In this document: in pieces, positions 1 to 64,000 of the stretch | Position numbering within the stretch: the stretch's first letter is position 1 | Layout: each line of letters opens with the position of its first letter | Assembly (NCBI RefSeq): GCF_021206925.1 | Contig: NZ_JAJPRF010000008.1 | Span: forward strand, 62,001-126,000 | DNA length: 64,000 nt | Direction: 5' to 3' | Origin: Rhodoflexus caldus | GTDB lineage: Bacteria > Bacteroidota > Bacteroidia > Cytophagales > Thermoflexibacteraceae | Program-made: the position numbers and the translations under genes | Notes under the pieces: generated by a model | Told to the model about the DNA's origin: nothing | Seen by the model: the letters and a program-made list of their open reading frames with translations, nothing else | The model's database searches: none

Positions 1-1
1 C

Positions 2-1033
2 CAAATCGGTGGGGTAGTGCTGGCAAATGCCTGCGGCCCTTGCATTGGTCAGTGGTCGCGCCACGTAAATGACCCCAACAAGCCGAACTCCATCATTACT
101 TCGTTCAACCGCAACTTTGCCAAGCGCAACGATGGCCTTTCTTCTACTCACGCTTTCGTAGCTTCACCTGAAATTGTTACGGCATTTGCCATTGCCGGAG
201 ATTTGACTTTCAACCCAATGAAAGACAAACTCATCAACGAAGACGGACAGGAAGTAATGCTGGATGAACCGCAAGGCCTCACTGCGCCTCCGAAAGGCTA
301 TGCAGTGGAAGATGCCGGCTACCAAGCTCCGGCGGAAGACGGCAGCAAGGTACAGGTAATTGTAAGCCCGACTTCTGACCGCTTGCAGATTCTGGAACCT
401 TTCAAACCATGGGAAGGAACAGACTTGAAAGGTTTGAAACTCCTCATCAAGGCAAAAGGTAAGTGTACTACCGACCATATTTCCATGGCTGGCCCTTGGT
501 TGAAGTATCGCGGCCACTTAGACAATATTTCTAACAACCTGCTGATTGGCGCTACGAATGCCTTCAATGGTGCTACTAACAGCGTGAAAAACCAACTCAC
601 AGGCCAATATGGCGAAGTTCCTGCCGTACAACGCGCCTACAAAGCAGCAGGCATAGGTTCAATCGTTGTAGGCGACGAAAACTACGGCGAAGGCTCGAGC
701 CGTGAGCACGCCGCCATGGAGCCGCGTCATTTGGGCGTTCGCGTGATTCTGGTAAAATCTTTTGCCCGTATCCACGAAACCAACCTGAAAAAACAAGGTA
801 TGCTCGCGCTGACTTTTGTCAATAAAGAAGATTACGACAAAATTCAGGAAGATGATACCATTGATGTAATCGGTTTGACGGAGTTTACCCCGGGTAAAAA
901 CCTAACTATCCGCCTGACTCATGCAGACGGTTCTGTGGAGGAGTTCCCCGTGAAGCATACTTACAACGAGCAGCAAATCGGCTGGTTTAAAGCGGGTTCT
1001 GCGCTCAACCTGATTGCAGCCAAAGGTAAGTAA
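2..1033 (+). CDS. acn: aconitate hydratase, C-terminal part (cut by window edge)
   Basis: Catalyses citrate-isocitrate interconversion in the TCA cycle, in the cytoplasm. The reading frame is already open at base 2, so the true start lies left of the window and 343 residues are visible. The visible part opens with [16 protein letters not shown], which carries the C-x2-C pair that ligates the 4Fe-4S cluster. It then contains the swivelling C-terminal domain with the substrate loop [14 protein letters not shown] and the [15 protein letters not shown] segment. The arrangement matches the mitochondrial-type monomeric aconitase of about 750 residues. It stops with TAA and is followed by a very strong terminator. 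Unlike the LeuC/LeuD-like pair near 39-42 kb, this copy keeps the canonical GSSRE loop and acts as an internal reference. Confidence 0.95.
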
Positions 1034-1050
1034 GGAATACAAGTTTTGGA

Positions 1051-1096
1051 AAAACAAAAGCCACTCCTGTCTTTTTAGGAGTGGCTTTTGTTTTTT
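1051..1096 (+). terminator. intrinsic terminator after aconitase
   Basis: A perfect 18 bp inverted repeat (1051-1068 with 1077-1094) has an 8-base loop and a GC-rich core GCCACTCCT/AGGAGTGGC, with A-rich and T-rich flanks. It works as a Rho-independent terminator for the + strand aconitase. The symmetrical A and T tracts could also serve the leftward gene ending at 1173. Confidence 0.9.
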
Positions 1097-1172
1097 AAAG
1101 GGTACAGAGACTTCCAAAAAGCACGCAAAAAGTTTTGTATATACCTTGATTCCCCCAATACAATTTGCTTGC

Positions 1173-2921
1173 TCACAGTTTTAGGTGGTTTTGTTTTTTT
1201 TCTTCTTCACTTATTTGGTTGGTTCTGTCCGATACCTGTCGTACAGTTTCATCCATTTTTTGAACTGTTTTATCCAATAAGTCAATTAGGTAGGGGTTGT
1301 AAATGCCCTGATTCATATCCATTTTGATGAGATTCATCAGCCCCAGCAAGGTTGCAATCGGGGCGCGCATTTGATGGGAGTTGATATGAGCAATTTCATC
1401 AATGGTTTGCATGTGCCTGCGCTGGTTGTTGTGCAAGCGCTGCCTGATACGCCTGATGACCAGATAAACTGCCGTTCCAGCAAACAAAAATATAAATATT
1501 CCGGCAATAATTAAAAGCCTATTGTAGGCAATTTGCTGTGTTTGTAAGCTGATTTTTAGTTGATTTTCAGCATTTTTTATTTTTTGAAGTTCCAACTCGG
1601 CAGCCTGTTTTTTGAGTTGCTGTGTTGTGCTTTCCTGCTCTTTTTCCAATAGTTTCTTTTGTGAACTAAGCAACGACAGTTCCAACTGCTTTTTTTCGGC
1701 AACCATTTCCTTTAATTGGGCTTCTTGCCCGAGCAAACGGATGATTTTTGCCTGCCGCTCGTTGTCCATGGCCTGTAACCGAGCATTCCATTGCAATCGT
1801 TCTATTTCAGCCTGTTGTTGCTGCAAGTCGTATCGCGATTTTGCCTGTTCGGTAAGCCGCTGTTTTTCGCTGTTAAACAGTAGTTGATTGAGTGAATCGC
1901 TCATCATCTTATATCGCAATGCCTGTTTAAAATCTTGTTTTTTGACATATAGATTGCATAGGTCGTCTGTAATAGATTTAGTCAGACTTGTCAGATTATT
2001 TTCGGTAGCCATGGCAAATGCTTTTTGCAGATAATAATCGGAGCTGTCAATATTGCCGATTTCCATATGATAAGCGCCTAAATTGCCCCAAGAAGTAGCT
2101 AAAATGGATACATCACCTACTCGTTCGGCAATTGCCCGTGTTTGATGCAAGTAATGAATCGCTTCTTTAAATGCTTTTTGGTCGGCGTAGATAATTCCGA
2201 TATTGCCCAAACTGTTGGCAACTCCGCGCAAGTCATTTATTTGTTTTTTCAAAGCCAATGATTTTAACTGATTCTTAATGGCTAATGTGTAATTTTTTTG
2301 GTTTTTGTAATAAATAGCAATATTGCCAAGGGCTGCTGCCTGCAATTGTTTGTTATCAATTTGCTCGGCTTGTGCGAGCGCCTGCCTGTAATGTGTAATG
2401 GATTGCAGGGTGTCGCCCATTTTCTCGAACAAAACACCCATATTGTTCAGCGTGCGGGCAATGCCGTATTTGTTTTGCAAGGCTCTGTCTATGGCGATAG
2501 AGGCGGCATAGGCTTCCATTGCCTCCGGCCACATACCCCACATGCGATAAATAGAACCTACGGCTTGCAGCATATCTGCCTTCAATGTTAAAAGGCTGTC
2601 CGGTAGTGTATTTTTAGCATCCAGATAGTTAAGGCCTTTTTGCAGCAATTGAAAAGCCTGTGAATATTCTCCCAAAGAGAGGTAACATTGCCCCATCAGA
2701 TAGTGCGCATCGGTATAAGCCCACTCGTTGCGCTCGGCAGTTGCAATTTGTAAATATTGTTGTGCTGTTTTGAGCGCTTCTCGCGGTTGAGAATACAGCA
2801 ACTTGCGGGCTTCTGCTGCTTGTTTTTGCCAAATAGTCAGGTCTGTCTGCGCACTTGCAGTTATAGCCAGCGAGATAAAGCAAATGATAAGACAGAAATT
2901 CCGTACAAGCGCATTGTCCAT
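1173..2921 (-). CDS. TPR sensor protein ending in a histidine-kinase DHp helix pair, no ATPase domain
   Basis: A secreted N-terminal signal (FCLIICFISLAITASAQ) is followed by about seven tetratricopeptide repeats, a long coiled coil rich in Gln, Glu and Lys, one membrane helix (LLIIAGIFIFLFAGTAVYLV) and a cytoplasmic DHp-like segment IAHINSHQMRAPIATLLGL with His at about residue 516. This segment is typical of Bacteroidota TPR histidine kinases, where it is followed by an HATPase_c domain. Here the protein stops about 65 residues after the His, and no N, G1 or G2 box follows. It is probably a sensor or phospho-acceptor partner working with another kinase; that role is inference. I start at the Met before DNALVRNFC because the signal peptide then sits at the N-terminus; an in-frame Met lies 18 codons upstream at 2975. 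Confidence 0.8.
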   Translation of the reverse strand: MDNALVRNFCLIICFISLAITASAQTDLTIWQKQAAEARKLLYSQPREALKTAQQYLQIATAERNEWAYTDAHYLMGQCYLSLGEYSQAFQLLQKGLNYLDAKNTLPDSLLTLKADMLQAVGSIYRMWGMWPEAMEAYAASIAIDRALQNKYGIARTLNNMGVLFEKMGDTLQSITHYRQALAQAEQIDNKQLQAAALGNIAIYYKNQKNYTLAIKNQLKSLALKKQINDLRGVANSLGNIGIIYADQKAFKEAIHYLHQTRAIAERVGDVSILATSWGNLGAYHMEIGNIDSSDYYLQKAFAMATENNLTSLTKSITDDLCNLYVKKQDFKQALRYKMMSDSLNQLLFNSEKQRLTEQAKSRYDLQQQQAEIERLQWNARLQAMDNERQAKIIRLLGQEAQLKEMVAEKKQLELSLLSSQKKLLEKEQESTTQQLKKQAAELELQKIKNAENQLKISLQTQQIAYNRLLIIAGIFIFLFAGTAVYLVIRRIRQRLHNNQRRHMQTIDEIAHINSHQMRAPIATLLGLMNLIKMDMNQGIYNPYLIDLLDKTVQKMDETVRQVSDRTNQISEEEKKQNHLKL

Positions 2922-3091
2922 GATTTGAGTAATATACTGCCAAAAATAAATACAATTTTTGCAAAATTTACCCACGTTACAACATCAATCATTAGAACGC
3001 ATCCTAATGTATGTTATTGCAAGATATGGCTAAAAATTGCATTTCCGGCGAATCTGTATTTGCTTTGTATCTACTTTAGCTACGAATTGGC

Positions 3092-3898
3092 ATGAATCTG
3101 AAACTGCGTAACCCGCTTGCTTTTTTTGACTTAGAAACCACAGGCACGAATATCACAACCGACCGCATCGTAGAAATTGCGGTTGTGAAAGTAATGCCCA
3201 ATGGCGAGCAATTGACCAAAGAAACCCGCATCAACCCGACCATCCCCATTCCTTACGAGGTAAGTCTGATTCATGGCATTTACGATGAAGATGTGCAGGA
3301 TAAGCCTACTTTTAAGCAAATAGCTAAAGAACTTGCCAATTTTTTGGAAGGTGCCGATTTGGCGGGGTTTAACGTGCTGAAATTTGATTTGCCTATGTTG
3401 GCCGAAGAATTTCTCAGAGCCGGTGTAGAATTTGATCCAAGTACCCGAAAAGTGGTAGATGTACAGCGCATTTTCCATCTGATGGAGCCGCGCACGCTTT
3501 CGGCTGCCTATAAATTTTACTGCCAGAAGGAGTTGGTAAATGCGCACAGTGCCCTTGCCGATACTATTGCTACTTTTGAGGTGCTCGATGCACAGGTAGA
3601 GTACTACAAGGAAGTGGCCGTTAATGGCAAAGACGGTGTCCCGTTCTATCCCGTGCAAAACGACATACAGGCGCTGCATAATCTGACTGCTTCCAACATG
3701 GTGGATTTTGCAGGGCGGATTGTGCTGGACAATAAAGGTGTGCCGATATTTAACTTTGGCAAACACAAAGGCGTGCCGGTTTTAGAGGTGCTCAAAAAAG
3801 AACCTACTTACTACGACTGGATGATGAACGGAGATTTTCCGCTCAATACCAAGCAAAAACTGACGCAAATCCGATTGAGCCAGTTTAATCAAAAATAA
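3092..3898 (+). CDS. DnaQ-like 3'-5' exonuclease with C-terminal DUF3820-like domain
   Basis: DEDDh exonuclease fold. Exo I is FFDLETTGT (D13, E15), Exo II is GFNVLKFDLPML (D99) and Exo III is AHSALADT (H152, D157), so all five catalytic acidic or His residues are present. This is the family of the DNA polymerase III epsilon proofreading subunit, but the protein is a stand-alone exonuclease of 268 residues. Residues 215-265 (FNFGKHKGVPVLEVLKKEPTYYDWMM) resemble the short DUF3820 domain found after exonucleases in Bacteroidota. MenC begins 3 bases downstream, so the two are co-transcribed. Whether it proofreads replication or acts in repair or RNA trimming cannot be told from sequence. Confidence 0.88.
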   Translation: MNLKLRNPLAFFDLETTGTNITTDRIVEIAVVKVMPNGEQLTKETRINPTIPIPYEVSLIHGIYDEDVQDKPTFKQIAKELANFLEGADLAGFNVLKFDLPMLAEEFLRAGVEFDPSTRKVVDVQRIFHLMEPRTLSAAYKFYCQKELVNAHSALADTIATFEVLDAQVEYYKEVAVNGKDGVPFYPVQNDIQALHNLTASNMVDFAGRIVLDNKGVPIFNFGKHKGVPVLEVLKKEPTYYDWMMNGDFPLNTKQKLTQIRLSQFNQK

Positions 3899-3901
3899 CT
3901 T

Positions 3902-4966
3902 GTGCTGACGCTGCGCCACCAATATCATCTGCTGAAATTCAAGTTTGAGGCCGGCACATCGCGCGGTGTGCTGACCGAACGGCCTGTTTGGTTTGTTTTT
4001 TTAACAGATACCCGAACAAACTTGTGCGGTATCGGTGAAGTAGCTCCGCTGGCAGGCCTGAGCGTTGATTTTTTCCCCGATTACGAACAAAAAATTGCAT
4101 TGCTGGAAAAAAGTTTGCACCAAGTGCAATTTCGGGATGCCCGCGATATTACCCAAGAATGGATTGACCAACAGACAGAAAATCTGCCTGCACTTCGGTT
4201 TGCTCTCGAAACAGCCGTGCTGGATTTGCAAAACGGCGGTAAGCGGATGATTGCCGACAATCCATTTTATCATGGTGCCATGTCCATCCCGATTAACGGG
4301 CTTATTTGGATGGGCAATGAGGCATTTATGTTGCAACAGGTGGAAGATAAGTTGGCAGCGGGTTTTTCCTGTCTGAAAATGAAAATAGGCGCGATAGATT
4401 TTGCTGCTGAGTTGAATATTTTGGCAGGTATCCGCAAAAGATTTTCACCCGATGAAATCACCCTCAGGGTAGATGCCAACGGTGCTTTTACGCCTGCGGA
4501 AGCACCGTTGAAATTGGCTGCACTTGCCGATTTTCATATCCACTCCATCGAGCAACCCATCAGGCAGGGGCAATGGGATGCCATGGCACAACTGTGCCGC
4601 GTTTCACCTGTGCCTGTGGCATTAGATGAAGAACTCATCGGTATTCATTCAAGGGATGAGAAAAAGCGGTTGCTGGAAACACTCCGCCCACCGTATATCA
4701 TCCTGAAACCCGGCCTGTTGGGCGGTTTGGCGGCCTCTGCCGAGTGGATTGAACTTGCCGAGCAAATGGGTATCGGCTGGTGGATTACCTCTGCGCTGGA
4801 ATCCAATATCGGGCTGAATGCCATCTGTCAGTTTACGGCTTCCTACCAGCCTGCCATACCGCAAGGTTTGGGTACAGGGCAATTATACCACAATAATATA
4901 GATTCGCCGCTGGTGGTAGCCAACGGGCACATCAGCTACACTGGCGAAGGAAAATGGGGCATGTAG
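3902..4966 (+). CDS. menC: o-succinylbenzoate synthase (enolase superfamily)
   Basis: Dehydrates SHCHC to o-succinylbenzoate in menaquinone biosynthesis, as expected in a respiring Bacteroidota cell. It is 354 residues long. The catalytic Lys pair is in LKMKIGA (K159, K161). Metal ligands are the Asp of LRVDANGAF, the Glu of SIEQPI and the acidic pair of ALDEELIG, and the second catalytic Lys is in IILKPGLLGG. The segment ITSALESNIGLNAICQF is characteristic of Bacteroidota MenC. The start is GTG, 3 bases after the exonuclease stop. Other men genes are not in the window. A dipeptide epimerase is the main alternative in this superfamily, but the ESNIGLNAI segment favours MenC. Confidence 0.87.
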   Translation: MLTLRHQYHLLKFKFEAGTSRGVLTERPVWFVFLTDTRTNLCGIGEVAPLAGLSVDFFPDYEQKIALLEKSLHQVQFRDARDITQEWIDQQTENLPALRFALETAVLDLQNGGKRMIADNPFYHGAMSIPINGLIWMGNEAFMLQQVEDKLAAGFSCLKMKIGAIDFAAELNILAGIRKRFSPDEITLRVDANGAFTPAEAPLKLAALADFHIHSIEQPIRQGQWDAMAQLCRVSPVPVALDEELIGIHSRDEKKRLLETLRPPYIILKPGLLGGLAASAEWIELAEQMGIGWWITSALESNIGLNAICQFTASYQPAIPQGLGTGQLYHNNIDSPLVVANGHISYTGEGKWGM

Positions 4967-4972
4967 GCTTTA

Positions 4973-5305
4973 TCAGCCGCGTTTTTTAGAGCCTCTTACT
5001 TTGTCCTGATGCGGGTCGCGTTTCATTTTCCTGAAACCTTCTCCGATTTTCGGGTTTTTGCCGGTGTAGAACCACGACTTCAAAAACCAGTGATTTTTGC
5101 CAAAATATTCCGCGCCTTCGTGCATATGAATCATGCGAACATGACAAGATTCTAAACGGCACTTGCGAATTTTGCCTTTCTTTTTGCCTTCGCTTGCTTG
5201 TGCCTGTGCTTTTTTCCCGCCACCGAACATGCTGCAAGAAGGTGCCGCTGCCAACAAAACAAGCAACAGTAAAACTCTGAAAAAAACGGTTTGCCAATTC
5301 CTCAT
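4973..5305 (-). CDS. small basic lipoprotein of unknown function
   Basis: It has 110 residues from the Met before RNWQTVFF. A hydrophobic signal (VLLLLVLLAAAPSC) ends in a lipobox with Cys, so the mature protein is probably an acylated periplasmic or outer-membrane lipoprotein. The mature part is strongly basic (KKKGKIRKCR, C-terminal RGSKKRG). It holds a compact Cys/His segment, RKCRLESCHVRMIHMHEGAEY, followed by aromatic residues and KNPKIGEGF. I do not recognise a named family. The Cys-x4-Cys plus several His could bind metal, which is inference. It lies 32 bases downstream of hisH on the same strand. An in-frame Met five codons upstream (5320) is the alternative start. Confidence 0.65.
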   Translation of the reverse strand: MRNWQTVFFRVLLLLVLLAAAPSCSMFGGGKKAQAQASEGKKKGKIRKCRLESCHVRMIHMHEGAEYFGKNHWFLKSWFYTGKNPKIGEGFRKMKRDPHQDKVRGSKKRG

Positions 5306-5337
5306 ACCGTAATAACGCACAACGTCTTGTTTTCGTG

Positions 5338-5940
5338 CTATAATCGCAAAAAATTGTCCAAAATTTTAGCGCCTACTGCACCGCTTTTTTCGGTGTGGAA
5401 CTGTACGGCATAGAAGTTATCCTTGTGCAGCGCTGCCGAAAAGTCCAAGCAATAATTGCTTTTGGCAATGGTATAAGGCGAAAGTTCGGCATAGTAGCTG
5501 TGCACGAAATAGACATAAGCGTCTTGTTCCGAGATGCCCGCAAACAACGGCGAATGCATGTCAAACAAATTGTTCCACCCGATTTGCGGCACTTTCACAG
5601 TTGCTTTTTGTTCTTCGGAAGGCTGAAAACGGCGTACTGCCACATCAAAAATGCCCATGCATTCCGTGTTATTTTCCTCTGAATAGCGGCAGAGCAGTTG
5701 CAGCCCTACGCAAATACCCAACACAGGTTGTTGCAGATTCTTAATGATGGTATCCAAGCCGCGTGCCCTGAGGTAGTTCATTGCAGTACTTGCCTCGCCC
5801 ACACCCGGGAAAATAACTTTATCTGCCCGTTGCAGCACTTCCGCTTCATCGCTGACAATCGGTTCTATGCCCAAGCGGTTGAGCGCATAAATGACAGACT
5901 GTGTGTTTCCGGCATTGTACTTGACAATGGCAATGTTCAT
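5338..5940 (-). CDS. hisH: imidazole glycerol phosphate synthase glutaminase subunit HisH
   Basis: Class I glutamine amidotransferase that supplies ammonia to HisF in histidine biosynthesis. The protein is 200 residues, the normal length. The nucleophile Cys77 is in GICVGLQLL, and the His182/Glu184 pair is in VQFHTEKSG; the oxyanion region is FPGVGEAS. HisF and the other his genes are absent from the window, so histidine biosynthesis is split, or the rest of the operon lies elsewhere. The preceding gene on the strand (DUF72) ends 50 bases upstream. The identification is firm from motif set and length. Confidence 0.95.
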   Translation of the reverse strand: MNIAIVKYNAGNTQSVIYALNRLGIEPIVSDEAEVLQRADKVIFPGVGEASTAMNYLRARGLDTIIKNLQQPVLGICVGLQLLCRYSEENNTECMGIFDVAVRRFQPSEEQKATVKVPQIGWNNLFDMHSPLFAGISEQDAYVYFVHSYYAELSPYTIAKSNYCLDFSAALHKDNFYAVQFHTEKSGAVGAKILDNFLRL

Positions 5941-5990
5941 AGCTATTGTTTTTTTAAGTAAAACAGGCTGCGAATTTAAGGGCTGGGGCT

Positions 5991-6902
5991 TTAAAACAAA
6001 TTCATCTGTTCGGCTTTTGCGGCAAATTGCGGGCGTTTTAATGTCAAACCAAGGCGTTTATTGAGGTTATCAATCAGATAATCAGCCAATTGTGGTGATA
6101 GCACGTTGTCGGGTTCGTGTACAAAAAAATAGACAGCCTCCATGCCTTTCTCCAACCAGTTTTGCAGGCGGCTTATCCATTCGTCAATGCGTGTGTAGTC
6201 GGTAGGGTGCAGGCTGTTGCCTACGAAGCGAATAACTGCCGTGCGCGTTGTCAGCCGTTGGTGCAATACATCGCGCCTACCTGCTACATCACAGATGACG
6301 GTACTTACGCCAAGTTCCTCCAATACTTTTGCGGCTTCGTCAAAGTGCCGTTTGCCCGAATTTCCCTTAAACCATGCAGGGTGGCGAAACTCCACTGAAA
6401 GCGGAACATCCGACGGAAATTTTTGCAGATACAGCGTCAGAACAGGCAAATGCTCAGGTGCGAAGTAGGGGGGAAGTTGCAGAAAACAAATACCCAGACG
6501 CTCGCCAAGCCCAACCACTTGTTCGCAGAACATAGCCGTAAGCGATTCGGCATTTTGCAGCATCAACTGATGGCTGATTTCCTGCGGGATTTTGGGACAA
6601 AAGCGAAACCCAGCGGGCGATTCGGCACTCCATCGGCGGATGGTGGCATCGTCAGGGATGCGATAATGCGTAGTATTGAGTTCTATGGTGTTAAATTGTC
6701 GGCTATAATGCCGCAAGTAGTCTTTTTCACGGGCATTGGTCGGATAAAGTGCTCCTACCCACTCTTTGCAAGCCCATACCGGACAACCGATATAAAACTG
6801 TGGCGTATTTTGGCGGCAGTCGGGCAAGGCAGCCCAGTCGGTAGAGTCAAGGGGCAGGGTGAAATCTACCCCCGAAATATCGTCTAATTTGCCGAAGTCC
6901 AT
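5991..6902 (-). CDS. DUF72 family protein (YecE-like TIM barrel)
   Basis: Contains the DUF72 signature: YIGCPVWACKEWVGALYPTNAREKDYLRHYSRQFNTIELNTTHYRIP near residues 37-85, then FRFCPKIPQEISH, CFLQLPPYF, LSVEFRHPAWF and AVIRFVGNSLHPTDYTR. It is 303 residues. DUF72 proteins have a TIM-barrel fold and no settled biochemical role, so none is assigned. The stop lies 50 bases before hisH and the start is 6 bases after the STAS-like gene stop, so it is probably co-transcribed with both. Confidence 0.88.
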   Translation of the reverse strand: MDFGKLDDISGVDFTLPLDSTDWAALPDCRQNTPQFYIGCPVWACKEWVGALYPTNAREKDYLRHYSRQFNTIELNTTHYRIPDDATIRRWSAESPAGFRFCPKIPQEISHQLMLQNAESLTAMFCEQVVGLGERLGICFLQLPPYFAPEHLPVLTLYLQKFPSDVPLSVEFRHPAWFKGNSGKRHFDEAAKVLEELGVSTVICDVAGRRDVLHQRLTTRTAVIRFVGNSLHPTDYTRIDEWISRLQNWLEKGMEAVYFFVHEPDNVLSPQLADYLIDNLNKRLGLTLKRPQFAAKAEQMNLF

Positions 6903-6908
6903 CTCGCC

Positions 6909-7310
6909 TTACTTATGCAACAGCCAATTGATGGCATCTTGCTGATTGTCAAAATATTTAGTGATGAACATTGCATCTGCATCTTCCATGGTTTGCTCAA
7001 TGGAAACTTGCGAGAAAAAATCTTTACTCACCATATAAGCAAATTTCTGAATACCGGCTTTTAACGAACGAGGGTGGATATTTTCCTGCACCCATTCTTG
7101 CGTCTCCGGAATGACCGTCATGGCAAATGCACTTGTATCAATGAATGAAAAATGCGGGTGGTACTGCTCGGCTATTTCAGCATATTTGGTCAGTTCTGCT
7201 TTAAAAATATCATCGGTCATTGTGACAGTTTCCGGAGACCATATTACCTTAATAAGTTGATTTTCAGGTACAACTTCCAATGTAACATAAGGACTTTGAT
7301 AGACTTGCAT
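6909..7310 (-). CDS. STAS/SpoIIAA-like small protein
   Basis: A 133-residue soluble protein without signal peptide. The pattern of a short beta pair (VTLEVVPENQLIKVIWSPETV), a helix, a central strand HFSFIDTSAFAMTV, a helix-strand KAGIQKFAYMVSKDFFSQVSIEQTM and the ending KYFDNQQDAINWLLH matches the Bacteroidota SpoIIAA/STAS-like family. A paralogue with the same design lies at 37443-37847. Such proteins are often found as single-domain signalling or scaffold proteins; the function here is unknown. It is separated from DUF72 by 6 bases. Confidence 0.65.
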   Translation of the reverse strand: MQVYQSPYVTLEVVPENQLIKVIWSPETVTMTDDIFKAELTKYAEIAEQYHPHFSFIDTSAFAMTVIPETQEWVQENIHPRSLKAGIQKFAYMVSKDFFSQVSIEQTMEDADAMFITKYFDNQQDAINWLLHK

Positions 7311-7340
7311 AGGCGTAAGAGAGTTTAAAGGTGTCAGGTA

Positions 7341-8465
7341 TCAATAATTTGCGCAGCGTACTTCACTGTTGTTCAAAATCCGATTGATGGAGTGAACCAT
7401 GTACCATGAGTTCACCTTATTGGCATGATGCAGAGAGATAATGGTGCGGTTGCAATCCACAATGCGAATCAGCATAGGGGTTGCACCTTGCCAAAATCCT
7501 TTGTGGTAGATAATTTTTTCGCCAAAATTAGTTTCTGAGATGCGCCAGCCGTAGCCGTAGTTGAACTTTTCTTCGCCAAGCGTAATGCCGCGCTCAAAGG
7601 CTGCTTGCAGGGTTTTTTGGCTGATGAGTATATCTGTATAAAGGGCTCTGTCCCATTTGAACATGTCTTCTACGGTAGAAAACACCCCCTTGTCGCCTAA
7701 GATACCGTCGCGGTTTTCATTTTCGCGCAGCATTTTTGCATGTCGTTCCGGGCTGTACAAATAAGTAGCAGTCATCCCGATTTTATTGAAAATATTTTCC
7801 TGCATAAAATCGGTGAATGAGCGAGCAGTAACGCGCTCAATAATCAAAGGCAGCAGTGCGTAACCTGTGTTACAATAATGATGCTTCTTACCGGGTTGAA
7901 ATTCGAGGGGAATATGATGCTTGCTAAGAATTTTAAGCAAGTCCTCATTGGTTAGGTAGTCTTTTTTGCGAAAATATTTTTCAAATACTTTCGGGCGGTT
8001 CAGGTAATCGGGCAAACCGGAGGTATGATTGAGCAAGTGCCGCACGGTAATGCCTCGGTAGGGGAGTTCGGGCAGATAGGTGCGGATGTCATCATCAAAT
8101 TTTAAAGCACCTTGTTCAATAAGCATCAGCGTAGCAACTGCCGTGAAAGGCTTTGAAACAGAAGCCAGTTGCATTTCCGTATCAACGGTAAACGGTTTGC
8201 CGTTATCTACTTTGGAATAGCCGTAAGCCTTTTTAAAAACGATTCGGCCTTCATCTGCTACCAATATAACGCCATTGTATCTTCCCAAACGAGCAAGGCT
8301 ATCCATCAACAAGTGGAGCATACTTACCTGATAATCTTTTTTGCATTGCGAAATCAGTGTAAGCCTTTCAGCAGGTGTATCTTCTGTTTTTTTTAACAAA
8401 GGGAACAGCGGCTGTGCCGCAATATTGGTGAACGCAATCAGCAAATAGTAGATAAACAGCTTCAT
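7341..8465 (-). CDS. serine hydrolase of the beta-lactamase class C / penicillin-binding fold
   Basis: It has 374 residues with an N-terminal hydrophobic signal (LFIYYLLIAFTNIAAQ). The catalytic SxxK motif is Ser102-Val-Ser-Lys105 in LASVSKPFTAV, and the YxN motif is Tyr197-Cys-Asn199 in HHYCNTGYAL. HLLNHTSGLPDY is the usual conserved stretch of this family, and the third box may be IIYHKGFWQG (H-x-G). Members include D-alanyl-D-alanine carboxypeptidases, esterases and class C beta-lactamases; the substrate cannot be chosen from sequence. It most likely acts in the periplasm. It is first in the leftward run that continues through the STAS-like, DUF72 and HisH genes. Confidence 0.87.
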   Translation of the reverse strand: MKLFIYYLLIAFTNIAAQPLFPLLKKTEDTPAERLTLISQCKKDYQVSMLHLLMDSLARLGRYNGVILVADEGRIVFKKAYGYSKVDNGKPFTVDTEMQLASVSKPFTAVATLMLIEQGALKFDDDIRTYLPELPYRGITVRHLLNHTSGLPDYLNRPKVFEKYFRKKDYLTNEDLLKILSKHHIPLEFQPGKKHHYCNTGYALLPLIIERVTARSFTDFMQENIFNKIGMTATYLYSPERHAKMLRENENRDGILGDKGVFSTVEDMFKWDRALYTDILISQKTLQAAFERGITLGEEKFNYGYGWRISETNFGEKIIYHKGFWQGATPMLIRIVDCNRTIISLHHANKVNSWYMVHSINRILNNSEVRCANY

Positions 8466-8678
8466 TTCCTCGCCCGGTTTCTGTAAAAAACGTTAATAAA
8501 AAAGAAACATTGCCTTTGAGCAGTGCCTTGTTTCAATGAAAATGTGTTGTTTGGGAGTTTGGCGAATAATTTTCACCGTACTTTCCAAATGTAGCGAATG
8601 TGAGGAAAAATACAATGCCTATGCCTAAAAATTGGCATTAAAATAGATTATGGCAGGGCATACCTCTTAAATGTATCC

Positions 8679-9011
8679 ATGAAATACCTTTTGGCTGTTT
8701 TTGTCTGTGTGGCATTGCACACAGCAGCAATTGCACAAAATACTCGCGCCGGCAACAGTTCGGCGGAAACCGGAAGCGCAGAAGTTTTTATGCGTGAGCG
8801 GCAAAGCGCACGCAAATTCGGTAGGCGATTCAAGGCTGCACCTACGCGCAATGCATTTGCCGAAGCCCGCATGAAAGAACGCCGGAAAATGGCTGAGGAA
8901 ATGAAAAAACCTCAGTATGCCGACAAGATGTATTTTGGCCATAAGCGCCCGCCCAAAAAACGCCCTCTTCACAAGCGCAAATTCTGCAAAGAGTGCGGCA
9001 TGGTGCACTGA
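8679..9011 (+). CDS. small secreted basic protein with C-terminal CxxC
   Basis: It has 110 residues. A clear signal peptide (MKYLLAVFVCVALHTAAIAQ) precedes a very basic mature region rich in Arg and Lys (ERQSARKFGRRFK, MKERRKMAEEMKK, HKRPPKKRPLHKRK) that ends in FCKECGMVH, a Cys-x2-Cys next to a final His. No family is recognised. It could be a small metal-binding or structural periplasmic protein, which is inference. Its stop codon (9009-9011) directly abuts the stop of the convergent PorP/SprF gene (9012-9014). The opposite strand also has an open frame here, but the signal peptide supports the + strand. Confidence 0.6.
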   Translation: MKYLLAVFVCVALHTAAIAQNTRAGNSSAETGSAEVFMRERQSARKFGRRFKAAPTRNAFAEARMKERRKMAEEMKKPQYADKMYFGHKRPPKKRPLHKRKFCKECGMVH

Positions 9012-9992
9012 TTAAAACACAATCGGGCAGTCAATATGCTTGCTTCCACGCTTGCGGCGCTTGTCAAACGGTTCATAAATCAGTGAAATTTCGTGTGCTC
9101 CCCCTGAGCGGTTCAGCGTTGAAACAGTTATATCGTAGCTGTAACTGATAGTAAGGGAGTTTTTTAACCGTACGCCTATCAGCCCTGCAAAGGCATCCTG
9201 ATTAATGCTGCCCCGTGCATTTTGGCTGATAGGCAAACCGCGATACCAGATACCGACAATCAACGGGTCGTAGTACAGATTAGCGCCCAAGTCTAACTGC
9301 CTGAATGAGCCTTGTTGCTGGAAAAGCAATGCCGGCGACAAGGCTATTTTGTCGTCGCTGCTCGGGTCTAAGTCTATCCTGTAACCTGCTTGTGCAGAAA
9401 AGCGCATGTTAAGTCGCTCTGTTCCGCTGAGCAGCCCCACGGCAGGACGTGTCAGATGATAAGCTGCCAGCCCCAGCCAGAAATTGGAGCGATGCAGCAA
9501 AGCCCCCGCCGAAAAATCGGGATAGATAATGGTTGGTTGGGCAAGCGTTTCGGCTGTTGCTCCTCCGCTTCGCAATTGGTCTTCAAACACAAAGTTGCCA
9601 AAGTCTGCCGTGCGTACGCCCAAACCACCCTGAATGCCCATTCGCAGTGCCATTCCGCCCCTCAGCCGTACCCTGTAAGCATACGAAAGATTGAGTTGAG
9701 TAGCACTCATGGCAAACGCACCGATGCGGTCTTGGGAAAGCATGATGCCAAGTCCGCTGTCGTAGTAGTCCCAGTTGTAGTCGGTAGAAATCTGATTGAT
9801 TTGATACGCCCCCGGAATTTGCGGCCATTGGTTGCGGTAAATCGTATTCAGCCTGAAATGCGGCGTAGCACCCGTCAGTGCAGGGTTGAGGTACAACGGC
9901 GAAGCATAGAATTGTGTAAAATTGGCATCCTGCCCCCAAACAGCCTGTGCCCCAAGCAGCACAAACAAACACAGCCCGATAATATTTTTCAT
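9012..9992 (-). CDS. PorP/SprF family type IX secretion outer-membrane protein
   Basis: The signal peptide KNIIGLCLFVLLGAQAVWGQ is followed by the family hallmark DANFTQFYASPLYLNPALTGA and YRNQWPQIPGAYQ, then a beta-barrel pattern of alternating aromatic strands and the ending SLIYEPFDKRRKRG. PorP/SprF proteins sit in the outer membrane. They assist type IX secretion and in gliding bacteria help export or anchor adhesins such as SprB. It is 326 residues from the Met chosen because it begins the signal peptide; another Met lies 11 codons upstream. No other Por/Gld gene or large adhesin is adjacent, so it is one of the dispersed copies common in Cytophagales. Confidence 0.9.
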   Translation of the reverse strand: MKNIIGLCLFVLLGAQAVWGQDANFTQFYASPLYLNPALTGATPHFRLNTIYRNQWPQIPGAYQINQISTDYNWDYYDSGLGIMLSQDRIGAFAMSATQLNLSYAYRVRLRGGMALRMGIQGGLGVRTADFGNFVFEDQLRSGGATAETLAQPTIIYPDFSAGALLHRSNFWLGLAAYHLTRPAVGLLSGTERLNMRFSAQAGYRIDLDPSSDDKIALSPALLFQQQGSFRQLDLGANLYYDPLIVGIWYRGLPISQNARGSINQDAFAGLIGVRLKNSLTISYSYDITVSTLNRSGGAHEISLIYEPFDKRRKRGSKHIDCPIVF

Positions 9993-10083
9993 GCGGTAAA
10001 TGTAGAGTAACTTACTAAAAAACACAGCTTGTTGCGTTGCAAAAAATCTGCCGATGTCTGTCTGACATTTCAGGCAAACGCAT

Positions 10084-10091
10084 TATCTTTG
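10084..10091 (+). promoter_or_regulatory. possible -7 element TATCTTTG upstream of the SCP2 operon
   Basis: The sequence TATCTTTG fits the Bacteroidota -7 consensus TAnnTTTG and ends 26 bases before the first ATG of the SCP2-nuoC-pabBC operon. No clear TTG is seen at the -33 position, so this is a motif match only. Confidence 0.4.
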
Positions 10092-10117
10092 ACTAACATT
10101 AACAACCCTAAAAAACC

Positions 10118-10438
10118 ATGCATACCTTAGAACAATTTACCGAAGACGTTCGGGAACTTGTAGCTAACAATCCGCATTTTAAAGGAACAGCAAAGTTTAT
10201 ACTGCCCGAAGGAAACGTTTATATTCATGCAGACCAAGAGCCGGCTTATGTGGACAACGACGATGCCGAAGCCGATTGCAGCATTAAACTCTCTTTGGAT
10301 ACAGCCTATAAGTTGATGTCCGGCGAGCTTAACAATTTTACGGCATTTACATTGGGTAAACTCAAAGTTTACGGAAGCATGGGCAAAGCTGCTGTTATCG
10401 GGCAGATTCTCAGTGATGTAGCCAAAGCTAAAAAATAG
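10118..10438 (+). CDS. SCP2 sterol-binding domain protein
   Basis: A 106-residue single-domain protein matching the SCP2 lipid-transfer fold: KGTAKFILPEGNVYIHADQEP, then DAEADCSIKLSLDTAYKLMSGELNNFTAFTLGKLKVYGSMGKAAVIGQIL. The LMSGELNNFTAFTLGKLKVYG stretch is the typical conserved core. Such proteins bind acyl or sterol-like lipids in the cytoplasm; the ligand here is unknown. It is the first gene of a tight rightward operon, since the next gene begins 2 bases after its stop. Confidence 0.88.
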   Translation: MHTLEQFTEDVRELVANNPHFKGTAKFILPEGNVYIHADQEPAYVDNDDAEADCSIKLSLDTAYKLMSGELNNFTAFTLGKLKVYGSMGKAAVIGQILSDVAKAKK

Positions 10439-10440
10439 TC

Positions 10441-10785
10441 ATGTTCAAAATTCCCACCCTTACCAGATTACCGCAACACAAGCGATTCAACTACGAGCCA
10501 CGCCATTACGACCCCGAAATGGAGGAAATCAGGCAGCGAATTGCCGAAGCCAAAGCGCGTGTAAAAGCAGACAGAGAAGATGAAAATTATTCCAGCCAAC
10601 ATGCTCTGCGCGGTGCCATCAGGAGGCACTCGCGGCTAAAACGCAAGGGAGCCGATTTTTCGCAACTTATTTTCATTATTGGCTTTGCCTGCATTGCCTA
10701 TGCCTATTTTACTTACGGCAGTATAGCGCTTTTGCTGTTTTTCGTGTTAGTGTTCGGTTACATCTGGTATAAAATACGCAGATGA
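10441..10785 (+). CDS. small membrane protein of unknown function
   Basis: It has 114 residues. The N-terminal two thirds is charged and helical (EMEEIRQRIAEAKARVKADRE). The C-terminus holds two closely spaced membrane helices (LIFIIGFACIAYAYF, IALLLFFVLVFGYIWY) and a basic tail KIRR. This charged-helix plus two-helix hairpin design occurs widely in Bacteroidota without known function. It begins 2 bases after the SCP2 stop and overlaps the next start by the ATGA tetranucleotide, so translation is coupled with nuoC. Confidence 0.75.
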   Translation: MFKIPTLTRLPQHKRFNYEPRHYDPEMEEIRQRIAEAKARVKADREDENYSSQHALRGAIRRHSRLKRKGADFSQLIFIIGFACIAYAYFTYGSIALLLFFVLVFGYIWYKIRR

Positions 10786-11279
10786 TTGATATTCAGGAGC
10801 TTACAGAAGCTATTCGGTCAGTCATAGGAGAGGCAAACCTGTTGCAGCAGGATACTGATGCTGCACATCCCTGTTTTACGATAGTACCTGAAAGTCTTTT
10901 GCCGCTGTGCGAATGGTTGCGAAAGGCATATTATTTTGACCATCTGAACTGCATCACGGCAGTGGATAACGGGGAAAAAGTAGGCACGATAGACCTTATC
11001 TATCATCTGACAGCGCTTACAAAAGGCTTAACCATTGTTCTCAAAATCAGCACAGCGCGCGGCAATCCACCGCAGGAAATGCCGCAAGCACCAAGCCTGA
11101 CCCCTCTTTGGCGAACTGCCGACTGGCACGAGCGCGAAGCATACGACCTGTTTGGGGTGCAGTTTGCGGGGCATCCCGACCTGCGAAGAATTTTGCTGCC
11201 TGCCGACTGGCAAGGGTTCCCCCTGCGAAAAGATTACGTAGAGCAGGAATATTATCATGGAGTTAAAGTAAAATACTGA
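10782..11279 (+). CDS. nuoC: NADH-quinone oxidoreductase subunit C (30 kDa subunit), isolated copy
   Basis: Complex I hydrophilic subunit with the signature WHEREAYDLFGVQFAGHPDLRRILLPADWQGFPLRKDY at residues 110-152. The N-terminal domain carries FDHLNCITAVDNGEKVGTIDLIYHL. At 165 residues it is the normal separate NuoC rather than a NuoCD fusion. It overlaps the preceding membrane-protein gene by 4 bases and is followed 16 bases later by pabB. No nuoA, B, D or later genes are present anywhere in the window, which is unusual because nuoC is normally in the nuo operon. Confidence 0.9.
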   Translation: MIDIQELTEAIRSVIGEANLLQQDTDAAHPCFTIVPESLLPLCEWLRKAYYFDHLNCITAVDNGEKVGTIDLIYHLTALTKGLTIVLKISTARGNPPQEMPQAPSLTPLWRTADWHEREAYDLFGVQFAGHPDLRRILLPADWQGFPLRKDYVEQEYYHGVKVKY

Positions 11280-11295
11280 TAGTCAAGTACTTATT

Positions 11296-12288
11296 GTGAG
11301 TGTTTCTTATCCGCTGCTGAGCAGGCACGATGCCGCCTCTGCCATGAACCGCTACGGCACAGAGCAGAGGCCTTTTCTGTTCATTATTGATTATCACATG
11401 CAGAAATGCCGTGTAATTCCGATAGAGGAGGTGGCAACCGATGAAATTTTATACCAAATCGGGCATCTGACGAATGTCCATCAGCTAATATCAGCACTAC
11501 CGAATCTGCATTTTGATAAATATCCGCTCAGTTTTGATGAATATTTGCGCAAATTTCAGGCAGTCATGCAACAAATTGCTATTGGGAATACCTATTTGCT
11601 GAATCTTACCTGTGCTACTCCCATATGCTCCAACCTTTCGTTGAAAGAGATTTTTGCGGTCAGTCGCGCCAAATACAAGTTGTGGGTTAGTGAGGAGTTT
11701 GTTTGCTTTTCTCCTGAAACTTTCGTGCAAATTATTGATAATCAAATTATTTCTTGCCCAATGAAGGGCACGATTAATGCCGCAACGCCCAATGCGGAAG
11801 CACTGATTATCAGCGACTTAAAAGAAACCGCCGAACATCATACGATTGTTGATTTGATTCGCAACGACCTGAGCATGGTAGCCAAAAAAGTTCGCGTAGA
11901 GAAGTTTCGCTATGTAGACACTATTCATGCACACGATAAAACGCTGCTGCAAGTCAGTTCGCGTATCGTTGGCGATTTACCCAAGGACTACGAGGCCCAT
12001 ATTGGCGATTTGTTGTTCCGTCTTTTGCCGGCGGGGTCTATCAGCGGTGCGCCCAAAGCCAAGACAACCGAAATTATAGCAGCAACGGAAGGTTATGATC
12101 GCGGCTACTACACAGGCATTTTTGGTATATTTGATGGTAAAAATTTAGACAGTGCAGTAGCGATTCGCTTTATTGAGCAATCAGCCGACGGCTTGGTATT
12201 CAAAAGCGGCGGAGGTATCACCTCACACAGTACTGCCCGCGCGGAGTACAACGAGCTTATTGAGAAAATATATGTCCCTATTGCTTGA
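11296..12288 (+). CDS. pabB: aminodeoxychorismate synthase component I (PabB)
   Basis: Chorismate-binding family. With a glutaminase partner it makes 4-amino-4-deoxychorismate for folate synthesis. The key boxes are PMKGTINA (Lys of the PIKGT motif), LKETAEHHTIVDLIRNDLS, LLQVSSRIVGDL, LLPAGSISGAPKAKTTEII, GYDRGYYTGIFGIF and FKSGGGITSHSTARAEYNE. It is 330 residues and lacks the long N-terminal tryptophan-regulatory region of TrpE, which favours PabB. The start is GTG. The C-terminus overlaps the pabC start by 17 bases. Neither PabA nor TrpG is in the window, so the glutaminase must be encoded elsewhere. Confidence 0.88.
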   Translation: MSVSYPLLSRHDAASAMNRYGTEQRPFLFIIDYHMQKCRVIPIEEVATDEILYQIGHLTNVHQLISALPNLHFDKYPLSFDEYLRKFQAVMQQIAIGNTYLLNLTCATPICSNLSLKEIFAVSRAKYKLWVSEEFVCFSPETFVQIIDNQIISCPMKGTINAATPNAEALIISDLKETAEHHTIVDLIRNDLSMVAKKVRVEKFRYVDTIHAHDKTLLQVSSRIVGDLPKDYEAHIGDLLFRLLPAGSISGAPKAKTTEIIAATEGYDRGYYTGIFGIFDGKNLDSAVAIRFIEQSADGLVFKSGGGITSHSTARAEYNELIEKIYVPIA

Positions 12289-12868
12289 AACCATACGGGT
12301 AGCTGACAGAGCGTTCCAAAACTTATCCTATCACCAGCAGCGACTGGAAAGAAGCATACAGCAGCATTTTCCCCAAGTAGAGCCTATTTTATTGGCAGAA
12401 AAACTTGCTATACCCGATAGTTTGGATAACGGCGTTTACAAATGCAGGGTTTTATATGATGAAAAAATCAGGACGATAGAATTTTTGCCTTATACTGTTC
12501 GTTCCGTACAGTCGCTGGCATTGGTTTCTATACCCTCCGATGCAGATTATTCCTCCAAATGGGCAAATCGCTCATGGATTGAGCAGTTGAAACAGGGCAC
12601 CGCTGCCGATGATATTTTGATGGTAAAAAATGACTTACTGACCGATACAAGCTATGCCAATATTGCTCTTTGGGATGGATACGAATGGTTTACCCCGCGC
12701 TTGCCACTATTGGAAGGCACTAAACGCGCTCAATTGTTGGCAGAAGGCATTTTGAAAACAGCAGATATAAGACCTTGCGAATTGCTTGATTTTCAGTATC
12801 TTAAACTGTTGAATGCCATGATAAATTTTGAAGAGTCTCCCACAGTAAGTGTTAGTAATATTCAATAA
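12272..12868 (+). CDS. pabC: aminotransferase class IV / aminodeoxychorismate lyase (PabC-like)
   Basis: It has 198 residues from the ATG inside the end of pabB; this start removes an upstream frame that reads antisense-like through pabB. The segments YKCRVLYDEKIRTIEFLPYTVRSVQSLALV and DILMVKNDLLTDTSYANIALWDG are characteristic of the short Bacteroidota class IV PLP enzyme that follows PabB. It would release 4-aminobenzoate and pyruvate from aminodeoxychorismate. The fold is shorter than E. coli PabC (269 residues). The close pabB overlap strongly supports the role; a branched-chain-type aminotransferase is the alternative. Confidence 0.83.
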   Translation: MSLLLETIRVADRAFQNLSYHQQRLERSIQQHFPQVEPILLAEKLAIPDSLDNGVYKCRVLYDEKIRTIEFLPYTVRSVQSLALVSIPSDADYSSKWANRSWIEQLKQGTAADDILMVKNDLLTDTSYANIALWDGYEWFTPRLPLLEGTKRAQLLAEGILKTADIRPCELLDFQYLKLLNAMINFEESPTVSVSNIQ

Positions 12869-12872
12869 CCCG

Positions 12873-13061
12873 TTATTTTTCTTTGGCGGCTCTGTCTTTG
12901 GGAGAATTGCCGTAAGGGCAGTGGCGGCAGATGCGTTTACAACAATAACCACGTTTGAGAAGATAAGTTTCTGTAAATACAATTAACCCGTTTTCTATAT
13001 AGTAGTAAATATTTTCGCCCGAAGGTGTATTGTCGCTATTGGGTCGGTTCTTTTTCATCAA
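12873..13061 (-). CDS. DUF5522 small cysteine-rich protein
   Basis: A 62-residue protein whose core GENIYYYIENGLIVFTETYLLKRGYCCKRICRHCPYG is the DUF5522 domain, with four Cys in a CC-x3-C-x2-C array that looks able to bind a metal. The family is small, widespread in Bacteroidota and of unknown function. It is convergent with pabC, with only 4 bases between the stops. The start may be either of two adjacent Met codons. Confidence 0.82.
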   Translation of the reverse strand: MMKKNRPNSDNTPSGENIYYYIENGLIVFTETYLLKRGYCCKRICRHCPYGNSPKDRAAKEK

Positions 13062-13224
13062 GTTGATTCTTTATTTGCGATACGGCTCGCTGTTTAATCT
13101 GCCGCGTACTTTCATTCAGTTGCGTATCTCCCCATTGCTGACGCGCGGAATCCCAACAAAGTAACGGGCAAGATATTTTTAGAGGTTTAGATGATTTTTT
13201 TCTAAATGAAAACTCCGGCAACAT
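13036..13224 (-). CDS. possible small hypothetical protein upstream of the DUF5522 gene
   Basis: A 62-residue open frame on the same strand, overlapping the start of the DUF5522 gene by 26 bases. The product is basic and Gln-rich (KQRAVSQIKNQLDEKEP) with no signal peptide, membrane helix or recognised motif. It is listed because it fills an otherwise empty gap between two supported genes, but it could be chance. Confidence 0.25.
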   Translation of the reverse strand: MLPEFSFRKKSSKPLKISCPLLCWDSARQQWGDTQLNESTRQIKQRAVSQIKNQLDEKEPTQ

Positions 13225-13297
13225 GTGCTTAAATTTGGCTGTAATAACTTGTTGTTAGTAAAAAATGTTTTGAAATAAGGCTGCAAATTTCGGCAAA

Positions 13298-13627
13298 TTA
13301 TTTTTCAACGGTTTTTCTGCGAAAAGGAGCTGCTATCCGGCGGAACATCTTCTTCTCAAATTCCCAGAAAAAACGAAATTGTCCGAAAATAAAACCATAA
13401 ATCAGGAGTACTACCTGATACAATGGCAGTATAACAAATACAGAAGCAAGAATGCGTGCGGTAGTGGATGAATCATCGCCAATACCCAACAGCGGCAACA
13501 GCAGTTTTTTCAGATATAAAATGCTGAACCCTGTGCAGGCAAACACTGCCAAAATCACTGCAACATGCCATCCGCTTGTTACCCCCCATCGCTCCTTCAA
13601 GCGCTCAATCGGGTTCTTTTCTGCCAT
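13298..13627 (-). CDS. DUF6787 membrane protein
   Basis: It has 109 residues with two membrane helices (WHVAVILAVFACTGFSILYL, ARILASVFVILPLYQVVLLIYGFIFG). It begins KNPIERLKERWGV and ends FGQFRFFWEFEKKMFRRIAAPF. The LKERWGV start, paired helices and GQFRFFWEFEKK end fit the Bacteroidota DUF6787 family, whose function is unknown. It diverges from rmuC with a 34-base gap that must hold both promoters. Confidence 0.75.
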   Translation of the reverse strand: MAEKNPIERLKERWGVTSGWHVAVILAVFACTGFSILYLKKLLLPLLGIGDDSSTTARILASVFVILPLYQVVLLIYGFIFGQFRFFWEFEKKMFRRIAAPFRRKTVEK

Positions 13628-13661
13628 TGTTGATGTATCTTTCCCTCAAAATTACAACTTT

Positions 13662-14867
13662 ATGGAAGAGTTCCTCTACATACTTGTAGGCATACTGGCA
13701 GGCGGGGCATTGGTCGGGTTGTGGATGCGCAACCTTGCAACAATGCAACAAGCTGATTATGAGAGACAAATCATTCAATTAAAAGCAGATAAACAATTAG
13801 CAGAAACGCGGTTGCAAGACAAAGAAAAAGAATGGCAACAGCTGCGCGAGCAATTGCAGGGACAGTTTCGTCAAATTGCCGGTGAGGTATTGGAAGAAAA
13901 AGGAAAGAAAATCGCCAATGCAAACCAAGAACAAGTAGCAATGCTATTGGCGCCCGTGCAACAACGCTTGCAGGATTTTCAGCGCAAAGTGGAAGAAGTT
14001 TATGATAAAGAGTCAAAACAGCGCTTTGCATTGGAAAAAGAAATTAGGCATTTGTATGAATTAAATCAGCAAATTACCAAAGAAGCACACAACCTGACGC
14101 AAGCACTGCGCGGGCAGGCTAAAATACGCGGCAACTGGGGCGAAATGATTCTGGAAAGTATTTTAGAGAAAAGCGGGCTGGAGCGTGACAGAGAATATCG
14201 CACACAACTTGCCGTGAGCAATGCCGAGGGCAAACGCCTGCAACCTGATGTGGTAATAGCATTGCCCGATGGCAAATATTTTATCATTGATGCCAAAGTT
14301 TCACTCAATGCCTATGAGCAGTATACTGCCGCCGAGTCGGAGGAGCAGCGCCAGCACCATCTGCGTGAACATTTGCAATCTGTCCGTCGGCATGTGCAGG
14401 ATTTGAGCCAAAAAAATTATCACCAAGCAATCGGCGCGGGCAGCCCCGATTTTGTGTTGATGTTTATGCCTGTTGAGCCGGCCTTTTACTTGGCCGTACA
14501 ACATGATGCGGAACTGTTTTTTTGGGCATTTGAGCGGCGAATTATTCCGGTAAGCGCTTCCACACTGATGGCAACTTTGCGAACCACGGCAACCCTTTGG
14601 CGATTGGACAAACAGAATAAAAATGCCGAGGAAATTGCACGCGAAGGCGGAGCCCTCTATGAGAAATTAACGGGCTTTGTAACCGATTTACAAAAAATTG
14701 GCCATGAGATAGAACAGGCAAAGAATGCCTATGAGCAAGCCTTTGCCAAATTGCGCACAGGCAAGGGCAATCTGCTTGCAAGAGCTGAGAAAATGCGCAA
14801 ACTGGGTGCTAAAACATCAAAAGTATTACCCGGAGAACTGTTTGATAATGAGGAGGATACAATGTAA
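13662..14867 (+). CDS. rmuC: DNA recombination protein RmuC homologue
   Basis: It has 401 residues from the ATG at 13662, where the N-terminal membrane anchor FLYILVGILAGGALVGLWM begins; the frame is open upstream but that part is antisense to the divergent gene. A long coiled coil (about residues 30-150) leads into the nuclease-like RmuC domain: ALRGQAKIRGNWGEMILESILEKSGLERDREY, LQPDVVIALPDGKYFIIDAKVSLNAYEQY, then PDFVLMFMPVEPAFYLA and VSASTLMATLRTTATLWRL. RmuC limits rearrangements at inverted repeats in E. coli. The PDVV-x-DAK pattern fits a PD-(D/E)xK nuclease fold. Confidence 0.93.
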   Translation: MEEFLYILVGILAGGALVGLWMRNLATMQQADYERQIIQLKADKQLAETRLQDKEKEWQQLREQLQGQFRQIAGEVLEEKGKKIANANQEQVAMLLAPVQQRLQDFQRKVEEVYDKESKQRFALEKEIRHLYELNQQITKEAHNLTQALRGQAKIRGNWGEMILESILEKSGLERDREYRTQLAVSNAEGKRLQPDVVIALPDGKYFIIDAKVSLNAYEQYTAAESEEQRQHHLREHLQSVRRHVQDLSQKNYHQAIGAGSPDFVLMFMPVEPAFYLAVQHDAELFFWAFERRIIPVSASTLMATLRTTATLWRLDKQNKNAEEIAREGGALYEKLTGFVTDLQKIGHEIEQAKNAYEQAFAKLRTGKGNLLARAEKMRKLGAKTSKVLPGELFDNEEDTM

Positions 14868-14869
14868 AA

Positions 14870-14906
14870 AGCACGCCAACCACAAAGTGATTGGCGTGCT
14901 TGTAAG
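14870..14906 (+). terminator. hairpin after rmuC
   Basis: The 10 bp inverted repeat AGCACGCCAA (14870-14879) pairs with TTGGCGTGCT (14891-14900) around an 11-base loop, 2 bases after the rmuC stop. The following T tract is weak (TGTAAGTTT), so termination may be partial. The remaining 250 bases to xseA are AT-rich with no further feature seen. Confidence 0.6.
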
Positions 14907-15150
14907 TTTCACTAAACTAAAAATACCATTATATACAGCTTTAACAATTTGCATGCACTACATTTAAATTGTCAAAGTATGCACTTCAAAATTGGGCTTC
15001 ATCATTTAAAAAAACTAATTTTTCGGAGTGCTAATAATCGGGTGTGTAATTTTTTAGCCAATATTGCCTTTTTTAATTTATGCGTGTGCTATTAATGTGT
15101 TGATTATTAAGTAATTAATATTCGTGAAAAAATACTATTGAAATCAACTC

Positions 15151-16371
15151 ATGCAAGAAAAGTTTTTTACACTGCTGCAACTGAACAAAAGTATCCGCAA
15201 TTTGGTGGCAGGCATCGGCCGCGAATTTTGGATTGTGGCAGAAATCGCGCACATACAAGTACAGGAACACGCCTACCTTGAACTGGTGCAGAAAGAGAAC
15301 GAGCGGATTGTAGCCAAAGCGCGAGGCATCATTTGGGGAAATGTGTTGCAGCAACTGTTAGCCGAACAGCCCGAAACATTACCGATGATACTCAAAGCGG
15401 GAGCCAATATACGCTGCCGAGTTGTGGTTAATTTTCACGAAGTGCACGGGCTTGCCCTGCATATCAATGCGGTTGATGCTTTCTACACCTTGGGCGAAAT
15501 GGAACAACAACGCCTCCGAACATTAGCCAAATTAGAACAGAGTGGTCTGTTATATTTACAGCAAAACTTATCATTACCCCCTGTATTGCAAAAAATTGCT
15601 GTGGTGTCGTCTGAAACAGCCGCAGGTTTTGGCGATTTTATGAATCAATTGGATGCTAATCCGTGGGGCTATCGCTTTGTCGTTACCCTGTTTCCGGCGA
15701 GTGTACAGGGCGAAAATGCCGTTCCGGGATTAGTTGAGCAAATCGGCAGAGTAGGCAAGCACTTTGATGTATTGGTGATTATTCGGGGGGGCGGTGCAAG
15801 GTTAGACTTAGAAGTTTTTAACTCGGAAGCTGTTGCAGCAGCCATTGCCCGTTGTCCGATTCCCGTTTTGACAGGTATAGGCCATCAGCGCGACAGTACT
15901 ATTGCCGACCGAACGGCGTATTTATCGCTTAAAACACCTACGGCAGTTGCTGAGTTTATTTTGCAAAATAATTTACAATTTGAAAGCAAGATTTTTGATT
16001 TAATGCGAAAAATTGCCTTATACGGCTCAGGAAAAATCAATGAACAACACGCGTTGCTTAATGAATGGCGACTTGGTCTTATCAGAAAAACCCATGAAAA
16101 AATCAGTCGTGAACATATGCAGCAGCAGCGTCTGCAAATGGGCGTCAAATCTTTCACAAAGGAAAAAATGCGCTCTGCGCGACACCGGTTAGAAGTTTTT
16201 GAACAATTTTTTCGTTTTTCCAATCCAAAATACTTACTTGAAAAAGGATATTTCCTCATCAGACAGCATCACCACTATCTGAAAGCAAGTGATTTGCAGC
16301 CTGATATGCAGGTAGAGATAGAAGGTGATAGATTGATTGTTGAGGCAAAAATCGGTAATAAAATAAATTAA
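15151..16371 (+). CDS. xseA: exodeoxyribonuclease VII large subunit
   Basis: Large subunit of the single-strand exonuclease that acts in repair. An N-terminal OB-fold (about residues 5-105) is followed by the catalytic core with AVVSSETAAGFGDFMNQL, DVLVIIRGGGARLDLEVFNSEAVAAAIARCPIPVLTGIGHQRDSTIADRTAYLSLKTPTAVAEF, then a C-terminal coiled coil and a final OB-like strand pair (LEKGYFLIRQ). It is 406 residues, normal length. The expected partner XseB (about 70 residues) is not seen next to it; the following gene, 31 bases on, is the caspase-lipase fusion. Confidence 0.93.
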   Translation: MQEKFFTLLQLNKSIRNLVAGIGREFWIVAEIAHIQVQEHAYLELVQKENERIVAKARGIIWGNVLQQLLAEQPETLPMILKAGANIRCRVVVNFHEVHGLALHINAVDAFYTLGEMEQQRLRTLAKLEQSGLLYLQQNLSLPPVLQKIAVVSSETAAGFGDFMNQLDANPWGYRFVVTLFPASVQGENAVPGLVEQIGRVGKHFDVLVIIRGGGARLDLEVFNSEAVAAAIARCPIPVLTGIGHQRDSTIADRTAYLSLKTPTAVAEFILQNNLQFESKIFDLMRKIALYGSGKINEQHALLNEWRLGLIRKTHEKISREHMQQQRLQMGVKSFTKEKMRSARHRLEVFEQFFRFSNPKYLLEKGYFLIRQHHHYLKASDLQPDMQVEIEGDRLIVEAKIGNKIN

Positions 16372-16402
16372 CAACAAACTGTAATAATAATTAACCGTCA
16401 GT

Positions 16403-19400
16403 ATGGCGCAAAAAATTTACGGATTAATTGTTGGTATCAATAAATACCCCACGATTAATCAACTCAGCGGGGCTGTTGCCGATGCTCAAGCCATGTATCG
16501 GTTTGTGATGGAAAAATACCGCGACCTGTCGCCCGATATCATGCTGCTGACTGATGAGCAGGCTACGCGCGCAAACATTATCAATGCCTTTCGCAACCAC
16601 TTGGCTAAAGCCGGAGCAGGCGATACGGCATTTTTTCATTTCAGCGGGCATGGTTCGCGCGAGCAAGCCCCCGAGGAGTTTAGGATATTTTTTCCGGAGG
16701 GAAAAAATGAAACGCTGGTGTGTTACGACAGTCGCTATGCGGGTGGTTTTGACTTGGCAGACAAGGAGTTAGCCGTCTTGCTCCATGAGTTAGACAAAAA
16801 ATCGCCGCATATTGTTGTTAGTTTAGATTGTTGCCATTCAGGCTCGGGAACGCGTAAATCCATTAGGCAGGTAGCAGCCCGACAAGCTGAGCGCGATGGC
16901 AATCTGCGTTCTTTGGATAGTTATCTGGATGGCTATTTCAGCGATATGCTGCATCGTGAAAATAAAATCAGCATACCGTCCTCGCGGCACATTTTACTTT
17001 CGGCTTGCCGCAATACCGAACTTGCGTGGGAACGCGTTGGTAATCAAGGAGTTTTTACTTCTACTTTGCTCGAAACGCTGGAAGTTGCGGGCACACAAAT
17101 CAGTTATGCCGAATTATTTACCAAGGTTAGTCTAAAAATTCAGAAAGACACCAATCAACATCCTCAGTTTGAGGTTTATGGCGGAGCTAATGCCTATGAT
17201 ATGTTTATGCTTGGCTCACCAATGGAGGGCATGGTAAAACTGAAAGTATTTTACGACACCCGCAAAGGCGATTGTTGGAAAATCAACAATGGGGCGCTGC
17301 AAGGGATGCCCGTAGACCATGTACAGTCCATTAATTTGCAGATTTACAATGAGAAACGTCAAGTAGTTGCCAAGGCGGAGGTATCGGCCATTAACCAGAA
17401 CGATTCAAAAATTATCCTAACAGAAGGCGAGGCAAACTTAGATAAGGTAGTTATCTATGAGGCTACTTTTACAAGTATCCCTGAACTAAAAATACCGATT
17501 TATTCGCCTGTTTTACCTGATAATTTTAACCGTGTTGTTCCTCTTGCATTGTTTAAACTCGTAAGCGAACAAGAGCAAGGTGCTTATTTTCTTGAAATTG
17601 TCAGCAGTGGCAACAAAGACCAATGCCGTATTGTACACCGTTTGTCCAATAAAATTATCACCGAAAGCAGTAATCCTGCCTATGTGCACGAGTGCCTGAT
17701 TAAAATTGCCCGCTGGGAAACGCTGCGCCGCCTTCACAATCCTACAACCAAATTGAATCCGACCGACTTGGAGATTCAATTTGACCTGCTTGCGGGTGAA
17801 TTTAGCGATGCAGGCACTCGCCTGACAGGTAATGAACTTTCCTTTAACATTCGCAAAGGGGCGGATGATAAAGATGAATTGTATTGGTACAAGTTATTTG
17901 CAGAGAACAAAACCCCACGCGATTTATACGTAGCCTTGCTTGCTATTTCGCCATTGTATGGCATTTATCATGTCAATTACAAAAAAATTCCGGCAGGTGA
18001 GCGAGCCATTATGAGTTTTGAAGACCGAAGTGATTTTTTGGCCTTCACACCGGAAGAAAAAGACGACAAAGAAAGCATTACCCTGCTTAAATTTATTGCA
18101 AGCACACAGGAAATTGATACTACGCCTCTGATTCAGAATGATTTCAGCGAAAATAAAAGCAGAAAACACGAGGCGGTGGCCAGCAAAAGTGCCGATGAGG
18201 AACTGCAAGACCGTTTTGGGCGTGCTCTGAAACGCGAAAATGCAGATAATCAGGAAGATGACTGGTTCACGCAAGACCTTACTTTGCGATTGGTTCGCGA
18301 GGAAAGTCAAATCAGTAGTCAAAAAGAAGTTGTTCTTTCCAACGGCTTGATTAAGATTAAACCCCATAAAAACTTGCAAGCAAGTATCAATTTCGGGCAG
18401 GTATACTCAGGCAGTCGCGATGCTGCGAACCGCGATACCATTTTTGCACAAACGGCGTGGGATAAAGGTTTGCCGCTGTTTAACCTGTTGGGCAAAAGCC
18501 GTGGCACACAACCTGCCGAGTTGCTGGAACTAAGTGATATTCAGGGCGATGTAAGTATGGAGCAGCCGCTGCAAATGGAAATCAGTGCGGGGCTTGGCAC
18601 AAACGAGATATTGCTGCCTATCACGTTTGACGGCGAGGATTTACTCGTAGTGGGCAGCAGCCACACCGATGCCAACGGGCAAACACAGGTTGCCATTCAT
18701 GAACTGCCCGAAGAACAGCAAAATGCCAAAAGCCGCAATGTCGGGCGGGCTATTAAGTTGTGCTTCTTCAAATTGGTACTCAATAAGGCTCCCGACGACT
18801 TGTTTTTATTGCGTTGGGTAGATTACAGCAAGGGCAAACCCGAAAGACACACCGACGGCTTAGCCGAAAAAGTAGCCAATGCTAAAAAAATTATCCTTGC
18901 TATTCACGGTATTATTGGTGATACAGAAAATATCATCACTTTTTTGCGCCCATTGGTTCAGCCGCATCAATCGAGCGGTTACGACCTTGTGCTTTCTTTT
19001 GATTATGAAAACCTGAATACGCCTATTGGGGAGATAGCTCAACATTTGAAAAAGCAACTGATGGATTTGGGTTTTGCGGAAAATGACGGCAAGGAACTGA
19101 CTATTTTGGCACATTCAATGGGTGGGCTTGTATCGCGCTACCTGATTGAGCGGGAAAATGCCGGTAAGTGGATTGATAAACTCATCATGGCGGGAACGCC
19201 CAACGGAGGTTCTCCTTTCGGCAAAGTGCCGGGCTACTTGCAATTGGTGAAAACTATTTTGACCATTGGCTTGGGTTCAGCATTTTTTGCACCTTATTTG
19301 GCATGGGCTGGCGGATTGATAGTGGCGCTTGAACGAAGCAAAGACCTGACCGTTACCCTTGCGCAAATGAAGCCCGACAGTGACTTTATGCGTGAGTTGG

Positions 19401-19687
19401 CTGCTTCAGATGACCCGCACGTATCTTACTGTGCCATTGCGGGCGATATTACGCATTACGAGCAACAATCGGATAAGGTCGTTGCGCGCATCATGGAAAA
19501 AATGTTGCTCAAATTGGGCAATGTAATGAGCGGCAAAGAAGCCAATGATATTGCCGTTAAAACAGACGATATTTTGCGCATCAATATTCATCGTCAGCCT
19601 CCGCCTGTTTTTGAAAAAGTGCCTTGTCATCACCTCAACTATTTTGAGCACGAAGCAGGTGTGGCGGCATTGATGAAAGTGCTGTAA
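16403..19687 (+). CDS. metacaspase / alpha-beta hydrolase (lipase-like) fusion protein
   Basis: A cytoplasmic 1094-residue protein without signal peptide. Residues 1-270 form a caspase p20-like (C14) domain: GLIVGINKYPTINQLSGAVADA, catalytic His83 in FHFSGHGSR and Cys144 in VVSLDCCHSGSGTR. The middle (about 275-560) is beta-rich and includes NKTPRDLYVALLAISPLYGI, like the extracatalytic domains of bacterial caspases. A charged linker (about 590-640) precedes another beta region. Residues 830-1094 are an alpha/beta hydrolase with IILAIHGIIGD, the nucleophile elbow ILAHSMGGLVSRYL (Ser905), AGTPNGGSPF and a C-terminal HHLNYFEHE that probably supplies His. It starts 31 bases after xseA. Bacterial caspases and lipases are both used as effectors in phage defence and programmed death; that role is inference, since no known defence gene adjoins. 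Confidence 0.88.
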   Translation: MAQKIYGLIVGINKYPTINQLSGAVADAQAMYRFVMEKYRDLSPDIMLLTDEQATRANIINAFRNHLAKAGAGDTAFFHFSGHGSREQAPEEFRIFFPEGKNETLVCYDSRYAGGFDLADKELAVLLHELDKKSPHIVVSLDCCHSGSGTRKSIRQVAARQAERDGNLRSLDSYLDGYFSDMLHRENKISIPSSRHILLSACRNTELAWERVGNQGVFTSTLLETLEVAGTQISYAELFTKVSLKIQKDTNQHPQFEVYGGANAYDMFMLGSPMEGMVKLKVFYDTRKGDCWKINNGALQGMPVDHVQSINLQIYNEKRQVVAKAEVSAINQNDSKIILTEGEANLDKVVIYEATFTSIPELKIPIYSPVLPDNFNRVVPLALFKLVSEQEQGAYFLEIVSSGNKDQCRIVHRLSNKIITESSNPAYVHECLIKIARWETLRRLHNPTTKLNPTDLEIQFDLLAGEFSDAGTRLTGNELSFNIRKGADDKDELYWYKLFAENKTPRDLYVALLAISPLYGIYHVNYKKIPAGERAIMSFEDRSDFLAFTPEEKDDKESITLLKFIASTQEIDTTPLIQNDFSENKSRKHEAVASKSADEELQDRFGRALKRENADNQEDDWFTQDLTLRLVREESQISSQKEVVLSNGLIKIKPHKNLQASINFGQVYSGSRDAANRDTIFAQTAWDKGLPLFNLLGKSRGTQPAELLELSDIQGDVSMEQPLQMEISAGLGTNEILLPITFDGEDLLVVGSSHTDANGQTQVAIHELPEEQQNAKSRNVGRAIKLCFFKLVLNKAPDDLFLLRWVDYSKGKPERHTDGLAEKVANAKKIILAIHGIIGDTENIITFLRPLVQPHQSSGYDLVLSFDYENLNTPIGEIAQHLKKQLMDLGFAENDGKELTILAHSMGGLVSRYLIERENAGKWIDKLIMAGTPNGGSPFGKVPGYLQLVKTILTIGLGSAFFAPYLAWAGGLIVALERSKDLTVTLAQMKPDSDFMRELAASDDPHVSYCAIAGDITHYEQQSDKVVARIMEKMLLKLGNVMSGKEANDIAVKTDDILRINIHRQPPPVFEKVPCHHLNYFEHEAGVAALMKVL

Positions 19688-19724
19688 GATATGTATAACA
19701 ACCGCATTGCATCATGCACGCTGC

Positions 19725-21065
19725 TTATGCCTGAGTGGTTTGCTTGGCGTGCTCATCAACTTCAAGCACGGTCAGGCGGTTTTTGACCAACGCAAACCAA
19801 ATTAAAGACAGCAGCATTAACCCGATAAAAATCAGGCTGATGAGCGGGTTATAATAAACGATTGCCACGGCGCACAATACCGTGAGGATGAGGGCTGTCC
19901 AAGGCAGGTAAGGGTACATCGGCACGCGGAACGGCCGATGTAGATTCGGTTCTTTTATGCGGAGCACAAGCAGGCTCGCCATGCTGAACACATACATAAC
20001 TACTGCACCCAGCACCGAAAGTGTAATAATTTGGTCTGTTTTTCCTGAAAAAATAGCGATAAATCCTACGCCGCCTCCGGCAATCAGTGCCCAATGAGGG
20101 GTTTGATGCTTGTTCAGGCGGGTAAGAAACTGCGGTAAAAACCCTTCGCGTGCCATGGCATAGATTTGTCGCGAATAGCTGATGGTATTGCAGTGAAAAG
20201 ATGCAATGAGGCCGAAAAGTCCCAATCCTGTGAAAATTTTTGACCAAACATTGTTGTGCCCCAGAGCCATGGCAAGCGTTTCGGGGAGTGGGTGATCTAT
20301 ATTAATCAGTTGCCGCCAGTCGCCTACGCCGCCGCTGAGTACCATAATTCCTATGGCAAGCAGCACCAAAGTACCAATGCTGAGCAGATAGCCCCGAGCA
20401 ATGGTTTTTTGCGGGTTTTTCACTTCTTCGGCAACCATTGCTACGCCTTCTATGGCAACAAAAAACCAAATGGCATAGGGCACGCCTGCAAATATGTGCC
20501 CCGCATTGAGCGGCTGCGGATTGTGTGCGGCAAACGAATGCCACTCAAAGTGCGGCACAATCAGCCCCATAAAAAGCAAAATTTCGCCAACGGAAAGCAG
20601 CGTAACTACCAATGAAAACTGCGCTCCTTCTTTAATCCCCAATAAATTTACGCCAATAAAAATGGCATAGGAGACGATAGCCGTTGGTACTACGGGAATT
20701 TCGGGGTGCAGAAAATGGGCATAGCTGCCCAAAGCGTAGGCAATTGCGGGTGGTGCAAGTAAAAAATCAACCAATGTGGCAAAACCTGCCAAGAAGCCGC
20801 CAAGTGGCCCGAATGCGCGTTTGGCATACGAAAAAGGGCCTCCTGCCTGCGGAATGGCCGAAGTAAGCTCGGTATAACTGAAAATGAAGCTGACATACAT
20901 CAGCGTAACCAGCAGCGTTGCCAGCAGAAACCCGATGGTTCCAGAAGCTGCCCAGCCGTAATTCCACCCGAAATATTCTCCTGAAATGACCAGCCCGACG
21001 GCAATAGCCCACAATTGCACGGTATTAATCTCTTTGCGGAGCGCCCCGCCGGGTTCTTCTTTCAT
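19725..21065 (-). CDS. APC-family amino acid permease, ethanolamine permease type
   Basis: It has 446 residues with about 12 membrane helices in the APC superfamily. The N-terminal AIAVGLVISGEYFGWNYGWAASGTIGFL and the mid-protein LFGLIASFHCNTISYSRQIYAMAREGFLP strongly resemble the ethanolamine permease subfamily, which imports ethanolamine or related amines. The amino-acid-binding unwound helix near residues 22-32 has GEYFGWN. No ethanolamine ammonia-lyase or microcompartment gene is in the window, so the substrate is uncertain. It is convergent with the caspase-lipase gene and lies between it and the second caspase. A general amino acid permease is the alternative. Confidence 0.82.
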   Translation of the reverse strand: MKEEPGGALRKEINTVQLWAIAVGLVISGEYFGWNYGWAASGTIGFLLATLLVTLMYVSFIFSYTELTSAIPQAGGPFSYAKRAFGPLGGFLAGFATLVDFLLAPPAIAYALGSYAHFLHPEIPVVPTAIVSYAIFIGVNLLGIKEGAQFSLVVTLLSVGEILLFMGLIVPHFEWHSFAAHNPQPLNAGHIFAGVPYAIWFFVAIEGVAMVAEEVKNPQKTIARGYLLSIGTLVLLAIGIMVLSGGVGDWRQLINIDHPLPETLAMALGHNNVWSKIFTGLGLFGLIASFHCNTISYSRQIYAMAREGFLPQFLTRLNKHQTPHWALIAGGGVGFIAIFSGKTDQIITLSVLGAVVMYVFSMASLLVLRIKEPNLHRPFRVPMYPYLPWTALILTVLCAVAIVYYNPLISLIFIGLMLLSLIWFALVKNRLTVLEVDEHAKQTTQA

Positions 21066-21169
21066 CTGCTGTTTACTTTGCGAGTAGTTAAAAATCTAAG
21101 CCCAATCGCTCGGCAAAAAATCTGCGATTAGTTGTTGAAATGGCGCAAAGTTACTCAAAAAACAGGTTT

Positions 21170-23014
21170 TTATTTCTTGAAATAAAAATCGCCAATCAGA
21201 GAAGAGGCTTCCCACGGCGTTTGTTCGCCCCCCGAAAGTTTGATTACGTTGATGCGTACTTGTTTGAATACGTCCTCAATTTTTAGCCCGGGCATTTGGA
21301 TAAATTTGAGCAGTTGTTCGGTGTAAAGCCCGTTGTTGCCCGAGCCGTCGGAGGCTGTTGTACCCGGAGCGGTGGCATATGCAATAAATGAGCCGACAGG
21401 TGCACTGATGGCTGCCAAGCCGTTCCCGTTTACCGAGCGGCTCCACGAGCGCTCAAAGGGATTGTTGCGGCAGGCATCCAGCACTACAATATTGACTTTG
21501 TTGCGTGCTGTCTCCATTTTGGCAAGTACCCGACCGGCTTCCACACATTCGTATTCAACGTCTTTTTCCGAAGCAATGGCGGCAGTGCAAGGAACCAAAT
21601 AGTTATTGCCGCGCACTTGCAGTCCGTGTCCGGCAAAGAAAAACAACCCGATATCGTAGTTGCTCAGGCGTGCCCCAAACTGGTCTATGGCGCGCTTCAT
21701 GTCTTCCCGACCCAGATTTTCATACTTTATCACATCAAATCCGGCATTTTTCAGGGCAATTTCCATGGCTCTTGCGTCATTGATGGGGTTTTTGAGGACA
21801 CCTGCGTTGGTGTAGTTGCTGTTGCCTATAATCAGTGCCAAACGGCGTTCTTTGGTCGTGCTGCCGCTTTGTGTGCCTGTGTTGGTGGCCGCAGGTTGGG
21901 TGTTGGTTTGCCCTGCGGATGCGTTGGTGCCCAAATATTGGTTGTTGCTCCAACGGCCGCTTTCTACTTTACCCGAAGCATAAGTATAAGTGCCTATTCC
22001 GTTGAACTTGCTGTCGGCAAATTCTCCGACATATTTATCACCATTGGCAAAGAAGAAAGAGCCTTGTCCGTGCAACTCGCCATTTTTAAATCGCCCTACG
22101 TATTTATGTCCTTCGGAGTAAACGTATGTACCGGTTCCGTTGATACAATCTCCTGATATACAGCCTGTTGTTTTTGCTTTTACTTCACCTTGAAAAACAT
22201 TGTCCAACCAGTTGCCTTGCTGTACGCGCCCGTCGTTGTAGTAATACGTGCCATATCCGTTGTACTTTCCGTTGGCAAAAGAGCCCGTGTAGCGTTCGCC
22301 TTTGGCTGTGGTGTAAGTACCTTCGCCGTGTAACAGGCTTTTTCTGAAATAGCCTGTATAACGGCTGCCATCATCAAATACATAGGTGCCATAGCCGTTG
22401 GCACAATCTCCGTAAACGCAGCCGCTTGCCGTGCTGCCGCTCATGTCTTTGGTAAATTGATTGTTGCTCCAATAGCCGTCGTCTATCTTGCCGTCTTTGT
22501 AGAGAAATGTACCACGCCCCTGATACTTGTTGCCGCTGAACATACCGATGTACATTTCCCCGTCTGCAAACATGTACAGCCCCTTACCGTCCAGTTTTTC
22601 ATACCTGAAATTGCCGATGTAGAGTGCGCCATCGTTATATATATAAACACCAAAGCCATCGGTGCAATTGCCGTAAACACAACCAACAGCATCGTTTGGC
22701 GTAGGAGTAACCAAGGTAATATCATTCCAGATACCCCGCTCAATATCACCGTTTTGGTATAAATAGATACCATATCCGTTGTAGCGACCATTGCGGAACT
22801 GCCCGAGATAGGTTTCTTTGTTGTTAAAAACAAAGATGCCGTAGCCGTTGAGTTCACCGCCTTTAAATTCTCCCAGATAAACATGCCCTTCTTTGTAGGC
22901 GTATTTGCCAAAACCATTCTGGCAGTCGCCAAATACGCAGTTTTGGGCTTTTGCAGCGAAGGCTGCAAAGGCAAGCAAAAGCAATAAAAAATAATGCAAG
23001 CGGTATTTGTTCAT
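21170..23014 (-). CDS. secreted MORN-repeat protein with C-terminal caspase domain
   Basis: The signal peptide MNKYRLHYFLLLLLAFAAFAAKAQ is followed by four homologous modules of about 85 residues, each opening with a C-x4-C motif (NCVFGDCQNGFG, GCVYGNCTDGFG, GCVYGDCANGYG, GCISGDCINGTG). Each continues as three MORN repeats (YxGxFxxGxxxGxGxYxxxDG). A Thr/Gln-rich linker (about 365-387) leads to a C14 caspase domain: RRLALIIGNSNYTNAGVLKNPINDARAM, catalytic His463 in FFFAGHG and Cys515 in IVVLDACRNNPF, both intact. The ending FKQVRINVIKLSGGEQTPWEASSLIGDFYF is usual for this bacterial caspase family. It probably acts in the periplasm or at the envelope, with MORN repeats binding lipid or protein. 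The start was placed at the signal peptide Met; an in-frame start lies 7 codons upstream. Confidence 0.9.
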   Translation of the reverse strand: MNKYRLHYFLLLLLAFAAFAAKAQNCVFGDCQNGFGKYAYKEGHVYLGEFKGGELNGYGIFVFNNKETYLGQFRNGRYNGYGIYLYQNGDIERGIWNDITLVTPTPNDAVGCVYGNCTDGFGVYIYNDGALYIGNFRYEKLDGKGLYMFADGEMYIGMFSGNKYQGRGTFLYKDGKIDDGYWSNNQFTKDMSGSTASGCVYGDCANGYGTYVFDDGSRYTGYFRKSLLHGEGTYTTAKGERYTGSFANGKYNGYGTYYYNDGRVQQGNWLDNVFQGEVKAKTTGCISGDCINGTGTYVYSEGHKYVGRFKNGELHGQGSFFFANGDKYVGEFADSKFNGIGTYTYASGKVESGRWSNNQYLGTNASAGQTNTQPAATNTGTQSGSTTKERRLALIIGNSNYTNAGVLKNPINDARAMEIALKNAGFDVIKYENLGREDMKRAIDQFGARLSNYDIGLFFFAGHGLQVRGNNYLVPCTAAIASEKDVEYECVEAGRVLAKMETARNKVNIVVLDACRNNPFERSWSRSVNGNGLAAISAPVGSFIAYATAPGTTASDGSGNNGLYTEQLLKFIQMPGLKIEDVFKQVRINVIKLSGGEQTPWEASSLIGDFYFKK

Positions 23015-23062
23015 TTGTCTTTGAAAAATGGTCAATACAAAGTTTATGCAGGTTGTATTGTT

Positions 23063-23160
23063 AAACCTGACAGGTTTCTAAAACCTTTCAGGTTTAAATA
23101 GCTGTTTTTCAGTAATTTACAAAAATCGTTTTTCGCAAATCACTTGCAATTTTGTATAAG
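23063..23160 (-). repeat. roughly 100 bp intergenic repeat, copy A (inverted orientation)
   Basis: Read on the - strand this runs TATACAAAATTGCAAG..GATTTGCGAAAAA..TTACTGAAAAACAG..TATTTAAACCTG and ends in the palindrome AACCTGAAAGGTT / AACCTGTCAGGTT. The same order of blocks is seen at 43374-43470, 50888-50960 and 62035-62132. The AACCTG..CAGGTT arms could form a hairpin. It lies between the MORN-caspase and the aldehyde dehydrogenase genes. Confidence 0.75.
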
Positions 23161-23238
23161 AGCGGATAGTGTAGCCGGCTAATTTAAAAATATTGTTCAA
23201 TCGCCGCAAATATTACATGATAAAGCCGTTGTAAAATA

Positions 23239-23276
23239 AGATGAGCTACCCCGCGCACAGTCGGGATAGCTCATTG
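23239..23276 (-). terminator. terminator of the ALDH7-type gene
   Basis: An inverted repeat of ATGAGCTACCCCG (23241-23253) and CGGGATAGCTCAT (23262-23274), 12 of 13 positions paired, with an 8-base loop. On the - strand it is followed by CTTATTTTAC, and it begins 24 bases after the stop of the dehydrogenase gene. Confidence 0.75.
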
Positions 23277-23298
23277 GTGATATTCGGATACCGTTTTT

Positions 23299-24855
23299 TT
23301 AGATATCAAATTTGATGCCTTGCGCCAGTGGCAGCGAAGAGGAGTAGTTGATGGTGTTTGTTTGACGGCGCATGTATGCTTTCCATGCATCCGAGCCCGA
23401 TTCGCGGCCGCCGCCGGTTTCTTTCTCTCCGCCAAAAGCACCGCCGATTTCAGCCCCCGAAGTGCCGATATTGACGTTGGCAATGCCGCAATCTGAACCC
23501 CATGCGCTCAGGAATGTTTCTGCCTGACGCAAATGGTCGGTGAAAATGGCAGAAGAAAGCCCCTGCTTCACACCATTCTGAATATCAATGGCATTTTGCA
23601 CATCGCCGGAGTATTTAATCAGGTACAAGATAGGCGCAAAGGTTTCTTCCTGTACCATTTCGTAATGATTTTGGGCTTCTACAATGGCAGGTGCTACATA
23701 GTTAGCGCCAATTTCAGGCAACACTTTGCCGCCAACTAACAGTTTTCCGCCTTCTGCCTGTACTTTTTCAAGCGCATGTAGGAAGTTGCGCACTGCATCG
23801 GCATCAATCAGCGGCCCTACGAGCGTGCCTGCCTCCAACGGATTGCCTATGGTCAGGTTTTGATACACACGCACCAGATGGTCGCGCACATCGTCATATA
23901 CATCCTCATGCACAATCAGGCGGCGGGTAGTAGTGCAACGCTGGCCGCAAGTGCCCACTGCGCCAAAAGCTACGGCGCGGATGGCCAAATCCAAGTGCGC
24001 ATGTTCCGTGATGATGATGGCGTTGTTGCCGCCCAGTTCCAAAATAGACTTGCCAAGGCGTGCCGCAACTGCCTGTGCCACTTTTTTACCCATTCGGGTA
24101 GAGCCTGTGGCAGAAATGAGCGGAATGCGGGTGTCGTGCGAGAGCAGCTCGCCAACTTCTGCACCGCCGATAATCAAATTGAAAATACCTTCGGGCAAGT
24201 TGTTGTCTCTCAAAACGTTGGATATAATGTGCTGGCAGGCAATGGCTGTCAGCGGGGTTTTTTCGGAAGGCTTCCAGATGCAGACATTGCCGCAAACTGC
24301 TGCAATCATAGCATTCCATGACCAAACCGCCACAGGGAAGTTGAAGGCAGAGATGATACCGACAATGCCCAGCGGATGCCATTGCTCATACATGCGATGC
24401 TCGGGGCGTTCCGAGTGCATGGTGAGGCCGTGCAACTGACGGGAAAGACCTACTGCAAAGTCGCAGATGTCAATCATTTCCTGTACTTCGCCCAAACCTT
24501 CCTGCAAAATTTTACCCATCTCGAGCGTTACTAACCTGCCCAGCGGTTCTTTGTACTCACGCAGTGCCATGCCTATTTGGCGCACAATCTCACCGCGTTT
24601 AGGTGCAGGAACTCGCTGCCATATTTTGAAGGCTTCGTGTGCTTTTTCTACAATCAGTTCATAGTCGCCCTTGTCTGCCATTTTGACAGATGCAATCAAC
24701 CGTCCGTCTATAGGTGAAAAAATATCGCGGGTTGGTGCGCCGGGTCTGCCGCCCCAGTGTAAGCCGGTGCTGTAAGCAGGGTTCAAAGGCTTAACACCCA
24801 AAATTTCAAGCAACTCGGCTGTTTGTTGGTCGTGGATTGATGTGAGCGTCTCCAT
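23299..24855 (-). CDS. amaB: aldehyde dehydrogenase, ALDH7 / alpha-aminoadipic semialdehyde dehydrogenase type
   Basis: It has 518 residues, NAD(P)+-dependent. The catalytic Cys is in GTCGQRCTTTRRLIVHE and the general-base Glu in SILELGGNNAIII. The cofactor site is SATGSTRMGKKV, and ISAFNFPVAVWSWNAMIA is the FNFP motif. The QRCTTTRR form of the active-site loop, the N-terminal LLEILGVKPLNPAYSTG and the tail FGGEKETGGGRESGSDAWKAYMRRQTNTINYS are typical of ALDH7 (antiquitin), which oxidises 2-aminoadipate 6-semialdehyde in lysine breakdown or betaine aldehyde. The class is firm; the physiological substrate is inferred. It stands alone, with its own terminator. Confidence 0.88.
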   Translation of the reverse strand: METLTSIHDQQTAELLEILGVKPLNPAYSTGLHWGGRPGAPTRDIFSPIDGRLIASVKMADKGDYELIVEKAHEAFKIWQRVPAPKRGEIVRQIGMALREYKEPLGRLVTLEMGKILQEGLGEVQEMIDICDFAVGLSRQLHGLTMHSERPEHRMYEQWHPLGIVGIISAFNFPVAVWSWNAMIAAVCGNVCIWKPSEKTPLTAIACQHIISNVLRDNNLPEGIFNLIIGGAEVGELLSHDTRIPLISATGSTRMGKKVAQAVAARLGKSILELGGNNAIIITEHAHLDLAIRAVAFGAVGTCGQRCTTTRRLIVHEDVYDDVRDHLVRVYQNLTIGNPLEAGTLVGPLIDADAVRNFLHALEKVQAEGGKLLVGGKVLPEIGANYVAPAIVEAQNHYEMVQEETFAPILYLIKYSGDVQNAIDIQNGVKQGLSSAIFTDHLRQAETFLSAWGSDCGIANVNIGTSGAEIGGAFGGEKETGGGRESGSDAWKAYMRRQTNTINYSSSLPLAQGIKFDI

Positions 24856-24914
24856 AACTTTTTATTGGAATGTCCGTAAAAATTAAGCAAAGGTAACACT
24901 GCTTTACGGCAGTT

Positions 24915-24946
24915 TTGCTACCGATTGTATAAAAACGATAACTTTG
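24915..24946 (+). promoter_or_regulatory. Bacteroidota-type promoter TTG-N21-TAACTTTG
   Basis: TTG at 24915-24917 is separated by 21 bases from TAACTTTG at 24939-24946, fitting the Bacteroidota sigma-A promoter (TTG at -33, TAnnTTTG at -7). The ATG of the TM2/DUF4178-like gene lies 25 bases downstream. Confidence 0.55.
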
Positions 24947-24971
24947 TCTTACATACTTTTTTCTGTCCTTT

Positions 24972-25907
24972 ATGGAAGCCCTTGCCAACTCACTTGTACC
25001 TTATTACATCCAGCAGGATTTGCCCTTTGCAGTCAATGCACAAGTGGCAACATTGCCCGAGGATTTACAGAAAGAGTTTTTGAAGGAATATAACCGCCGT
25101 TCAAAGAACGTCATTATTCCTTATGTATTGCATTTTTTCTTTCCTGCGCACTACTTGTACTTAGACAAGGTGCTTATGCAAATTCTCTTCTGGTTTACGT
25201 TTGGCGGCTTGGGCATTTGGTGGCTGATTGATATTTTCCGCATTCCGGGGTTGGTAAAAAGGCGCAATGCCGAAATAGCCGACGAGGTACTGCGGCATGT
25301 GCTGATGGTGCATGGCAAACAGCAGGCGCAGCAATCTGCAGCAAGCCGTCCGGCAGGGATTGCAAACCCCTTACAGCCTCGCAATTTGGAAGCATACTTT
25401 GACCCCACCCGCATTACCCTTGAAAACCTCCGCACCGGCTATTTGCTGGATTACGGACTGAAAACGTGGCAGGTAGTCAATCAAATTCAGTTTGACTGGA
25501 ACGACGGGATGTCGGAGAGAGAGTATAAAATGCTGTCAGGAAACGAACTGCTGTATCTCAATGTCAGAAGAGAGGCCGCTATGCTCGAGTGCCGCGTAGG
25601 TACGGCTATTAATTTGTATGCTATTGACAGTCAGTTAGATATGATGATTCAACGTGATGGCAACCCGCCCAATGTGCTCAACTATGCCGATTTTACGCTG
25701 TACAGAGAAAATAAATTAACGGGGCTGATGTTTAATCAGGCATACGGCAACAAACCTGTGAAGCTCATCGCATGGGATTACCTCGACCAAACCCGCACCT
25801 ACCACCTGCGCATTGAGCGCGATGAACATCAAAAGTTCTTTGTTGTTTTCTCCAAACAAGTCAGCGATATTGAGTTTTCCGATATTCTGCCGGCAGGGGA
25901 GAGGTAG
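24972..25907 (+). CDS. TM2-domain protein with DUF4178-like C-terminal domain
   Basis: It has 311 residues. The N-terminal part has a short helical region (LPEDLQKEFLKEYNRRSK) followed by a TM2-type pair of helices: IIPYVLHFFFPAHYLYLDKVLMQILFWFTFGGLGIWWLIDIFRIPGLV. A Gln/Ala linker (about residues 113-130) leads to a soluble beta-rich domain from about 140 (LENLRTGYLLDYGLKTWQVVNQIQFDW) that resembles DUF4178. This pairing suggests a membrane-anchored domain that senses or binds something, but no function is known. It stands alone with its own promoter motif. Confidence 0.7.
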   Translation: MEALANSLVPYYIQQDLPFAVNAQVATLPEDLQKEFLKEYNRRSKNVIIPYVLHFFFPAHYLYLDKVLMQILFWFTFGGLGIWWLIDIFRIPGLVKRRNAEIADEVLRHVLMVHGKQQAQQSAASRPAGIANPLQPRNLEAYFDPTRITLENLRTGYLLDYGLKTWQVVNQIQFDWNDGMSEREYKMLSGNELLYLNVRREAAMLECRVGTAINLYAIDSQLDMMIQRDGNPPNVLNYADFTLYRENKLTGLMFNQAYGNKPVKLIAWDYLDQTRTYHLRIERDEHQKFFVVFSKQVSDIEFSDILPAGER

Positions 25908-26022
25908 GCAGTTGAGCAGTTTTAATCGCATGCTGTAATAACCAATCAAGTTACTCAACGGACACGACGACATAGAAAGGCTGATGAAATAAGCAGTTGA
26001 GCAGATTCATGCGTTCTTTTTT

Positions 26023-26125
26023 ACCGCGGAGTACGCAAGGGTTTAACCGCAGTGTACACAAAGAAAAGACTCATCATAAAAACATTTAGCGCTCTTTGCG
26101 TAAAACTTAGCGAACTTTGTGGCAG
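26023..26125. repeat. degenerate intergenic repeat of the ACCGCGGAGTACGC...TTTGCG type
   Basis: The stretch has tandem-like and inverted blocks: ACCGCGGAGTACGCAAGG, AACCGCAGTGTACACAAAG, then CTCTTTGCGTAAAACTTAG and CGAACTTTGTGGCAG, whose complements resemble the first half. This mix of GCGGAGTACGC and TTTGCG(T)AAAACTT is a pattern familiar from intergenic repeats in many Bacteroidota. It lies 56 bases upstream of tyrS. The preceding bases also hold two copies of GCAGTTGAGCAG (25909-25920, 25993-26004). Confidence 0.45.
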
Positions 26126-26180
26126 AAAATTTAAACTGTTCAATTACTTAAAATACTAACCCGTTTCAACTAAATACACG

Positions 26181-27500
26181 ATGAATTTCATAGAAGAACT
26201 TCGCTGGCGCGGCATGTTGCAAGACCATACGCCGGGTGTGGAAGAATTTTTAAACAACAACAAACCCGTAGCCGGCTACATCGGGTTTGACCCTACAGCC
26301 ACTTCTCTGCACGTGGGCAACTTAGCAACCATCATGCTGCTGGTGCACTTCCAGCGCTGTGGACACAAGCCCTATGTGCTGGTAGGAGGTGCTACCGGCA
26401 TGGTCGGCGACCCTTCGGGCAAATCTGCCGAGCGCCAATTTTTAGACGAAGAAACTTTGCAACGCAATCAGGCAAGTATTGCCGCCCAATTGCGCCGTTT
26501 TTTGGATTTTGAAAACGGCGATAATAAAGCCGAAATGGTCAATAATTACGACTGGTTCAAAAACATCGGCTTTTTGCAGTTCCTGCGCGAAGCGGGCAAA
26601 TACATCACCGTTAACTACATGATGGCAAAAGAATCTGTCAAAAAGCGATTGGAAACAGGCATCAGCTTCACCGAATTTTCTTACCAACTGCTGCAAGGCT
26701 ACGATTTCTACCACCTCTACAAAACCCAAGGCATTAAGTTGCAAATGGGCGGCGCCGACCAATGGGGCAACATCACCACAGGTACGGAACTGATTCGCAG
26801 GAAGTTAGCCCACGAGCGCGGACAAGCCGAAATCAGCGAAGACCAGCCCTACGAAGCCTTCGCCCTCACCACTCCGCTACTTACCAAGTCGGACGGCAGC
26901 AAGTTCGGCAAATCCGAAGGCGGCAACATCTGGTTAGACCCCAAACTAACTTCACCCTACAAATTCTATCAGTTTTGGCTCAATACTGCCGATGAAGATA
27001 CCCACCGCCTGATTCGCGTCTTCACACTTTTTGACCGCGAAAAAATAGAAGCCTTAGAGGCAGAACATGCCGCAGCGCCTCATTTGCGCATCTTACAAAA
27101 GGCCATTGCCGAAGATGTTACCGTTCGCGTACACGGCAGAGAGGCTTATGAGAAAGCCGTACAAGCCTCTGCCATCCTGTTTGGCAACGCCGCTACCGAA
27201 GAGTTGAACCGCATTGACGAGGAAACCCTGCTGTCGGTTTTTGAGGGCGTGGCACAGGTGCAAGTCAGTGCCGAGGCCTTGCAAGGCGGCATTGTGGATT
27301 TTCTTTCCACTGCCACCAACGGCGAAATTTTCCCTTCCAAAGGCGAAGCCCGCAAAATGATACAAGGCGGAGGAGTAAGCATCAACAAGATAAAAATCAA
27401 CGAAAATACCAACCTGAATGAGTTTATTCTCCTGCAAAACCGCTATTTGCTTGTACAAAAAGGCAAGAAAAATTACTATTTAGTGCGAGTGAATGCCTAA
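26181..27500 (+). CDS. tyrS: tyrosine--tRNA ligase
   Basis: Class I aminoacyl-tRNA synthetase, 439 residues, normal length. The HIGH box is HVGN (H44-N47) in [14 protein letters not shown]. The KMSKS box is KFGKS in [18 protein letters not shown] (near residue 243). The tyrosine/ATP pocket includes [27 protein letters not shown]-terminal S4 RNA-binding domain begins near residue 370 ([25 protein letters not shown]). It stands alone, followed by a terminator. Confidence 0.97.
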
Positions 27501-27507
27501 TGATAAG

Positions 27508-27555
27508 TTTTCCCCTGACAGGCTGTCGGTTAGTAGCCATCAGGGGAGGATTTTT
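27508..27555 (+). terminator. terminator after tyrS
   Basis: TCCCCTGA (27511-27518) pairs with TCAGGGGA (27540-27547) around a 21-base loop, followed by GGATTTTT. It lies 10 bases after the tyrS stop. Confidence 0.7.
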
Positions 27556-27609
27556 ATGCATATTTTGTATGTTTTTTAGTGAGGTAGGTTGGTTTTATGC
27601 ATGAATAAT

Positions 27610-27642
27610 TTGAAAATCAAAACAGGCTATACAATATCTTTG
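27610..27642 (+). promoter_or_regulatory. possible promoter TTG-N22-TATCTTTG
   Basis: TTG at 27610-27612 and TATCTTTG at 27635-27642 fit the Bacteroidota promoter pattern with a spacing one base longer than usual. If used, the DUF58 mRNA leader would be about 145 bases. Confidence 0.35.
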
Positions 27643-27794
27643 CCTTCCTGCTGAATTTTTACTAAAAAATCCCTAAGCACTCCGTGCTTGAACGTTTTCA
27701 TGCTTTGCTGTGAAAATGTAAAAACGCTGCATGTTGCTCACATACGGTGTACAAATTTTTACTACCTTTATCCACAACATATTTTCTTGCCGTA

Positions 27795-29126
27795 ATGCGT
27801 AAACTTGCCGCTACCTATTTGCAAAACCGCTTATTAGTTGCCTGCGGCATCCTTATCGGGTTGTTTGCCTTGTCGTTTAGTGTGGAGTGGTTGTTTGTTC
27901 CTGCTAAAATATTGGCCGGCGTACTTTTTAGTTTTGTGGTGATTGATTTTGTGCTGTTGTTTATGCGGCGAGAAGGCATTCGTGCCCGCAGGCTCATGGG
28001 AGATAAACTCTCCAACGGTGATGAGAATCAGGTAACTGTGGAGTTGTATAATGCTTATCCTTTTTACGCAAATGTTGAAATATTAGACGAAGCACCCGAG
28101 CAATTTCAGGCGCGACACCTCCGACTGTTTGGCAAAATTGCGCCTGAAAAAAGCATTGCTCCTTTTTATAAGTTGCGCCCCACCAAACGGGGCGTTTACA
28201 CTTTTGGCGCATTGAATGTATTTGTCGTTTCACCCGTAGGCCTCTTGGCACGCCGCTATCGCTTTGAAGAAGGCAGAAGCGTGCCCGTTTATCCGTCATT
28301 TCTGCAAATGCGCAAATATGAACTGATGGTGATTTCCGACCGCCTGAAAGAGGCAGGGCTGAAACGATTGCGACGCATCGGGCAAAATATGGAGTTTGAG
28401 CAAATTCGCGAGTATGTAACAGGCGATGACTACCGTTCGCTGAACTGGAAAGCAACCGCACGCCGTAATCAGTTGATGGTCAATCAGTTTCAGGATGAGC
28501 GCTCACAACATGTTTACAATGTAATAGATAAAGGGCGGGCTATGAAAATGCCTTTTGAAGGGCTGACACTGCTGGATTACGCCATCAATGCCGCCTTGGT
28601 GATGGCTAACATCAGCCTGTTGAAAGGTGATAAAGCGGGTTTGGTAACTTTCAACCAGCGGATGGGGACGGTGTTGCCTGCCGAGCGAAAACAGGCGCAG
28701 ATGCAAAAAATTGTAGAAGCGCTTTACAGTCAGAAAACTTCCTATAAAGAACCGGACTACGATTTATTGTTTGCCACATTGCTGCAAAAAATTAAGCAGC
28801 GCAGTTTGTTGATTATTTATACCAATTTTGAAACACAATCATCGTTGGAGCGGCAACTTCCCGGGCTAAAGAATCTGGCTAAAAGGCACTTGGTGGTGGT
28901 AGTTATTTTCAAGAATACGGAACTTTACAGCCTGTTACAGATGAATCCGCGCAGTTTGGAAGATGTTTATCTGAAAACCACAGCCGAGAAGTTTATGTAT
29001 GAAAAAGATTTGATAGTCAAGCAATTAGCACAAAATGGCATTCATGCGGTACTGACAGAACCCGCACACCTGACCGTCAATACGATTAATAAGTATCTGG
29101 AACTCAAAGCACGTCATCTGATATAG
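27795..29126 (+). CDS. DUF58 domain protein
   Basis: It has 443 residues from the ATG that begins RKLAATYLQNRLL; the frame is open 16 codons further up. Two membrane helices lie near the N-terminus (LLVACGILIGLFALSF, ILAGVLFSFVVIDFVLLFM), followed by a beta domain and then the DUF58 core RRIGQNMEFEQIREYVTGDDYRSLNWKATARRNQLMVNQF. A vWA-like region follows (ALVMANISLLKGDKAGLVTF). DUF58 proteins usually work with a MoxR AAA ATPase and vWA proteins; none is next to it here. It is followed by an MFS transporter after 32 bases. Confidence 0.87.
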   Translation: MRKLAATYLQNRLLVACGILIGLFALSFSVEWLFVPAKILAGVLFSFVVIDFVLLFMRREGIRARRLMGDKLSNGDENQVTVELYNAYPFYANVEILDEAPEQFQARHLRLFGKIAPEKSIAPFYKLRPTKRGVYTFGALNVFVVSPVGLLARRYRFEEGRSVPVYPSFLQMRKYELMVISDRLKEAGLKRLRRIGQNMEFEQIREYVTGDDYRSLNWKATARRNQLMVNQFQDERSQHVYNVIDKGRAMKMPFEGLTLLDYAINAALVMANISLLKGDKAGLVTFNQRMGTVLPAERKQAQMQKIVEALYSQKTSYKEPDYDLLFATLLQKIKQRSLLIIYTNFETQSSLERQLPGLKNLAKRHLVVVVIFKNTELYSLLQMNPRSLEDVYLKTTAEKFMYEKDLIVKQLAQNGIHAVLTEPAHLTVNTINKYLELKARHLI

Positions 29127-29158
29127 TCGTAAGTTTGTGCGAATGATTGATTTTTTTC

Positions 29159-30355
29159 ATGCAGGCAATCATTGACTTATATCGCAACGCATACAAAGGG
29201 CTTGGCAAAAAAGCGTGGTTTTTAGCAAGCATTATTCTGGTCAATAGAATCGGCACAATCGTAGTTGCCTTCATGGCTGTTTATTTGACACAGGATAAGG
29301 GCTTTTCCATGGCAGAAGCAGGCAGCATCCTAAGTTTTTTCGGGGCCGGTTCCATTATTGGGGCGTATGTCGGCGGGCAACTTACCGACCGTGCCAATCC
29401 CTTTGTGGTGCAATTTTGGAGTCTGATTGCAGGTGGGCTGTTGTTCTGGGTGCTGATGTTCATGGAGAGCTATTGGAGTATAGCCGCAACGGTATTTATT
29501 CAGAGCATTATAGGAGAGGCTTTTCGGCCTGCCAATGCGGCAGCGGTTGCCTATTGCAGCGACAACGCCGACAACCTGACGCGTGCATATGCACTCAACC
29601 GCTTGGCAACTAATCTCGGCTACTCAATCGGCCCTGCTTTGGGCGGGATTATGGCGGCACTCGATTTTAGATGGCTGTTTGTATTTGACGGATTTACCAG
29701 CATTGCCGCTGCGCTGTTGCTGCGCATTTTGTTATGGGATATGCAAAAGAAAGCTGCTGCCGCCAAAAAAAATTCACCACAAATCAGTCAAAAATCGCCG
29801 TTTCGGGATATTCGTTTTATGTTTTTTATCCTGTTTACGCTGCTCAATGTAATTATTTTCTTCCAGATATTCTCATCCCTGCCGTTATTTTACAAAAAAG
29901 TATACGCGCTCAGCGAAACACGCATCGGCTTATTGATAAGCCTGAACGGGTTGTTTATAGTAGCTTTTGAGATGGCATTTGTGTATTACCTGCGCAACTT
30001 TAAGCAGACCCTCTCGCTGGTTTCTATCGGAAGTTTATTTATCGGCGGCGCGTTTTTGTTGCTTGCGCTGCCTAATGGCGGTGTTATCCTTTTGATTATC
30101 AGTATGCTTGTGTTAAGCATGGGGGAAATTCTGACGATGCCTTTTTCTCAGGTTTACACGGTCAGCCGCGCCGATGAAGGCAGCAGAGGGGCGTATTTAT
30201 CCATGTATGTGATGGCATATTCGGCAGCGCATATTTTTGCTCCCTTGGTGGGGACTTATCTGGCCGAAAACTTTGGTTTTCAGGTACTTTGGGAAGTGCT
30301 TGGTGCTGCTTCGTTTATTTCCATGCTCGGTTTCCGCACCCTTGCCGAACGATGA
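29159..30355 (+). CDS. major facilitator superfamily transporter
   Basis: It has 398 residues with about 12 membrane helices. The loop 2-3 motif region is GSIIGAYVGGQLTDRANPFVVQF, near the MFS motif A (GxLaDrxGrrxxl), and the centre has a long basic loop (WDMQKKAAAAKKNSPQISQKSPFRDIRF). RLATNLGYSIGPALGGIMA in the fifth helix resembles the motif C of drug/H+ antiporters. The substrate is not identifiable. The start is the ATG at 29159; a TTG four codons upstream is possible. Confidence 0.85.
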   Translation: MQAIIDLYRNAYKGLGKKAWFLASIILVNRIGTIVVAFMAVYLTQDKGFSMAEAGSILSFFGAGSIIGAYVGGQLTDRANPFVVQFWSLIAGGLLFWVLMFMESYWSIAATVFIQSIIGEAFRPANAAAVAYCSDNADNLTRAYALNRLATNLGYSIGPALGGIMAALDFRWLFVFDGFTSIAAALLLRILLWDMQKKAAAAKKNSPQISQKSPFRDIRFMFFILFTLLNVIIFFQIFSSLPLFYKKVYALSETRIGLLISLNGLFIVAFEMAFVYYLRNFKQTLSLVSIGSLFIGGAFLLLALPNGGVILLIISMLVLSMGEILTMPFSQVYTVSRADEGSRGAYLSMYVMAYSAAHIFAPLVGTYLAENFGFQVLWEVLGAASFISMLGFRTLAER

Positions 30356-30370
30356 ACCGCAGGAGTTAAG

Positions 30371-31885
30371 TTACCACTTAAATCTGGCAAAGCCCACAGA
30401 AAAGGAAACATTGCTTCCTCCGGGCGGCTTGGCAAAGAAAGTAACCAAGTCGCGCGTGGAAACCCCCATTTCAAAAAAGCGACGGCTGGCGGTATATGCT
30501 ATTCCGGCAGGAAAATTAACTTTACCCTCTTGGTAGCCGTCCAAATTAAGTCCTGTTGAAATTTTTAACCATCGGTTGAGCCGATAGTCGCCGCCGAGGG
30601 CAATAATGGGGCGCTCGATATTGGTGGCGGCCTCTGTCAGCGGCATAATGACATCTATCCCTACATGAAAAGTGCGGAAATATTCGTAGCTGGCACCGAT
30701 GCGCAGCACGCCCGGCAATTGCTGGCGGATATTGTTCGTGCCGCGCCATTCTAACGCAGCCCGCTCACCGGCCAGTTGCAGGTTGTTTTGCGAAGTAACC
30801 AACAGATTATAGGTGTTGATGCCACTGCCCTGAATTTCACGCAGTTTACCGTCGGCAAGGTTGTAGGCGTTGCCCGTCCAGTTGATGCTGCCAATGTTAG
30901 TAGCAGCAATGCCGAGGTAAAAGTTGCGCTTGATGGTCATGTTGATACCAATATCAAAGGCGGTACCTGTGCCTACGGGCGTGGCAGCAAATACCCGACG
31001 GAAATCGGATACATTGTCTTGCAAACCCACAAAACTCGGGTTGCTGTTTTGGACACTCGCCCCGAAATTGAGATTAAAGGTAGGCGACATGGAGATGTTG
31101 TTGCGAATCAATTGGCCATCTTGCGCCACTAAATTGATGAGTGCCAAACCGCGCAGTAAGCGAACGCCGCCGCCTATATGTAGCGCAAAGTTGTATTCAT
31201 CTATCAACTTTTTGCCATAAGCAAAATTAAATTCGCGATACCAGTTAGAGGAGAAACGCGAACCATCGAGCACCTGCCCGTAGGTTTGTGCGTTTTGTTC
31301 ATTGATGAAACCGGCCACTACCCGCTCGCGCACATCGGGGCTGAGATTGGGTGCATTGGGGATGATACGTCCGTTAGAAAGCAACAGAAAGGGGAAGTAG
31401 GATGCATTGTTTCCCAAAAATACAATTTCGGATGCGGTGCGATTGAGTCGCGAAAAAAATTGTACCCTATCGTTAATACTGAATGCAAAACCGCCTATTT
31501 TTTTTACGTATATGCTCGCACCAATCAGCATTGCATCAAAGTTGAAACCGAAAGGCGTATCGGTAAAGCGGCGTGCGGCTTCTGCTTTTTCTTCCTGCGA
31601 AAGGTTGATATTTTGCGGTGCAAATACTGTTTTTACTAATTCGCGGCGGTTCAGCGTGCCGGAAAACATGGAAACGTTGGCTTCCATAACCCCCAAAGTG
31701 AACTTGGGGTCGCGAAAACTTTTGCGAAAACCCAGATTGGCAGGGTTGATGCCGATGGTCTGGTAGTCGGTAGTGAAGGTGGTGGCTACCCCACGACCGA
31801 CAGCCGTGAAAACGCTGCGCTCTGCCTGTGCCTGTAACCATGCGGGAATCATCAGCAGGCACGCACTCAGTAAAAATGATTTCAT
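30371..31885 (-). CDS. outer-membrane beta-barrel protein, DUF5723 type
   Basis: The signal peptide MKSFLLSACLLMIPAWLQAQA is followed by ERSVFTAVGRGVATTFTTDYQTIGINPANLGF, the conserved N-terminus of a Bacteroidota outer-membrane protein family (DUF5723-like). Many alternating aromatic strands follow, ending SFSVGFARFKW, a typical barrel C-terminus. It is 504 residues. The family is thought to form FadL- or PorV-like barrels; the cargo is unknown. The Met at 31885 starts the signal peptide and avoids overlap with the upstream MDR gene, leaving a 4-base gap. It is convergent with the MFS gene. Confidence 0.78.
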   Translation of the reverse strand: MKSFLLSACLLMIPAWLQAQAERSVFTAVGRGVATTFTTDYQTIGINPANLGFRKSFRDPKFTLGVMEANVSMFSGTLNRRELVKTVFAPQNINLSQEEKAEAARRFTDTPFGFNFDAMLIGASIYVKKIGGFAFSINDRVQFFSRLNRTASEIVFLGNNASYFPFLLLSNGRIIPNAPNLSPDVRERVVAGFINEQNAQTYGQVLDGSRFSSNWYREFNFAYGKKLIDEYNFALHIGGGVRLLRGLALINLVAQDGQLIRNNISMSPTFNLNFGASVQNSNPSFVGLQDNVSDFRRVFAATPVGTGTAFDIGINMTIKRNFYLGIAATNIGSINWTGNAYNLADGKLREIQGSGINTYNLLVTSQNNLQLAGERAALEWRGTNNIRQQLPGVLRIGASYEYFRTFHVGIDVIMPLTEAATNIERPIIALGGDYRLNRWLKISTGLNLDGYQEGKVNFPAGIAYTASRRFFEMGVSTRDLVTFFAKPPGGSNVSFSVGFARFKW

Positions 31886-31889
31886 GCGG

Positions 31890-32891
31890 TTAAGCCATTG
31901 AGATGACCAATTTACCAAATTGTTTGCCCATTTTCATCTCATCAAAGGCAGAAATGATTTCATCCAGTGGTCTTACCGAATCAATAATAGGGGATATGCG
32001 ATGCTGTTCGCAGAATTGCAGCATTTCGGCAAATTCCGCGTCGTTGCCCATGGTGCTGCCTTGCAGGGTGAGTTGGTAGAAAAAAATGCGGTGCAAATCG
32101 AGCGTAGTGGGCAAACCGGCAGTAGCGCCATAGAACACAATTTTGCCGGCCGGTTGCATCAAGCGAACGAATCGGCTAAAACCGGTGCCGCCGCCGCTGT
32201 CAATCACTAAATTGAGGCCGCCCGTTTGTGCCATGAGTTGTTTGTCCCAGTCGTCGCTGCGGTAGTTGATGCCTCCTTTGGCGCCCAATGCAATGGCTTT
32301 GCGCAATTTTTCCTCATCGCCGCTGCTTACCCATACGTTGGCACCTGCTGCCAATGCAAACTGCATGGCGAGCTGTGCTACCCCGCCGCCGATGCCTGTA
32401 ACCAATACATTGTCGCCTTTTTTAACAGCGCCGTGTTTGCAAGTGGCGCGATAGGCAGTCAGGCCGCCCAATGGCAGTGCGGCTGCCTGTTCGGTTGTCA
32501 GGTAGGCGGGTTTTTCGTGCAGTCGGTCGGTCGGCACGACAATATATTCGGCAAAAGTGCCGTCCACAGGGTTGCCGAGGATGCGATAATCTTTTCCCTG
32601 TACCGCCGGATTGTCCCCCCAGTTTTGGTTGGGATTGATAACGACGGTTTTGCCTATCCAATGTGCATCGCTTTGGCTGCCAACAGCTTCCACAATGCCG
32701 CAACCGTCCGAACCCAAGGTGCAAAACGGGCGGATGTTCGGATATTTGCCTTCGCGAATCCACTGGTCGCGGTGGTTGAGTGCAGCCGCTTGCAGTCGTA
32801 CTAATACTTGTCCGTTGGCAGGTTCGGGTTTTGCAACATCGAGCAACTGAATGCGTTGTTCCGGATGGTCGGTTAATTGTAAGGCTTTCAT
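31890..32891 (-). CDS. medium-chain dehydrogenase/reductase, quinone oxidoreductase type
   Basis: It has 333 residues. The N-terminal GroES-like domain has VRLQAAALNHRDQWIREGKYPNIRPFCTLGSDGCGIVEAVG; the catalytic and structural zinc Cys sets of alcohol dehydrogenases are absent. The Rossmann domain has LVTGIGGGVAQLAMQFALAAGANVWVSSGDEEKL and LVIDSGGGTGFSRFV. This fits an NADPH-dependent quinone/enoyl reductase (MDR) that acts on reactive carbonyls or enones. It is probably co-transcribed with the downstream DUF5723 gene, only 4 bases away. Confidence 0.85.
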   Translation of the reverse strand: MKALQLTDHPEQRIQLLDVAKPEPANGQVLVRLQAAALNHRDQWIREGKYPNIRPFCTLGSDGCGIVEAVGSQSDAHWIGKTVVINPNQNWGDNPAVQGKDYRILGNPVDGTFAEYIVVPTDRLHEKPAYLTTEQAAALPLGGLTAYRATCKHGAVKKGDNVLVTGIGGGVAQLAMQFALAAGANVWVSSGDEEKLRKAIALGAKGGINYRSDDWDKQLMAQTGGLNLVIDSGGGTGFSRFVRLMQPAGKIVFYGATAGLPTTLDLHRIFFYQLTLQGSTMGNDAEFAEMLQFCEQHRISPIIDSVRPLDEIISAFDEMKMGKQFGKLVISMA

Positions 32892-33052
32892 TTTCGTCTG
32901 TCAGGTTTTTTGCAATGATAATTTATGTGCCGGTAGTAAGTAATTTACGCGAAATAAGTAAGCAATTTGAAACGCTTTTATTAGCAATCCGATGACAGCA
33001 TCTTCGGCCGATGATACGGTTCTTCGCTGATTTTATAAAATCTGAAATTCTG

Positions 33053-33694
33053 TTATTTGCTTGTTTTGCATTCTTCCACTCCATAACGGCTGCAAATCGG
33101 GCATTGCACGGGGTCGTGGCCGCGTGCAGGGCAGTATTTTCTTCCGAAAAAGATAATTTGCAGGTGTAGTTTGTTCCAAAGTTTTTTTGGAAATAATTTT
33201 TTTAAGTCTGCTTCGGTTTGCTCGACACTTTTGCCACTGCTCAGCCCCCAGCGCGCTGCCAAGCGGTGGATGTGCGTATCTACGGGAAACGCAGGTACGC
33301 CAAACCATTGCGACATCACCACGGAAGCGGTTTTATGCCCCACGCCCGGCAATTCTTCTAATGCTTCAAAACTTTGCGGAACCTCGCCTTGGTATTTGTC
33401 AATCAATATTTTTGACAACTCATAAATAGCTGCCGATTTGCGCGGCGAAAGCCCGCAGGGTTTAATAATCTCTCGGATTTCATCAACAGACAATTTGACC
33501 ATGTCAAAAGGATTGGCCGCCCTGCCAAATAATATGGGCGTAATCTGGTTTACGCGCTCATCGGTACATTGTGCGGAAAGCAGCACGGCAACCAGCAGCG
33601 TATAAGCGTCCGAATGGTGCAACGGCACGGGTGTTTCGGGAAATAACTCCTCCAAAATAGCAGCAATTGCCTGTGCCTTTTGTTTTTTGGTCAT
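33053..33694 (-). CDS. nth: endonuclease III (base-excision DNA glycosylase/AP lyase)
   Basis: Removes oxidised pyrimidines. It has 213 residues from the Met before TKKQKAQ. The helix-hairpin-helix is LEELPGVGHKTASVV with catalytic Lys121, and the catalytic Asp139 is in AFPVDTHIHRLAARW. The C-terminal 4Fe-4S cysteines are C188, C198, C201 and C209, giving C-x9-C-x2-C-x7-C rather than the classic C-x6-C-x2-C-x5-C of the E. coli enzyme. The wider spacing still leaves four Cys for a cluster. It diverges from the 33777 gene with a shared 16 bp palindrome as the likely double -7 element. Confidence 0.93.
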   Translation of the reverse strand: MTKKQKAQAIAAILEELFPETPVPLHHSDAYTLLVAVLLSAQCTDERVNQITPILFGRAANPFDMVKLSVDEIREIIKPCGLSPRKSAAIYELSKILIDKYQGEVPQSFEALEELPGVGHKTASVVMSQWFGVPAFPVDTHIHRLAARWGLSSGKSVEQTEADLKKLFPKKLWNKLHLQIIFFGRKYCPARGHDPVQCPICSRYGVEECKTSK

Positions 33695-33723
33695 TTTCAG
33701 AATCGGTATCAGATTTGCAAAGC

Positions 33724-33739
33724 TACCTTTGCAAAGGTA
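33724..33739. promoter_or_regulatory. palindromic divergent -7 elements TACCTTTGCAAAGGTA
   Basis: TACCTTTGCAAAGGTA is a perfect 16-base palindrome. Each half reads TACCTTTG, matching TAnnTTTG in both directions. It lies 45 bases before the + strand ATG (33777) and 37 bases before the - strand nth start (33694). No clean TTG at -33 was found on either side. Confidence 0.5.
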
Positions 33740-33776
33740 TTTCACTTTTGTTCAATCACCTACCAATCATTCACCT

Positions 33777-34328
33777 ATGAATTTTGTATGGATTTTGTTC
33801 GGTTGGCTGTTATTTGCCCCTGCTACTGATTTACCTAAAATGAAGAAGGTCAAACTCACCGATGGTATTACGGCACAAATGCCCGAAGACTTTCGGCCGA
33901 TGACCGATGACGAAATTGCCCAGCGTTATTTTACCTACCGCAAGCCTGTTGCCCTGTTTACCGACCGCCGCGCTGTGGTAGATTTCGGGCTGAATATTTC
34001 AACTACTACGTGGAAGTATGAAGACTTGCCCATTTTGAAAAGTTTTTATAAGGCGAGCATTATGCAGATGTTTACCAACGTAAACATGATTAAGGAAGAG
34101 ATTGAAGAAATCAACGGGCGCAAGTATGCCGCTTTTGAGTTTATCTCCGAAGTACGCAGCGAGCCTAATGCGATTGTAAAAACTGCTCCCAAGATAAATT
34201 ACACCTATTTGCTTTATACGGTGGTCGGGGAGAAGGTGCATATCATCAACTTTACCTGCCCTGCCGCCAATCGCAGGGAGTGGCAACCCATTGCGCAGGC
34301 AATGATGAAAACCATCAAAATCGGGTAA
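33777..34328 (+). CDS. secreted protein of unknown function
   Basis: It has 183 residues from the ATG at 33777, which begins a short signal peptide (NFVWILFGWLLFAPATDL). The mature part KMKKVKLTDGITAQMPEDFRPMTDDEIAQRYFTYRKPVALFTDRRAVVDFGLNIS and the end EWQPIAQAMMKTIKIG resemble a PsbP/MOG1-like lipoprotein or stress-response fold seen in other Bacteroidota proteins, but the family is not certain. It stands alone between nth and the strong terminator at 34406-34446. Confidence 0.65.
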   Translation: MNFVWILFGWLLFAPATDLPKMKKVKLTDGITAQMPEDFRPMTDDEIAQRYFTYRKPVALFTDRRAVVDFGLNISTTTWKYEDLPILKSFYKASIMQMFTNVNMIKEEIEEINGRKYAAFEFISEVRSEPNAIVKTAPKINYTYLLYTVVGEKVHIINFTCPAANRREWQPIAQAMMKTIKIG

Positions 34329-34360
34329 ATGGGTTTGTTTTGTTGATTTTTTATGAAAAT

Positions 34361-34392
34361 ACCTGATGCTTTTTTTAAAGAACATCAGGTTT
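34361..34392 (+). terminator. hairpin downstream of the 33777 gene
   Basis: ACCTGATG (34361-34368) pairs with CATCAGGT (34383-34390). It is a short 8 bp stem with a T-rich loop; a weak terminator or a degenerate relative of the ACCTGA repeats elsewhere. Confidence 0.4.
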
Positions 34393-34405
34393 GTGTATAT
34401 ATAGC

Positions 34406-34446
34406 ACTTGCGGTCAGCCTTACACAGGCCGACCGCAAGTTTTTTT
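34406..34446. terminator. bidirectional terminator between convergent genes
   Basis: ACTTGCGGTC (34406-34415) pairs with GACCGCAAGT (34431-34440), extended by an inner GCCT/AGGC, and is followed by six T. It sits between the convergent 33777 gene and hyuA. Confidence 0.85.
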
Positions 34447-34470
34447 ACAGGTTTAGATTATATCGCTGCC

Positions 34471-36549
34471 TTAATAATGCAAATCAATCACAATATTGCG
34501 GTAGTTGTCCATGCGGACGGTGCTGTTGCTGCCAATAATGGTGGTTGATTCCATTTCCTCAATTACGGCAGGGCCGGCAAAACTGTCGCCCGGATTGAGT
34601 AGGTAACGGGCATACACGCGGCACTGCTGTGGCACGGGCTTGCCACCTTCCATGAAATACAGCGTCCGTTCGCCTTTGAGCGCTTGGCTACCCGTTGTGC
34701 TGACCACCTGCCGCGGCTGAATCTGAGGCACGGGTGCACTCACTACTACACGCCATGTTACGGTTTCCATTCCGATGTCGTCAATGCTTCTGCCATAGCG
34801 CAGTTCATATTCGGCAATAAATCGCTTATGGATTTCGGGAATGCTGGCCGCGCTCAATGTGCCGTTGGGTATGCGCACCGAAATTTCATGTCCCTGACCT
34901 GTGTAGCGCATATCGGCAATGCGGGTAATTTGGGCTTCTGAGCGGTTGATACCCGACTTTTCAAGGAATTTGAAGCCTTCTTCTTCCATTTCCGCCAGCA
35001 TGGTATTGAGTTTGTGCCAGTCCATTTCATCAATCGGGCAAACCAAGCTGCGGATTTGCTCACTTGCCACAGGCGATACCAGAAAGCCCAGCGCCGACAC
35101 CACGCCCGCACCTACGGGAATAATCAGTTGTGGGGAGTTGAGCAAGCGCGCCACCTGAAAAGCATGAACAGGACCTGCACCGCCAAAAGCAAGCATAGAG
35201 TAGCCGCGAGGGTCGCGCCCTTTTTCCAAAATATGCACACGAGTGGCATTTGCCATATTTTCATTCACAATGCGATGCACGCCCATGGCTGCCTCTTCTA
35301 TACTGATTCCCAGTGGTTTGGCAATGTGCGTTTCAATGGCTTTACGGGCAGCGGCGATGTCTAATCGCATGGTTCCGCCCAGAAAATAATCGGGATTAAG
35401 GTAGCCCAGCACAAGGTCGCAGTCGGTAACGGTGGGCTTTTCGCCGCCGCGCCCGTAGCAGGCAGGGCCGGGTTCTGATGCTGCACTTTCCGGGCCGACT
35501 TTCAGCAGCCCGAGGTTGTCTATGTGTGCAATGCTGCCGCCTCCTGCGCCAATCTCAATCATGTCAATCACGGGAATGCGAACGGGCAAACCGCTGCCTT
35601 TTTTGAAGCGACGCACACGAGCAGCCTCAAATTGGTTAGTAATTTCGGGTTCGTTGTGGTTGATGAGTGAGGCTTTGGCAGTCGTTCCGCCCATGTCAAA
35701 TGCCAGCAAGTCGGGCTTGCCTATCAGTTTGCCGTAGAAAACCCCTGCCATGGTGCCGCCTGCGGGGCCTGACTCGAGCAACTGAATCGGTGTGTGGCGA
35801 GCACCTTCAATGGTAGTCAAGCGGCCACTGGAAATCATGATATTAATAATGCCGTTGAAGCCCAAATCGCGCAGCCGCTTTTCCAAATGACCAAGATATT
35901 GGTCGGTAATGGGCTGTACGTAGGCATTCATCGCCGTTGCCGAACTGCGCTCATACTCGCGAATTTCGGGCATTACTTCGCAGGAAAGACTCACGTAAAT
36001 ATCGGGATGGTGCTTTCTGATGTATTCGCCGACGGCCTTTTCATGCGCAGGGTTGGCAAAAGAGTGCAGGAAACAAACGGCAATGGACTTGACTCCTGCC
36101 TGTAACAAGTCATCAACCACGGTTGCGATTTCATCGGCAGCAATGGGCGTTACAATTTCGCCTTTGTAGTTAATGCGCTCGGTAATGCCTTTGCGCAAAT
36201 TGCGCGGCACAAGCGGCTCAGGCACAGACAGATTAATATCGTAAATATCATAGCGCAACTCGCGACCGATTTCCAGTACATCTTCAAAACCTTTGGTAGT
36301 AATCAGGCCTGTCGGTGAGCCGCGCCGCTCAATCACGGCGTTTGTTACCAGCGTTGTGCCGTGTACAATCGTGCTGAGTTGGCTTGCTTGCACACCCACA
36401 CGTGCCAACAGTTCGGTTGTTCCTTTGATAATACCGTTGGAGGGGTCGTCGTAGGTGGTGAGCGTCTTGCCAAAGTGCAATTCGCCCGTTGCTTCGTTGA
36501 GTAATACAAGGTCGGTAAAAGTGCCGCCGATGTCTATGCCAAGTTTCAT
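34471..36549 (-). CDS. hydantoinase/oxoprolinase family protein, subunit A (HyuA), without HyuB
   Basis: It has 692 residues. The N-terminal ASKHA-type ATPase has KLGIDIGGTFTDLVLLN, VHGTTLVTNAVIERRG, VMPEIREYERSSATAMNAYV, LESGPAGGTMAGVF and LAFDMGGTTAKASLI. The C-terminal part has AFGGAGPVHAFQVARLL. Members hydrolyse or carboxylate rings and ketones with ATP (N-methylhydantoinase, oxoprolinase, acetone and acetophenone carboxylases). HyuA normally works with HyuB, and no HyuB is in the window; the gene is the last of the leftward cluster and ends at a strong terminator. It starts 19 bases after the SDR gene. The substrate is unknown. Confidence 0.87.
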   Translation of the reverse strand: MKLGIDIGGTFTDLVLLNEATGELHFGKTLTTYDDPSNGIIKGTTELLARVGVQASQLSTIVHGTTLVTNAVIERRGSPTGLITTKGFEDVLEIGRELRYDIYDINLSVPEPLVPRNLRKGITERINYKGEIVTPIAADEIATVVDDLLQAGVKSIAVCFLHSFANPAHEKAVGEYIRKHHPDIYVSLSCEVMPEIREYERSSATAMNAYVQPITDQYLGHLEKRLRDLGFNGIINIMISSGRLTTIEGARHTPIQLLESGPAGGTMAGVFYGKLIGKPDLLAFDMGGTTAKASLINHNEPEITNQFEAARVRRFKKGSGLPVRIPVIDMIEIGAGGGSIAHIDNLGLLKVGPESAASEPGPACYGRGGEKPTVTDCDLVLGYLNPDYFLGGTMRLDIAAARKAIETHIAKPLGISIEEAAMGVHRIVNENMANATRVHILEKGRDPRGYSMLAFGGAGPVHAFQVARLLNSPQLIIPVGAGVVSALGFLVSPVASEQIRSLVCPIDEMDWHKLNTMLAEMEEEGFKFLEKSGINRSEAQITRIADMRYTGQGHEISVRIPNGTLSAASIPEIHKRFIAEYELRYGRSIDDIGMETVTWRVVVSAPVPQIQPRQVVSTTGSQALKGERTLYFMEGGKPVPQQCRVYARYLLNPGDSFAGPAVIEEMESTTIIGSNSTVRMDNYRNIVIDLHY

Positions 36550-36568
36550 GGATTTTTCCGATAAAATA

Positions 36569-37408
36569 TTAATGATATTCTTCGCCGCCGCTGACGTTCA
36601 TTGCCTCGCCGGTGATGTAAGCCGCCATGTCTGAGGCAAGGAAAAGACAGGCTTTGGCGATGTCTTCCACAAATCCGGTGCGCCCCAGCGGGTTGCGGTC
36701 GCGGATGCCTTGCAGGTAGGTTTCGTAGTCCAAGCCGAATTTTTCGCTGAAAAACTTGTTTTGCCAATGCCCCAGCCCTGTGGTGATGTGGTTGGGGCAA
36801 ACCGCATTGACGCGAATACCGAACTTGCCCAATTCAACGGCATTGGAGCGCGTCAGGCCGACTAAGCCGTGTTTGGAAGCCGTATAAGCTGCCGCATATG
36901 GGAAGCCCGATTTGGCCGCCTGACTGGCAATGTTGATAATGTTGCCGCCTCTGCCTTGTTCTATCATGCGGATGGCTGCCTGTTGGCTGCACAGGAACGC
37001 ACCTTTCAGGTTTACGTCCAACACGGCATCCCAACTTGACTCCTTAAATTCGGTAAAAGGCTCCATTAAGTAGCCTACACCTGCATTGTTAATCAGTACG
37101 TCAATGCTGCCAAAGGTTTCTACAGCCTTGTCTATCAGATTTTTACAGTCGGCAGCTATTCTTACATCGCAGGGTACGGCAATGGCTTTTCCGCCGCGGG
37201 CAATACATTCTTCCGCAATGCCGTTCATTTCATCGGTGGCGCCGATATGTTCTGCACTGAATTCGCTGCCTTTGGGCTGTCCAAGGTCGGAAATGACAAT
37301 GTTGCAACCCATTTCCGCGAAAGCATAGGCAATAGCCTCACCAATGCCCTTGCGCCTGCCGGAACCTGTAATAACAACTGTTTTACCTGTTAAGTCATTC
37401 ATTTTCAT
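36569..37408 (-). CDS. short-chain dehydrogenase/reductase
   Basis: It has about 279 residues. The NAD(P) motif is VVITGSGRRKGIGEAIAYAF, followed by VLINNAGVGYL (NAG), IINIASQAAKSGFPYAAAYTASKHGLVGLTR with the Ser and Tyr-x3-Lys of the active site, and GIRVNAVCPNHITTGLG. The tail GEAMNVSGGEEYH is usual. It belongs to the classical SDRs that oxidise or reduce alcohols and ketones. Genes on both sides are within 35 bases, so it is in the leftward cluster with hyuA and the STAS-like gene. Several Met codons lie at the start; the exact one is unclear. Confidence 0.88.
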   Translation of the reverse strand: MKMNDLTGKTVVITGSGRRKGIGEAIAYAFAEMGCNIVISDLGQPKGSEFSAEHIGATDEMNGIAEECIARGGKAIAVPCDVRIAADCKNLIDKAVETFGSIDVLINNAGVGYLMEPFTEFKESSWDAVLDVNLKGAFLCSQQAAIRMIEQGRGGNIINIASQAAKSGFPYAAAYTASKHGLVGLTRSNAVELGKFGIRVNAVCPNHITTGLGHWQNKFFSEKFGLDYETYLQGIRDRNPLGRTGFVEDIAKACLFLASDMAAYITGEAMNVSGGEEYH

Positions 37409-37442
37409 ATGCTTGTACATTTTAACTGCCGTGAAAAGGTTT

Positions 37443-37847
37443 TTAACTGGTCAGTAACCACTTCTTTGCTTCTTCCTTATCAAAGAAATACTTGACCGAC
37501 ATATTGCCTGTTTTCTCAATTCTTTGATTTTCCATTTTGATGGAAAATTCGCTGAAAAGATTTTTGGCAGGAATAATGGCTATTTTCCTACCGCCGGGCA
37601 TGGCTTTGTCAAAGGCAGGTTGCCATTCGGTAAAAAACCATGTGTGGTCGTTAGGGTGCACGTTCATGTTGCGCTGGTCGAGCAACCATAAAATAACTTT
37701 ATGGGTAATTGCAAATTCGCCCGACTTCAATACGCCCGTTCTGAATTCTTCCGATTTGGTAATGTTACCGAAATAAGAAATTTCAATCATCTGATTGTCG
37801 TCATTGAACAATACTTCAACAGTTGCACCTTTGAAAATAGTTTGCAT
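37443..37847 (-). CDS. STAS/SpoIIAA-like small protein, paralogue of 6909-7310
   Basis: It has 134 residues, soluble. The order of elements is the same as in the 6909-7310 protein: an N-terminal beta pair (ATVEVLFNDDNQMIEISYFGNIT), a helix, a strand ILWLLDQRNMNV, a helix WFFTEWQPAF, then KIAIIPAKNLFSEFSIKMENQR and the ending VKYFFDKEEAKKWLLTS. The end KYF(F)D-x-EAxxWLL is shared. Function is unknown; it may regulate the surrounding cluster by analogy with STAS proteins, which is speculative. Confidence 0.62.
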   Translation of the reverse strand: MQTIFKGATVEVLFNDDNQMIEISYFGNITKSEEFRTGVLKSGEFAITHKVILWLLDQRNMNVHPNDHTWFFTEWQPAFDKAMPGGRKIAIIPAKNLFSEFSIKMENQRIEKTGNMSVKYFFDKEEAKKWLLTS

Positions 37848-37904
37848 GAAAAATTAACAGCGATGATAAGAAAATAGGTGGTAACAGTTAGGTTGTATGC
37901 CTGC

Positions 37905-38216
37905 CTAAATTTCATCAGTAAGGATGAAAATCGGATTGTCCGCAAGTTGCTGAAATTTTGCGGGAATTTCCGCCATTTTAGGCTCAGCACCCATATCTGC
38001 TACCAAACTGTCCACGGATTTAAAGTGAATCACTTCAAAGTATTTGTACGGTGGTGCAGCATCCGAACCGAATAAGCCCGATGCTTTGTAAACCTTAAAA
38101 TCGCTGACGGACTTTAAACTCTTAACGGTCGGGATATCTAATTCTTTGGCAAAAGCCTCATATTCAGCCTCCGATACACCGGATTTCAGGTTGAAAAGTA
38201 CGATTAGTGTTTTCAT
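37905..38216 (-). CDS. RedY/HapK-like dimeric alpha-beta barrel protein
   Basis: It has 103 residues: MKTLIVLFNLKSGVSEAEYEAFAKELDIPTVKSLKSVSDFKVYKASGLFG, then YKYFEVIHFKSVDSLVADM and AEIPAKFQQLADNPIFILTDEI. The PTVKSLKSVSDFKVYKASGL segment and the ending QLADNPIFI resemble the RedY/HapK family, a dimeric alpha-beta barrel of prodigiosin clusters and of unrelated catabolic clusters. A general EthD/NIPSNAP-like fold is the alternative. It probably binds or turns over a small aromatic or keto compound, which is inference. Confidence 0.65.
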   Translation of the reverse strand: MKTLIVLFNLKSGVSEAEYEAFAKELDIPTVKSLKSVSDFKVYKASGLFGSDAAPPYKYFEVIHFKSVDSLVADMGAEPKMAEIPAKFQQLADNPIFILTDEI

Positions 38217-38403
38217 ATCTTATATGGTTTTTTTGAACTGTTATTTGTGTTTAAAGCGTTGTTGGCGTTTGCGACGTGCAACGGCTAACAAACTTTTTTG
38301 AGTACCTGCCGGCGGTTGAAGCCCCCCGTCAGCGGATTTGAATGTGGATGTAAATTGCTCACTTCTATTTGTGACGACAGGCAGCGTGCATGGCCTGTTC
38401 CTG

Positions 38404-39165
38404 CTAATTTCCTGCATTTGCGAAGGTTTTGGCTGCTCCGCCCAGCATTCCGCCCGTATAGTTCATAATTATTTTTGCACCTTTGGTAATCAGTGTTTTT
38501 GCCTGTTCGGCATTGCCTGCCGTTGTACCGATGATGAGGTTATGGGCAAGCACAATCTCAAAAATGCGGTCAATGGTTTGCTGCACTTCGGGATGTGAGG
38601 GGCCGTCGTAGAAGCCCATGCTCATTGCCAAGTCGCGAGGGCCGATGATGAACCCATCCACGCCGGGCACTTTACACAGTTGTTCCAGATTTTCAACGGC
38701 TTGCATGTCTTCCACCTGTGGCAGTACCAGTGTTTGCTCGTTGGCAAAGCGCACATAGTCGGCCTGCGGCATTGCACCCAGTCCGAAGTTCCAAGCACGG
38801 ACGGGGCCTAAGCCGCGCTCGCCCACAGGCGGATATTTGACGGCTTTGACCAATGCCTCAACTTCTGCAACGGTGCTCACACCGGGCATCATTACGCCCA
38901 TAACTCCTGCATCCATGAATTGCAGGATGAGTTTGGCATCGGTGCTGCGGATGCGTGCCAGCGGGGTGATGCCAGTTGCCTCGCAAGCGCGGATGATTTC
39001 CAACGCCTGCGCTACGGTAATAGCTCCGTGTTCGCAGTCAATGATATAATAATCAAGTCCCGCATGGGCGCAGATTTCGGCTGTCATCGGGTCGGCAAAG
39101 TTGGAAATAACGCCCAAGGCGGCCTTTCCTTGTTGTATTTTGGCTTTTACTGCGTTTGTCTTCAT
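38404..39165 (-). CDS. HpcH/HpaI family aldolase
   Basis: Class II pyruvate-type aldolase, 253 residues. The motifs are IIDCEHGAI (E45, H46), ITPLARIRSTDAKLI, GVMMPGVSTVAEVEALVKAVKYPPVGERGLGPVRAWNFG, LPQVEDMQAVENLEQL and GVDGFIIGPRDLAMSMGF. The metal-binding Glu and Asp are within the last two. The family cleaves 2-oxo-hydroxy acids, for example 4-hydroxy-2-oxoheptanedioate or 2-keto-3-deoxy-L-rhamnonate, to pyruvate and an aldehyde. It stands between a hydratase pair and an SDR, which is consistent with a carbon-chain breakdown route. The exact substrate is open. Confidence 0.88.
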   Translation of the reverse strand: MKTNAVKAKIQQGKAALGVISNFADPMTAEICAHAGLDYYIIDCEHGAITVAQALEIIRACEATGITPLARIRSTDAKLILQFMDAGVMGVMMPGVSTVAEVEALVKAVKYPPVGERGLGPVRAWNFGLGAMPQADYVRFANEQTLVLPQVEDMQAVENLEQLCKVPGVDGFIIGPRDLAMSMGFYDGPSHPEVQQTIDRIFEIVLAHNLIIGTTAGNAEQAKTLITKGAKIIMNYTGGMLGGAAKTFANAGN

Positions 39166-39212
39166 GCTGCGATTCTTAGCGGTTTGCGATTGTAGATTTG
39201 CGGTTGGGAATC

Positions 39213-39245
39213 AAACCTGACGGGTTTTGGAAACCTGTCAGGTTT
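39213..39245. repeat. short palindromic core of the AACCTGACAGGTT repeat family
   Basis: Two arms, AAACCTGACGGGTTT and AAACCTGTCAGGTTT, separated by TGG. This is the core palindrome of the longer copies at 23063, 43374, 50888 and 62035, without their upstream blocks. It lies between the aldolase and the LeuD-like genes. Confidence 0.7.
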
Positions 39246-39276
39246 TTGTCTATTAGATTTTTTGTCTAAAAATTCA

Positions 39277-39819
39277 TCAACGCAACAGGTGCGCGGTGCC
39301 GTTGGCGATTTTTTGTTTGACAAATTCTACCAAGCCGCCCGCTTCGGCTACTTCTAACACGAAAGGTGCCAGCGGTGCGGTTTCGCGCGTTTCGCCCGTG
39401 CGCAGGTTTTTAACCGTGTTGGTTTCCATGTTAAACTCCAACTCGTCACCTGTTTGGCAAATAGAAACCAAGTTTTTCACGGTGATGAAAGGCAGCCCGT
39501 AGTTGGTCGCATTGCGGAATTGCAGGCGCGAAAAGGAATCGGCAAAAACGGCTTTGATACCTGCGCCCATTAGCCCTGTTACAACGTGTTCAATGCTTTT
39601 GCCGCCGCCTGCGAAATTGTGCCCCGCTACGATGAAGGTATAACCCGCATCTTTGAAGGCATTTTCTTTGTCAAATTCGGGCGAAACACCGCTCATGATG
39701 AACTTGCTGTTGAGTACCTTGTCAATTGGGTCTGTCCAGAATTTTTGTACGACAATATCGTATGCCATCACGTAGCCCGAAGCTACCCAGCATTTGCCGC
39801 GAATAATTTTGTCTGACAT
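39277..39819 (-). CDS. highly divergent LeuD/aconitase-type small subunit
   Basis: It has 180 residues with the swivel fold of isopropylmalate/homoaconitate dehydratase small subunits: YTFIVAGHNFAGGGKSIEHVVTGLMGAGIKAVFADSFSRLQFRNATNYGLPFITVK. The canonical loop is G-x-N-F-G-x-G-S-S-R-E, which binds the substrate carboxylate; here it reads GHNFAGGGKSIEH (66-78), so the Ser and Arg are missing. The N-terminal D-x-D-T-D region is also altered. It is therefore unlikely to be an ordinary LeuD. The LeuC-like large subunit is 1.4 kb upstream, separated by a membrane protein gene. It may form a hydratase for an unusual substrate, as dimethylmaleate hydratase does; that is inference. Confidence 0.78.
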   Translation of the reverse strand: MSDKIIRGKCWVASGYVMAYDIVVQKFWTDPIDKVLNSKFIMSGVSPEFDKENAFKDAGYTFIVAGHNFAGGGKSIEHVVTGLMGAGIKAVFADSFSRLQFRNATNYGLPFITVKNLVSICQTGDELEFNMETNTVKNLRTGETRETAPLAPFVLEVAEAGGLVEFVKQKIANGTAHLLR

Positions 39820-39826
39820 AGTTTTT

Positions 39827-41140
39827 TCATTTTACAATTTCAAAATTTCTTTCCGCCATAAGCAGGTTGCCGCCCCACAGTTCCATGGTGTAGTTGCCTG
39901 CCACGGCCTCATTGGCTTCCAATACTTTGCGATAAGCCCACCAATCGGTGCCGCCTTTGTTGCTCAATTGCTGGTCAATGTTGCGGATGATGTTGCCTTT
40001 GCTGTCTTTTACCTTCCAAGTCAGCAGGATTTTGCGCTGATTGATTTTTGGCCAGTACACATAGCCGTATACCTCGGAGGCAGATTTAAAAACAGAGGTG
40101 CGATTGACCGGTTTATCGTTCTGCATCCCCGTAGTAAGTGCTACATCGGCATTGCCGGTGCTGATATCAAAGGAACGTTCATTGGCAAGCTCGCCATTAA
40201 TCAGTACTTTAACCTTCCATTTGCCCGTTTGAATGCTTCGGTAGTCAATCATCATCGGGCTGTAGGCGTAGTAGGTTTCAGAGTCAGGTTTTAAGTCGAG
40301 GTTGTTGGTATGAACCATGTTGCCCTCGGGGTCGTAATACTCCCAAACCACTTTAAAAATGTTATTGGCCGTTAGTTCTTTGAATGTTACATGGCACAAT
40401 ACCATTGTGTCGGTCAGCGCCTCATAACCGTTCAGATTTTGCAAGGCTCTGAAATTATTATCTACCCCCCGAGTGAAGGTTATCTGTGTCTTGAAAGTAC
40501 CTTTGACCAATGTAAAAGGCTTTTCTGCCACCTTTTTGTCAAAAATTTTCAGCACAGCTTTCCACTGCCCCAAGGGCATTTGCGGGGCAAGGCTAAAAAG
40601 CCGGTAGGCTACCATACCCTTTGGCGACTTTACATAACTGACTTTTTCTGCCTGAAACGGTACGCCGTCGTTGGGCGGATGCAGTTCCCATTGTACGGCC
40701 TCCCCGTAGTCGCCGTTGATGAGCGCGTGAACGAAGAAAGATGCACTTGTTGTGGTAATGGTATCGGTTACTTCCAAAGGCAAATAAGTGGTTGCGTCGA
40801 GCTTTTTGGCAATGCTGAGCTGTACTGTACCACTGAAAGTTTTAGGGCGGAAAATCCAGACAATCAGTGCGATAACGGCAACTCCGGCAGCTATCCACAT
40901 CCACATTCTTTTTCGCTGTTCGGCACGCGCTGCTTCGGCTTCTTTTTCCTGAAGCATTTGTTGATAGGCTTCTTCCAACTTATCGGAAGGAATGCCCATT
41001 TCGGCGGCTACTTGTTTAAGTGCCTCAAAGTCATGCTCTTTCGTGTCGGCATGAATGTGCTCCTGATTGGTAAGGTAGTAAGCCTTTTCAATCAGGGTAT
41101 TGAAATCCTTGTCTGAAATTTTTCGCACAGGTTTAGCCAT
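39827..41140 (-). CDS. single-span membrane protein between the LeuC- and LeuD-like genes
   Basis: It has 437 residues. The N-terminal 65 residues are helical and resemble a widespread short cytoplasmic module (ALKQVAAEMGIPSDKLEEAYQQM). A basic stretch and one membrane helix follow (MWMWIAAGVAVIALIVWIF, about 84-102), then about 330 residues of beta-rich extracytoplasmic sequence with repeated WxV/WK patterns (GQWKAVLKIFDKK, GKWKVKVLINGEL, GNYTMELWGG). The repeated strands suggest three Ig-like or transthyretin-like domains. No family name is assigned. It lies 7 bases from the LeuD-like start and 84 from the LeuC-like stop. Confidence 0.65.
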   Translation of the reverse strand: MAKPVRKISDKDFNTLIEKAYYLTNQEHIHADTKEHDFEALKQVAAEMGIPSDKLEEAYQQMLQEKEAEAARAEQRKRMWMWIAAGVAVIALIVWIFRPKTFSGTVQLSIAKKLDATTYLPLEVTDTITTTSASFFVHALINGDYGEAVQWELHPPNDGVPFQAEKVSYVKSPKGMVAYRLFSLAPQMPLGQWKAVLKIFDKKVAEKPFTLVKGTFKTQITFTRGVDNNFRALQNLNGYEALTDTMVLCHVTFKELTANNIFKVVWEYYDPEGNMVHTNNLDLKPDSETYYAYSPMMIDYRSIQTGKWKVKVLINGELANERSFDISTGNADVALTTGMQNDKPVNRTSVFKSASEVYGYVYWPKINQRKILLTWKVKDSKGNIIRNIDQQLSNKGGTDWWAYRKVLEANEAVAGNYTMELWGGNLLMAERNFEIVK

Positions 41141-41224
41141 GGCAGTCAGTGTTTATCATCAACCGAATACAATAGTTGAAGATAAGGAAAAGGATTGCAA
41201 TTTTATCATGCCGAACGGAGTCGC

Positions 41225-42490
41225 TTACAGCAATCGGGGGTCGGAGATAACACCCGATAAGGCAGAGGCAGCCACTACCGCAGGGGAAGTCAAATAGATT
41301 TGTGCGTTTTTGCTGCCCATGCGGCCTTTCATATTGCGATTGCCTGCGCTGAGTACAATATCGCCGTCGCCTGCTACCCCTGTATGAATGCCCGCGCAGG
41401 AAGCACAACTCGGAGTATCTACTGCTACGCCCGCTTCTACCAAGTCGGTGATATAGCCCGCACGCAGTGCGTCTAAATAGACCTGCTGACTGGCCGGCAC
41501 CAAAATAAAGTTTACGTCGGGGTGGACTTGCTTGCCTTTCAGAATTTGCGACAGTACGGCGATGTCTTCTAATCTGCCGTTTGTACAAGTGCCCACAAAA
41601 GCCTTGTTGAACTTGCGGCCGACTACTTTTTCCACCGGCACAACGTCATCCAACTTATCGGGCAAGGCTACCGTCGGGCCAATGTTGGTAACATCCACCT
41701 CATAAACCGCATCGTAATGTGCGTCGGGGTCGCTGGCAATCATTTCCCAATCGCCTTTTTGTACGGGGCGTAGGTAGTCAATGGTTTTTTGGTCGGGTGC
41801 AATAATGCCGTTTTTCGCGCCCAAATCTACGGTCATATTGCAGAGCGTCATGCGGCCTGCAATATCCAAGGCCTCAATGGCAGGGCCTGCATATTCCAAT
41901 GCTTTGTAAATCAGGTGGCCGTTCCAGTGCATCATGCCCATGATGTGCAGGCTGAGGTCTTTTGCCATCACATAGGGCTGCCATTTGCCTGTGATATGAA
42001 ACTTCACCGATTCCGGCACGCGAAACCAGCACTTGCCGATAGCCATTGCCACAGCGGCATCGGTTACGGAAACGGCATTACCAACTGCGCCGACTGCACC
42101 GTAGGTATTGGCGTGGCTGTCCGTTCCAACGCTGATTTTGCCGGGCAGTACGTGCCCGTTTTCTACCATAACCTGATGGGCTATGCCTTGTCTGCCCAAA
42201 TCGTAGAAATATTTGATGTTGTGTTCCTTAACAACCTGCCGCCATTCGTTCAGCATGGTGGCAAAAGCAGGCGTAGGGGGTGGAACCAAATGGTCTGAAA
42301 CGCAGATAACTCGCTCACGGTCAAATACTTCTGTTTTGCCTAATTCGTGCAGGCTTTTAAAAGTAGATTTACCAAGGTAGTCCATCGTCATAACGGAAAA
42401 AACATCCGTCCAGACCAATTCTCCCGGTTTCACCTTGTCGCGGCCACTGTTGTAGGCCATAATTTTTTCAGTGATGGTCATTCCTGCCAT
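41225..42490 (-). CDS. LeuC-like large subunit (aconitase/isopropylmalate dehydratase superfamily)
   Basis: It has 421 residues, the length of archaeal-type IPM/homoaconitate dehydratase large subunits rather than the 465-residue bacterial LeuC. The cluster ligands are intact: Cys302 in FVGTCTNGRLEDIA, and Cys362 and Cys365 in DTPSCASCAGIHTG. Other boxes are VCVSDHLVPPPTP, ISVGTDSHANTYGAVGAVGNAVSVTDAAVAMA and FHITGKWQPYVMAKDLSLHIM. It would hydrate/dehydrate a hydroxy acid together with the divergent small subunit at 39277. No leuA or leuB is nearby, so leucine synthesis is not indicated. It is the first gene of the leftward cluster reaching hyuA. Confidence 0.88.
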   Translation of the reverse strand: MAGMTITEKIMAYNSGRDKVKPGELVWTDVFSVMTMDYLGKSTFKSLHELGKTEVFDRERVICVSDHLVPPPTPAFATMLNEWRQVVKEHNIKYFYDLGRQGIAHQVMVENGHVLPGKISVGTDSHANTYGAVGAVGNAVSVTDAAVAMAIGKCWFRVPESVKFHITGKWQPYVMAKDLSLHIMGMMHWNGHLIYKALEYAGPAIEALDIAGRMTLCNMTVDLGAKNGIIAPDQKTIDYLRPVQKGDWEMIASDPDAHYDAVYEVDVTNIGPTVALPDKLDDVVPVEKVVGRKFNKAFVGTCTNGRLEDIAVLSQILKGKQVHPDVNFILVPASQQVYLDALRAGYITDLVEAGVAVDTPSCASCAGIHTGVAGDGDIVLSAGNRNMKGRMGSKNAQIYLTSPAVVAASALSGVISDPRLL

Positions 42491-42730
42491 AGTATGCAGT
42501 GGGGTTTAGTTTTTTTTCATATTTACTTTTTGCCGAGCAACGTCGCCGCCAAATGCGCTGTGAGAGTTTACGCAACTTTCATGCGTGCGCTTGACAAGCA
42601 GTTGAGCAAATGGAATTTACATCAGCACATAGCACACGCTGTTACACTACGACTTTTGCTGATTTTTTGCATCCGAATTCCGAAAATTTCGGCCTGTTTT
42701 GCCCATTTACTGCTCCGTACCTAATCTTTG

Positions 42731-43231
42731 TCAGGCATTTACGGTTGCTTCCCGCACTTCGCTTGGAATATTGTACTGCCCGATGGCATCGTAGTCGGTT
42801 TGTTCCTGTGTGGAAACTTGCCGTTCTTCAATCATTGTCAGTCCTTCAAAGCGCCCGCTGTGGCTCCATTGCCAAACGCGCATCCGATGGCCGGGGCCGA
42901 TGGTGTTGATGATTTCGTAGAGTTTGCTGCCCGGGTCGGCCTTGTAAGTCCACTCCAAAATAATGGAGTCGCCGCTTTCCCATGAAGTACCGTAAATACG
43001 GTCGTTGTCAAAGGTCATAATACCGGCTTCGTTGAAGTAGTTTTTGCCGAAGTTGTGTCGCTCATAGCGACCGTTGTCCCAAAAGTATTCGTTGAGTTGT
43101 TCCCAACAGTTACCGTTTAGGCGTAGTGTCAAACGGCTTTTGTGATGGTCAAGTACCTTTCCGTCAGGTGAAAGCCGTGTGTAGGTGCCTTCCCATACGC
43201 CGGTGTGCAGCGGAAATAGTTTCAGATTCAT
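42731..43231 (-). CDS. DUF3598-like (lipocalin-fold) protein
   Basis: It has 166 residues, cytoplasmic: LKLFPLHTGVWEGTYTRLSPDGKVLDHHKSRLTLRLNGNCWEQLNEYFWDNGRYERHNFGKNYFNEAGIMTFDNDRIYGTSWESGD. This is the DUF3598 beta-barrel pattern (GVWEGTY..G..LDxHxS). Small lipocalin-like proteins bind hydrophobic ligands; the ligand is unknown. It is divergent in content from the upstream MetH unit and may belong to the LeuC-like cluster, 240 bases away on the same strand. Confidence 0.72.
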   Translation of the reverse strand: MNLKLFPLHTGVWEGTYTRLSPDGKVLDHHKSRLTLRLNGNCWEQLNEYFWDNGRYERHNFGKNYFNEAGIMTFDNDRIYGTSWESGDSIILEWTYKADPGSKLYEIINTIGPGHRMRVWQWSHSGRFEGLTMIEERQVSTQEQTDYDAIGQYNIPSEVREATVNA

Positions 43232-43373
43232 ACAATCAAATGCGTTAGTGGTGAAAAGTTCCCGAATCGGGGTTTACTTCAAATGTAGTAAAAATAGTTA
43301 ATTACATTAACTATTCCTCCGTAAAAAAGTTTGAGGCAATGGAGCAGCCTTGTTCTTTGAGCCTATGAACCCT

Positions 43374-43470
43374 TTATATAAAAGCGCAGGTGATTTTGCG
43401 AAAATTTTTGTATAAGTATTCTGAAATACAAGCTCTTGCACCTGATAGGTCTCTAAGACCCATCAGGTTT
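43374..43470 (+). repeat. roughly 100 bp intergenic repeat, copy B
   Basis: Runs TATATAAAAGCGCAGGTG, ATTTTGCGAAAATTTTTG, CTGAAATACAAG and ends CCTGATAGGT-CTCTAAGACC-CATCAGGTTT. It matches copies A, C and D in the same order of blocks, but its palindrome arms are more degenerate. It lies in the 263-base gap between the DUF3598-like gene and the end of metH. Confidence 0.72.
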
Positions 43471-43494
43471 AAATTTTTTACAAGTGGTGTAGGA

Positions 43495-46400
43495 TTAATA
43501 CCCCAGTACAGGGCTAAGCCATCGCTCAATTTCTTCTACTGACATCCCTTTGCGGGCGGCGTACTCCTCTACTTGGTCTTTCCCGATTTTGCCCAAGCCG
43601 AAGTATTTGGCTTCGGGGCTGGCATAATACCACCCACTGACTGCCGCCGCCGGATACATAGCGCAACTTTCGGTTAGTTGTAAGCCGATGTTTTCGGTTA
43701 CATGCAACAGTTGGAACAGTGTGCGTTTTTCCAAATGGTCAGGGCAGGCAGGGTAGCCCGGTGCAGGACGAATGCCTACGTACTTTTCGTGAATCAGGGC
43801 ATCGTTGTCCAAATTTTCATCCGGTGCGTACCCCCAAAATTCCTTGCGGACACGTTCGTGCATACGTTCTGCAAAGGCTTCTGCGAGTCGGTCGGCAAGA
43901 GCTTTTACCATGATGCTGCTGTAATCGTCGTGCTGTGCTTCATATTGGCGGGCAAGTTCTTCCGCACCGATGCCTGCCGTAACGGCAAATGCACCTATAT
44001 AGTCCTCTCTGCCGCTCGATTTGGGTGCTATGAAGTCGCTCAGGCAGAAGTTGGGGAGATTTTTCGCCTTTTTGTTTTGTTGGCGCAGATTGTGGAGCAG
44101 TGTGGCTACCAATTGGCGATTTTCCTTGTAATGTACGTGCTTGTGCGAGCCGTGTACATCGCAAGTAGTTTCGAGCACAAGTTCCTCAAAATCATAAAGT
44201 TCTATATCATCTTCTACGCTGTTGGCAGGGAAAAATCCGATTACTGCTTTTGCCTGCAACAGGCGGTTGTCAATAATATGTTTGAGCATTACCTGTGCGT
44301 CGTCATAGAGTTTGCGGGCTTCGCTGCCTACCACAGGGTCATTCAGAATGGCAGGGAAGCGGCCGGCCAGTTCCCAAGACTGAAAGAATGGCGTCCAGTC
44401 AATATATCGTGCCAATTCGGCCAGCGAATAATCCTGAAATACTTTCACTCCCAAAAAAGAAGGCTTAACGATGGGCGCTGTTTCCCAGTCTATCGCAACC
44501 TTGTTCCGACGTGCTTCTTCAAGGGTGATGTAATTTTTTGCACCCTGACGTGCGGCATGTTCGGTGCGAAGTTTTTCGTATTCTTCGCGAATTTGATTGA
44601 CCAATGCGTCTTTGGTGCCTTCCTCTTTGCTGACGAGGGCAGCAGCTACCGGCACACTGCGCGAGGCATCCAATACGTGAATAACAGGGTGGCTGTATTG
44701 GGGCGCAATTTTTACTGCGGTATGGATGCGCGAAGTAGTTGCTCCGCCAATGAGGAGCGGAGTCGTCATTTTGCGCTTTTCCATTTCCTGAGCCACATAT
44801 ACCATTTCGTCCAGCGAAGGAGTAATCAGCCCCGAAAGGCCGATAATATCTACATTTTCTTTTTGGGCGGTGTCAAGGATTTTTTCCAGCGGCACCATTA
44901 CCCCCAAATCAATGATTTCGAAGTTGTTACACGCAAGTACTACGCCTACGATATTTTTACCGATGTCGTGTACGTCTCCTTTAACGGTTGCCAGCAGAAT
45001 TTTGCCTGCACCGCTGCTTTGCAAGGCATCGGGGTTGTTGCGCTTTTCTTCTTCAATAAACGGAATCAGATAGGCAACGGCTTTTTTCATTACGCGGGCA
45101 CTCTTTACCACTTGCGGCAAAAACATTTTCCCCTCGCCGAAAAGGTCTCCGACGATGTTCATGCCATCCATCAGGGGGCCTTCAATTACTTGCAGCGGCC
45201 GCTCGTAGAGTTGTCGCGCTTCTTCGGTGTCTTGTTCGATGTATTCTACAATTCCTTTAATGAGAGCGTGTTTTAGGCGCTCTTGCACGGGTTCGTTGCG
45301 CCACGCTTCGTCTTTTACGATTTCCTTGCCTTTGTTTTTAACGTGCTCGGCAAATTCAACCAACCGTTCGGTAGCATCGGGGCGGCGGTTGAGCAGCACG
45401 TCCTCGATGCGTTCCAGCAAGTCTTTTGGGATTTCTTCGTACACCTCAATCATGCCGGCATTAACAATACCCATGTCCATGCCTGCCTGAATGGCGTGGT
45501 ATAGAAAAGCAGAGTGCATGGCTTCGCGCACTACGTCGTTGCCGCGGAACGAGAAGGAAATATTGCTTACGCCGCCCGAAACTTTTGCACCCGGCAGGTT
45601 TTCTTTAATCCATTGGGTGGCGCGAATGAAATCAACGGCGTAGTTGTTATGCTCCTCAATGCCTGTGGCTACGGTCAGGATGTTGGGGTCAAAGATGATG
45701 TCTTGCGGCGGGAAACCGACTTCGTTCACCAGAATATCGTAGCTGCGTTTACAGATTTCTATGCGGCGTTCGTAGCTGTCGGCCTGTCCTTGTTCATCAA
45801 ACGCCATTACTACCACGGCTGCACCGTAGCGGCGAATCAGGTGTGCGTGTTCTTTGAATTTTGCCTCACCTTCTTTCAAAGAAATGGAATTGACGATGCC
45901 TTTGCCCTGCACACATTTCAAACCTGCTTCAATTACGCTCCATTTGGAGGAGTCTATCATCACGGGTACGCGCGCGATGTCGGGTTCTGCGGCAATGAGG
46001 TTTAAAAATTTTACCATTGCGGCTTCGGAATCCAACATGCCCTCATCCATGTTGATATCAATAATCTGTGCGCCGCCTTCTACCTGCTGGCGGGCAATGT
46101 CTAATGCTTCTTCGTAATTTCCCTCTTTGATGAGGCGGGCAAATTTGCGGCTGCCTGTAACGTTGGTACGCTCGCCGATATTGACAAATCGCGTTTCAGG
46201 GGTGATGTTGAGCGGCTCTAATCCACTGAGGTGCAGGTAGTTGTCTTTTTCGGGAATTTGACGAGGTTTGTAGCGGGCAACCGTTTGGGCAATAGCGCGA
46301 ATATGTTCGGGCGTAGTGCCGCAACAGCCGCCGACAATGTTCAGCAAACCTGCCTCTGCAAACTCAATTAATTGCGCTACCATTTGTTCGGGTGTTTCAT

Positions 46401-47319
46401 CGTACTGCCCGAACTCGTTGGGTAAGCCTGCATTGGGGTAAATGCTGACCGCTACGTTGGCTACTCGGCTCAATTCTTTGGCATAGGGCAACATCAGGCG
46501 CGCCCCCAAAGCACAGTTCAGACCTACGCTCATGATGTGTGCATGGGAAATAGAATGCCAAAATGCCTCTGTTACCTGTCCTGAAAGGGTTCTGCCGCTT
46601 TGGTCGGTAATCGTTCCTGAAACCATCACGGGCAATTTTTTGCCGGGTATGCCCAAGAAAGGGAATTGGGTTTTATCGCCTTTCGCACACTCGCGGCGCG
46701 GCGGCATAGATGTATGATGAATCTCGTCAAAATATTTTTCAATGGCAAAAAGGGCAGCTTTTGCGTTCAGTGTATCAAAAATGGTTTCTACCAACAGCAC
46801 ATCTGCGCCGCCATCCACCAAACCGCATACCTGTTCGTAGTAGGCCTCTACCAACTGGTCAAAAGTAACGGCACGATATCCGGGGTCGTTTACATCAGGC
46901 GAAATGGAGGCGGTGCGGTTGGTCGGCCCCAGTGCACCGGCTACGTAGCGGGGTTTATCGGGCTGTTGCGATGAAATTTCATCGGCTACTTCACGCGCTA
47001 TTTTGGCTGATTGATAGTTTAGTTCATACGCCAGTTCTTCCAACTGATAATCGGCCTGTGCAATTCTGGTGCCGCTGAAAGTATTGGTCTCGATAATATC
47101 TGCACCTGCGAGCAAATATTGCCTGTGGATTTCTTTGATGATGTCGGGGCGTGTGATGGAAAGCAGGTCGTTATTTCCTTTTAAATCGTGCGGATGGTCT
47201 TTGAAACGTTCGCCTCTAAAATCTTCCTCGCTGAGTTTGTAACGCTGAATCATGGTTCCCATGGCGCCATCCAGCACCAGAATGCGCTCTTTCAGCAGCT
47301 GACGTATGTCTGTTTTCAT
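43495..47319 (-). CDS. metH: cobalamin-dependent methionine synthase
   Basis: It has 1274 residues, all four modules. The homocysteine domain (about 1-340) has [26 protein letters not shown] and [13 protein letters not shown] with zinc Cys. The methyltetrahydrofolate (pterin) domain (about 355-630) has [20 protein letters not shown]. The cap and B12 domain has [27 protein letters not shown] with the cobalt-binding His near 770. The C-terminal SAM reactivation domain has [22 protein letters not shown] and [18 protein letters not shown]. It transfers methyl from methyltetrahydrofolate to homocysteine. No metF and no cobalamin riboswitch were found upstream. The reverse strand has a long open frame, a shadow of this gene. 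Confidence 0.97.
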
Positions 47320-47465
47320 AGATGGAATTGATTTCGAAAATGTATATAGCGCCCTTGGGGCAATTCGTTATGAAATACTCAAAACAGAACGATAAATTTC
47401 AACAAAATTATATGCGAAACGGGTAGAATTTGCATTTTCGGCAGGCGATTTTGGTGCTGTGCGCA

Positions 47466-47502
47466 AATAAAAAGAGCCGCTCCTTGATTTGGGGCGGCTT
47501 AA
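47466..47502 (-). terminator. terminator of the DUF4097-like gene
   Basis: On the - strand AAGCCGCCCC pairs with GGAGCGGCTC (one mismatch) around a short loop and is followed by TTTTTATTTG. It begins 22 bases after the stop at 47524. Confidence 0.75.
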
Positions 47503-47523
47503 ACTGCTTGCCGTGAATCAGGC

Positions 47524-48591
47524 CTATCTCATGCGGATGCTGCCGTATTTGGTGGCAATGCGAACTTTACCGCCTCCTTTGCCTACCTGACCTTCCAGCG
47601 TCTGTGTTTGCGATTGTGAAATATCGCGGCGAATGTCTGCTCCTGCTACGTCCATCCTGATGCTGCCATAAGAGGAAGTAGCCGAAAACTCAAAGTTTTG
47701 CCCGCTGCCAAAATAAACGGTAAACGAACTGTATGCACCTTCTAAATCTATGGCAGAAAAGCCCTTGCTCACTTCGTCTATGCTGAAACTGCCTGCATAG
47801 CGCGCTTCCATATGGATTTCCTTTTTCAGCCGATGCACCTTAAAATCGGAATAGGCAATGTTTCCCGTGATGGTTTCGGCTTCATTTTCAATCAGAATGC
47901 CGCCATATTTGGTATCGGTACGGAGTTCTTTTACATTTTCGTAGGTTATTTTACCATAGCGATTGTTTACGGTCAATTTACCGCCTTCGCGAATAATACC
48001 GTTGCCATAGCTTAGGTCAATGATGCCATTTTCCAGCAACTCTATATCTGCGCTGCTGTATGCAATATCGAGCTTTTTGTTGGTGCCTGTAATTTTATTG
48101 GCTTTAAAACTGCCATACTTAACGGCTGCGTCTAATGAACCGCTGAAATTGTCTAAAAAAACGGCACCATAGCGGTTGTTGAGTTTTAATCCGTTTTTGG
48201 CGGGCATATTGACCAAATAGTTAATCTCAAAACCATTGATATTATTGATGTTGATACTTCCGGAAGAGTTGATAATGGTTTCAAAGCGCACGGTATTGCC
48301 CGTTTTGCCGTATTTGATTTCAATGCGGTCAAGTGTTTCCTTAGCCCGCCGCTCGTTGTTGCCCCATGCCCGCACGGTAACTTCTACCGTAATTTCGGGT
48401 TTGTCCCAAGTGTTGATGTGTATTTTACCGTGTCGGTTGGTCAGTTCTGCCACATCGCCCGCGTCCATGCTATATTTTTCGGAGATTTTTTTGGTTACTT
48501 CAATTCGGTCGGAGGCCTGTGCCGTCCAATAGAACATGGTCAGAAGCAGGCTAAGAAGGGCAACTTGTATATGTTTAGCTGAGTTTCTCAT
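47524..48591 (-). CDS. DUF4097-like putative secreted beta-solenoid protein
   Basis: It has 355 residues. The signal peptide (MRNSAKHIQVALLSLLLTMFYWTAQA) is followed by a long series of short beta strands built on NRYGxI, KYGSxx and AYSSxx units: LTNRHGKIHINTW, LNNRYGAVFL, AVKYGSFKAN, VNNRYGKITYENVK, DTKYGGILIE, SSYGSIRMD, ATKYGSIRM. This is the beta-solenoid of the DUF4097 (putative adhesin) family, also seen in anti-sigma-linked envelope proteins. Its start overlaps the anti-sigma gene stop by 17 bases, so it is the output or surface member of the ECF module. Confidence 0.82.
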   Translation of the reverse strand: MRNSAKHIQVALLSLLLTMFYWTAQASDRIEVTKKISEKYSMDAGDVAELTNRHGKIHINTWDKPEITVEVTVRAWGNNERRAKETLDRIEIKYGKTGNTVRFETIINSSGSININNINGFEINYLVNMPAKNGLKLNNRYGAVFLDNFSGSLDAAVKYGSFKANKITGTNKKLDIAYSSADIELLENGIIDLSYGNGIIREGGKLTVNNRYGKITYENVKELRTDTKYGGILIENEAETITGNIAYSDFKVHRLKKEIHMEARYAGSFSIDEVSKGFSAIDLEGAYSSFTVYFGSGQNFEFSATSSYGSIRMDVAGADIRRDISQSQTQTLEGQVGKGGGKVRIATKYGSIRMR

Positions 48592-49156
48592 TTTTTTGCT
48601 GGGTTTGTTTTTGTACTTTTTCCAGAATTTCCAATTGTTTGTTGAGCAGTTCCATGCGGTATTGCAGGTTTTGAATCATCGCTTCTACGACTCGCTGACT
48701 GCCTGTTTTGTAAAAGTCGTTTTTCAGTTCGCCATAGGCTTCGTTGAGTTTTTTCAGTTCGGTTTCGTAATCTTTGCCTACGCCAAGTTTTTTGAGGTCA
48801 TAACGGCTGAGTTCGTCCGATTTCAGTTGTATTTGGCGCGTGTAAAAATCTTCTGCCTCTGCAAGTTCGGGTGCTATTTGGTCAAGTGTAACCGTAACTG
48901 CGTCATTTGTCGGGAAGGTGGATGCAGCATTTTTTTGCAGTTGTCTGTTTTCGTACACCAGCCAGCCTATCCCCGTGCCAAGCAGCAAGATGATGGAGGC
49001 TGCTACTTGCCAGAGGCGATACAGAGGCACCATGCGCACCGATTTGCCTTGTTGCATTCCCTTTTGAATACTTGCCCATACTTTCGCATCGGGTTCTTCG
49101 CTGTCAAAGGCTTCCCTGTTTTGGGAAATAAATTTTTCTATTTTATCCTTTTCCAT
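48575..49156 (-). CDS. putative anti-sigma factor
   Basis: It has 193 residues. The N-terminal cytoplasmic part (EKFISQNREAFDSEEPDAKVWASIQKGM) resembles the anti-sigma segment that binds ECF sigma factors. It is followed by one membrane helix (VAASIILLLGTGIGWLVYE) and a periplasmic coiled coil (DELSRYDLKKLGV...NLQYRMELLNKQLEILEKVQ). It lies 21 bases after the ECF sigma factor gene and overlaps the next. It should keep the sigma factor inactive at the membrane, as in other sigma/anti-sigma pairs. Confidence 0.75.
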   Translation of the reverse strand: MEKDKIEKFISQNREAFDSEEPDAKVWASIQKGMQQGKSVRMVPLYRLWQVAASIILLLGTGIGWLVYENRQLQKNAASTFPTNDAVTVTLDQIAPELAEAEDFYTRQIQLKSDELSRYDLKKLGVGKDYETELKKLNEAYGELKNDFYKTGSQRVVEAMIQNLQYRMELLNKQLEILEKVQKQTQQKNEKLS

Positions 49157-49177
49157 GACCTTAGTGGTATTTTTGGT

Positions 49178-49774
49178 TTACCAGTCGTTGCGTTGTTGCC
49201 GCAACATGTCTCTTAATTTCGCTTTGGCGCGGTTGTACTGCGTTTTTGAAGTAGAAACCGAAATGCCAAGAATTTCGGCAATTTCGCTGTGCTCATAGCT
49301 TTCCAGCGCATACAGCGAAAATACAACCCGAAAACCATCGGGCAATTGGCTGATGGCTTGCTGTACAAGCGCTATTTTTAACGGCAAATCTTCATCAGGT
49401 TCTTCTGTTTCTTCGGGAATGTCTGTTGTTTCTTCGCCGGTCAGCAGTTCTTTTTGCCACTTTCTGGACTGGTTAATGGCCGTATTGACGGCAATGCGCT
49501 TCAACCATGCCCCAAATGCAGACTCACCTCTGTAACTTCCCAACCTTTGAAAAGCAGTTAAAAAGGTTTCTTGCAGAGCGTCTTCTGCAAGCGCCGTGTT
49601 GCCGGTGATGCGCAAGCAAGTGTTGTACATTGCTTTGGCATACAGGCGGTACAACTGAAATTGCGCCTTGCTGTCTCCCTTGCGGCAGGCATCTATAACT
49701 GCCTGATGCTCATTGTGATAAACATCTTTATTGCTCTCGCCGGGTGTTTGAGTGATTTTCATCAACGCTCTCAT
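49178..49774 (-). CDS. ECF-type RNA polymerase sigma factor, module 1
   Basis: It has about 198 residues. Region 2 is LYRLYAKAMYNTCLRITGNTALAEDALQETFLTAFQRLGSYRGESAFGAWLKRIAVNTAINQSRK, a typical ECF sigma 2 helix. An acidic linker with ETTDIPEETEEPDEDLP follows, then region 4 AISQLPDGFRVVFSLYALESYEHSEIAEILGISVSTSKTQYNRAKAKLRDML. I place the start at the Met before RALMKITQTPG (49774), preceded by AGGAAACCCTG; an open frame extends to 49834. It is the first gene of the operon sigma - anti-sigma - DUF4097-like. Confidence 0.88.
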   Translation of the reverse strand: MRALMKITQTPGESNKDVYHNEHQAVIDACRKGDSKAQFQLYRLYAKAMYNTCLRITGNTALAEDALQETFLTAFQRLGSYRGESAFGAWLKRIAVNTAINQSRKWQKELLTGEETTDIPEETEEPDEDLPLKIALVQQAISQLPDGFRVVFSLYALESYEHSEIAEILGISVSTSKTQYNRAKAKLRDMLRQQRNDW

Positions 49775-49858
49775 CAGGGTTTCCTGCCAACTGTTTTTAA
49801 ACCAAAGACAATCGGTAAAAACGGGAAGTTGCATGGCGACAAAAAGTTTTTGAAGAGA

Positions 49859-50128
49859 TTACCTCTTTTGGAGGGCAGGGACGTTTTTTTCTTGTACCGG
49901 CGATGTTTTACGGGTGAGGCGTGCGTACAAAATGAGTATGGCGGCAATTAACAGCGCCAGAATCAGGGCAGGTAAAATTTTATTAAACCGCTCCAGCATC
50001 TGCGGGAAACTGTGGCGCTTGCGGCTTCGTCGGAACTGCACCAGCACGCGGTTAAAATCTTTCTGTGCCTGTATTTCAGCCTCCGACGGTTGAGGCGGGT
50101 CTATCCGTATGTCGTACTTACTGTTCAC
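49859..50128 (-). CDS. small single-span membrane protein, possible anti-sigma factor
   Basis: It has 89 residues: a charged cytoplasmic N-terminus (YDIRIDPPQPSEAEIQAQKDFNRVLVQFRRSRKRHSF), one membrane helix (ILPALILALLIAAILILYA) and a short basic tail. The start overlaps the stop of the second ECF sigma gene by 4 bases, so it is translationally coupled. Such tiny membrane partners often restrain sigma factors; the role is inferred from position only. Confidence 0.7.
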   Translation of the reverse strand: MNSKYDIRIDPPQPSEAEIQAQKDFNRVLVQFRRSRKRHSFPQMLERFNKILPALILALLIAAILILYARLTRKTSPVQEKNVPALQKR

Positions 50129-50682
50129 TTGGCAATATTTTTAGCGATTTTTCTTAATTTTTCCAAAATGCGATGGGTGCGTACTTTAACGTTGTTTTCC
50201 GTTTGCTCTAATATAAAGGCTATTTCTTTAAAAGGGCGGTCTTCAAAAAAACGCAACTCGAGCAATGCTACTTCTTCTTCGTCTAACTCATTGAATAACA
50301 GTTGGATGACTTGGGTTTGTTCCTGTTTTTTATCTTCGCCTGCCTCTGCAAAAAAGCGCTTGATGTCTTCGGTTTCTATGCTTACCACTCTTTTGCGTTG
50401 CGTATGGCGGTAAAATTCATTGACCTGATTGGTGGCAATCCGATACAGCCATGCCGAAAAAGGCAGACCTTTGTGTGTGTACTTTTCCAACCGAATCATT
50501 GCTTTGAGGAAAACTTGCGAGCAGAGGTCGGCCGTTATCTGGCTGTCGCCTACCCGGCGATTGATGAATAGGAATACCTGCCTGTAATACTTTTCGTAGA
50601 AATAGCCGAAAAGTTCAGGATTGTTTTTGGCCTGCTCGAGTATAAGTGCTTCCTGCTGAATCTGTTCGTCGGATTGGTGCAT
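50125..50682 (-). CDS. ECF-type RNA polymerase sigma factor, module 2
   Basis: It has 185 residues. Region 2 has FGYFYEKYYRQVFLFINRRVGDSQITADLCSQVFLKAMIRLEKYTHKGLPFSAWLYRIATNQVNEFYRH, and region 4 has LNELDEEEVALLELRFFEDRPFKEIAFILEQTENNVKVRTHRILEKLRKIAKN. The domain order is standard for ECF sigma factors. It is different in sequence from module 1, lies 291 bases from it on the same strand and is coupled to a small membrane protein rather than a full anti-sigma factor. Confidence 0.88.
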   Translation of the reverse strand: MHQSDEQIQQEALILEQAKNNPELFGYFYEKYYRQVFLFINRRVGDSQITADLCSQVFLKAMIRLEKYTHKGLPFSAWLYRIATNQVNEFYRHTQRKRVVSIETEDIKRFFAEAGEDKKQEQTQVIQLLFNELDEEEVALLELRFFEDRPFKEIAFILEQTENNVKVRTHRILEKLRKIAKNIAK

Positions 50683-50993
50683 CAGGCTTTGCCGGGTAAG
50701 TTTAGGCTCATAATGCTATTGGCCGAGCAAAGGTTACAAAAAATTGCGGGTTTAAATGCCTCTTCAAATGAGAACTTTTCACCTGTGAAGTATCTGCCGC
50801 TACTGTATTGATTCCGATTGCGAGTATTTCTCGAGCAAAATCCGCATTTAAAAAGGATGCAAAAATTTGCTCACGTACTTACACCCCAAGCGCAAGCATT
50901 TTACGTAAATTACTGAAAAACAGATATTTAAATCTGAGAGGTCTTTGCCTACCTCAGGTTGATAGCAAACTCACGATAAAATTTTTTCGTGCA
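50683..50993. other. 311-base intergenic gap holding repeat copy C
   Basis: The gap between the sigma factor start and the SGNH hydrolase stop is AT-rich. It contains a degenerate copy of the roughly 100 bp repeat at 50888-50960. A short inverted repeat CACGA...TCGTG follows at about 50973-50992 and may be a weak terminator of the SGNH gene. No small ORF with recognisable features was seen. Confidence 0.6.
50888..50960 (+). repeat. roughly 100 bp intergenic repeat, copy C (shortened)
   Basis: Reads AAGCGCAAG, ATTTTACG, TAAATTACTGAAAAACAG, ATATTTAAATCTGAGAGGTC and ends CCTCAGGTT. It matches the blocks of copies A and D, missing about 25 middle bases, and the palindrome arms are decayed. Confidence 0.6.
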
Positions 50994-52268
50994 CTAAGGC
51001 TGTGCCTTTGCCCAGTAGCGACGGTAGGCGTCCATCAGTGCATCATAAAGCAGTTCGCCTTGGAACGCATAGCCTTTGGGTGTCAGATGGAGGCGGTCGG
51101 CAGTGGCTAACTGGCTGCGTTGCCACTGGTCAACGGAGCGAAGCCCGCCCATGACCGTGTAAAAATCCCACACGGAAACGCCTGATTCTGTGGCTACTTG
51201 AAAAATCAGTTCGCGCACTTTGTTATTGTGCGGGTTCAGGTAGCGGCGGGCACGGTATGCGTCGCCGGGTGTTGTCAGCAGCACAGAGGTGCGAGGATAG
51301 GCGCGTTTGACCATGTTTACTAAAAACCGCAGGTTGGTCAGGAAAACTTCTTCGTCAAACTTGATTACGTGCGCATCGTTAGTGCCCAGTGAAAGAATTA
51401 CCAAGTCGGGTTTGAGTACGCGCAGTTGGCGGTCAAAGTCTTCACAGCGAAAATAGGTAGTTACTTCCGCACCGTTTACGCCTACACTGCTGTACACAAT
51501 GCCTGCGCGGTCGTTTTCCAATGAAAAACCCTGCAAAACAAACTGGGTTTGTGCGGGGTCGGAGCGAGTCAGTTTAATGGTAATTTCTTCCTGTGGTTTG
51601 CTGAACTCAAACTCAACGAATCCCTCGCGGCTCATGTAGCTGGAAACCAATTCGGACGGATTGGCTACTACCGTTACATTGAACGACGATTTATCAAAAA
51701 CAGGGTAAAATATTTTGACGCGGGTAATATCGTAAACGGTGGCATTATTTTCCCTGTTGGGGTTGATGGTGAGGGTTGCGTTGGGGTCTTTGGCAATGGC
51801 GACCACTCCTGCAAGTCCCCACTTGGCATAGGCATCGCGCTTGATGCTGCGGACACCTTCCCACTTGCCTTGATAGCTGACCGAGTAATTTTGCGGATTG
51901 TTGGTTCCGGCAGCGGCATAGGGAAAAACAAAGCCCCGTCCGCCATTGCCGAAATTATTGGTCATTTGCATCAAGTCGCGCACACGACCTGAAAAAAAAT
52001 CTGCCTGAATGTGCGAGTCGCCAATATGAACAATGTTTACCTTGCGTTTGATGCCGGACTCTAACTGCTTGACTGCCAGAAAGAAGTTGCGCATTCCTTC
52101 GCCGTTGGGGTTGGGCTGATGGATGACGTTTTCGGAATAGTTAATGAATCGGTAAGGTTGCGCCGACAGCGACAAAGCCGACAAGCAAAGACTTGTCAGT
52201 ACGATTGCAAGGCGTTTGTATATCGGTGTGTTATTGCGCAATTCTGTTCCTGATTTTGTAGTTTTCAT
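50994..52268 (-). CDS. SGNH/GDSL-type hydrolase, secreted
   Basis: It has 424 residues with a signal region (YKRLAIVLTSLCLSALSLSAQ). Block I is VNIVHIGDSHIQADFFSG with nucleophile Ser85, block III is LVILSLGTNDAH (Gly-x-Asn), and the C-terminal Asp-x-x-His is in TADRLHLTPKGYAF. A beta-sandwich insert (about 150-270) lies between blocks I and III. The family includes peptidoglycan and cell-surface polysaccharide O-acetylesterases, often next to an MBOAT acyltransferase; none is adjacent here. It starts inside the end of the upstream SGNH gene (38-base overlap), so the pair is co-translated. Confidence 0.85.
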   Translation of the reverse strand: MKTTKSGTELRNNTPIYKRLAIVLTSLCLSALSLSAQPYRFINYSENVIHQPNPNGEGMRNFFLAVKQLESGIKRKVNIVHIGDSHIQADFFSGRVRDLMQMTNNFGNGGRGFVFPYAAAGTNNPQNYSVSYQGKWEGVRSIKRDAYAKWGLAGVVAIAKDPNATLTINPNRENNATVYDITRVKIFYPVFDKSSFNVTVVANPSELVSSYMSREGFVEFEFSKPQEEITIKLTRSDPAQTQFVLQGFSLENDRAGIVYSSVGVNGAEVTTYFRCEDFDRQLRVLKPDLVILSLGTNDAHVIKFDEEVFLTNLRFLVNMVKRAYPRTSVLLTTPGDAYRARRYLNPHNNKVRELIFQVATESGVSVWDFYTVMGGLRSVDQWQRSQLATADRLHLTPKGYAFQGELLYDALMDAYRRYWAKAQP

Positions 52269-53775
52269 ACTCTTTGATTAGGGCGTTGTAGAGCATTTCG
52301 CCTACCAAACGCGCCCCTCGCGGGGTAAAATGTGTATAGTCTTTGCCTGCCAGCGGCGGCTTGTTGTTTACCCAACTTACCATAGAGCCCTCGCCGCCCA
52401 TTGCTTCGTACAAATCCCAAAAAGCACAGCCAGCGCGGAAGGCTGCCGCCCGTTGTGCATCGCGTATTTTGGGAACGTTGGGGTAGGAGGCATAGCCTGT
52501 GCCACTGCGTCGCGCCATATCGGAGAGTCCGACTACCAGAATATCTGCTTGCGGGGCTACCGATTTGAAAAAACGCAATTGCTTGTAGAGCATGTTCTCA
52601 TAGAAAGTGTAATCGCGGAGTACATTGGGTACAACGTTTACGCCAAATTGCAAAATGATAAGTTTCACATTCAGCAATTCGTATTGGCGGCGCAGCCACT
52701 CGGCATTCATCTTAGTAAATTCCACACCTGAGCTGCCACGCATGGCAACGTTATCTAATGCGATGCCCTGATTGCAGTCTAAGGCAACACCAAAAAACTC
52801 GCTGCCTTCAGCACTTTCCAAACTGATGGACAACTTTTTGAATCGCCCCGGCACGGCCTGTTCCACTACGGCCACGTTTCGTTCCTGTTGCAGTGCAAAA
52901 TCCAGCGTAGTGTCTTGCGGCAAGCCGTCCATTTTAATATGTGCGGCTACTTTGGCAAAAGGAGAAGCATAAATAAACTTGATGTTTTCTACCTGTGTGG
53001 CATTGGCAAACTCATCACTGAAGCGGGTTTCGCGAAAGCGGGAGGTAGCACGCCACGACAGTTGTGCAGGTGCCAGAGAGTCTTTGGGCACAGGCGGGCT
53101 GAACCGATAGGCGGCAGCCAGCACACCGTAGCGCCCCGTCCGATTGCTTTTGTTGTTGTTGCCATATATGGCATATTTAGACCAGTTGCCCGATGCTTCG
53201 GTGGAAATGGTTGAGCGGGAGGCTTGCAATTCTAAAAACGGGACAATGCCCACGCCGCAACCGCCAAATTTGCGCTGCAACCTCGAGCGAATATAGTCGC
53301 TGATGCGGTCGCCTTCTATTTGGGAGTCGCCGTAGTGCACAATGCGCACCAACGAAGGTTTTTGCGAAAGTGCTGCCCAAGCGGCAAATACGCGGTCTAA
53401 TGCCGTCGGGTTCAGGCTGTCGGCAAATTGGATGGGGTATTTAGGGTCTGCAACAGGTTCAGGGCGCTCCTCTCTCTTGCCCGATGGTGTACCTGCGCTT
53501 GGCGATGCTAAACTATCGGGATTTATCGGGCTTTTTTGCACTTGCTTTGCGGCTTGCTCCAAACTGTCCAATCGGCGTGCCATTGCATTTAGGTCTGCCA
53601 TGCGTTCTTCGTTCACAACCGTGGCTGTATCCGTACCCATAAAGTCCTTGAAAGTAAAGACTTTAAGTGTGAAGTTTTCGCTGAAAGGGATTTCGCCGGG
53701 CGATAAAACCATCAGGATAATGATGGCGCAGGCAACATAAAACAACAGCAGAATTGTACGAAAAGGAGTTACCAT
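52231..53775 (-). CDS. membrane-anchored SGNH-type hydrolase
   Basis: It has 514 residues from the Met that begins one N-terminal membrane helix (ILLLFYVACAIIILMVL); the longer upstream frame would run into the divergent gene. A periplasmic linker of about 90 residues rich in Ser, Pro and Glu follows. Then come block I LVRIVHYGDSQIEGDRI (Ser151), the Gly-x-Asn box LIILQFGVNVVPN and the Asp-x-x-His box KDYTHFTPRGARLV. It shares its layout with the SGNH gene that follows and overlaps, so the two probably act together on surface polysaccharide. The chosen start gives a 95-base gap to the divergent UPF0316 gene. Confidence 0.83.
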   Translation of the reverse strand: MVTPFRTILLLFYVACAIIILMVLSPGEIPFSENFTLKVFTFKDFMGTDTATVVNEERMADLNAMARRLDSLEQAAKQVQKSPINPDSLASPSAGTPSGKREERPEPVADPKYPIQFADSLNPTALDRVFAAWAALSQKPSLVRIVHYGDSQIEGDRISDYIRSRLQRKFGGCGVGIVPFLELQASRSTISTEASGNWSKYAIYGNNNKSNRTGRYGVLAAAYRFSPPVPKDSLAPAQLSWRATSRFRETRFSDEFANATQVENIKFIYASPFAKVAAHIKMDGLPQDTTLDFALQQERNVAVVEQAVPGRFKKLSISLESAEGSEFFGVALDCNQGIALDNVAMRGSSGVEFTKMNAEWLRRQYELLNVKLIILQFGVNVVPNVLRDYTFYENMLYKQLRFFKSVAPQADILVVGLSDMARRSGTGYASYPNVPKIRDAQRAAAFRAGCAFWDLYEAMGGEGSMVSWVNNKPPLAGKDYTHFTPRGARLVGEMLYNALIKEYENYKIRNRIAQ

Positions 53776-53870
53776 TCGCTCAAAAGGGCTAAAACAACCG
53801 CAAGTTAAGCGAAAATTAAATTGCGCCTGCTTTCTTTCTGGCTTGCTAAAACCTTTATTTTTGTTTCCGT

Positions 53871-54476
53871 ATGGAAACTTTCTTTGTAGAATCACTCGGA
53901 ATAGAACCGTTTTACTACCAGTGGGTGCTATTGCCGCTGATGGTTTTTTTGGCACGTATAGGAGATGTTTCGCTGGCAACCATGCGCATTATGTTGCTGA
54001 TGAGCGGTCGTCGGCAGATTGCGCCCTTGCTCGGTTTTTTGGAAGCCCTCATCTGGATTTTAGCCATTGGGCAAATTATCCGCTCGGTAAACAGTCCATT
54101 GGCATACATTGCTTATGCGGCAGGTTTCGGCACAGGCACATATGTTGGTATGTGGATTGAGGGCAGGTTGGCTTTGGGTAAGGTGATTGTACGGGTAATT
54201 ACGCGCCGCGATGCCACAGAATTAATTAAAGTGCTGATGCAGTCGCGGTTTGGGTTCACCAATATTGTGGCCGAAGGCAGAAAGGGAAATGTCAATGTTA
54301 TTTTTTCGGTAGTGCAGCGCAAAGACTTGCCCGAATTGGTGCAACTGATAGAAGCACATAATCCCAACGCATTTTATACGATTGAAAATGTGCGCTATGC
54401 CAGCAACGGCGGCCTAATGATGATTGAAAATGATAATACGAAAGCGCTTTCGCCGCTTACCACCCTTAAAAAATAG
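53871..54476 (+). CDS. UPF0316/DUF2179 membrane protein
   Basis: It has 201 residues. Three N-terminal helices (VLLPLMVFLARIGDVSLATMRIMLL, APLLGFLEALIWILAIGQII, SPLAYIAYAAGFGTGTYVGMWIE) carry the UPF0316 pattern FLARIGDVSLATMRIM. The C-terminal soluble domain GRLALGKVIVRVITRRDATELIKVLMQSRFGFTNIVAEGRKGNVNVIFSVVQRKDLPELVQLI is DUF2179. Function is unknown. It is divergent from the SGNH pair. Confidence 0.88.
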   Translation: METFFVESLGIEPFYYQWVLLPLMVFLARIGDVSLATMRIMLLMSGRRQIAPLLGFLEALIWILAIGQIIRSVNSPLAYIAYAAGFGTGTYVGMWIEGRLALGKVIVRVITRRDATELIKVLMQSRFGFTNIVAEGRKGNVNVIFSVVQRKDLPELVQLIEAHNPNAFYTIENVRYASNGGLMMIENDNTKALSPLTTLKK

Positions 54477-54479
54477 TGC

Positions 54480-54487
54480 TAACTTTG
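54480..54487 (+). promoter_or_regulatory. possible -7 element TAACTTTG upstream of the esterase
   Basis: TAACTTTG at 54480-54487 matches TAnnTTTG, 23 bases before the GTG start. There is no clear TTG at -33. Confidence 0.4.
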
Positions 54488-54510
54488 TGGCAATCAACCT
54501 CATTTAATCT

Positions 54511-55233
54511 GTGAAAGAAGAATATCACCGTTGGTACTCGCCCCGTATCGGGCGCGACTTTGAAATGCTCACTTTCGGGCATTCGGGCTATCCGATGATT
54601 ATTTACCCGACTTCTATGGGAAGATACTATCAGAACAAGGATTTTGGTCTGATTCATTCCATTGAATGGTTCATTAACACCGGCAGAATCAAAGTTTACT
54701 GCCCGGATAGCATTGACAATGACAGTTTTTACAATAAAAACATCCATCCGGCACATAAAATTGCCAACCATGTAATTTATGACGACCTGATTCTCAACGA
54801 AGTTGTTTACCGCGCCATGTATGAAACAGGCCGCAGCACGGTTTGTATGGCGGGTTGCAGCTTTGGCGGTTATCATGCACTGAACTTCTCATTCCGTCAT
54901 CCCGACAAAGTGCGCTATATGTTCAGTTTGGGCGGCGCATTTGATATCCGCTCTTTTATGTGGGGACATTACGATGAGAATGTTTACTTCAACAATCCGG
55001 TGGACTATATGCCAAACCTTGGCCCCGGTTGGTATTTAGACAATATTCGCAACATGGGGATTGTGCTTGGAACCGGCGAATACGATATCTGCAAGGAAGA
55101 CAACATCCGCATGTCGCAGATACTGCACAGCAAACATATTCCGCACTGGCTCGATATCCGCCCGGGAGCTAACCACGACTGGCCGGCTTGGAATATGGTA
55201 CTGCCCGAGTACGTATCGCAAATGAACGTTTGA
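54511..55233 (+). CDS. esterase of the alpha/beta hydrolase superfamily
   Basis: It has 240 residues, GTG start. The nucleophile elbow is MAGCSFGGYHAL (Ser117). The Asp is probably in LGTGEYDICKED (Asp192) and His222 is in PGANHDWPAW. EYHRWYSPRIGRDFEMLTFGHSGYPMIIYPTSMGRYYQ is the conserved N-terminus of a small bacterial esterase family related to the PHB-depolymerase/esterase D group. It is cytoplasmic, with no signal peptide; the substrate is unknown. It begins 34 bases after the UPF0316 gene and ends at a strong terminator. Confidence 0.82.
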   Translation: MKEEYHRWYSPRIGRDFEMLTFGHSGYPMIIYPTSMGRYYQNKDFGLIHSIEWFINTGRIKVYCPDSIDNDSFYNKNIHPAHKIANHVIYDDLILNEVVYRAMYETGRSTVCMAGCSFGGYHALNFSFRHPDKVRYMFSLGGAFDIRSFMWGHYDENVYFNNPVDYMPNLGPGWYLDNIRNMGIVLGTGEYDICKEDNIRMSQILHSKHIPHWLDIRPGANHDWPAWNMVLPEYVSQMNV

Positions 55234-55241
55234 CAATCAAT

Positions 55242-55281
55242 AAAAAAACTGTCGGATTTTTAAACCCCGACAGTTTTTTAT
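55242..55281. terminator. bidirectional terminator between esterase and ugd
   Basis: A 13 bp stem of AAAAAACTGTCGG (55243-55255) and CCGACAGTTTTTT (55267-55279), with an 11-base loop and A/T tracts on both sides. It ends both the esterase and ugd. Confidence 0.9.
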
Positions 55282-55308
55282 TGCCGATTTTTTGCTCATA
55301 TACTTGGT

Positions 55309-56622
55309 TTACGGAACAATGACGCGTCGGCCAATGCTTGCGTAATACCAACCTGTTTGCTGCATCATATCTAAGCTGTACAGGTTGCGCCCGTCAAAAA
55401 TTACCTTGGATGCCATGACAGTGGCCATTCTTTCCAAATCAGGGGTGCGGAACTCGCTCCATTCGGTTATGATAGCCAGTGCATCGGCACCTTGCAATGC
55501 CTGATAAGGGTCTTCGGCATAGCTGATTCGGTCGCCCAGTACTTTCTTGGTATTTTCCATTGCCTCAGGGTCAAAGGCCGTGATAACAGCGCCTTGTTTG
55601 AGTAAATCCTCTATGATGTAAAGGGCGGGTGCTTCGCGAATATCATCGGTATTAGGTTTGAAGGCAAGCCCCCAGACAGCAATTTTTTTGCCGCGCAGCT
55701 CATCGCCGTAAAAGTCTTTGATTTTTTCAGCCAGCACGTGGCGTTGCTGATAATTGACCGACATAACGGCATCCAATATGCGGAAGTTGTACTCATATTG
55801 GCGTGCAGTCAGGCTCAGTGCCTGCACGTCTTTTGGGAAGCAACTGCCGCCGTAGCCTACGCCCGGGAACAGAAAACGAGGGCCGATGCGTTTGTCGCTG
55901 CCCATACCCTTGCGCACATTGTCCACATCAGCTCCCACAAGCTCGCACAGGTTGGCGATTTCGTTCATAAAGCTGATGCGCATGGCTAAGTATGAGTTAG
56001 CGGCGTACTTGGTCATCTCGGCAGAGCGCTCATCCATAAAAATAATCGGGTTGCCTTGACGAACATAAGGCTCATACAAGCGCTGCATAATCTCGCGGGC
56101 GCGTTGCGAAGATGTACCTATGACTACGCGGTCAGGTTTGAGAAAATCCTCTACCGCTACGCCTTCGCGCAGAAACTCCGGATTGGAAACTACGTCAAAA
56201 GGCACTTTGGCATGAGCAGCAATGGCTGCATGTACCTTCTCGGCAGTACCAACCGGCACAGTACTTTTATCAACAATTACTTTGTATTCGTCAATAATTT
56301 TACCCAATTGTGAAGCAACTCCCAGCACATAAGACAAATCGGCTGAACCGTCTTCCCCCGGAGGAGTCGGCAGTGCAAGGAAAATAATCTGAGACTGTTT
56401 AACAGCCGATGCCAAATCGGTCGTAAATTGAAGTCGCCCTTGGCGAGTATTGCGCTCGAAGAGTAATTCAAGCCCCGGCTCATAAATAGGCAACTCTCCG
56501 TTGAGCAGTTTGTTTACTTTTTCAGCGTTATTGTCTACGCAAATAACATGGTTACCTGTTTCTGCAAAACAAGTACCTGAAACAAGGCCTACATACCCCG
56601 TTCCGATAACAGCAATTTTCAT
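55309..56622 (-). CDS. ugd: UDP-glucose 6-dehydrogenase
   Basis: Oxidises UDP-glucose to UDP-glucuronate for surface polysaccharide synthesis. It has 437 residues. The Rossmann start is MKIAVIGTGYVGLVSGTCFAE, and the catalytic Cys261 is in GVGYGGSCFPKDVQAL. Other boxes are VDKSTVPVGTAEKV, NPEFLREGVAVEDFLKPDRVVIG, MTKYAANSYLAMRISFMNE and IAVWGLAFKPNTDDIREAPAL. It is 21 bases upstream of rpiB on the same strand. Confidence 0.96.
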   Translation of the reverse strand: MKIAVIGTGYVGLVSGTCFAETGNHVICVDNNAEKVNKLLNGELPIYEPGLELLFERNTRQGRLQFTTDLASAVKQSQIIFLALPTPPGEDGSADLSYVLGVASQLGKIIDEYKVIVDKSTVPVGTAEKVHAAIAAHAKVPFDVVSNPEFLREGVAVEDFLKPDRVVIGTSSQRAREIMQRLYEPYVRQGNPIIFMDERSAEMTKYAANSYLAMRISFMNEIANLCELVGADVDNVRKGMGSDKRIGPRFLFPGVGYGGSCFPKDVQALSLTARQYEYNFRILDAVMSVNYQQRHVLAEKIKDFYGDELRGKKIAVWGLAFKPNTDDIREAPALYIIEDLLKQGAVITAFDPEAMENTKKVLGDRISYAEDPYQALQGADALAIITEWSEFRTPDLERMATVMASKVIFDGRNLYSLDMMQQTGWYYASIGRRVIVP

Positions 56623-56643
56623 GGTAAATAATGGTTTGTCAGA

Positions 56644-57084
56644 TTAGCATGCAATTTTATTGACTCTGTTTTGATGTCTGCCTCCTTCAAAAGGCGTTTT
56701 AAGGAAGGTATCAACCATACCGATGGCTTCTTCTATGGATACAAACCGCGCCGGCAGGCTGATAATATTAGCATCGTTGTGTTGGCGGGCAAGCGCTGCA
56801 AGTTCCTGTGTCCAACAAAGTGCTGCACGAATCCCTTGATGTTTGTTGGCAGTAATGGCAACACCGTTGCCGCTGCCGCAAATGAGTATGCCCAAATCTG
56901 CCGCGCCGCTTTCTACGGCCTCTGCCACAGGATGCGCAAAATCGGGGTAATCAACGGATTGCTCCGAATAAGTCCCCTTGTCATCCACCTGATAGCCAAG
57001 CGATTCAAGATGAGCGATGATTTTTGTTTTGTAGAGAAATCCTGCGTGGTCTGCGCCAATGGCAATTTTTTTTACTTCCATCAT
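56644..57084 (-). CDS. rpiB: ribose-5-phosphate isomerase B
   Basis: It has 146 residues. KIAIGADHAGFLYKTKI holds Asp12 and His13, and the catalytic Cys69 is in LICGSGNGVAITANKH. ALCWTQELAALARQHNDANIISLPARF follows. It interconverts ribose 5-phosphate and ribulose 5-phosphate. It starts 3 bases after the LRR gene stop and is followed by ugd, so the three are one unit. Either of two Met codons is possible as the start. Confidence 0.95.
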   Translation of the reverse strand: MMEVKKIAIGADHAGFLYKTKIIAHLESLGYQVDDKGTYSEQSVDYPDFAHPVAEAVESGAADLGILICGSGNGVAITANKHQGIRAALCWTQELAALARQHNDANIISLPARFVSIEEAIGMVDTFLKTPFEGGRHQNRVNKIAC

Positions 57085-57087
57085 TGT

Positions 57088-58542
57088 TTAGTCTAATGAA
57101 ACCTGCACCCTTGGAAAAGCCTGATACAGGCGTTGTTTGTCCTCAGGTGAAAACCGATTGTTGCCCAATTCAATTAATTTCAATGACTTTATCTGCGACA
57201 TACAAACCGGGAACGTACTTAACTCGTTGTTCATCAGGTCTATGGCAAGCAGATTGCTAAGTTTGCAAATTTCGTTGGGCAACTGTGTGAGTTTATTCCC
57301 CCACAATATTAATACCTGTAAGCGTTGCAATTTAGCTATTTCGGGGGGTAAACTTGAAATTTTATTGGAGTTGAGGTCTAAATTTTCCAGTGCCGATAAT
57401 TCAAACAGTTCGGCAGGCAGTCGGCTGATTTCATTTTTCCACAGCACAAGTTCGGTGAGCTGGGAGAGTTGCCCTATTTCCTTGGGCAAAGTTGCTATTT
57501 TGTTGTAGCTCAGGCTCAGTTGGCACAATGATTTCAGGTTGCTGACCGATGCAGGCACCACGCGCAGTAAGTTGTGCGACATATCGAGGCTTTGCAACAT
57601 GGGGAGCTCTGCCAATATTTCCGGAATGGTTGTAAAATAATTGTGCGAAAGGTCAAGGCTCTCCAACTGTTTCAGTTGAGAGAAGTCGGTCGGCAGGTTT
57701 TCTAACGAGTTCAGCGACAAGTCTAAATGGCGGATTTGTACTGCTTTGGCAAAACCTTGCGGAACCGCTTTCAACTGGTTGTTCTGGATATTGATGTAGG
57801 ATAACTTAGGCAGGGCTGTCAAATTTCTGGGCAGTGTTTTCAGCCTGTTTTCCGACAAATCAATTTCTTCAAGAGCCAAGGCTGTTTCGGTTTGAGGCAT
57901 CGTCCAGTTCATAAGCTCATTGCCACTCAGGATGAGTTTTTTCAGGGAACTGAGCGAGTAAATCTGTCGGGGAAACTGTGCATAGCGGTTATCGGACAGG
58001 TCTAACGTATGCAAATTGATGAGTAGTGATACGGTTTCGGGTAAGGTTTCCAGCATATTGCCCTGTAATTCAAGTACTTTTAGGTTGCGAAGCATCCCAA
58101 TTTCCCGTGGCAGCATCATGAGGTTACTTCTTTGTATGCGGACAAATTGCAGGTTGCGCAGTTTTCCGAAATAAGCAGGCAGCGTTCGCAGGTTATAGTT
58201 TTCTATGATTAACTCTTGCAGGTTAATCATTTGGGTAATTGCTTCGGGCAATTTTTGCAGCGTGTCGGATGTGCTTTCATCCCAAAAGTCGTCTTGTAGG
58301 CGCGTCAGGTGGAGGCGAATAACCTTATGAGGCTCTTTCAGGGCAGTTTCAATAGATGTAACAGGCTTTACTTTGGCCAGTGTTGCCGAGTCGAGCAAAC
58401 GGATGGTTTTAGGTTGTTGTTGTTGGGGAGGGGAGGAGGCAGGTCTATTTTGTGCCCATATAGGCATAAAACTCCCAAAAGCAATCCAGAAGATACATGC
58501 AAAGCGCAATATCGAAGAACAAGAAAAATACATGAAGAACAA
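57088..58542 (-). CDS. secreted leucine-rich repeat protein
   Basis: It has 484 residues with an N-terminal signal peptide (RFACIFWIAFGSFMPIWAQ). From about residue 100 on there are about 15 repeats of 23 residues with the LRR consensus LxxLxxLxLxxNxLxxLPxxI/F (for example LKVLELQGNMLETLPETVSLLINLHTLDLSDN). It ends at a short C-cap. The protein is probably a periplasmic or surface binding protein; the partner is unknown. It is first in an operon with rpiB and ugd. There is no enzymatic domain. Confidence 0.88.
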   Translation of the reverse strand: MFFMYFSCSSILRFACIFWIAFGSFMPIWAQNRPASSPPQQQQPKTIRLLDSATLAKVKPVTSIETALKEPHKVIRLHLTRLQDDFWDESTSDTLQKLPEAITQMINLQELIIENYNLRTLPAYFGKLRNLQFVRIQRSNLMMLPREIGMLRNLKVLELQGNMLETLPETVSLLINLHTLDLSDNRYAQFPRQIYSLSSLKKLILSGNELMNWTMPQTETALALEEIDLSENRLKTLPRNLTALPKLSYINIQNNQLKAVPQGFAKAVQIRHLDLSLNSLENLPTDFSQLKQLESLDLSHNYFTTIPEILAELPMLQSLDMSHNLLRVVPASVSNLKSLCQLSLSYNKIATLPKEIGQLSQLTELVLWKNEISRLPAELFELSALENLDLNSNKISSLPPEIAKLQRLQVLILWGNKLTQLPNEICKLSNLLAIDLMNNELSTFPVCMSQIKSLKLIELGNNRFSPEDKQRLYQAFPRVQVSLD

Positions 58543-58624
58543 GTCGTTTAGCTAATCACCCATTACTGTAACGCTATTTGCGAAATTAAATTTTAATAAC
58601 GGCGCTCAAAAAGATTATTTTAAC

Positions 58625-58632
58625 TAATTTTG
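58625..58632 (+). promoter_or_regulatory. possible -7 element TAATTTTG upstream of efp
   Basis: TAATTTTG matches TAnnTTTG, 17 bases before the efp ATG. There is no clear TTG at -33. Confidence 0.35.
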
Positions 58633-58649
58633 CGCCAAAATTAAGAATT

Positions 58650-59213
58650 ATGGCATCAGCATCTGATTTATCGATGGGTTCTTTCATTAGGTACAACAAT
58701 GATATTTGTCAAATCATTGAGTGGCAACACCGTACACCCGGCAACCTCCGTGCTTTTTATCAGGCAACTATGCGCAACATTCGCACCGGTGGTAAGGCTG
58801 AGGCGCGTTTTCGCCCCGATGAAAGCGTTGAAATTGTTCGTGTAGAAACCCGCGAATTGCAATATCTCTACCGCGAGGGCGATAGCCTTGTATGTATGGA
58901 CAATGAAACTTACGAACAGCCCTACATCAATGCTTCCTTGTTTGGCGATAGCGTGGATTTCTTGAAAGAAGGCACCATGGTAACGGTGAGCTTCGACGGC
59001 GAAACACCGGTACTTGGACAGTTGCCTCATACGGTAGTGCTGGAAATTACTTATACCGAGCCGGGTATCAAAGGCGATACAGCCACTAAAACCCTGAAAC
59101 CTGCTACACTGGAAACAGGCGCTCAAATCAAAGTTCCTCTGTTCTGCGACATTGGCGAGAAAATCAAGATTGATACCCGCACCCGCGAATACATGGAACG
59201 TGTGAAAGAATAA
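58650..59213 (+). CDS. efp: elongation factor P with Asn at the tip
   Basis: It has 187 residues with the three domains of EF-P: an N-terminal KOW-like fold with SFIRYNNDICQIIEWQHRTPGNLRAFYQ, an OB domain (LQYLYREGDSLVCMDNETYEQ) and a C-terminal OB domain ending GEKIKIDTRTREYMERVKE. EF-P relieves ribosome stalling at proline runs. The tip loop is PGNLRA (residues 30-35), so the position modified as Lys34 in E. coli or Arg32 in Pseudomonas is Asn32. No EpmA, EpmB, EarP or YmfI gene is near. It stands alone with its own terminator. Confidence 0.95.
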   Translation: MASASDLSMGSFIRYNNDICQIIEWQHRTPGNLRAFYQATMRNIRTGGKAEARFRPDESVEIVRVETRELQYLYREGDSLVCMDNETYEQPYINASLFGDSVDFLKEGTMVTVSFDGETPVLGQLPHTVVLEITYTEPGIKGDTATKTLKPATLETGAQIKVPLFCDIGEKIKIDTRTREYMERVKE

Positions 59214-59231
59214 TTACGCTAAAAAATTAGG

Positions 59232-59266
59232 AATGCCGCAGAACAATTCTGTGGCATTTTGTTTTT
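59232..59266 (+). terminator. terminator after efp
   Basis: AATGCCGCAGAA (59232-59243) pairs with TTCTGTGGCATT (59247-59258), with one G-U wobble and a 3-base loop, followed by TTGTTTTT. It lies 18 bases after the efp stop. Confidence 0.85.
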
Positions 59267-59294
59267 ACTCTACCGGCAACCCTCTGTTGTTAAA

Positions 59295-59750
59295 ATGGCA
59301 TTACCGCTCTACTCCCAAGCACCTGATTTTACACTGCCTTCAACCTCGGGCAGCAATTTCCGACTCTCACGAGATATGGCAGGCAAGCCTTGCATCATTT
59401 ACTTCTACCCCAAAGATTTCACTAGTGTATGCACGGCAGAGGCTTGCAGTTTCCGCGACCATTTCGAGGCCTTTCGCAACCTTGATATAGCCGTCATTGG
59501 CATCAGCCGCGACAGTATTGCTACTCATCTCCGTTTTATCAAACAATACCAGTTGCCCTTTGAGCTGCTTTCCGATGAAGACGGAAAAGTAACCAAGTTG
59601 TATCATGCTGCCATTCCTCTGATAGGTATGCCCAAGCGCATCACATATTTGTTAGATGCCGCCCATAAGATAGTAGCAGTACACGAGGCGTTGTTTGAAG
59701 GCAGCGAGCATGTGCGCACCATGCTGCAAGCACTGAATGCCCGACAATAA
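59295..59750 (+). CDS. peroxiredoxin of the BCP/AhpC-TSA family
   Basis: It has 151 residues from the ATG at 59295. LYSQAPDFTLPSTSGSNFRLSRDMAGKPCIIYFYPKDFTSVCTAEACSFRD carries the peroxidatic Cys46 and a second Cys51 five residues on, as in the atypical two-Cys BCP proteins. VIGISRDSIATHLRFIKQYQLPFELLSDEDGKVTKLY follows. It reduces hydroperoxides with thioredoxin. It is followed by pnuC, overlapping by 14 bases if the first ATG is used. Confidence 0.9.
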   Translation: MALPLYSQAPDFTLPSTSGSNFRLSRDMAGKPCIIYFYPKDFTSVCTAEACSFRDHFEAFRNLDIAVIGISRDSIATHLRFIKQYQLPFELLSDEDGKVTKLYHAAIPLIGMPKRITYLLDAAHKIVAVHEALFEGSEHVRTMLQALNARQ

Positions 59751-60363
59751 TCCTCGCAAATTGGAGATGACCTCGTTTTGGCAGTCAGTTGTTGAATATT
59801 TTTACAATAGCCCTATCGAGCTATTGGGTGCTGTACTCACCGTTATATGTGTGTGGCTGAATACGCGCCAAAATATATGGGGGTGGCCAATCGGTATTTT
59901 AAGCATCATCTGCTACATCTGGGTTTTTTACGAAGTCTATCTTTTAGGCGATTTTCTTCTGAATATTTACTTCCTTTTGTTGAGTATTTACGGGTGGTAT
60001 AATTGGCTGTACGGCAAGGGGAAAGAGGAAAAATTGCCGGTTACTGCACTGCCTTTACAACAATTGGTAACTTATATCATTGTTGGTTCGGTTGCAGCAT
60101 TTATATTTGGAGAAATTTTGGCAAGATACACGCCCGCTTCCCTGCCGTACTGGGATGCAACCACCACCTCATTCAGTGTGTTGGCGCAGTGGCTGTTGGC
60201 CAGAAAAAAAATTGAAAATTGGATTTTTTGGATTTTTGTCAATGTATTATACATAGGTATTTACTTTGCAAAAGACTTGTTTGCTACCAGCTTAGTGTAC
60301 GCTATTTTGTTGGCATTGGCAGTAAAAGGATATCAACATTGGAAATTAGAACTCAATCATTAA
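59737..60363 (+). CDS. pnuC: nicotinamide riboside transporter PnuC
   Basis: It has 208 residues with seven membrane helices. The key motif is NTRQNIWGWPIGILSIICYIWVFYEVYLLGDFLLNIYFLLLSIYGWYNWLYGKG, in which WPIG and YGWYNW line the substrate channel of the PnuC family. TTSFSVLAQWLLARKKIENWIFWIFVNVLYIGIYF is the second conserved half. It imports nicotinamide riboside for NAD synthesis. The start could also be the Met ten codons further (59767), which would remove the overlap with the peroxiredoxin. No NadR or NMN kinase and no NiaR/NadQ site is seen. Confidence 0.93.
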   Translation: MPDNNPRKLEMTSFWQSVVEYFYNSPIELLGAVLTVICVWLNTRQNIWGWPIGILSIICYIWVFYEVYLLGDFLLNIYFLLLSIYGWYNWLYGKGKEEKLPVTALPLQQLVTYIIVGSVAAFIFGEILARYTPASLPYWDATTTSFSVLAQWLLARKKIENWIFWIFVNVLYIGIYFAKDLFATSLVYAILLALAVKGYQHWKLELNH

Positions 60364-60382
60364 CAACACACCCAAGTTTCTC

Positions 60383-61984
60383 ATGCAACAGTTATCTCAT
60401 GTTTCAGAAGGATTGGCCGCTTTAGGCCTGAAACCAAGCAAGATTTTCTACAACCTGCCTGTTGGCGAGTTGATTGAACTCGCGCTTGCCAGAGGCGAAG
60501 GGCAGCTAACCGACGACGGCGCATTGATGTACGATACCGGTAAGTTTACAGGCCGTGCACCCAAAGACCGGTTCATCGTGAAAGATGCCATTACTGCCGA
60601 TAAAGTATGGTGGGGCGATGTAAATCTTCCGTTTGATGCAGATAAGTTCGATGCCTTGTTGGCAAAAATGATTCAATGGGCGGAGGGTAAAGAACTGTTT
60701 GTACGAGATGCTTTTGCAGGTGCCGATGAAAAATACCGCCTTCGCATTCGCGTGATTGGGCAGCAGGCTTCGCACAACCTGTTTTGCCATAATATGTTCA
60801 TCCGCCCTTCACGGGAAGAACTGCAAGGCTTTGCTCCCGATTTTACCGTGTTGGCCTTGCCTGAGTTTCAGGCAGACCCTGCTGTATTCGGTACGCGCAA
60901 CCCCAACTTTGTTATCGTTAATTTCACTAAACGAATGGTCATCATTGGTGGCACGGGTTATACCGGTGAAACCAAAAAAAGCATTTTCAGTATCCTGAAT
61001 TTCCTGTTGCCTGTTAATCATGGGGTTTTGCCGATGCACTGCGGCGCGAACATGGGCAAAGACGGCGATGTAGCGGTCTTCTTCGGTCTTTCAGGTACGG
61101 GTAAAACAACGCTTTCTGCCGACCCGAACCGCTACCTGATTGGCGACGATGAGCACGGCTGGTCTGATAACGGAATTTTCAACTTTGAGGGCGGTTGCTA
61201 CGCCAAAGTAATCAACCTGAGCAAAGAAAACGAGCCCGATATTTGGAATGCTATCCGCTTTGGTTCTTTGCTGGAAAATACGCGTTTCATCGAAGGGACA
61301 CGTACCGTAGATTTCTCCAATACCAGCGTTACGGAAAATACACGCGTTTCATATCCTATTTACTTTATTCACAACGCCTTAGAGCACTCAATTGGCGGCG
61401 CACCGCGTCATATTTTCTTCCTGACCTGCGATGCCTATGGCGTATTACCACCAATTTCTCGCTTGAACAAAGCGCAGGCCATGTACCACTTTGTTTCGGG
61501 TTATACAGCCAAAGTAGCGGGTACAGAGTTAGGCGTAACTGAACCTACGGCTGTATTTTCTACTTGCTTCGGTGCACCTTTCATGCCTTTGCACCCTACG
61601 CAGTATGCAGAACTGCTCGGCAAAAAATTAGAAGAAAACGAAACAACGGTATGGTTGGTTAATACAGGTTGGACAGGCGGCCCTTATGGAGTGGGTTCGC
61701 GTATGAAATTGCCTTATACACGTGCGATGATTACCGCAGCAATGGACGGCAGCCTTGCCAAAATGCCTATGCAGTCGCATAATGTATTTGGTGTGGAAGT
61801 TCCTGCCATGTGCCCGGGCGTGCCTGACCACTTGCTGAATCCACGCAATACATGGGCTGATAAAGATGCTTACGATGCTAAAGCACAGCAATTGGCGCAG
61901 ATGTTCGTGCATAACTTTGAGAAGTTCAGCGAGCTCGCCAATGAAGAAATTCTGGCAGGTGCTCCCAAAGTTGCTGTCAGCTAG
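60383..61984 (+). CDS. pckA: phosphoenolpyruvate carboxykinase (ATP)
   Basis: It has 533 residues. The P-loop is VFFGLSGTGKTTLSADP near residues 232-248. The substrate region is RAPKDRFIVKD, and MHCGANMGKDGDVAVFFG and DDEHGWSDNGIFNFEGGCYAKVI hold the metal site and kinase motifs. It interconverts oxaloacetate and phosphoenolpyruvate at the entry to gluconeogenesis. It begins 19 bases after pnuC. Confidence 0.96.
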   Translation: MQQLSHVSEGLAALGLKPSKIFYNLPVGELIELALARGEGQLTDDGALMYDTGKFTGRAPKDRFIVKDAITADKVWWGDVNLPFDADKFDALLAKMIQWAEGKELFVRDAFAGADEKYRLRIRVIGQQASHNLFCHNMFIRPSREELQGFAPDFTVLALPEFQADPAVFGTRNPNFVIVNFTKRMVIIGGTGYTGETKKSIFSILNFLLPVNHGVLPMHCGANMGKDGDVAVFFGLSGTGKTTLSADPNRYLIGDDEHGWSDNGIFNFEGGCYAKVINLSKENEPDIWNAIRFGSLLENTRFIEGTRTVDFSNTSVTENTRVSYPIYFIHNALEHSIGGAPRHIFFLTCDAYGVLPPISRLNKAQAMYHFVSGYTAKVAGTELGVTEPTAVFSTCFGAPFMPLHPTQYAELLGKKLEENETTVWLVNTGWTGGPYGVGSRMKLPYTRAMITAAMDGSLAKMPMQSHNVFGVEVPAMCPGVPDHLLNPRNTWADKDAYDAKAQQLAQMFVHNFEKFSELANEEILAGAPKVAVS

Positions 61985-62034
61985 TATTCGGTAAGCAACC
62001 TTCCGAATAGCATAAGGTATGGAATTCGACAGAT

Positions 62035-62132
62035 TCTATACAAAAGCGCAAGAGATTTGCGAAAAGTGCTTTATTAAAATTGCTGAAATACAGGTATTTA
62101 AACCTGACAGGTTTCTAAGACCTGTCAGGTTT
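62035..62132 (+). repeat. roughly 100 bp intergenic repeat, copy D (best preserved)
   Basis: Runs TCTATACAAAAGCGCAAG, AGATTTGCGAAAAG, AATTGCTGAAATACAGG, TATTT and ends AAACCTGACAGGTTTCTA and AGACCTGTCAGGTTT. The palindromic end has arms AAACCTGACAGGT and ACCTGTCAGGTTT. Copies A, B and C follow the same order of blocks. It lies between pckA and clpC. Confidence 0.8.
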
Positions 62133-62221
62133 ATTTATAACAATCTGTCAATTTTATATTTTCGGCAAATTGTATGTCTGACATATCAGCCTTCGGGAAA
62201 AAAATTTCAGGTCTATAAACA

Positions 62222-62254
62222 ACAAAGGCTGCCCATCGTTTGGACAGCCTTTGC
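62222..62254 (-). terminator. terminator of clpC
   Basis: AAAGGCTGTCC and GGGCAGCCTTT on the - strand form an 11 bp stem with one mismatch, followed by GTTGTTTAT. It starts about 24 bases after the clpC stop. Confidence 0.6.
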
Positions 62255-62277
62255 CATATGGTCAGGATTTACTGCTA

Positions 62278-64000
62278 TTAACCTGCCTGTTGTTCCGTAA
62301 CAGGTTTCACAATGGTCAATTTCAGTTCATCTTTACCTGCTTCGTGGTCAGCTTGGATGATGTCGCCCTCGGCTATTTCACCCTTCAGCAGTTCCTCGGC
62401 GATAGGGTCTTCGAGGTACTTCTGGATAGCCCGATTCAGCGGACGAGCGCCGTATTGCGGGTCATAGCCTTTTTCAGACAGGAAGTCCTTGGCTGCATCC
62501 GTAAGCTCGATTTTATACCCCAAGTTGGTGATGCGGTGAAACAGTTTACCCAGCGACAAATCGATAATCTTGTGAATGTGTTCGCGCTCCAATGAGTTGA
62601 ATACAATCACATCGTCAAGACGGTTGAGGAATTCGGGAGAGAATACCTTCTTCAACGCATTCTGAATTGTGCTTCTCATCAAAGCATCTTGATTTTCGGT
62701 TTTGGCTTTGGTCGCAAACCCGATACCTGTGCCAAAATCTTTCAAGTCGCGAACGCCGATGTTCGAGGTCATGATGATGATTGTATTGCGAAAATCTACC
62801 CGACGACCCAAACCATCGGTCAAAATACCGTCATCCAGCACTTGGAGCAAGATGTTGAAAACGTCCGGGTGGGCTTTTTCAATCTCATCGAGCAGTACAA
62901 CGCTGTAAGGCTTGCGACGGATTTTTTCGGTCAATTGGCCGCCTTCTTCATAACCCACATATCCCGGAGGCGCTCCAACCAGTCGCGACACAGAGAATTT
63001 TTCCATGTATTCGCTCATGTCTATGCGCACAAGGGCATCTTCGCGGTCAAACAGGTAAGTAGCCAAAACTTTTGCCAATTCTGTTTTACCCACACCCGTA
63101 GGGCCTAAGAAGATGAAAGAACCAATTGGTTTTTTAGGGTCTTTCAGGCCGACGCGTGTGCGCTGAATGGCTTTGGTGAGTTTGATAATGGCCTCGTCCT
63201 GTCCAATGACTTTACCAATCAGGTCGTCCTTCATGGTGAGGAGTTTCTGGCTTTCGCTTTGTGCTACGCGGTTTACGGGAATGCCCGTCATCATGGCGAT
63301 AACTTCCGCTACGTTTTCCTCAGTTACCGGATAAATCTGCTTGCGTGTTTCGCTTTCCCAGCGGTTTTTGGCCATTTCCAACTGCTCCATTAAGCGTTTT
63401 TCACGGTCGCGGAGCTGTGCGGCTTCTTCGTATTTCTGGCTTTTGACAACCTGATTTTTCTGCTTTTTAATCTGCTCGATTTGTTCCTCGAGTTTGATAA
63501 TGTCATCAGGTACGTGGATGTTATTGATGTGCACCCTTGCGCCTGCTTCATCCAATACGTCGATGGCTTTATCGGGCAGGAATTTATCGCTAATATAGCG
63601 GTCAGACAACTTCACACATGCTTCAATTGCCTCGGGCTCATAGCGCACGTGGTGGTGGTCTTCATATTTGTTCTTGATGTTGTGCAGAATTTCAATGGTT
63701 TCTTCCGGTGAAGTAGCTTCTACCATTACCATTTGGAAACGGCGTGCCAATGCCCCGTCTTTTTCGATGTATTGGCGGTATTCGTCCAGCGTAGTGGCAC
63801 CAATGCATTGGATGTCGCCGCGGGCAAGTGCCGGCTTGAACATGTTGGAGGCATCAAGCGAACCGGAAGCACCGCCTGCTCCTACAATGGTGTGGATTTC
63901 GTCGATGAACAGGATGATTTCCGGAGCTTTTTCCAGTTCATTCATTACGGCTTTCATGCGTTCCTCGAACTGTCCGCGATATTTGGTACCTGCTACCAAT
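62278..64000 (-). CDS. clpC: ATP-dependent Clp protease ATP-binding subunit ClpC, C-terminal 574 residues visible
   Basis: AAA+ unfoldase that feeds proteins to ClpP. The frame is open at the right window edge, so the N-terminal part and first Walker A are missing. Visible are the end of the first AAA+ domain ([36 protein letters not shown]), the UVR-like middle segment ([23 protein letters not shown]), and the second AAA+ domain with [44 protein letters not shown], and the C-terminal domain [27 protein letters not shown]. The UVR segment favours ClpC over ClpB. Confidence 0.95.

Follow-up and report, generated by a model that had tools for sequence, protein, structure and literature searches.

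A LeuD-like small subunit with lysine at the base-serine position and the gene cluster around it in Bacteroidota

The window analysed here, a whole stretch of 64,000 nucleotides from Rhodoflexus caldus, encodes on its minus strand a LeuD/DmdB-like small (swivel) subunit of 180 amino acids (39277..39819), as identified from its ORF, its Pfam Aconitase_C match and an AlphaFold model. On the plus strand, the same interval contains stops. The original prediction held that this protein, which we call the KSIEH type after its loop, has lost the GSSRE loop of aconitases and isopropylmalate dehydratases and is a hydratase for a different, perhaps larger or less charged, substrate. Is the changed loop a defect of one gene copy, a variation that leaves a known function as it was, or the mark of an altered enzyme, and to which pathway would such an enzyme belong?

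The variant loop and the fold of the small subunit

Position arithmetic from the ORF together with alignments places the variant active-site loop, GHNFAGGGKSIEH, at residues 66-78 (39586..39624, minus strand), where the canonical loop is NFGxGSSREH, which bears out the predicted loss of GSSRE. The N-terminal DTD motif is gone as well, as had been predicted, and alignment of the family with canonical rows shows MAY in its place at residues 18-20 (39760..39768, minus strand). When aligned to the solved LeuD chains 3vba, 1v7l and 2pkp, NFAGGGKSIEH stands against NF-GCGSSREH, with one residue inserted. Lys74 is thereby aligned with the first serine of GSSRE (the Ser642 position), Ser75 with the second serine and Ile76 with the arginine (the Arg644 position), and the anchors N68, F69, G71, G73, S75 and E77 are invariant over 63 rows that comprise both the KSIEH and the GSSRE types. 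At the DTD site, all 15 canonical rows have D, T and D, whereas the 48 rows of the KSIEH family have M/Y/L, A/S and Y/F. In addition, Trp28, in a region that we take to be the specificity loop, is invariant in the KSIEH family (48/48 rows). Both marks of the classical aconitase, IPMI and HACN small subunits, a GSSRE loop with Ser642/Arg644 and the DTD motif, are thus absent from this protein. The aconitase fragment at the left end of the window (17-1033) retains GSSRE, as the original prediction had stated.

The small subunit reaches Pfam Aconitase_C with 34.8 bits (cut-off 22.8). An AlphaFold model built from 63 rows has a mean pLDDT of 92.7; it replaced a model from 6 rows, which had a pLDDT of 72.6 and was poor around residues 21-29. 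VIA-align matched the model to 3vba_A with a Z of 24.4 and an rmsd of 1.8 over 169 aligned residues at 40% identity, and to residues 547-754 of mitochondrial aconitase with a Z of about 17.7 and an rmsd of 2.4 over 171 residues. The results show that the predicted fold of the KSIEH small subunit is that of an ordinary LeuD swivel domain.

Among the known systems, the isopropylmalate/citramalate isomerase LeuCD of methanogens (3vba, small subunit; 4kp1, large subunit) is like the KSIEH pair in fold, heterodimer layout and Fe-S ligands, but the KSIEH pair lacks GSSRE and DTD, has lysine for the base serine and one extra loop residue, carries fixed changes in LeuC and is not adjoined by leucine genes. 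Dimethylmaleate hydratase DmdAB is alike in its catabolic context, and among the NCBIfam models the LeuD/DmdB family TIGR02087 gives the small subunit its highest score; however, this match stays under the curated cut-off (91.3 versus 108.95 bits), and the neighbour in our locus is an HpaI aldolase, whereas nicotinate degradation uses a lyase of the isocitrate-lyase/PEP-mutase type.

The large subunit and conservation of the pair

The partner is a LeuC-like large subunit of 421 amino acids (41225..42490, minus strand), which was assigned from its Pfam Aconitase domain (PF00330, E 3.6e-88), its NCBIfam matches and residue mapping. It reaches NF001614 with 502 bits (cut-off 385) and passes the cut-offs of the IPMI/HACN subfamilies. 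The three cluster cysteines that had been predicted for it, Cys302, Cys362 and Cys365, are present in 64/64 family rows, which places it among the large subunits of the aconitase superfamily. Identical in all 64 family rows and in 33/33 canonical LeuC rows are, besides these cysteines, D66-H67, H105, D124-S125-H126, N218, R385 and R390. By residue mapping, the residues from H105 onwards correspond to H147, D165-S166-H167, N258, R447 and R452 of mitochondrial aconitase, and D66-H67 is presumably its D100-H101 pair. Two positions are changed throughout the family: Glu262 (mitochondrial aconitase numbering) is replaced by Asp222 and Thr168 by Ala127, each in 64/64 family rows, versus Glu and Thr in 33/33 canonical rows. 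Taken together, the retained residues and the fixed changes show that the iron side is preserved, and that the base and carboxylate side has been rebuilt in both subunits.

The loop is not peculiar to one genome. A scan of one-genome-per-species contigs returned 59 loci, all from Bacteroidota by title, with Kapaibacterium counted in by lineage. The scan used two peptide patterns from the KSIEH family itself, one around the DTD site and one just before the loop; the second stops at HN, so KSIEH itself lies outside the pattern. Since the patterns derive from the family, the scan catches close relatives only, and confinement to Bacteroidota cannot be shown by it. FAGGGKSIEH is identical in 65/65 Bacteroidota rows, which consist of the 59 scan loci, 5 loci from a phylum sample and the window, and at least 3 of which are duplicate contigs. 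Cultured strains with the loop include Maribacter vaceletii DSM 25230, Maribacter algarum RZ26 and Aquimarina sp. RZ0. Other Bacteroidota small subunits have GSSRE in 25 of the 25 cases looked at.

Synonymous variation is found at all 12 codons of HNFAGGGKSIEH (48 rows). The dN/dS ratio was 0.016-0.041 in 9 of 12 pairs, with dS saturated in the remaining 3. In a tree made by a quick method from rows that we picked by hand, 48 KSIEH and 15 GSSRE rows fell on opposite sides of one branch (SH-aLRT 99). The KSIEH small subunit is therefore under strong purifying selection and forms one clade apart from the GSSRE subunits.

Given so unusual a motif, and with many of the loci taken from metagenome assemblies, one might have suspected gene decay or an error in sequencing or assembly. 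This explanation is refuted and retains next to no probability, since the loop is invariant in cultured strains and in independent assemblies and dN/dS is far below 1. Nor is this a single corrupted copy with GSSRE in nearby species: the KSIEH loop is present in all six of the most similar genomes in the phylum sample, that of Rhodoflexus caldus included.

Genes around the pair and their co-occurrence

On the minus strand of the window, the genes are ordered DUF3598_N, LeuC, a 437-amino-acid protein, LeuD, an HpaI-type aldolase, a HapK-like protein, a 134-amino-acid protein, an SDR and HyuA. The first gene of this conserved cluster, DUF3598_N (42731..43231, minus strand), is identified by Pfam with 38.1 bits (cut-off 22). 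The 437-amino-acid protein between LeuC and LeuD (39827..41140, minus strand) reaches no family above cut-off in the Pfam and NCBIfam profiles and is lineage-specific, with tblastn matches only in L038 and L039 among the 59 loci; an FAD amine-oxidase-like gene occupies its place in many other genomes. Downstream of LeuD lies an HpcH/HpaI-type class II aldolase of 253 amino acids (38404..39165, minus strand; Pfam E 7.3e-34), whose nearest solved chains are HpcH/HpaI aldolases and in which the EH, R, E and D motif positions are conserved over 54 aligned rows. It is followed by the HapK/RedY-like small protein (37905..38216, minus strand; Pfam HapK 37.7 bits, cut-off 25) and by a SpoIIAA-like protein of 134 amino acids (37443..37847, minus strand), a lineage-specific passenger that stays below the Pfam cut-off and has tblastn matches only in L038 and L040 among the 59 loci. 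The SDR-family oxidoreductase (36569..37420, minus strand) was assigned from a domain match and is conserved in related loci. The last gene encodes HyuA, a caprolactamase-like hydantoinase/oxoprolinase alpha subunit (34471..36549, minus strand; Pfam E 4e-86), for which CapA is the nearest NCBIfam, below its equivalog cut-off, and the N-methylhydantoinase 7hk5 gives a match of 442 bits; HyuAB is closest to caprolactamase and N-methylhydantoinase. The MetH neighbour (43495-47319) was dropped as a cluster member, since conservation near the pair in other genomes does not extend to it.

Gene presence was counted over the 52 of 59 loci in which the gene is flanked by 5 kb or more on either side, as presence anywhere in the stretch, using single-linkage clusters named from one or two members; in 2 of the 52 loci, the LeuD ORF itself was missed in ORF calling. 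LeuC was found in all 52, DUF3598_N in 50, HpaI in 48, SDR and HyuA in 47 each, HapK in 44, HyuB and a SAM methyltransferase in 43 each, a SnoaL-like protein in 35, the FAD amine-oxidase-like protein in 34, FAD_binding_2 in 33, MFS transporters in 30, CpeT in 28, and a TonB receptor and DUF1838 in 20 each. In 50 of 56 loci, the ORF that comes directly after the KSIEH ORF is that of HpaI, on the same strand. An HpaI match is absent from the examined stretch in 5 of the 59 loci, which suggests that the pairing of KSIEH and HpaI is not obligatory, or that the two are sometimes unlinked. In several loci, CpeT, DUF3598_N and perhaps DUF1838 cluster around catabolic genes; we presume these families to be calycin-like, which would suit the binding of hydrophobic ligands. 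In at least six loci, a second LeuC/LeuD pair, of the GSSRE type, is found no farther than about 12 kb from the KSIEH pair, and class III CoA transferase or HMG-CoA-lyase-like genes are near the second pair in several loci.

Among 395 Bacteroidota genomes, the KSIEH gene was found in six: besides Rhodoflexus caldus itself, five genomes have it at 67-70% identity, and the next best match is at 43%. HapK occurs in exactly these six genomes, as do HyuB at 65-73% identity (next, 36%) and DUF1838 above its cut-off, with a seventh genome below the cut-off. CpeT was found in 28 genomes, all six with the KSIEH gene and 22 without it. Since the six genomes span three families, the independent events number about three, not six. 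In Rhodoflexus caldus, HyuB, which completes the hydantoinase/oxoprolinase AB enzyme with the HyuA of the window and is 73% identical to that of Maribacter, is encoded on a contig other than that of the KSIEH pair, as are the methyltransferase, CpeT and DUF1838; linkage alone therefore cannot explain the co-occurrence. According to PMC4609964, a lignin dimer causes mild up-regulation of a HapK gene in Novosphingobium.

The genome of Rhodoflexus caldus has two further LeuC/LeuD sets. A leucine-type pair lies on contig C3 beside ORFs that resemble leucine genes by eye, and LeuC2 and LeuD2, the latter with GSSRE, lie on contigs C6 and C2. A role in leucine biosynthesis is thus unnecessary for the window pair, whose neighbours are not leucine genes and which is not the sole LeuCD of the genome, contrary to what is expected of a leucine-biosynthesis IPMI.

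Outside Bacteroidota, a plasmid search for relatives gave 44 records, all below 60% identity. The small subunits of the nine plasmid loci read, six of them matches of this search and three added through neighbour genes, all have GSSRE (9/9). The sphingomonad plasmids have SDR, HapK, methyltransferase, C10 and HyuAB in common with the Bacteroidota loci, but in the stretches read their small subunits are of the GSSRE type only. The DUF1838 loci of Streptomyces and Novosphingobium P6W contain no related cluster.

Proposed reaction and competing explanations

In PMC8184944, Ser642 of mitochondrial aconitase is described as the general base, 20 active-site residues are given as completely conserved in all aconitases but AcnX, and AcnX is reported to retain the equivalent serine, mutation of which to alanine nearly abolishes activity. 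Since Lys74 replaces the equivalent of Ser642, catalytic chemistry, and not specificity alone, should differ in the KSIEH pair, and a lysine at the base-serine site is outside the range described in that paper. The original prediction had regarded the loop serine and arginine as substrate contacts. The departure from them is real and conserved, but a view of substrate binding only is incomplete, because the replaced serine is the general base (PMC8184944). In the same way, the predicted hydratase with a different substrate agrees with the conserved departure and the intact Fe-S partner, but the prediction missed the change in catalytic chemistry. Aconitase X, a cis-3-hydroxyproline or mevalonate 5-phosphate dehydratase, already provides a case of an aconitase relative whose active site and substrate differ; however, in AcnX the base serine is retained and it is the cluster ligands that have moved (PMC8184944), whereas the KSIEH pair keeps the ligands in the aconitase positions and loses the base serine. 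The pair falls outside AcnX, and its fold match to AcnX is weaker (Z 9.4).

We consider that there is about an even chance that the pair works as a heterodimeric hydro-lyase with a [4Fe-4S] cluster, of the LeuCD/DmdAB type but with a rebuilt base side, which feeds the HpaI-type aldolase in an undescribed catabolism of a lactam or imide. The gene set around the pair probably serves to degrade a cyclic nitrogen compound. Most likely, the ATP-dependent HyuAB would open the lactam or imide to an unsaturated acid, the KSIEH pair would hydrate this to a hydroxy acid, for example a 2-oxo-3-enoate to a 4-hydroxy-2-oxo acid, and the HpaI-type aldolase would split the hydroxy acid, releasing pyruvate together with an aldehyde on which the SDR would act. 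In the active site, the substrate hydroxyl or water would still bind to the cluster in LeuC at its open iron, Lys74 may act as acid/base instead of a serine alkoxide, and the loss of Arg644 and of the DTD aspartate may let the pocket take a neutral or hydrophobic group at the site that a carboxylate occupies in aconitases. A larger or less charged substrate would fit the Ile76 at the Arg644 position and the invariant Trp28. Against this scheme, the lysine need not be the base, since Ser75 could take over, and the HpaI step needs a 2-oxo acid, which no cluster neighbour is known to make. The order of hydratase and HpaI aldolase is like that of the HpcG/HpaI pair of homoprotocatechuate degradation, in which HpcG is, as we understand it, no Fe-S enzyme; the KSIEH locus would use an aconitase-type pair for the hydration. 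If the proposal is true, a clade that keeps the Fe-S side and turns the base serine into lysine shows that the best-studied Fe-S hydratase fold can alter its chemistry. In addition, the gene set marks a probable catabolic pathway, and since it occurs in marine Maribacter and Aquimarina that can be cultured, both enzyme and pathway are directly testable.

As far as titles and abstract starts in the open-access literature go, with subscription papers outside it, neither the loop variant, the gene cluster nor strain JE1, a Sphingomonas discussed below, is described; the surrounding pathway is undescribed to that extent, which is no proof of novelty. A bolder form of the proposal, which we hold to be rather unlikely, is a new catalytic class in the aconitase fold, in which a [4Fe-4S] hydratase would use lysine in place of serine. 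The lysine would serve as the general base, or might even form a Schiff base with a 2-oxo substrate, and the hydratase would belong to a Bacteroidota pathway, so far undescribed, that acts on lactams or on fragments of tetrapyrroles (bilins) and has HyuAB, HapK, CpeT and DUF1838 proteins as its markers.

The pair might instead act on a known type of substrate, such as citraconate, dimethylmaleate or isopropylmaleate, with the changed residues compensated and the function the same as in a DmdAB-like enzyme. The closeness in identity and fold (40%, Z 24.4) to the small subunit of the methanogen isopropylmalate/citramalate isomerase 3vba is consistent with this, as is the passing of the IPMI/HACN cut-offs by LeuC. 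We find it unlikely, since the organism has a leucine-type pair and LeuC2/LeuD2 besides, and since GSSRE is retained in every other small subunit looked at in Bacteroidota (25/25) and on plasmids (9/9). It is decidedly improbable that the hydratase activity has been lost and that the pair is a ligand-binding or iron-sensing (IRP-like) protein: although the general base is replaced and the function of many cluster neighbours is not assigned, all Fe-S ligands and Asp-His pairs are retained in 64/64 rows, an invariance that a mere binder would not need, and the genes are placed among catabolic enzymes and transporters.

The preferred reading, hydration within lactam or imide catabolism, also has a more specific form, in which the compounds are bilins or maleimides from the degradation of chlorophyll, phycobilin or haem; as a speculative lead we regard it as quite unlikely. 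Opening of the lactam or imide would fall to HyuAB, the resulting alkylmaleic or maleamic acids would be processed by the KSIEH hydratase, and in part of the genomes a second GSSRE hydratase, a CoA transferase and an HMG-CoA-lyase-like enzyme would join in, a set that would suit alkylmaleates where these genes lie near a GSSRE LeuCD. The presence of the CpeT/CpcT (bilin lyase) family in 28 of 52 loci and in all six KSIEH genomes of the 395 points in this direction, and the nearest solved relative of CpeT is the phycocyanobilin lyase CpcT (E 5e-6). However, the similarity to CpcT is weak, none of the enzymes identified in the cluster cleaves haem or bilins, and the sphingomonad plasmids have SDR, HapK, methyltransferase and C10 without the KSIEH gene. 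The use of CpeT to pin down a bilin substrate is further weakened by its presence in the 22 genomes that lack the KSIEH gene.

Related modules were also seen elsewhere. Positions 1-29268 of plasmid pJE1 of Sphingomonas sp. JE1 encode LeuD (GSSRE), DUF3108, a TonB receptor, MmgE/PrpD, SDR, HapK, a SAM methyltransferase, FAD proteins and HyuA/HyuB, a cluster related to the Bacteroidota set. A module of CoA transferase, an HMG-CoA-lyase-like protein and canonical LeuC/LeuD is found on plasmids of Haloferax lucentense and Peribacillus frigoritolerans, and in the latter it adjoins riboflavin kinase and flavin reductase genes.
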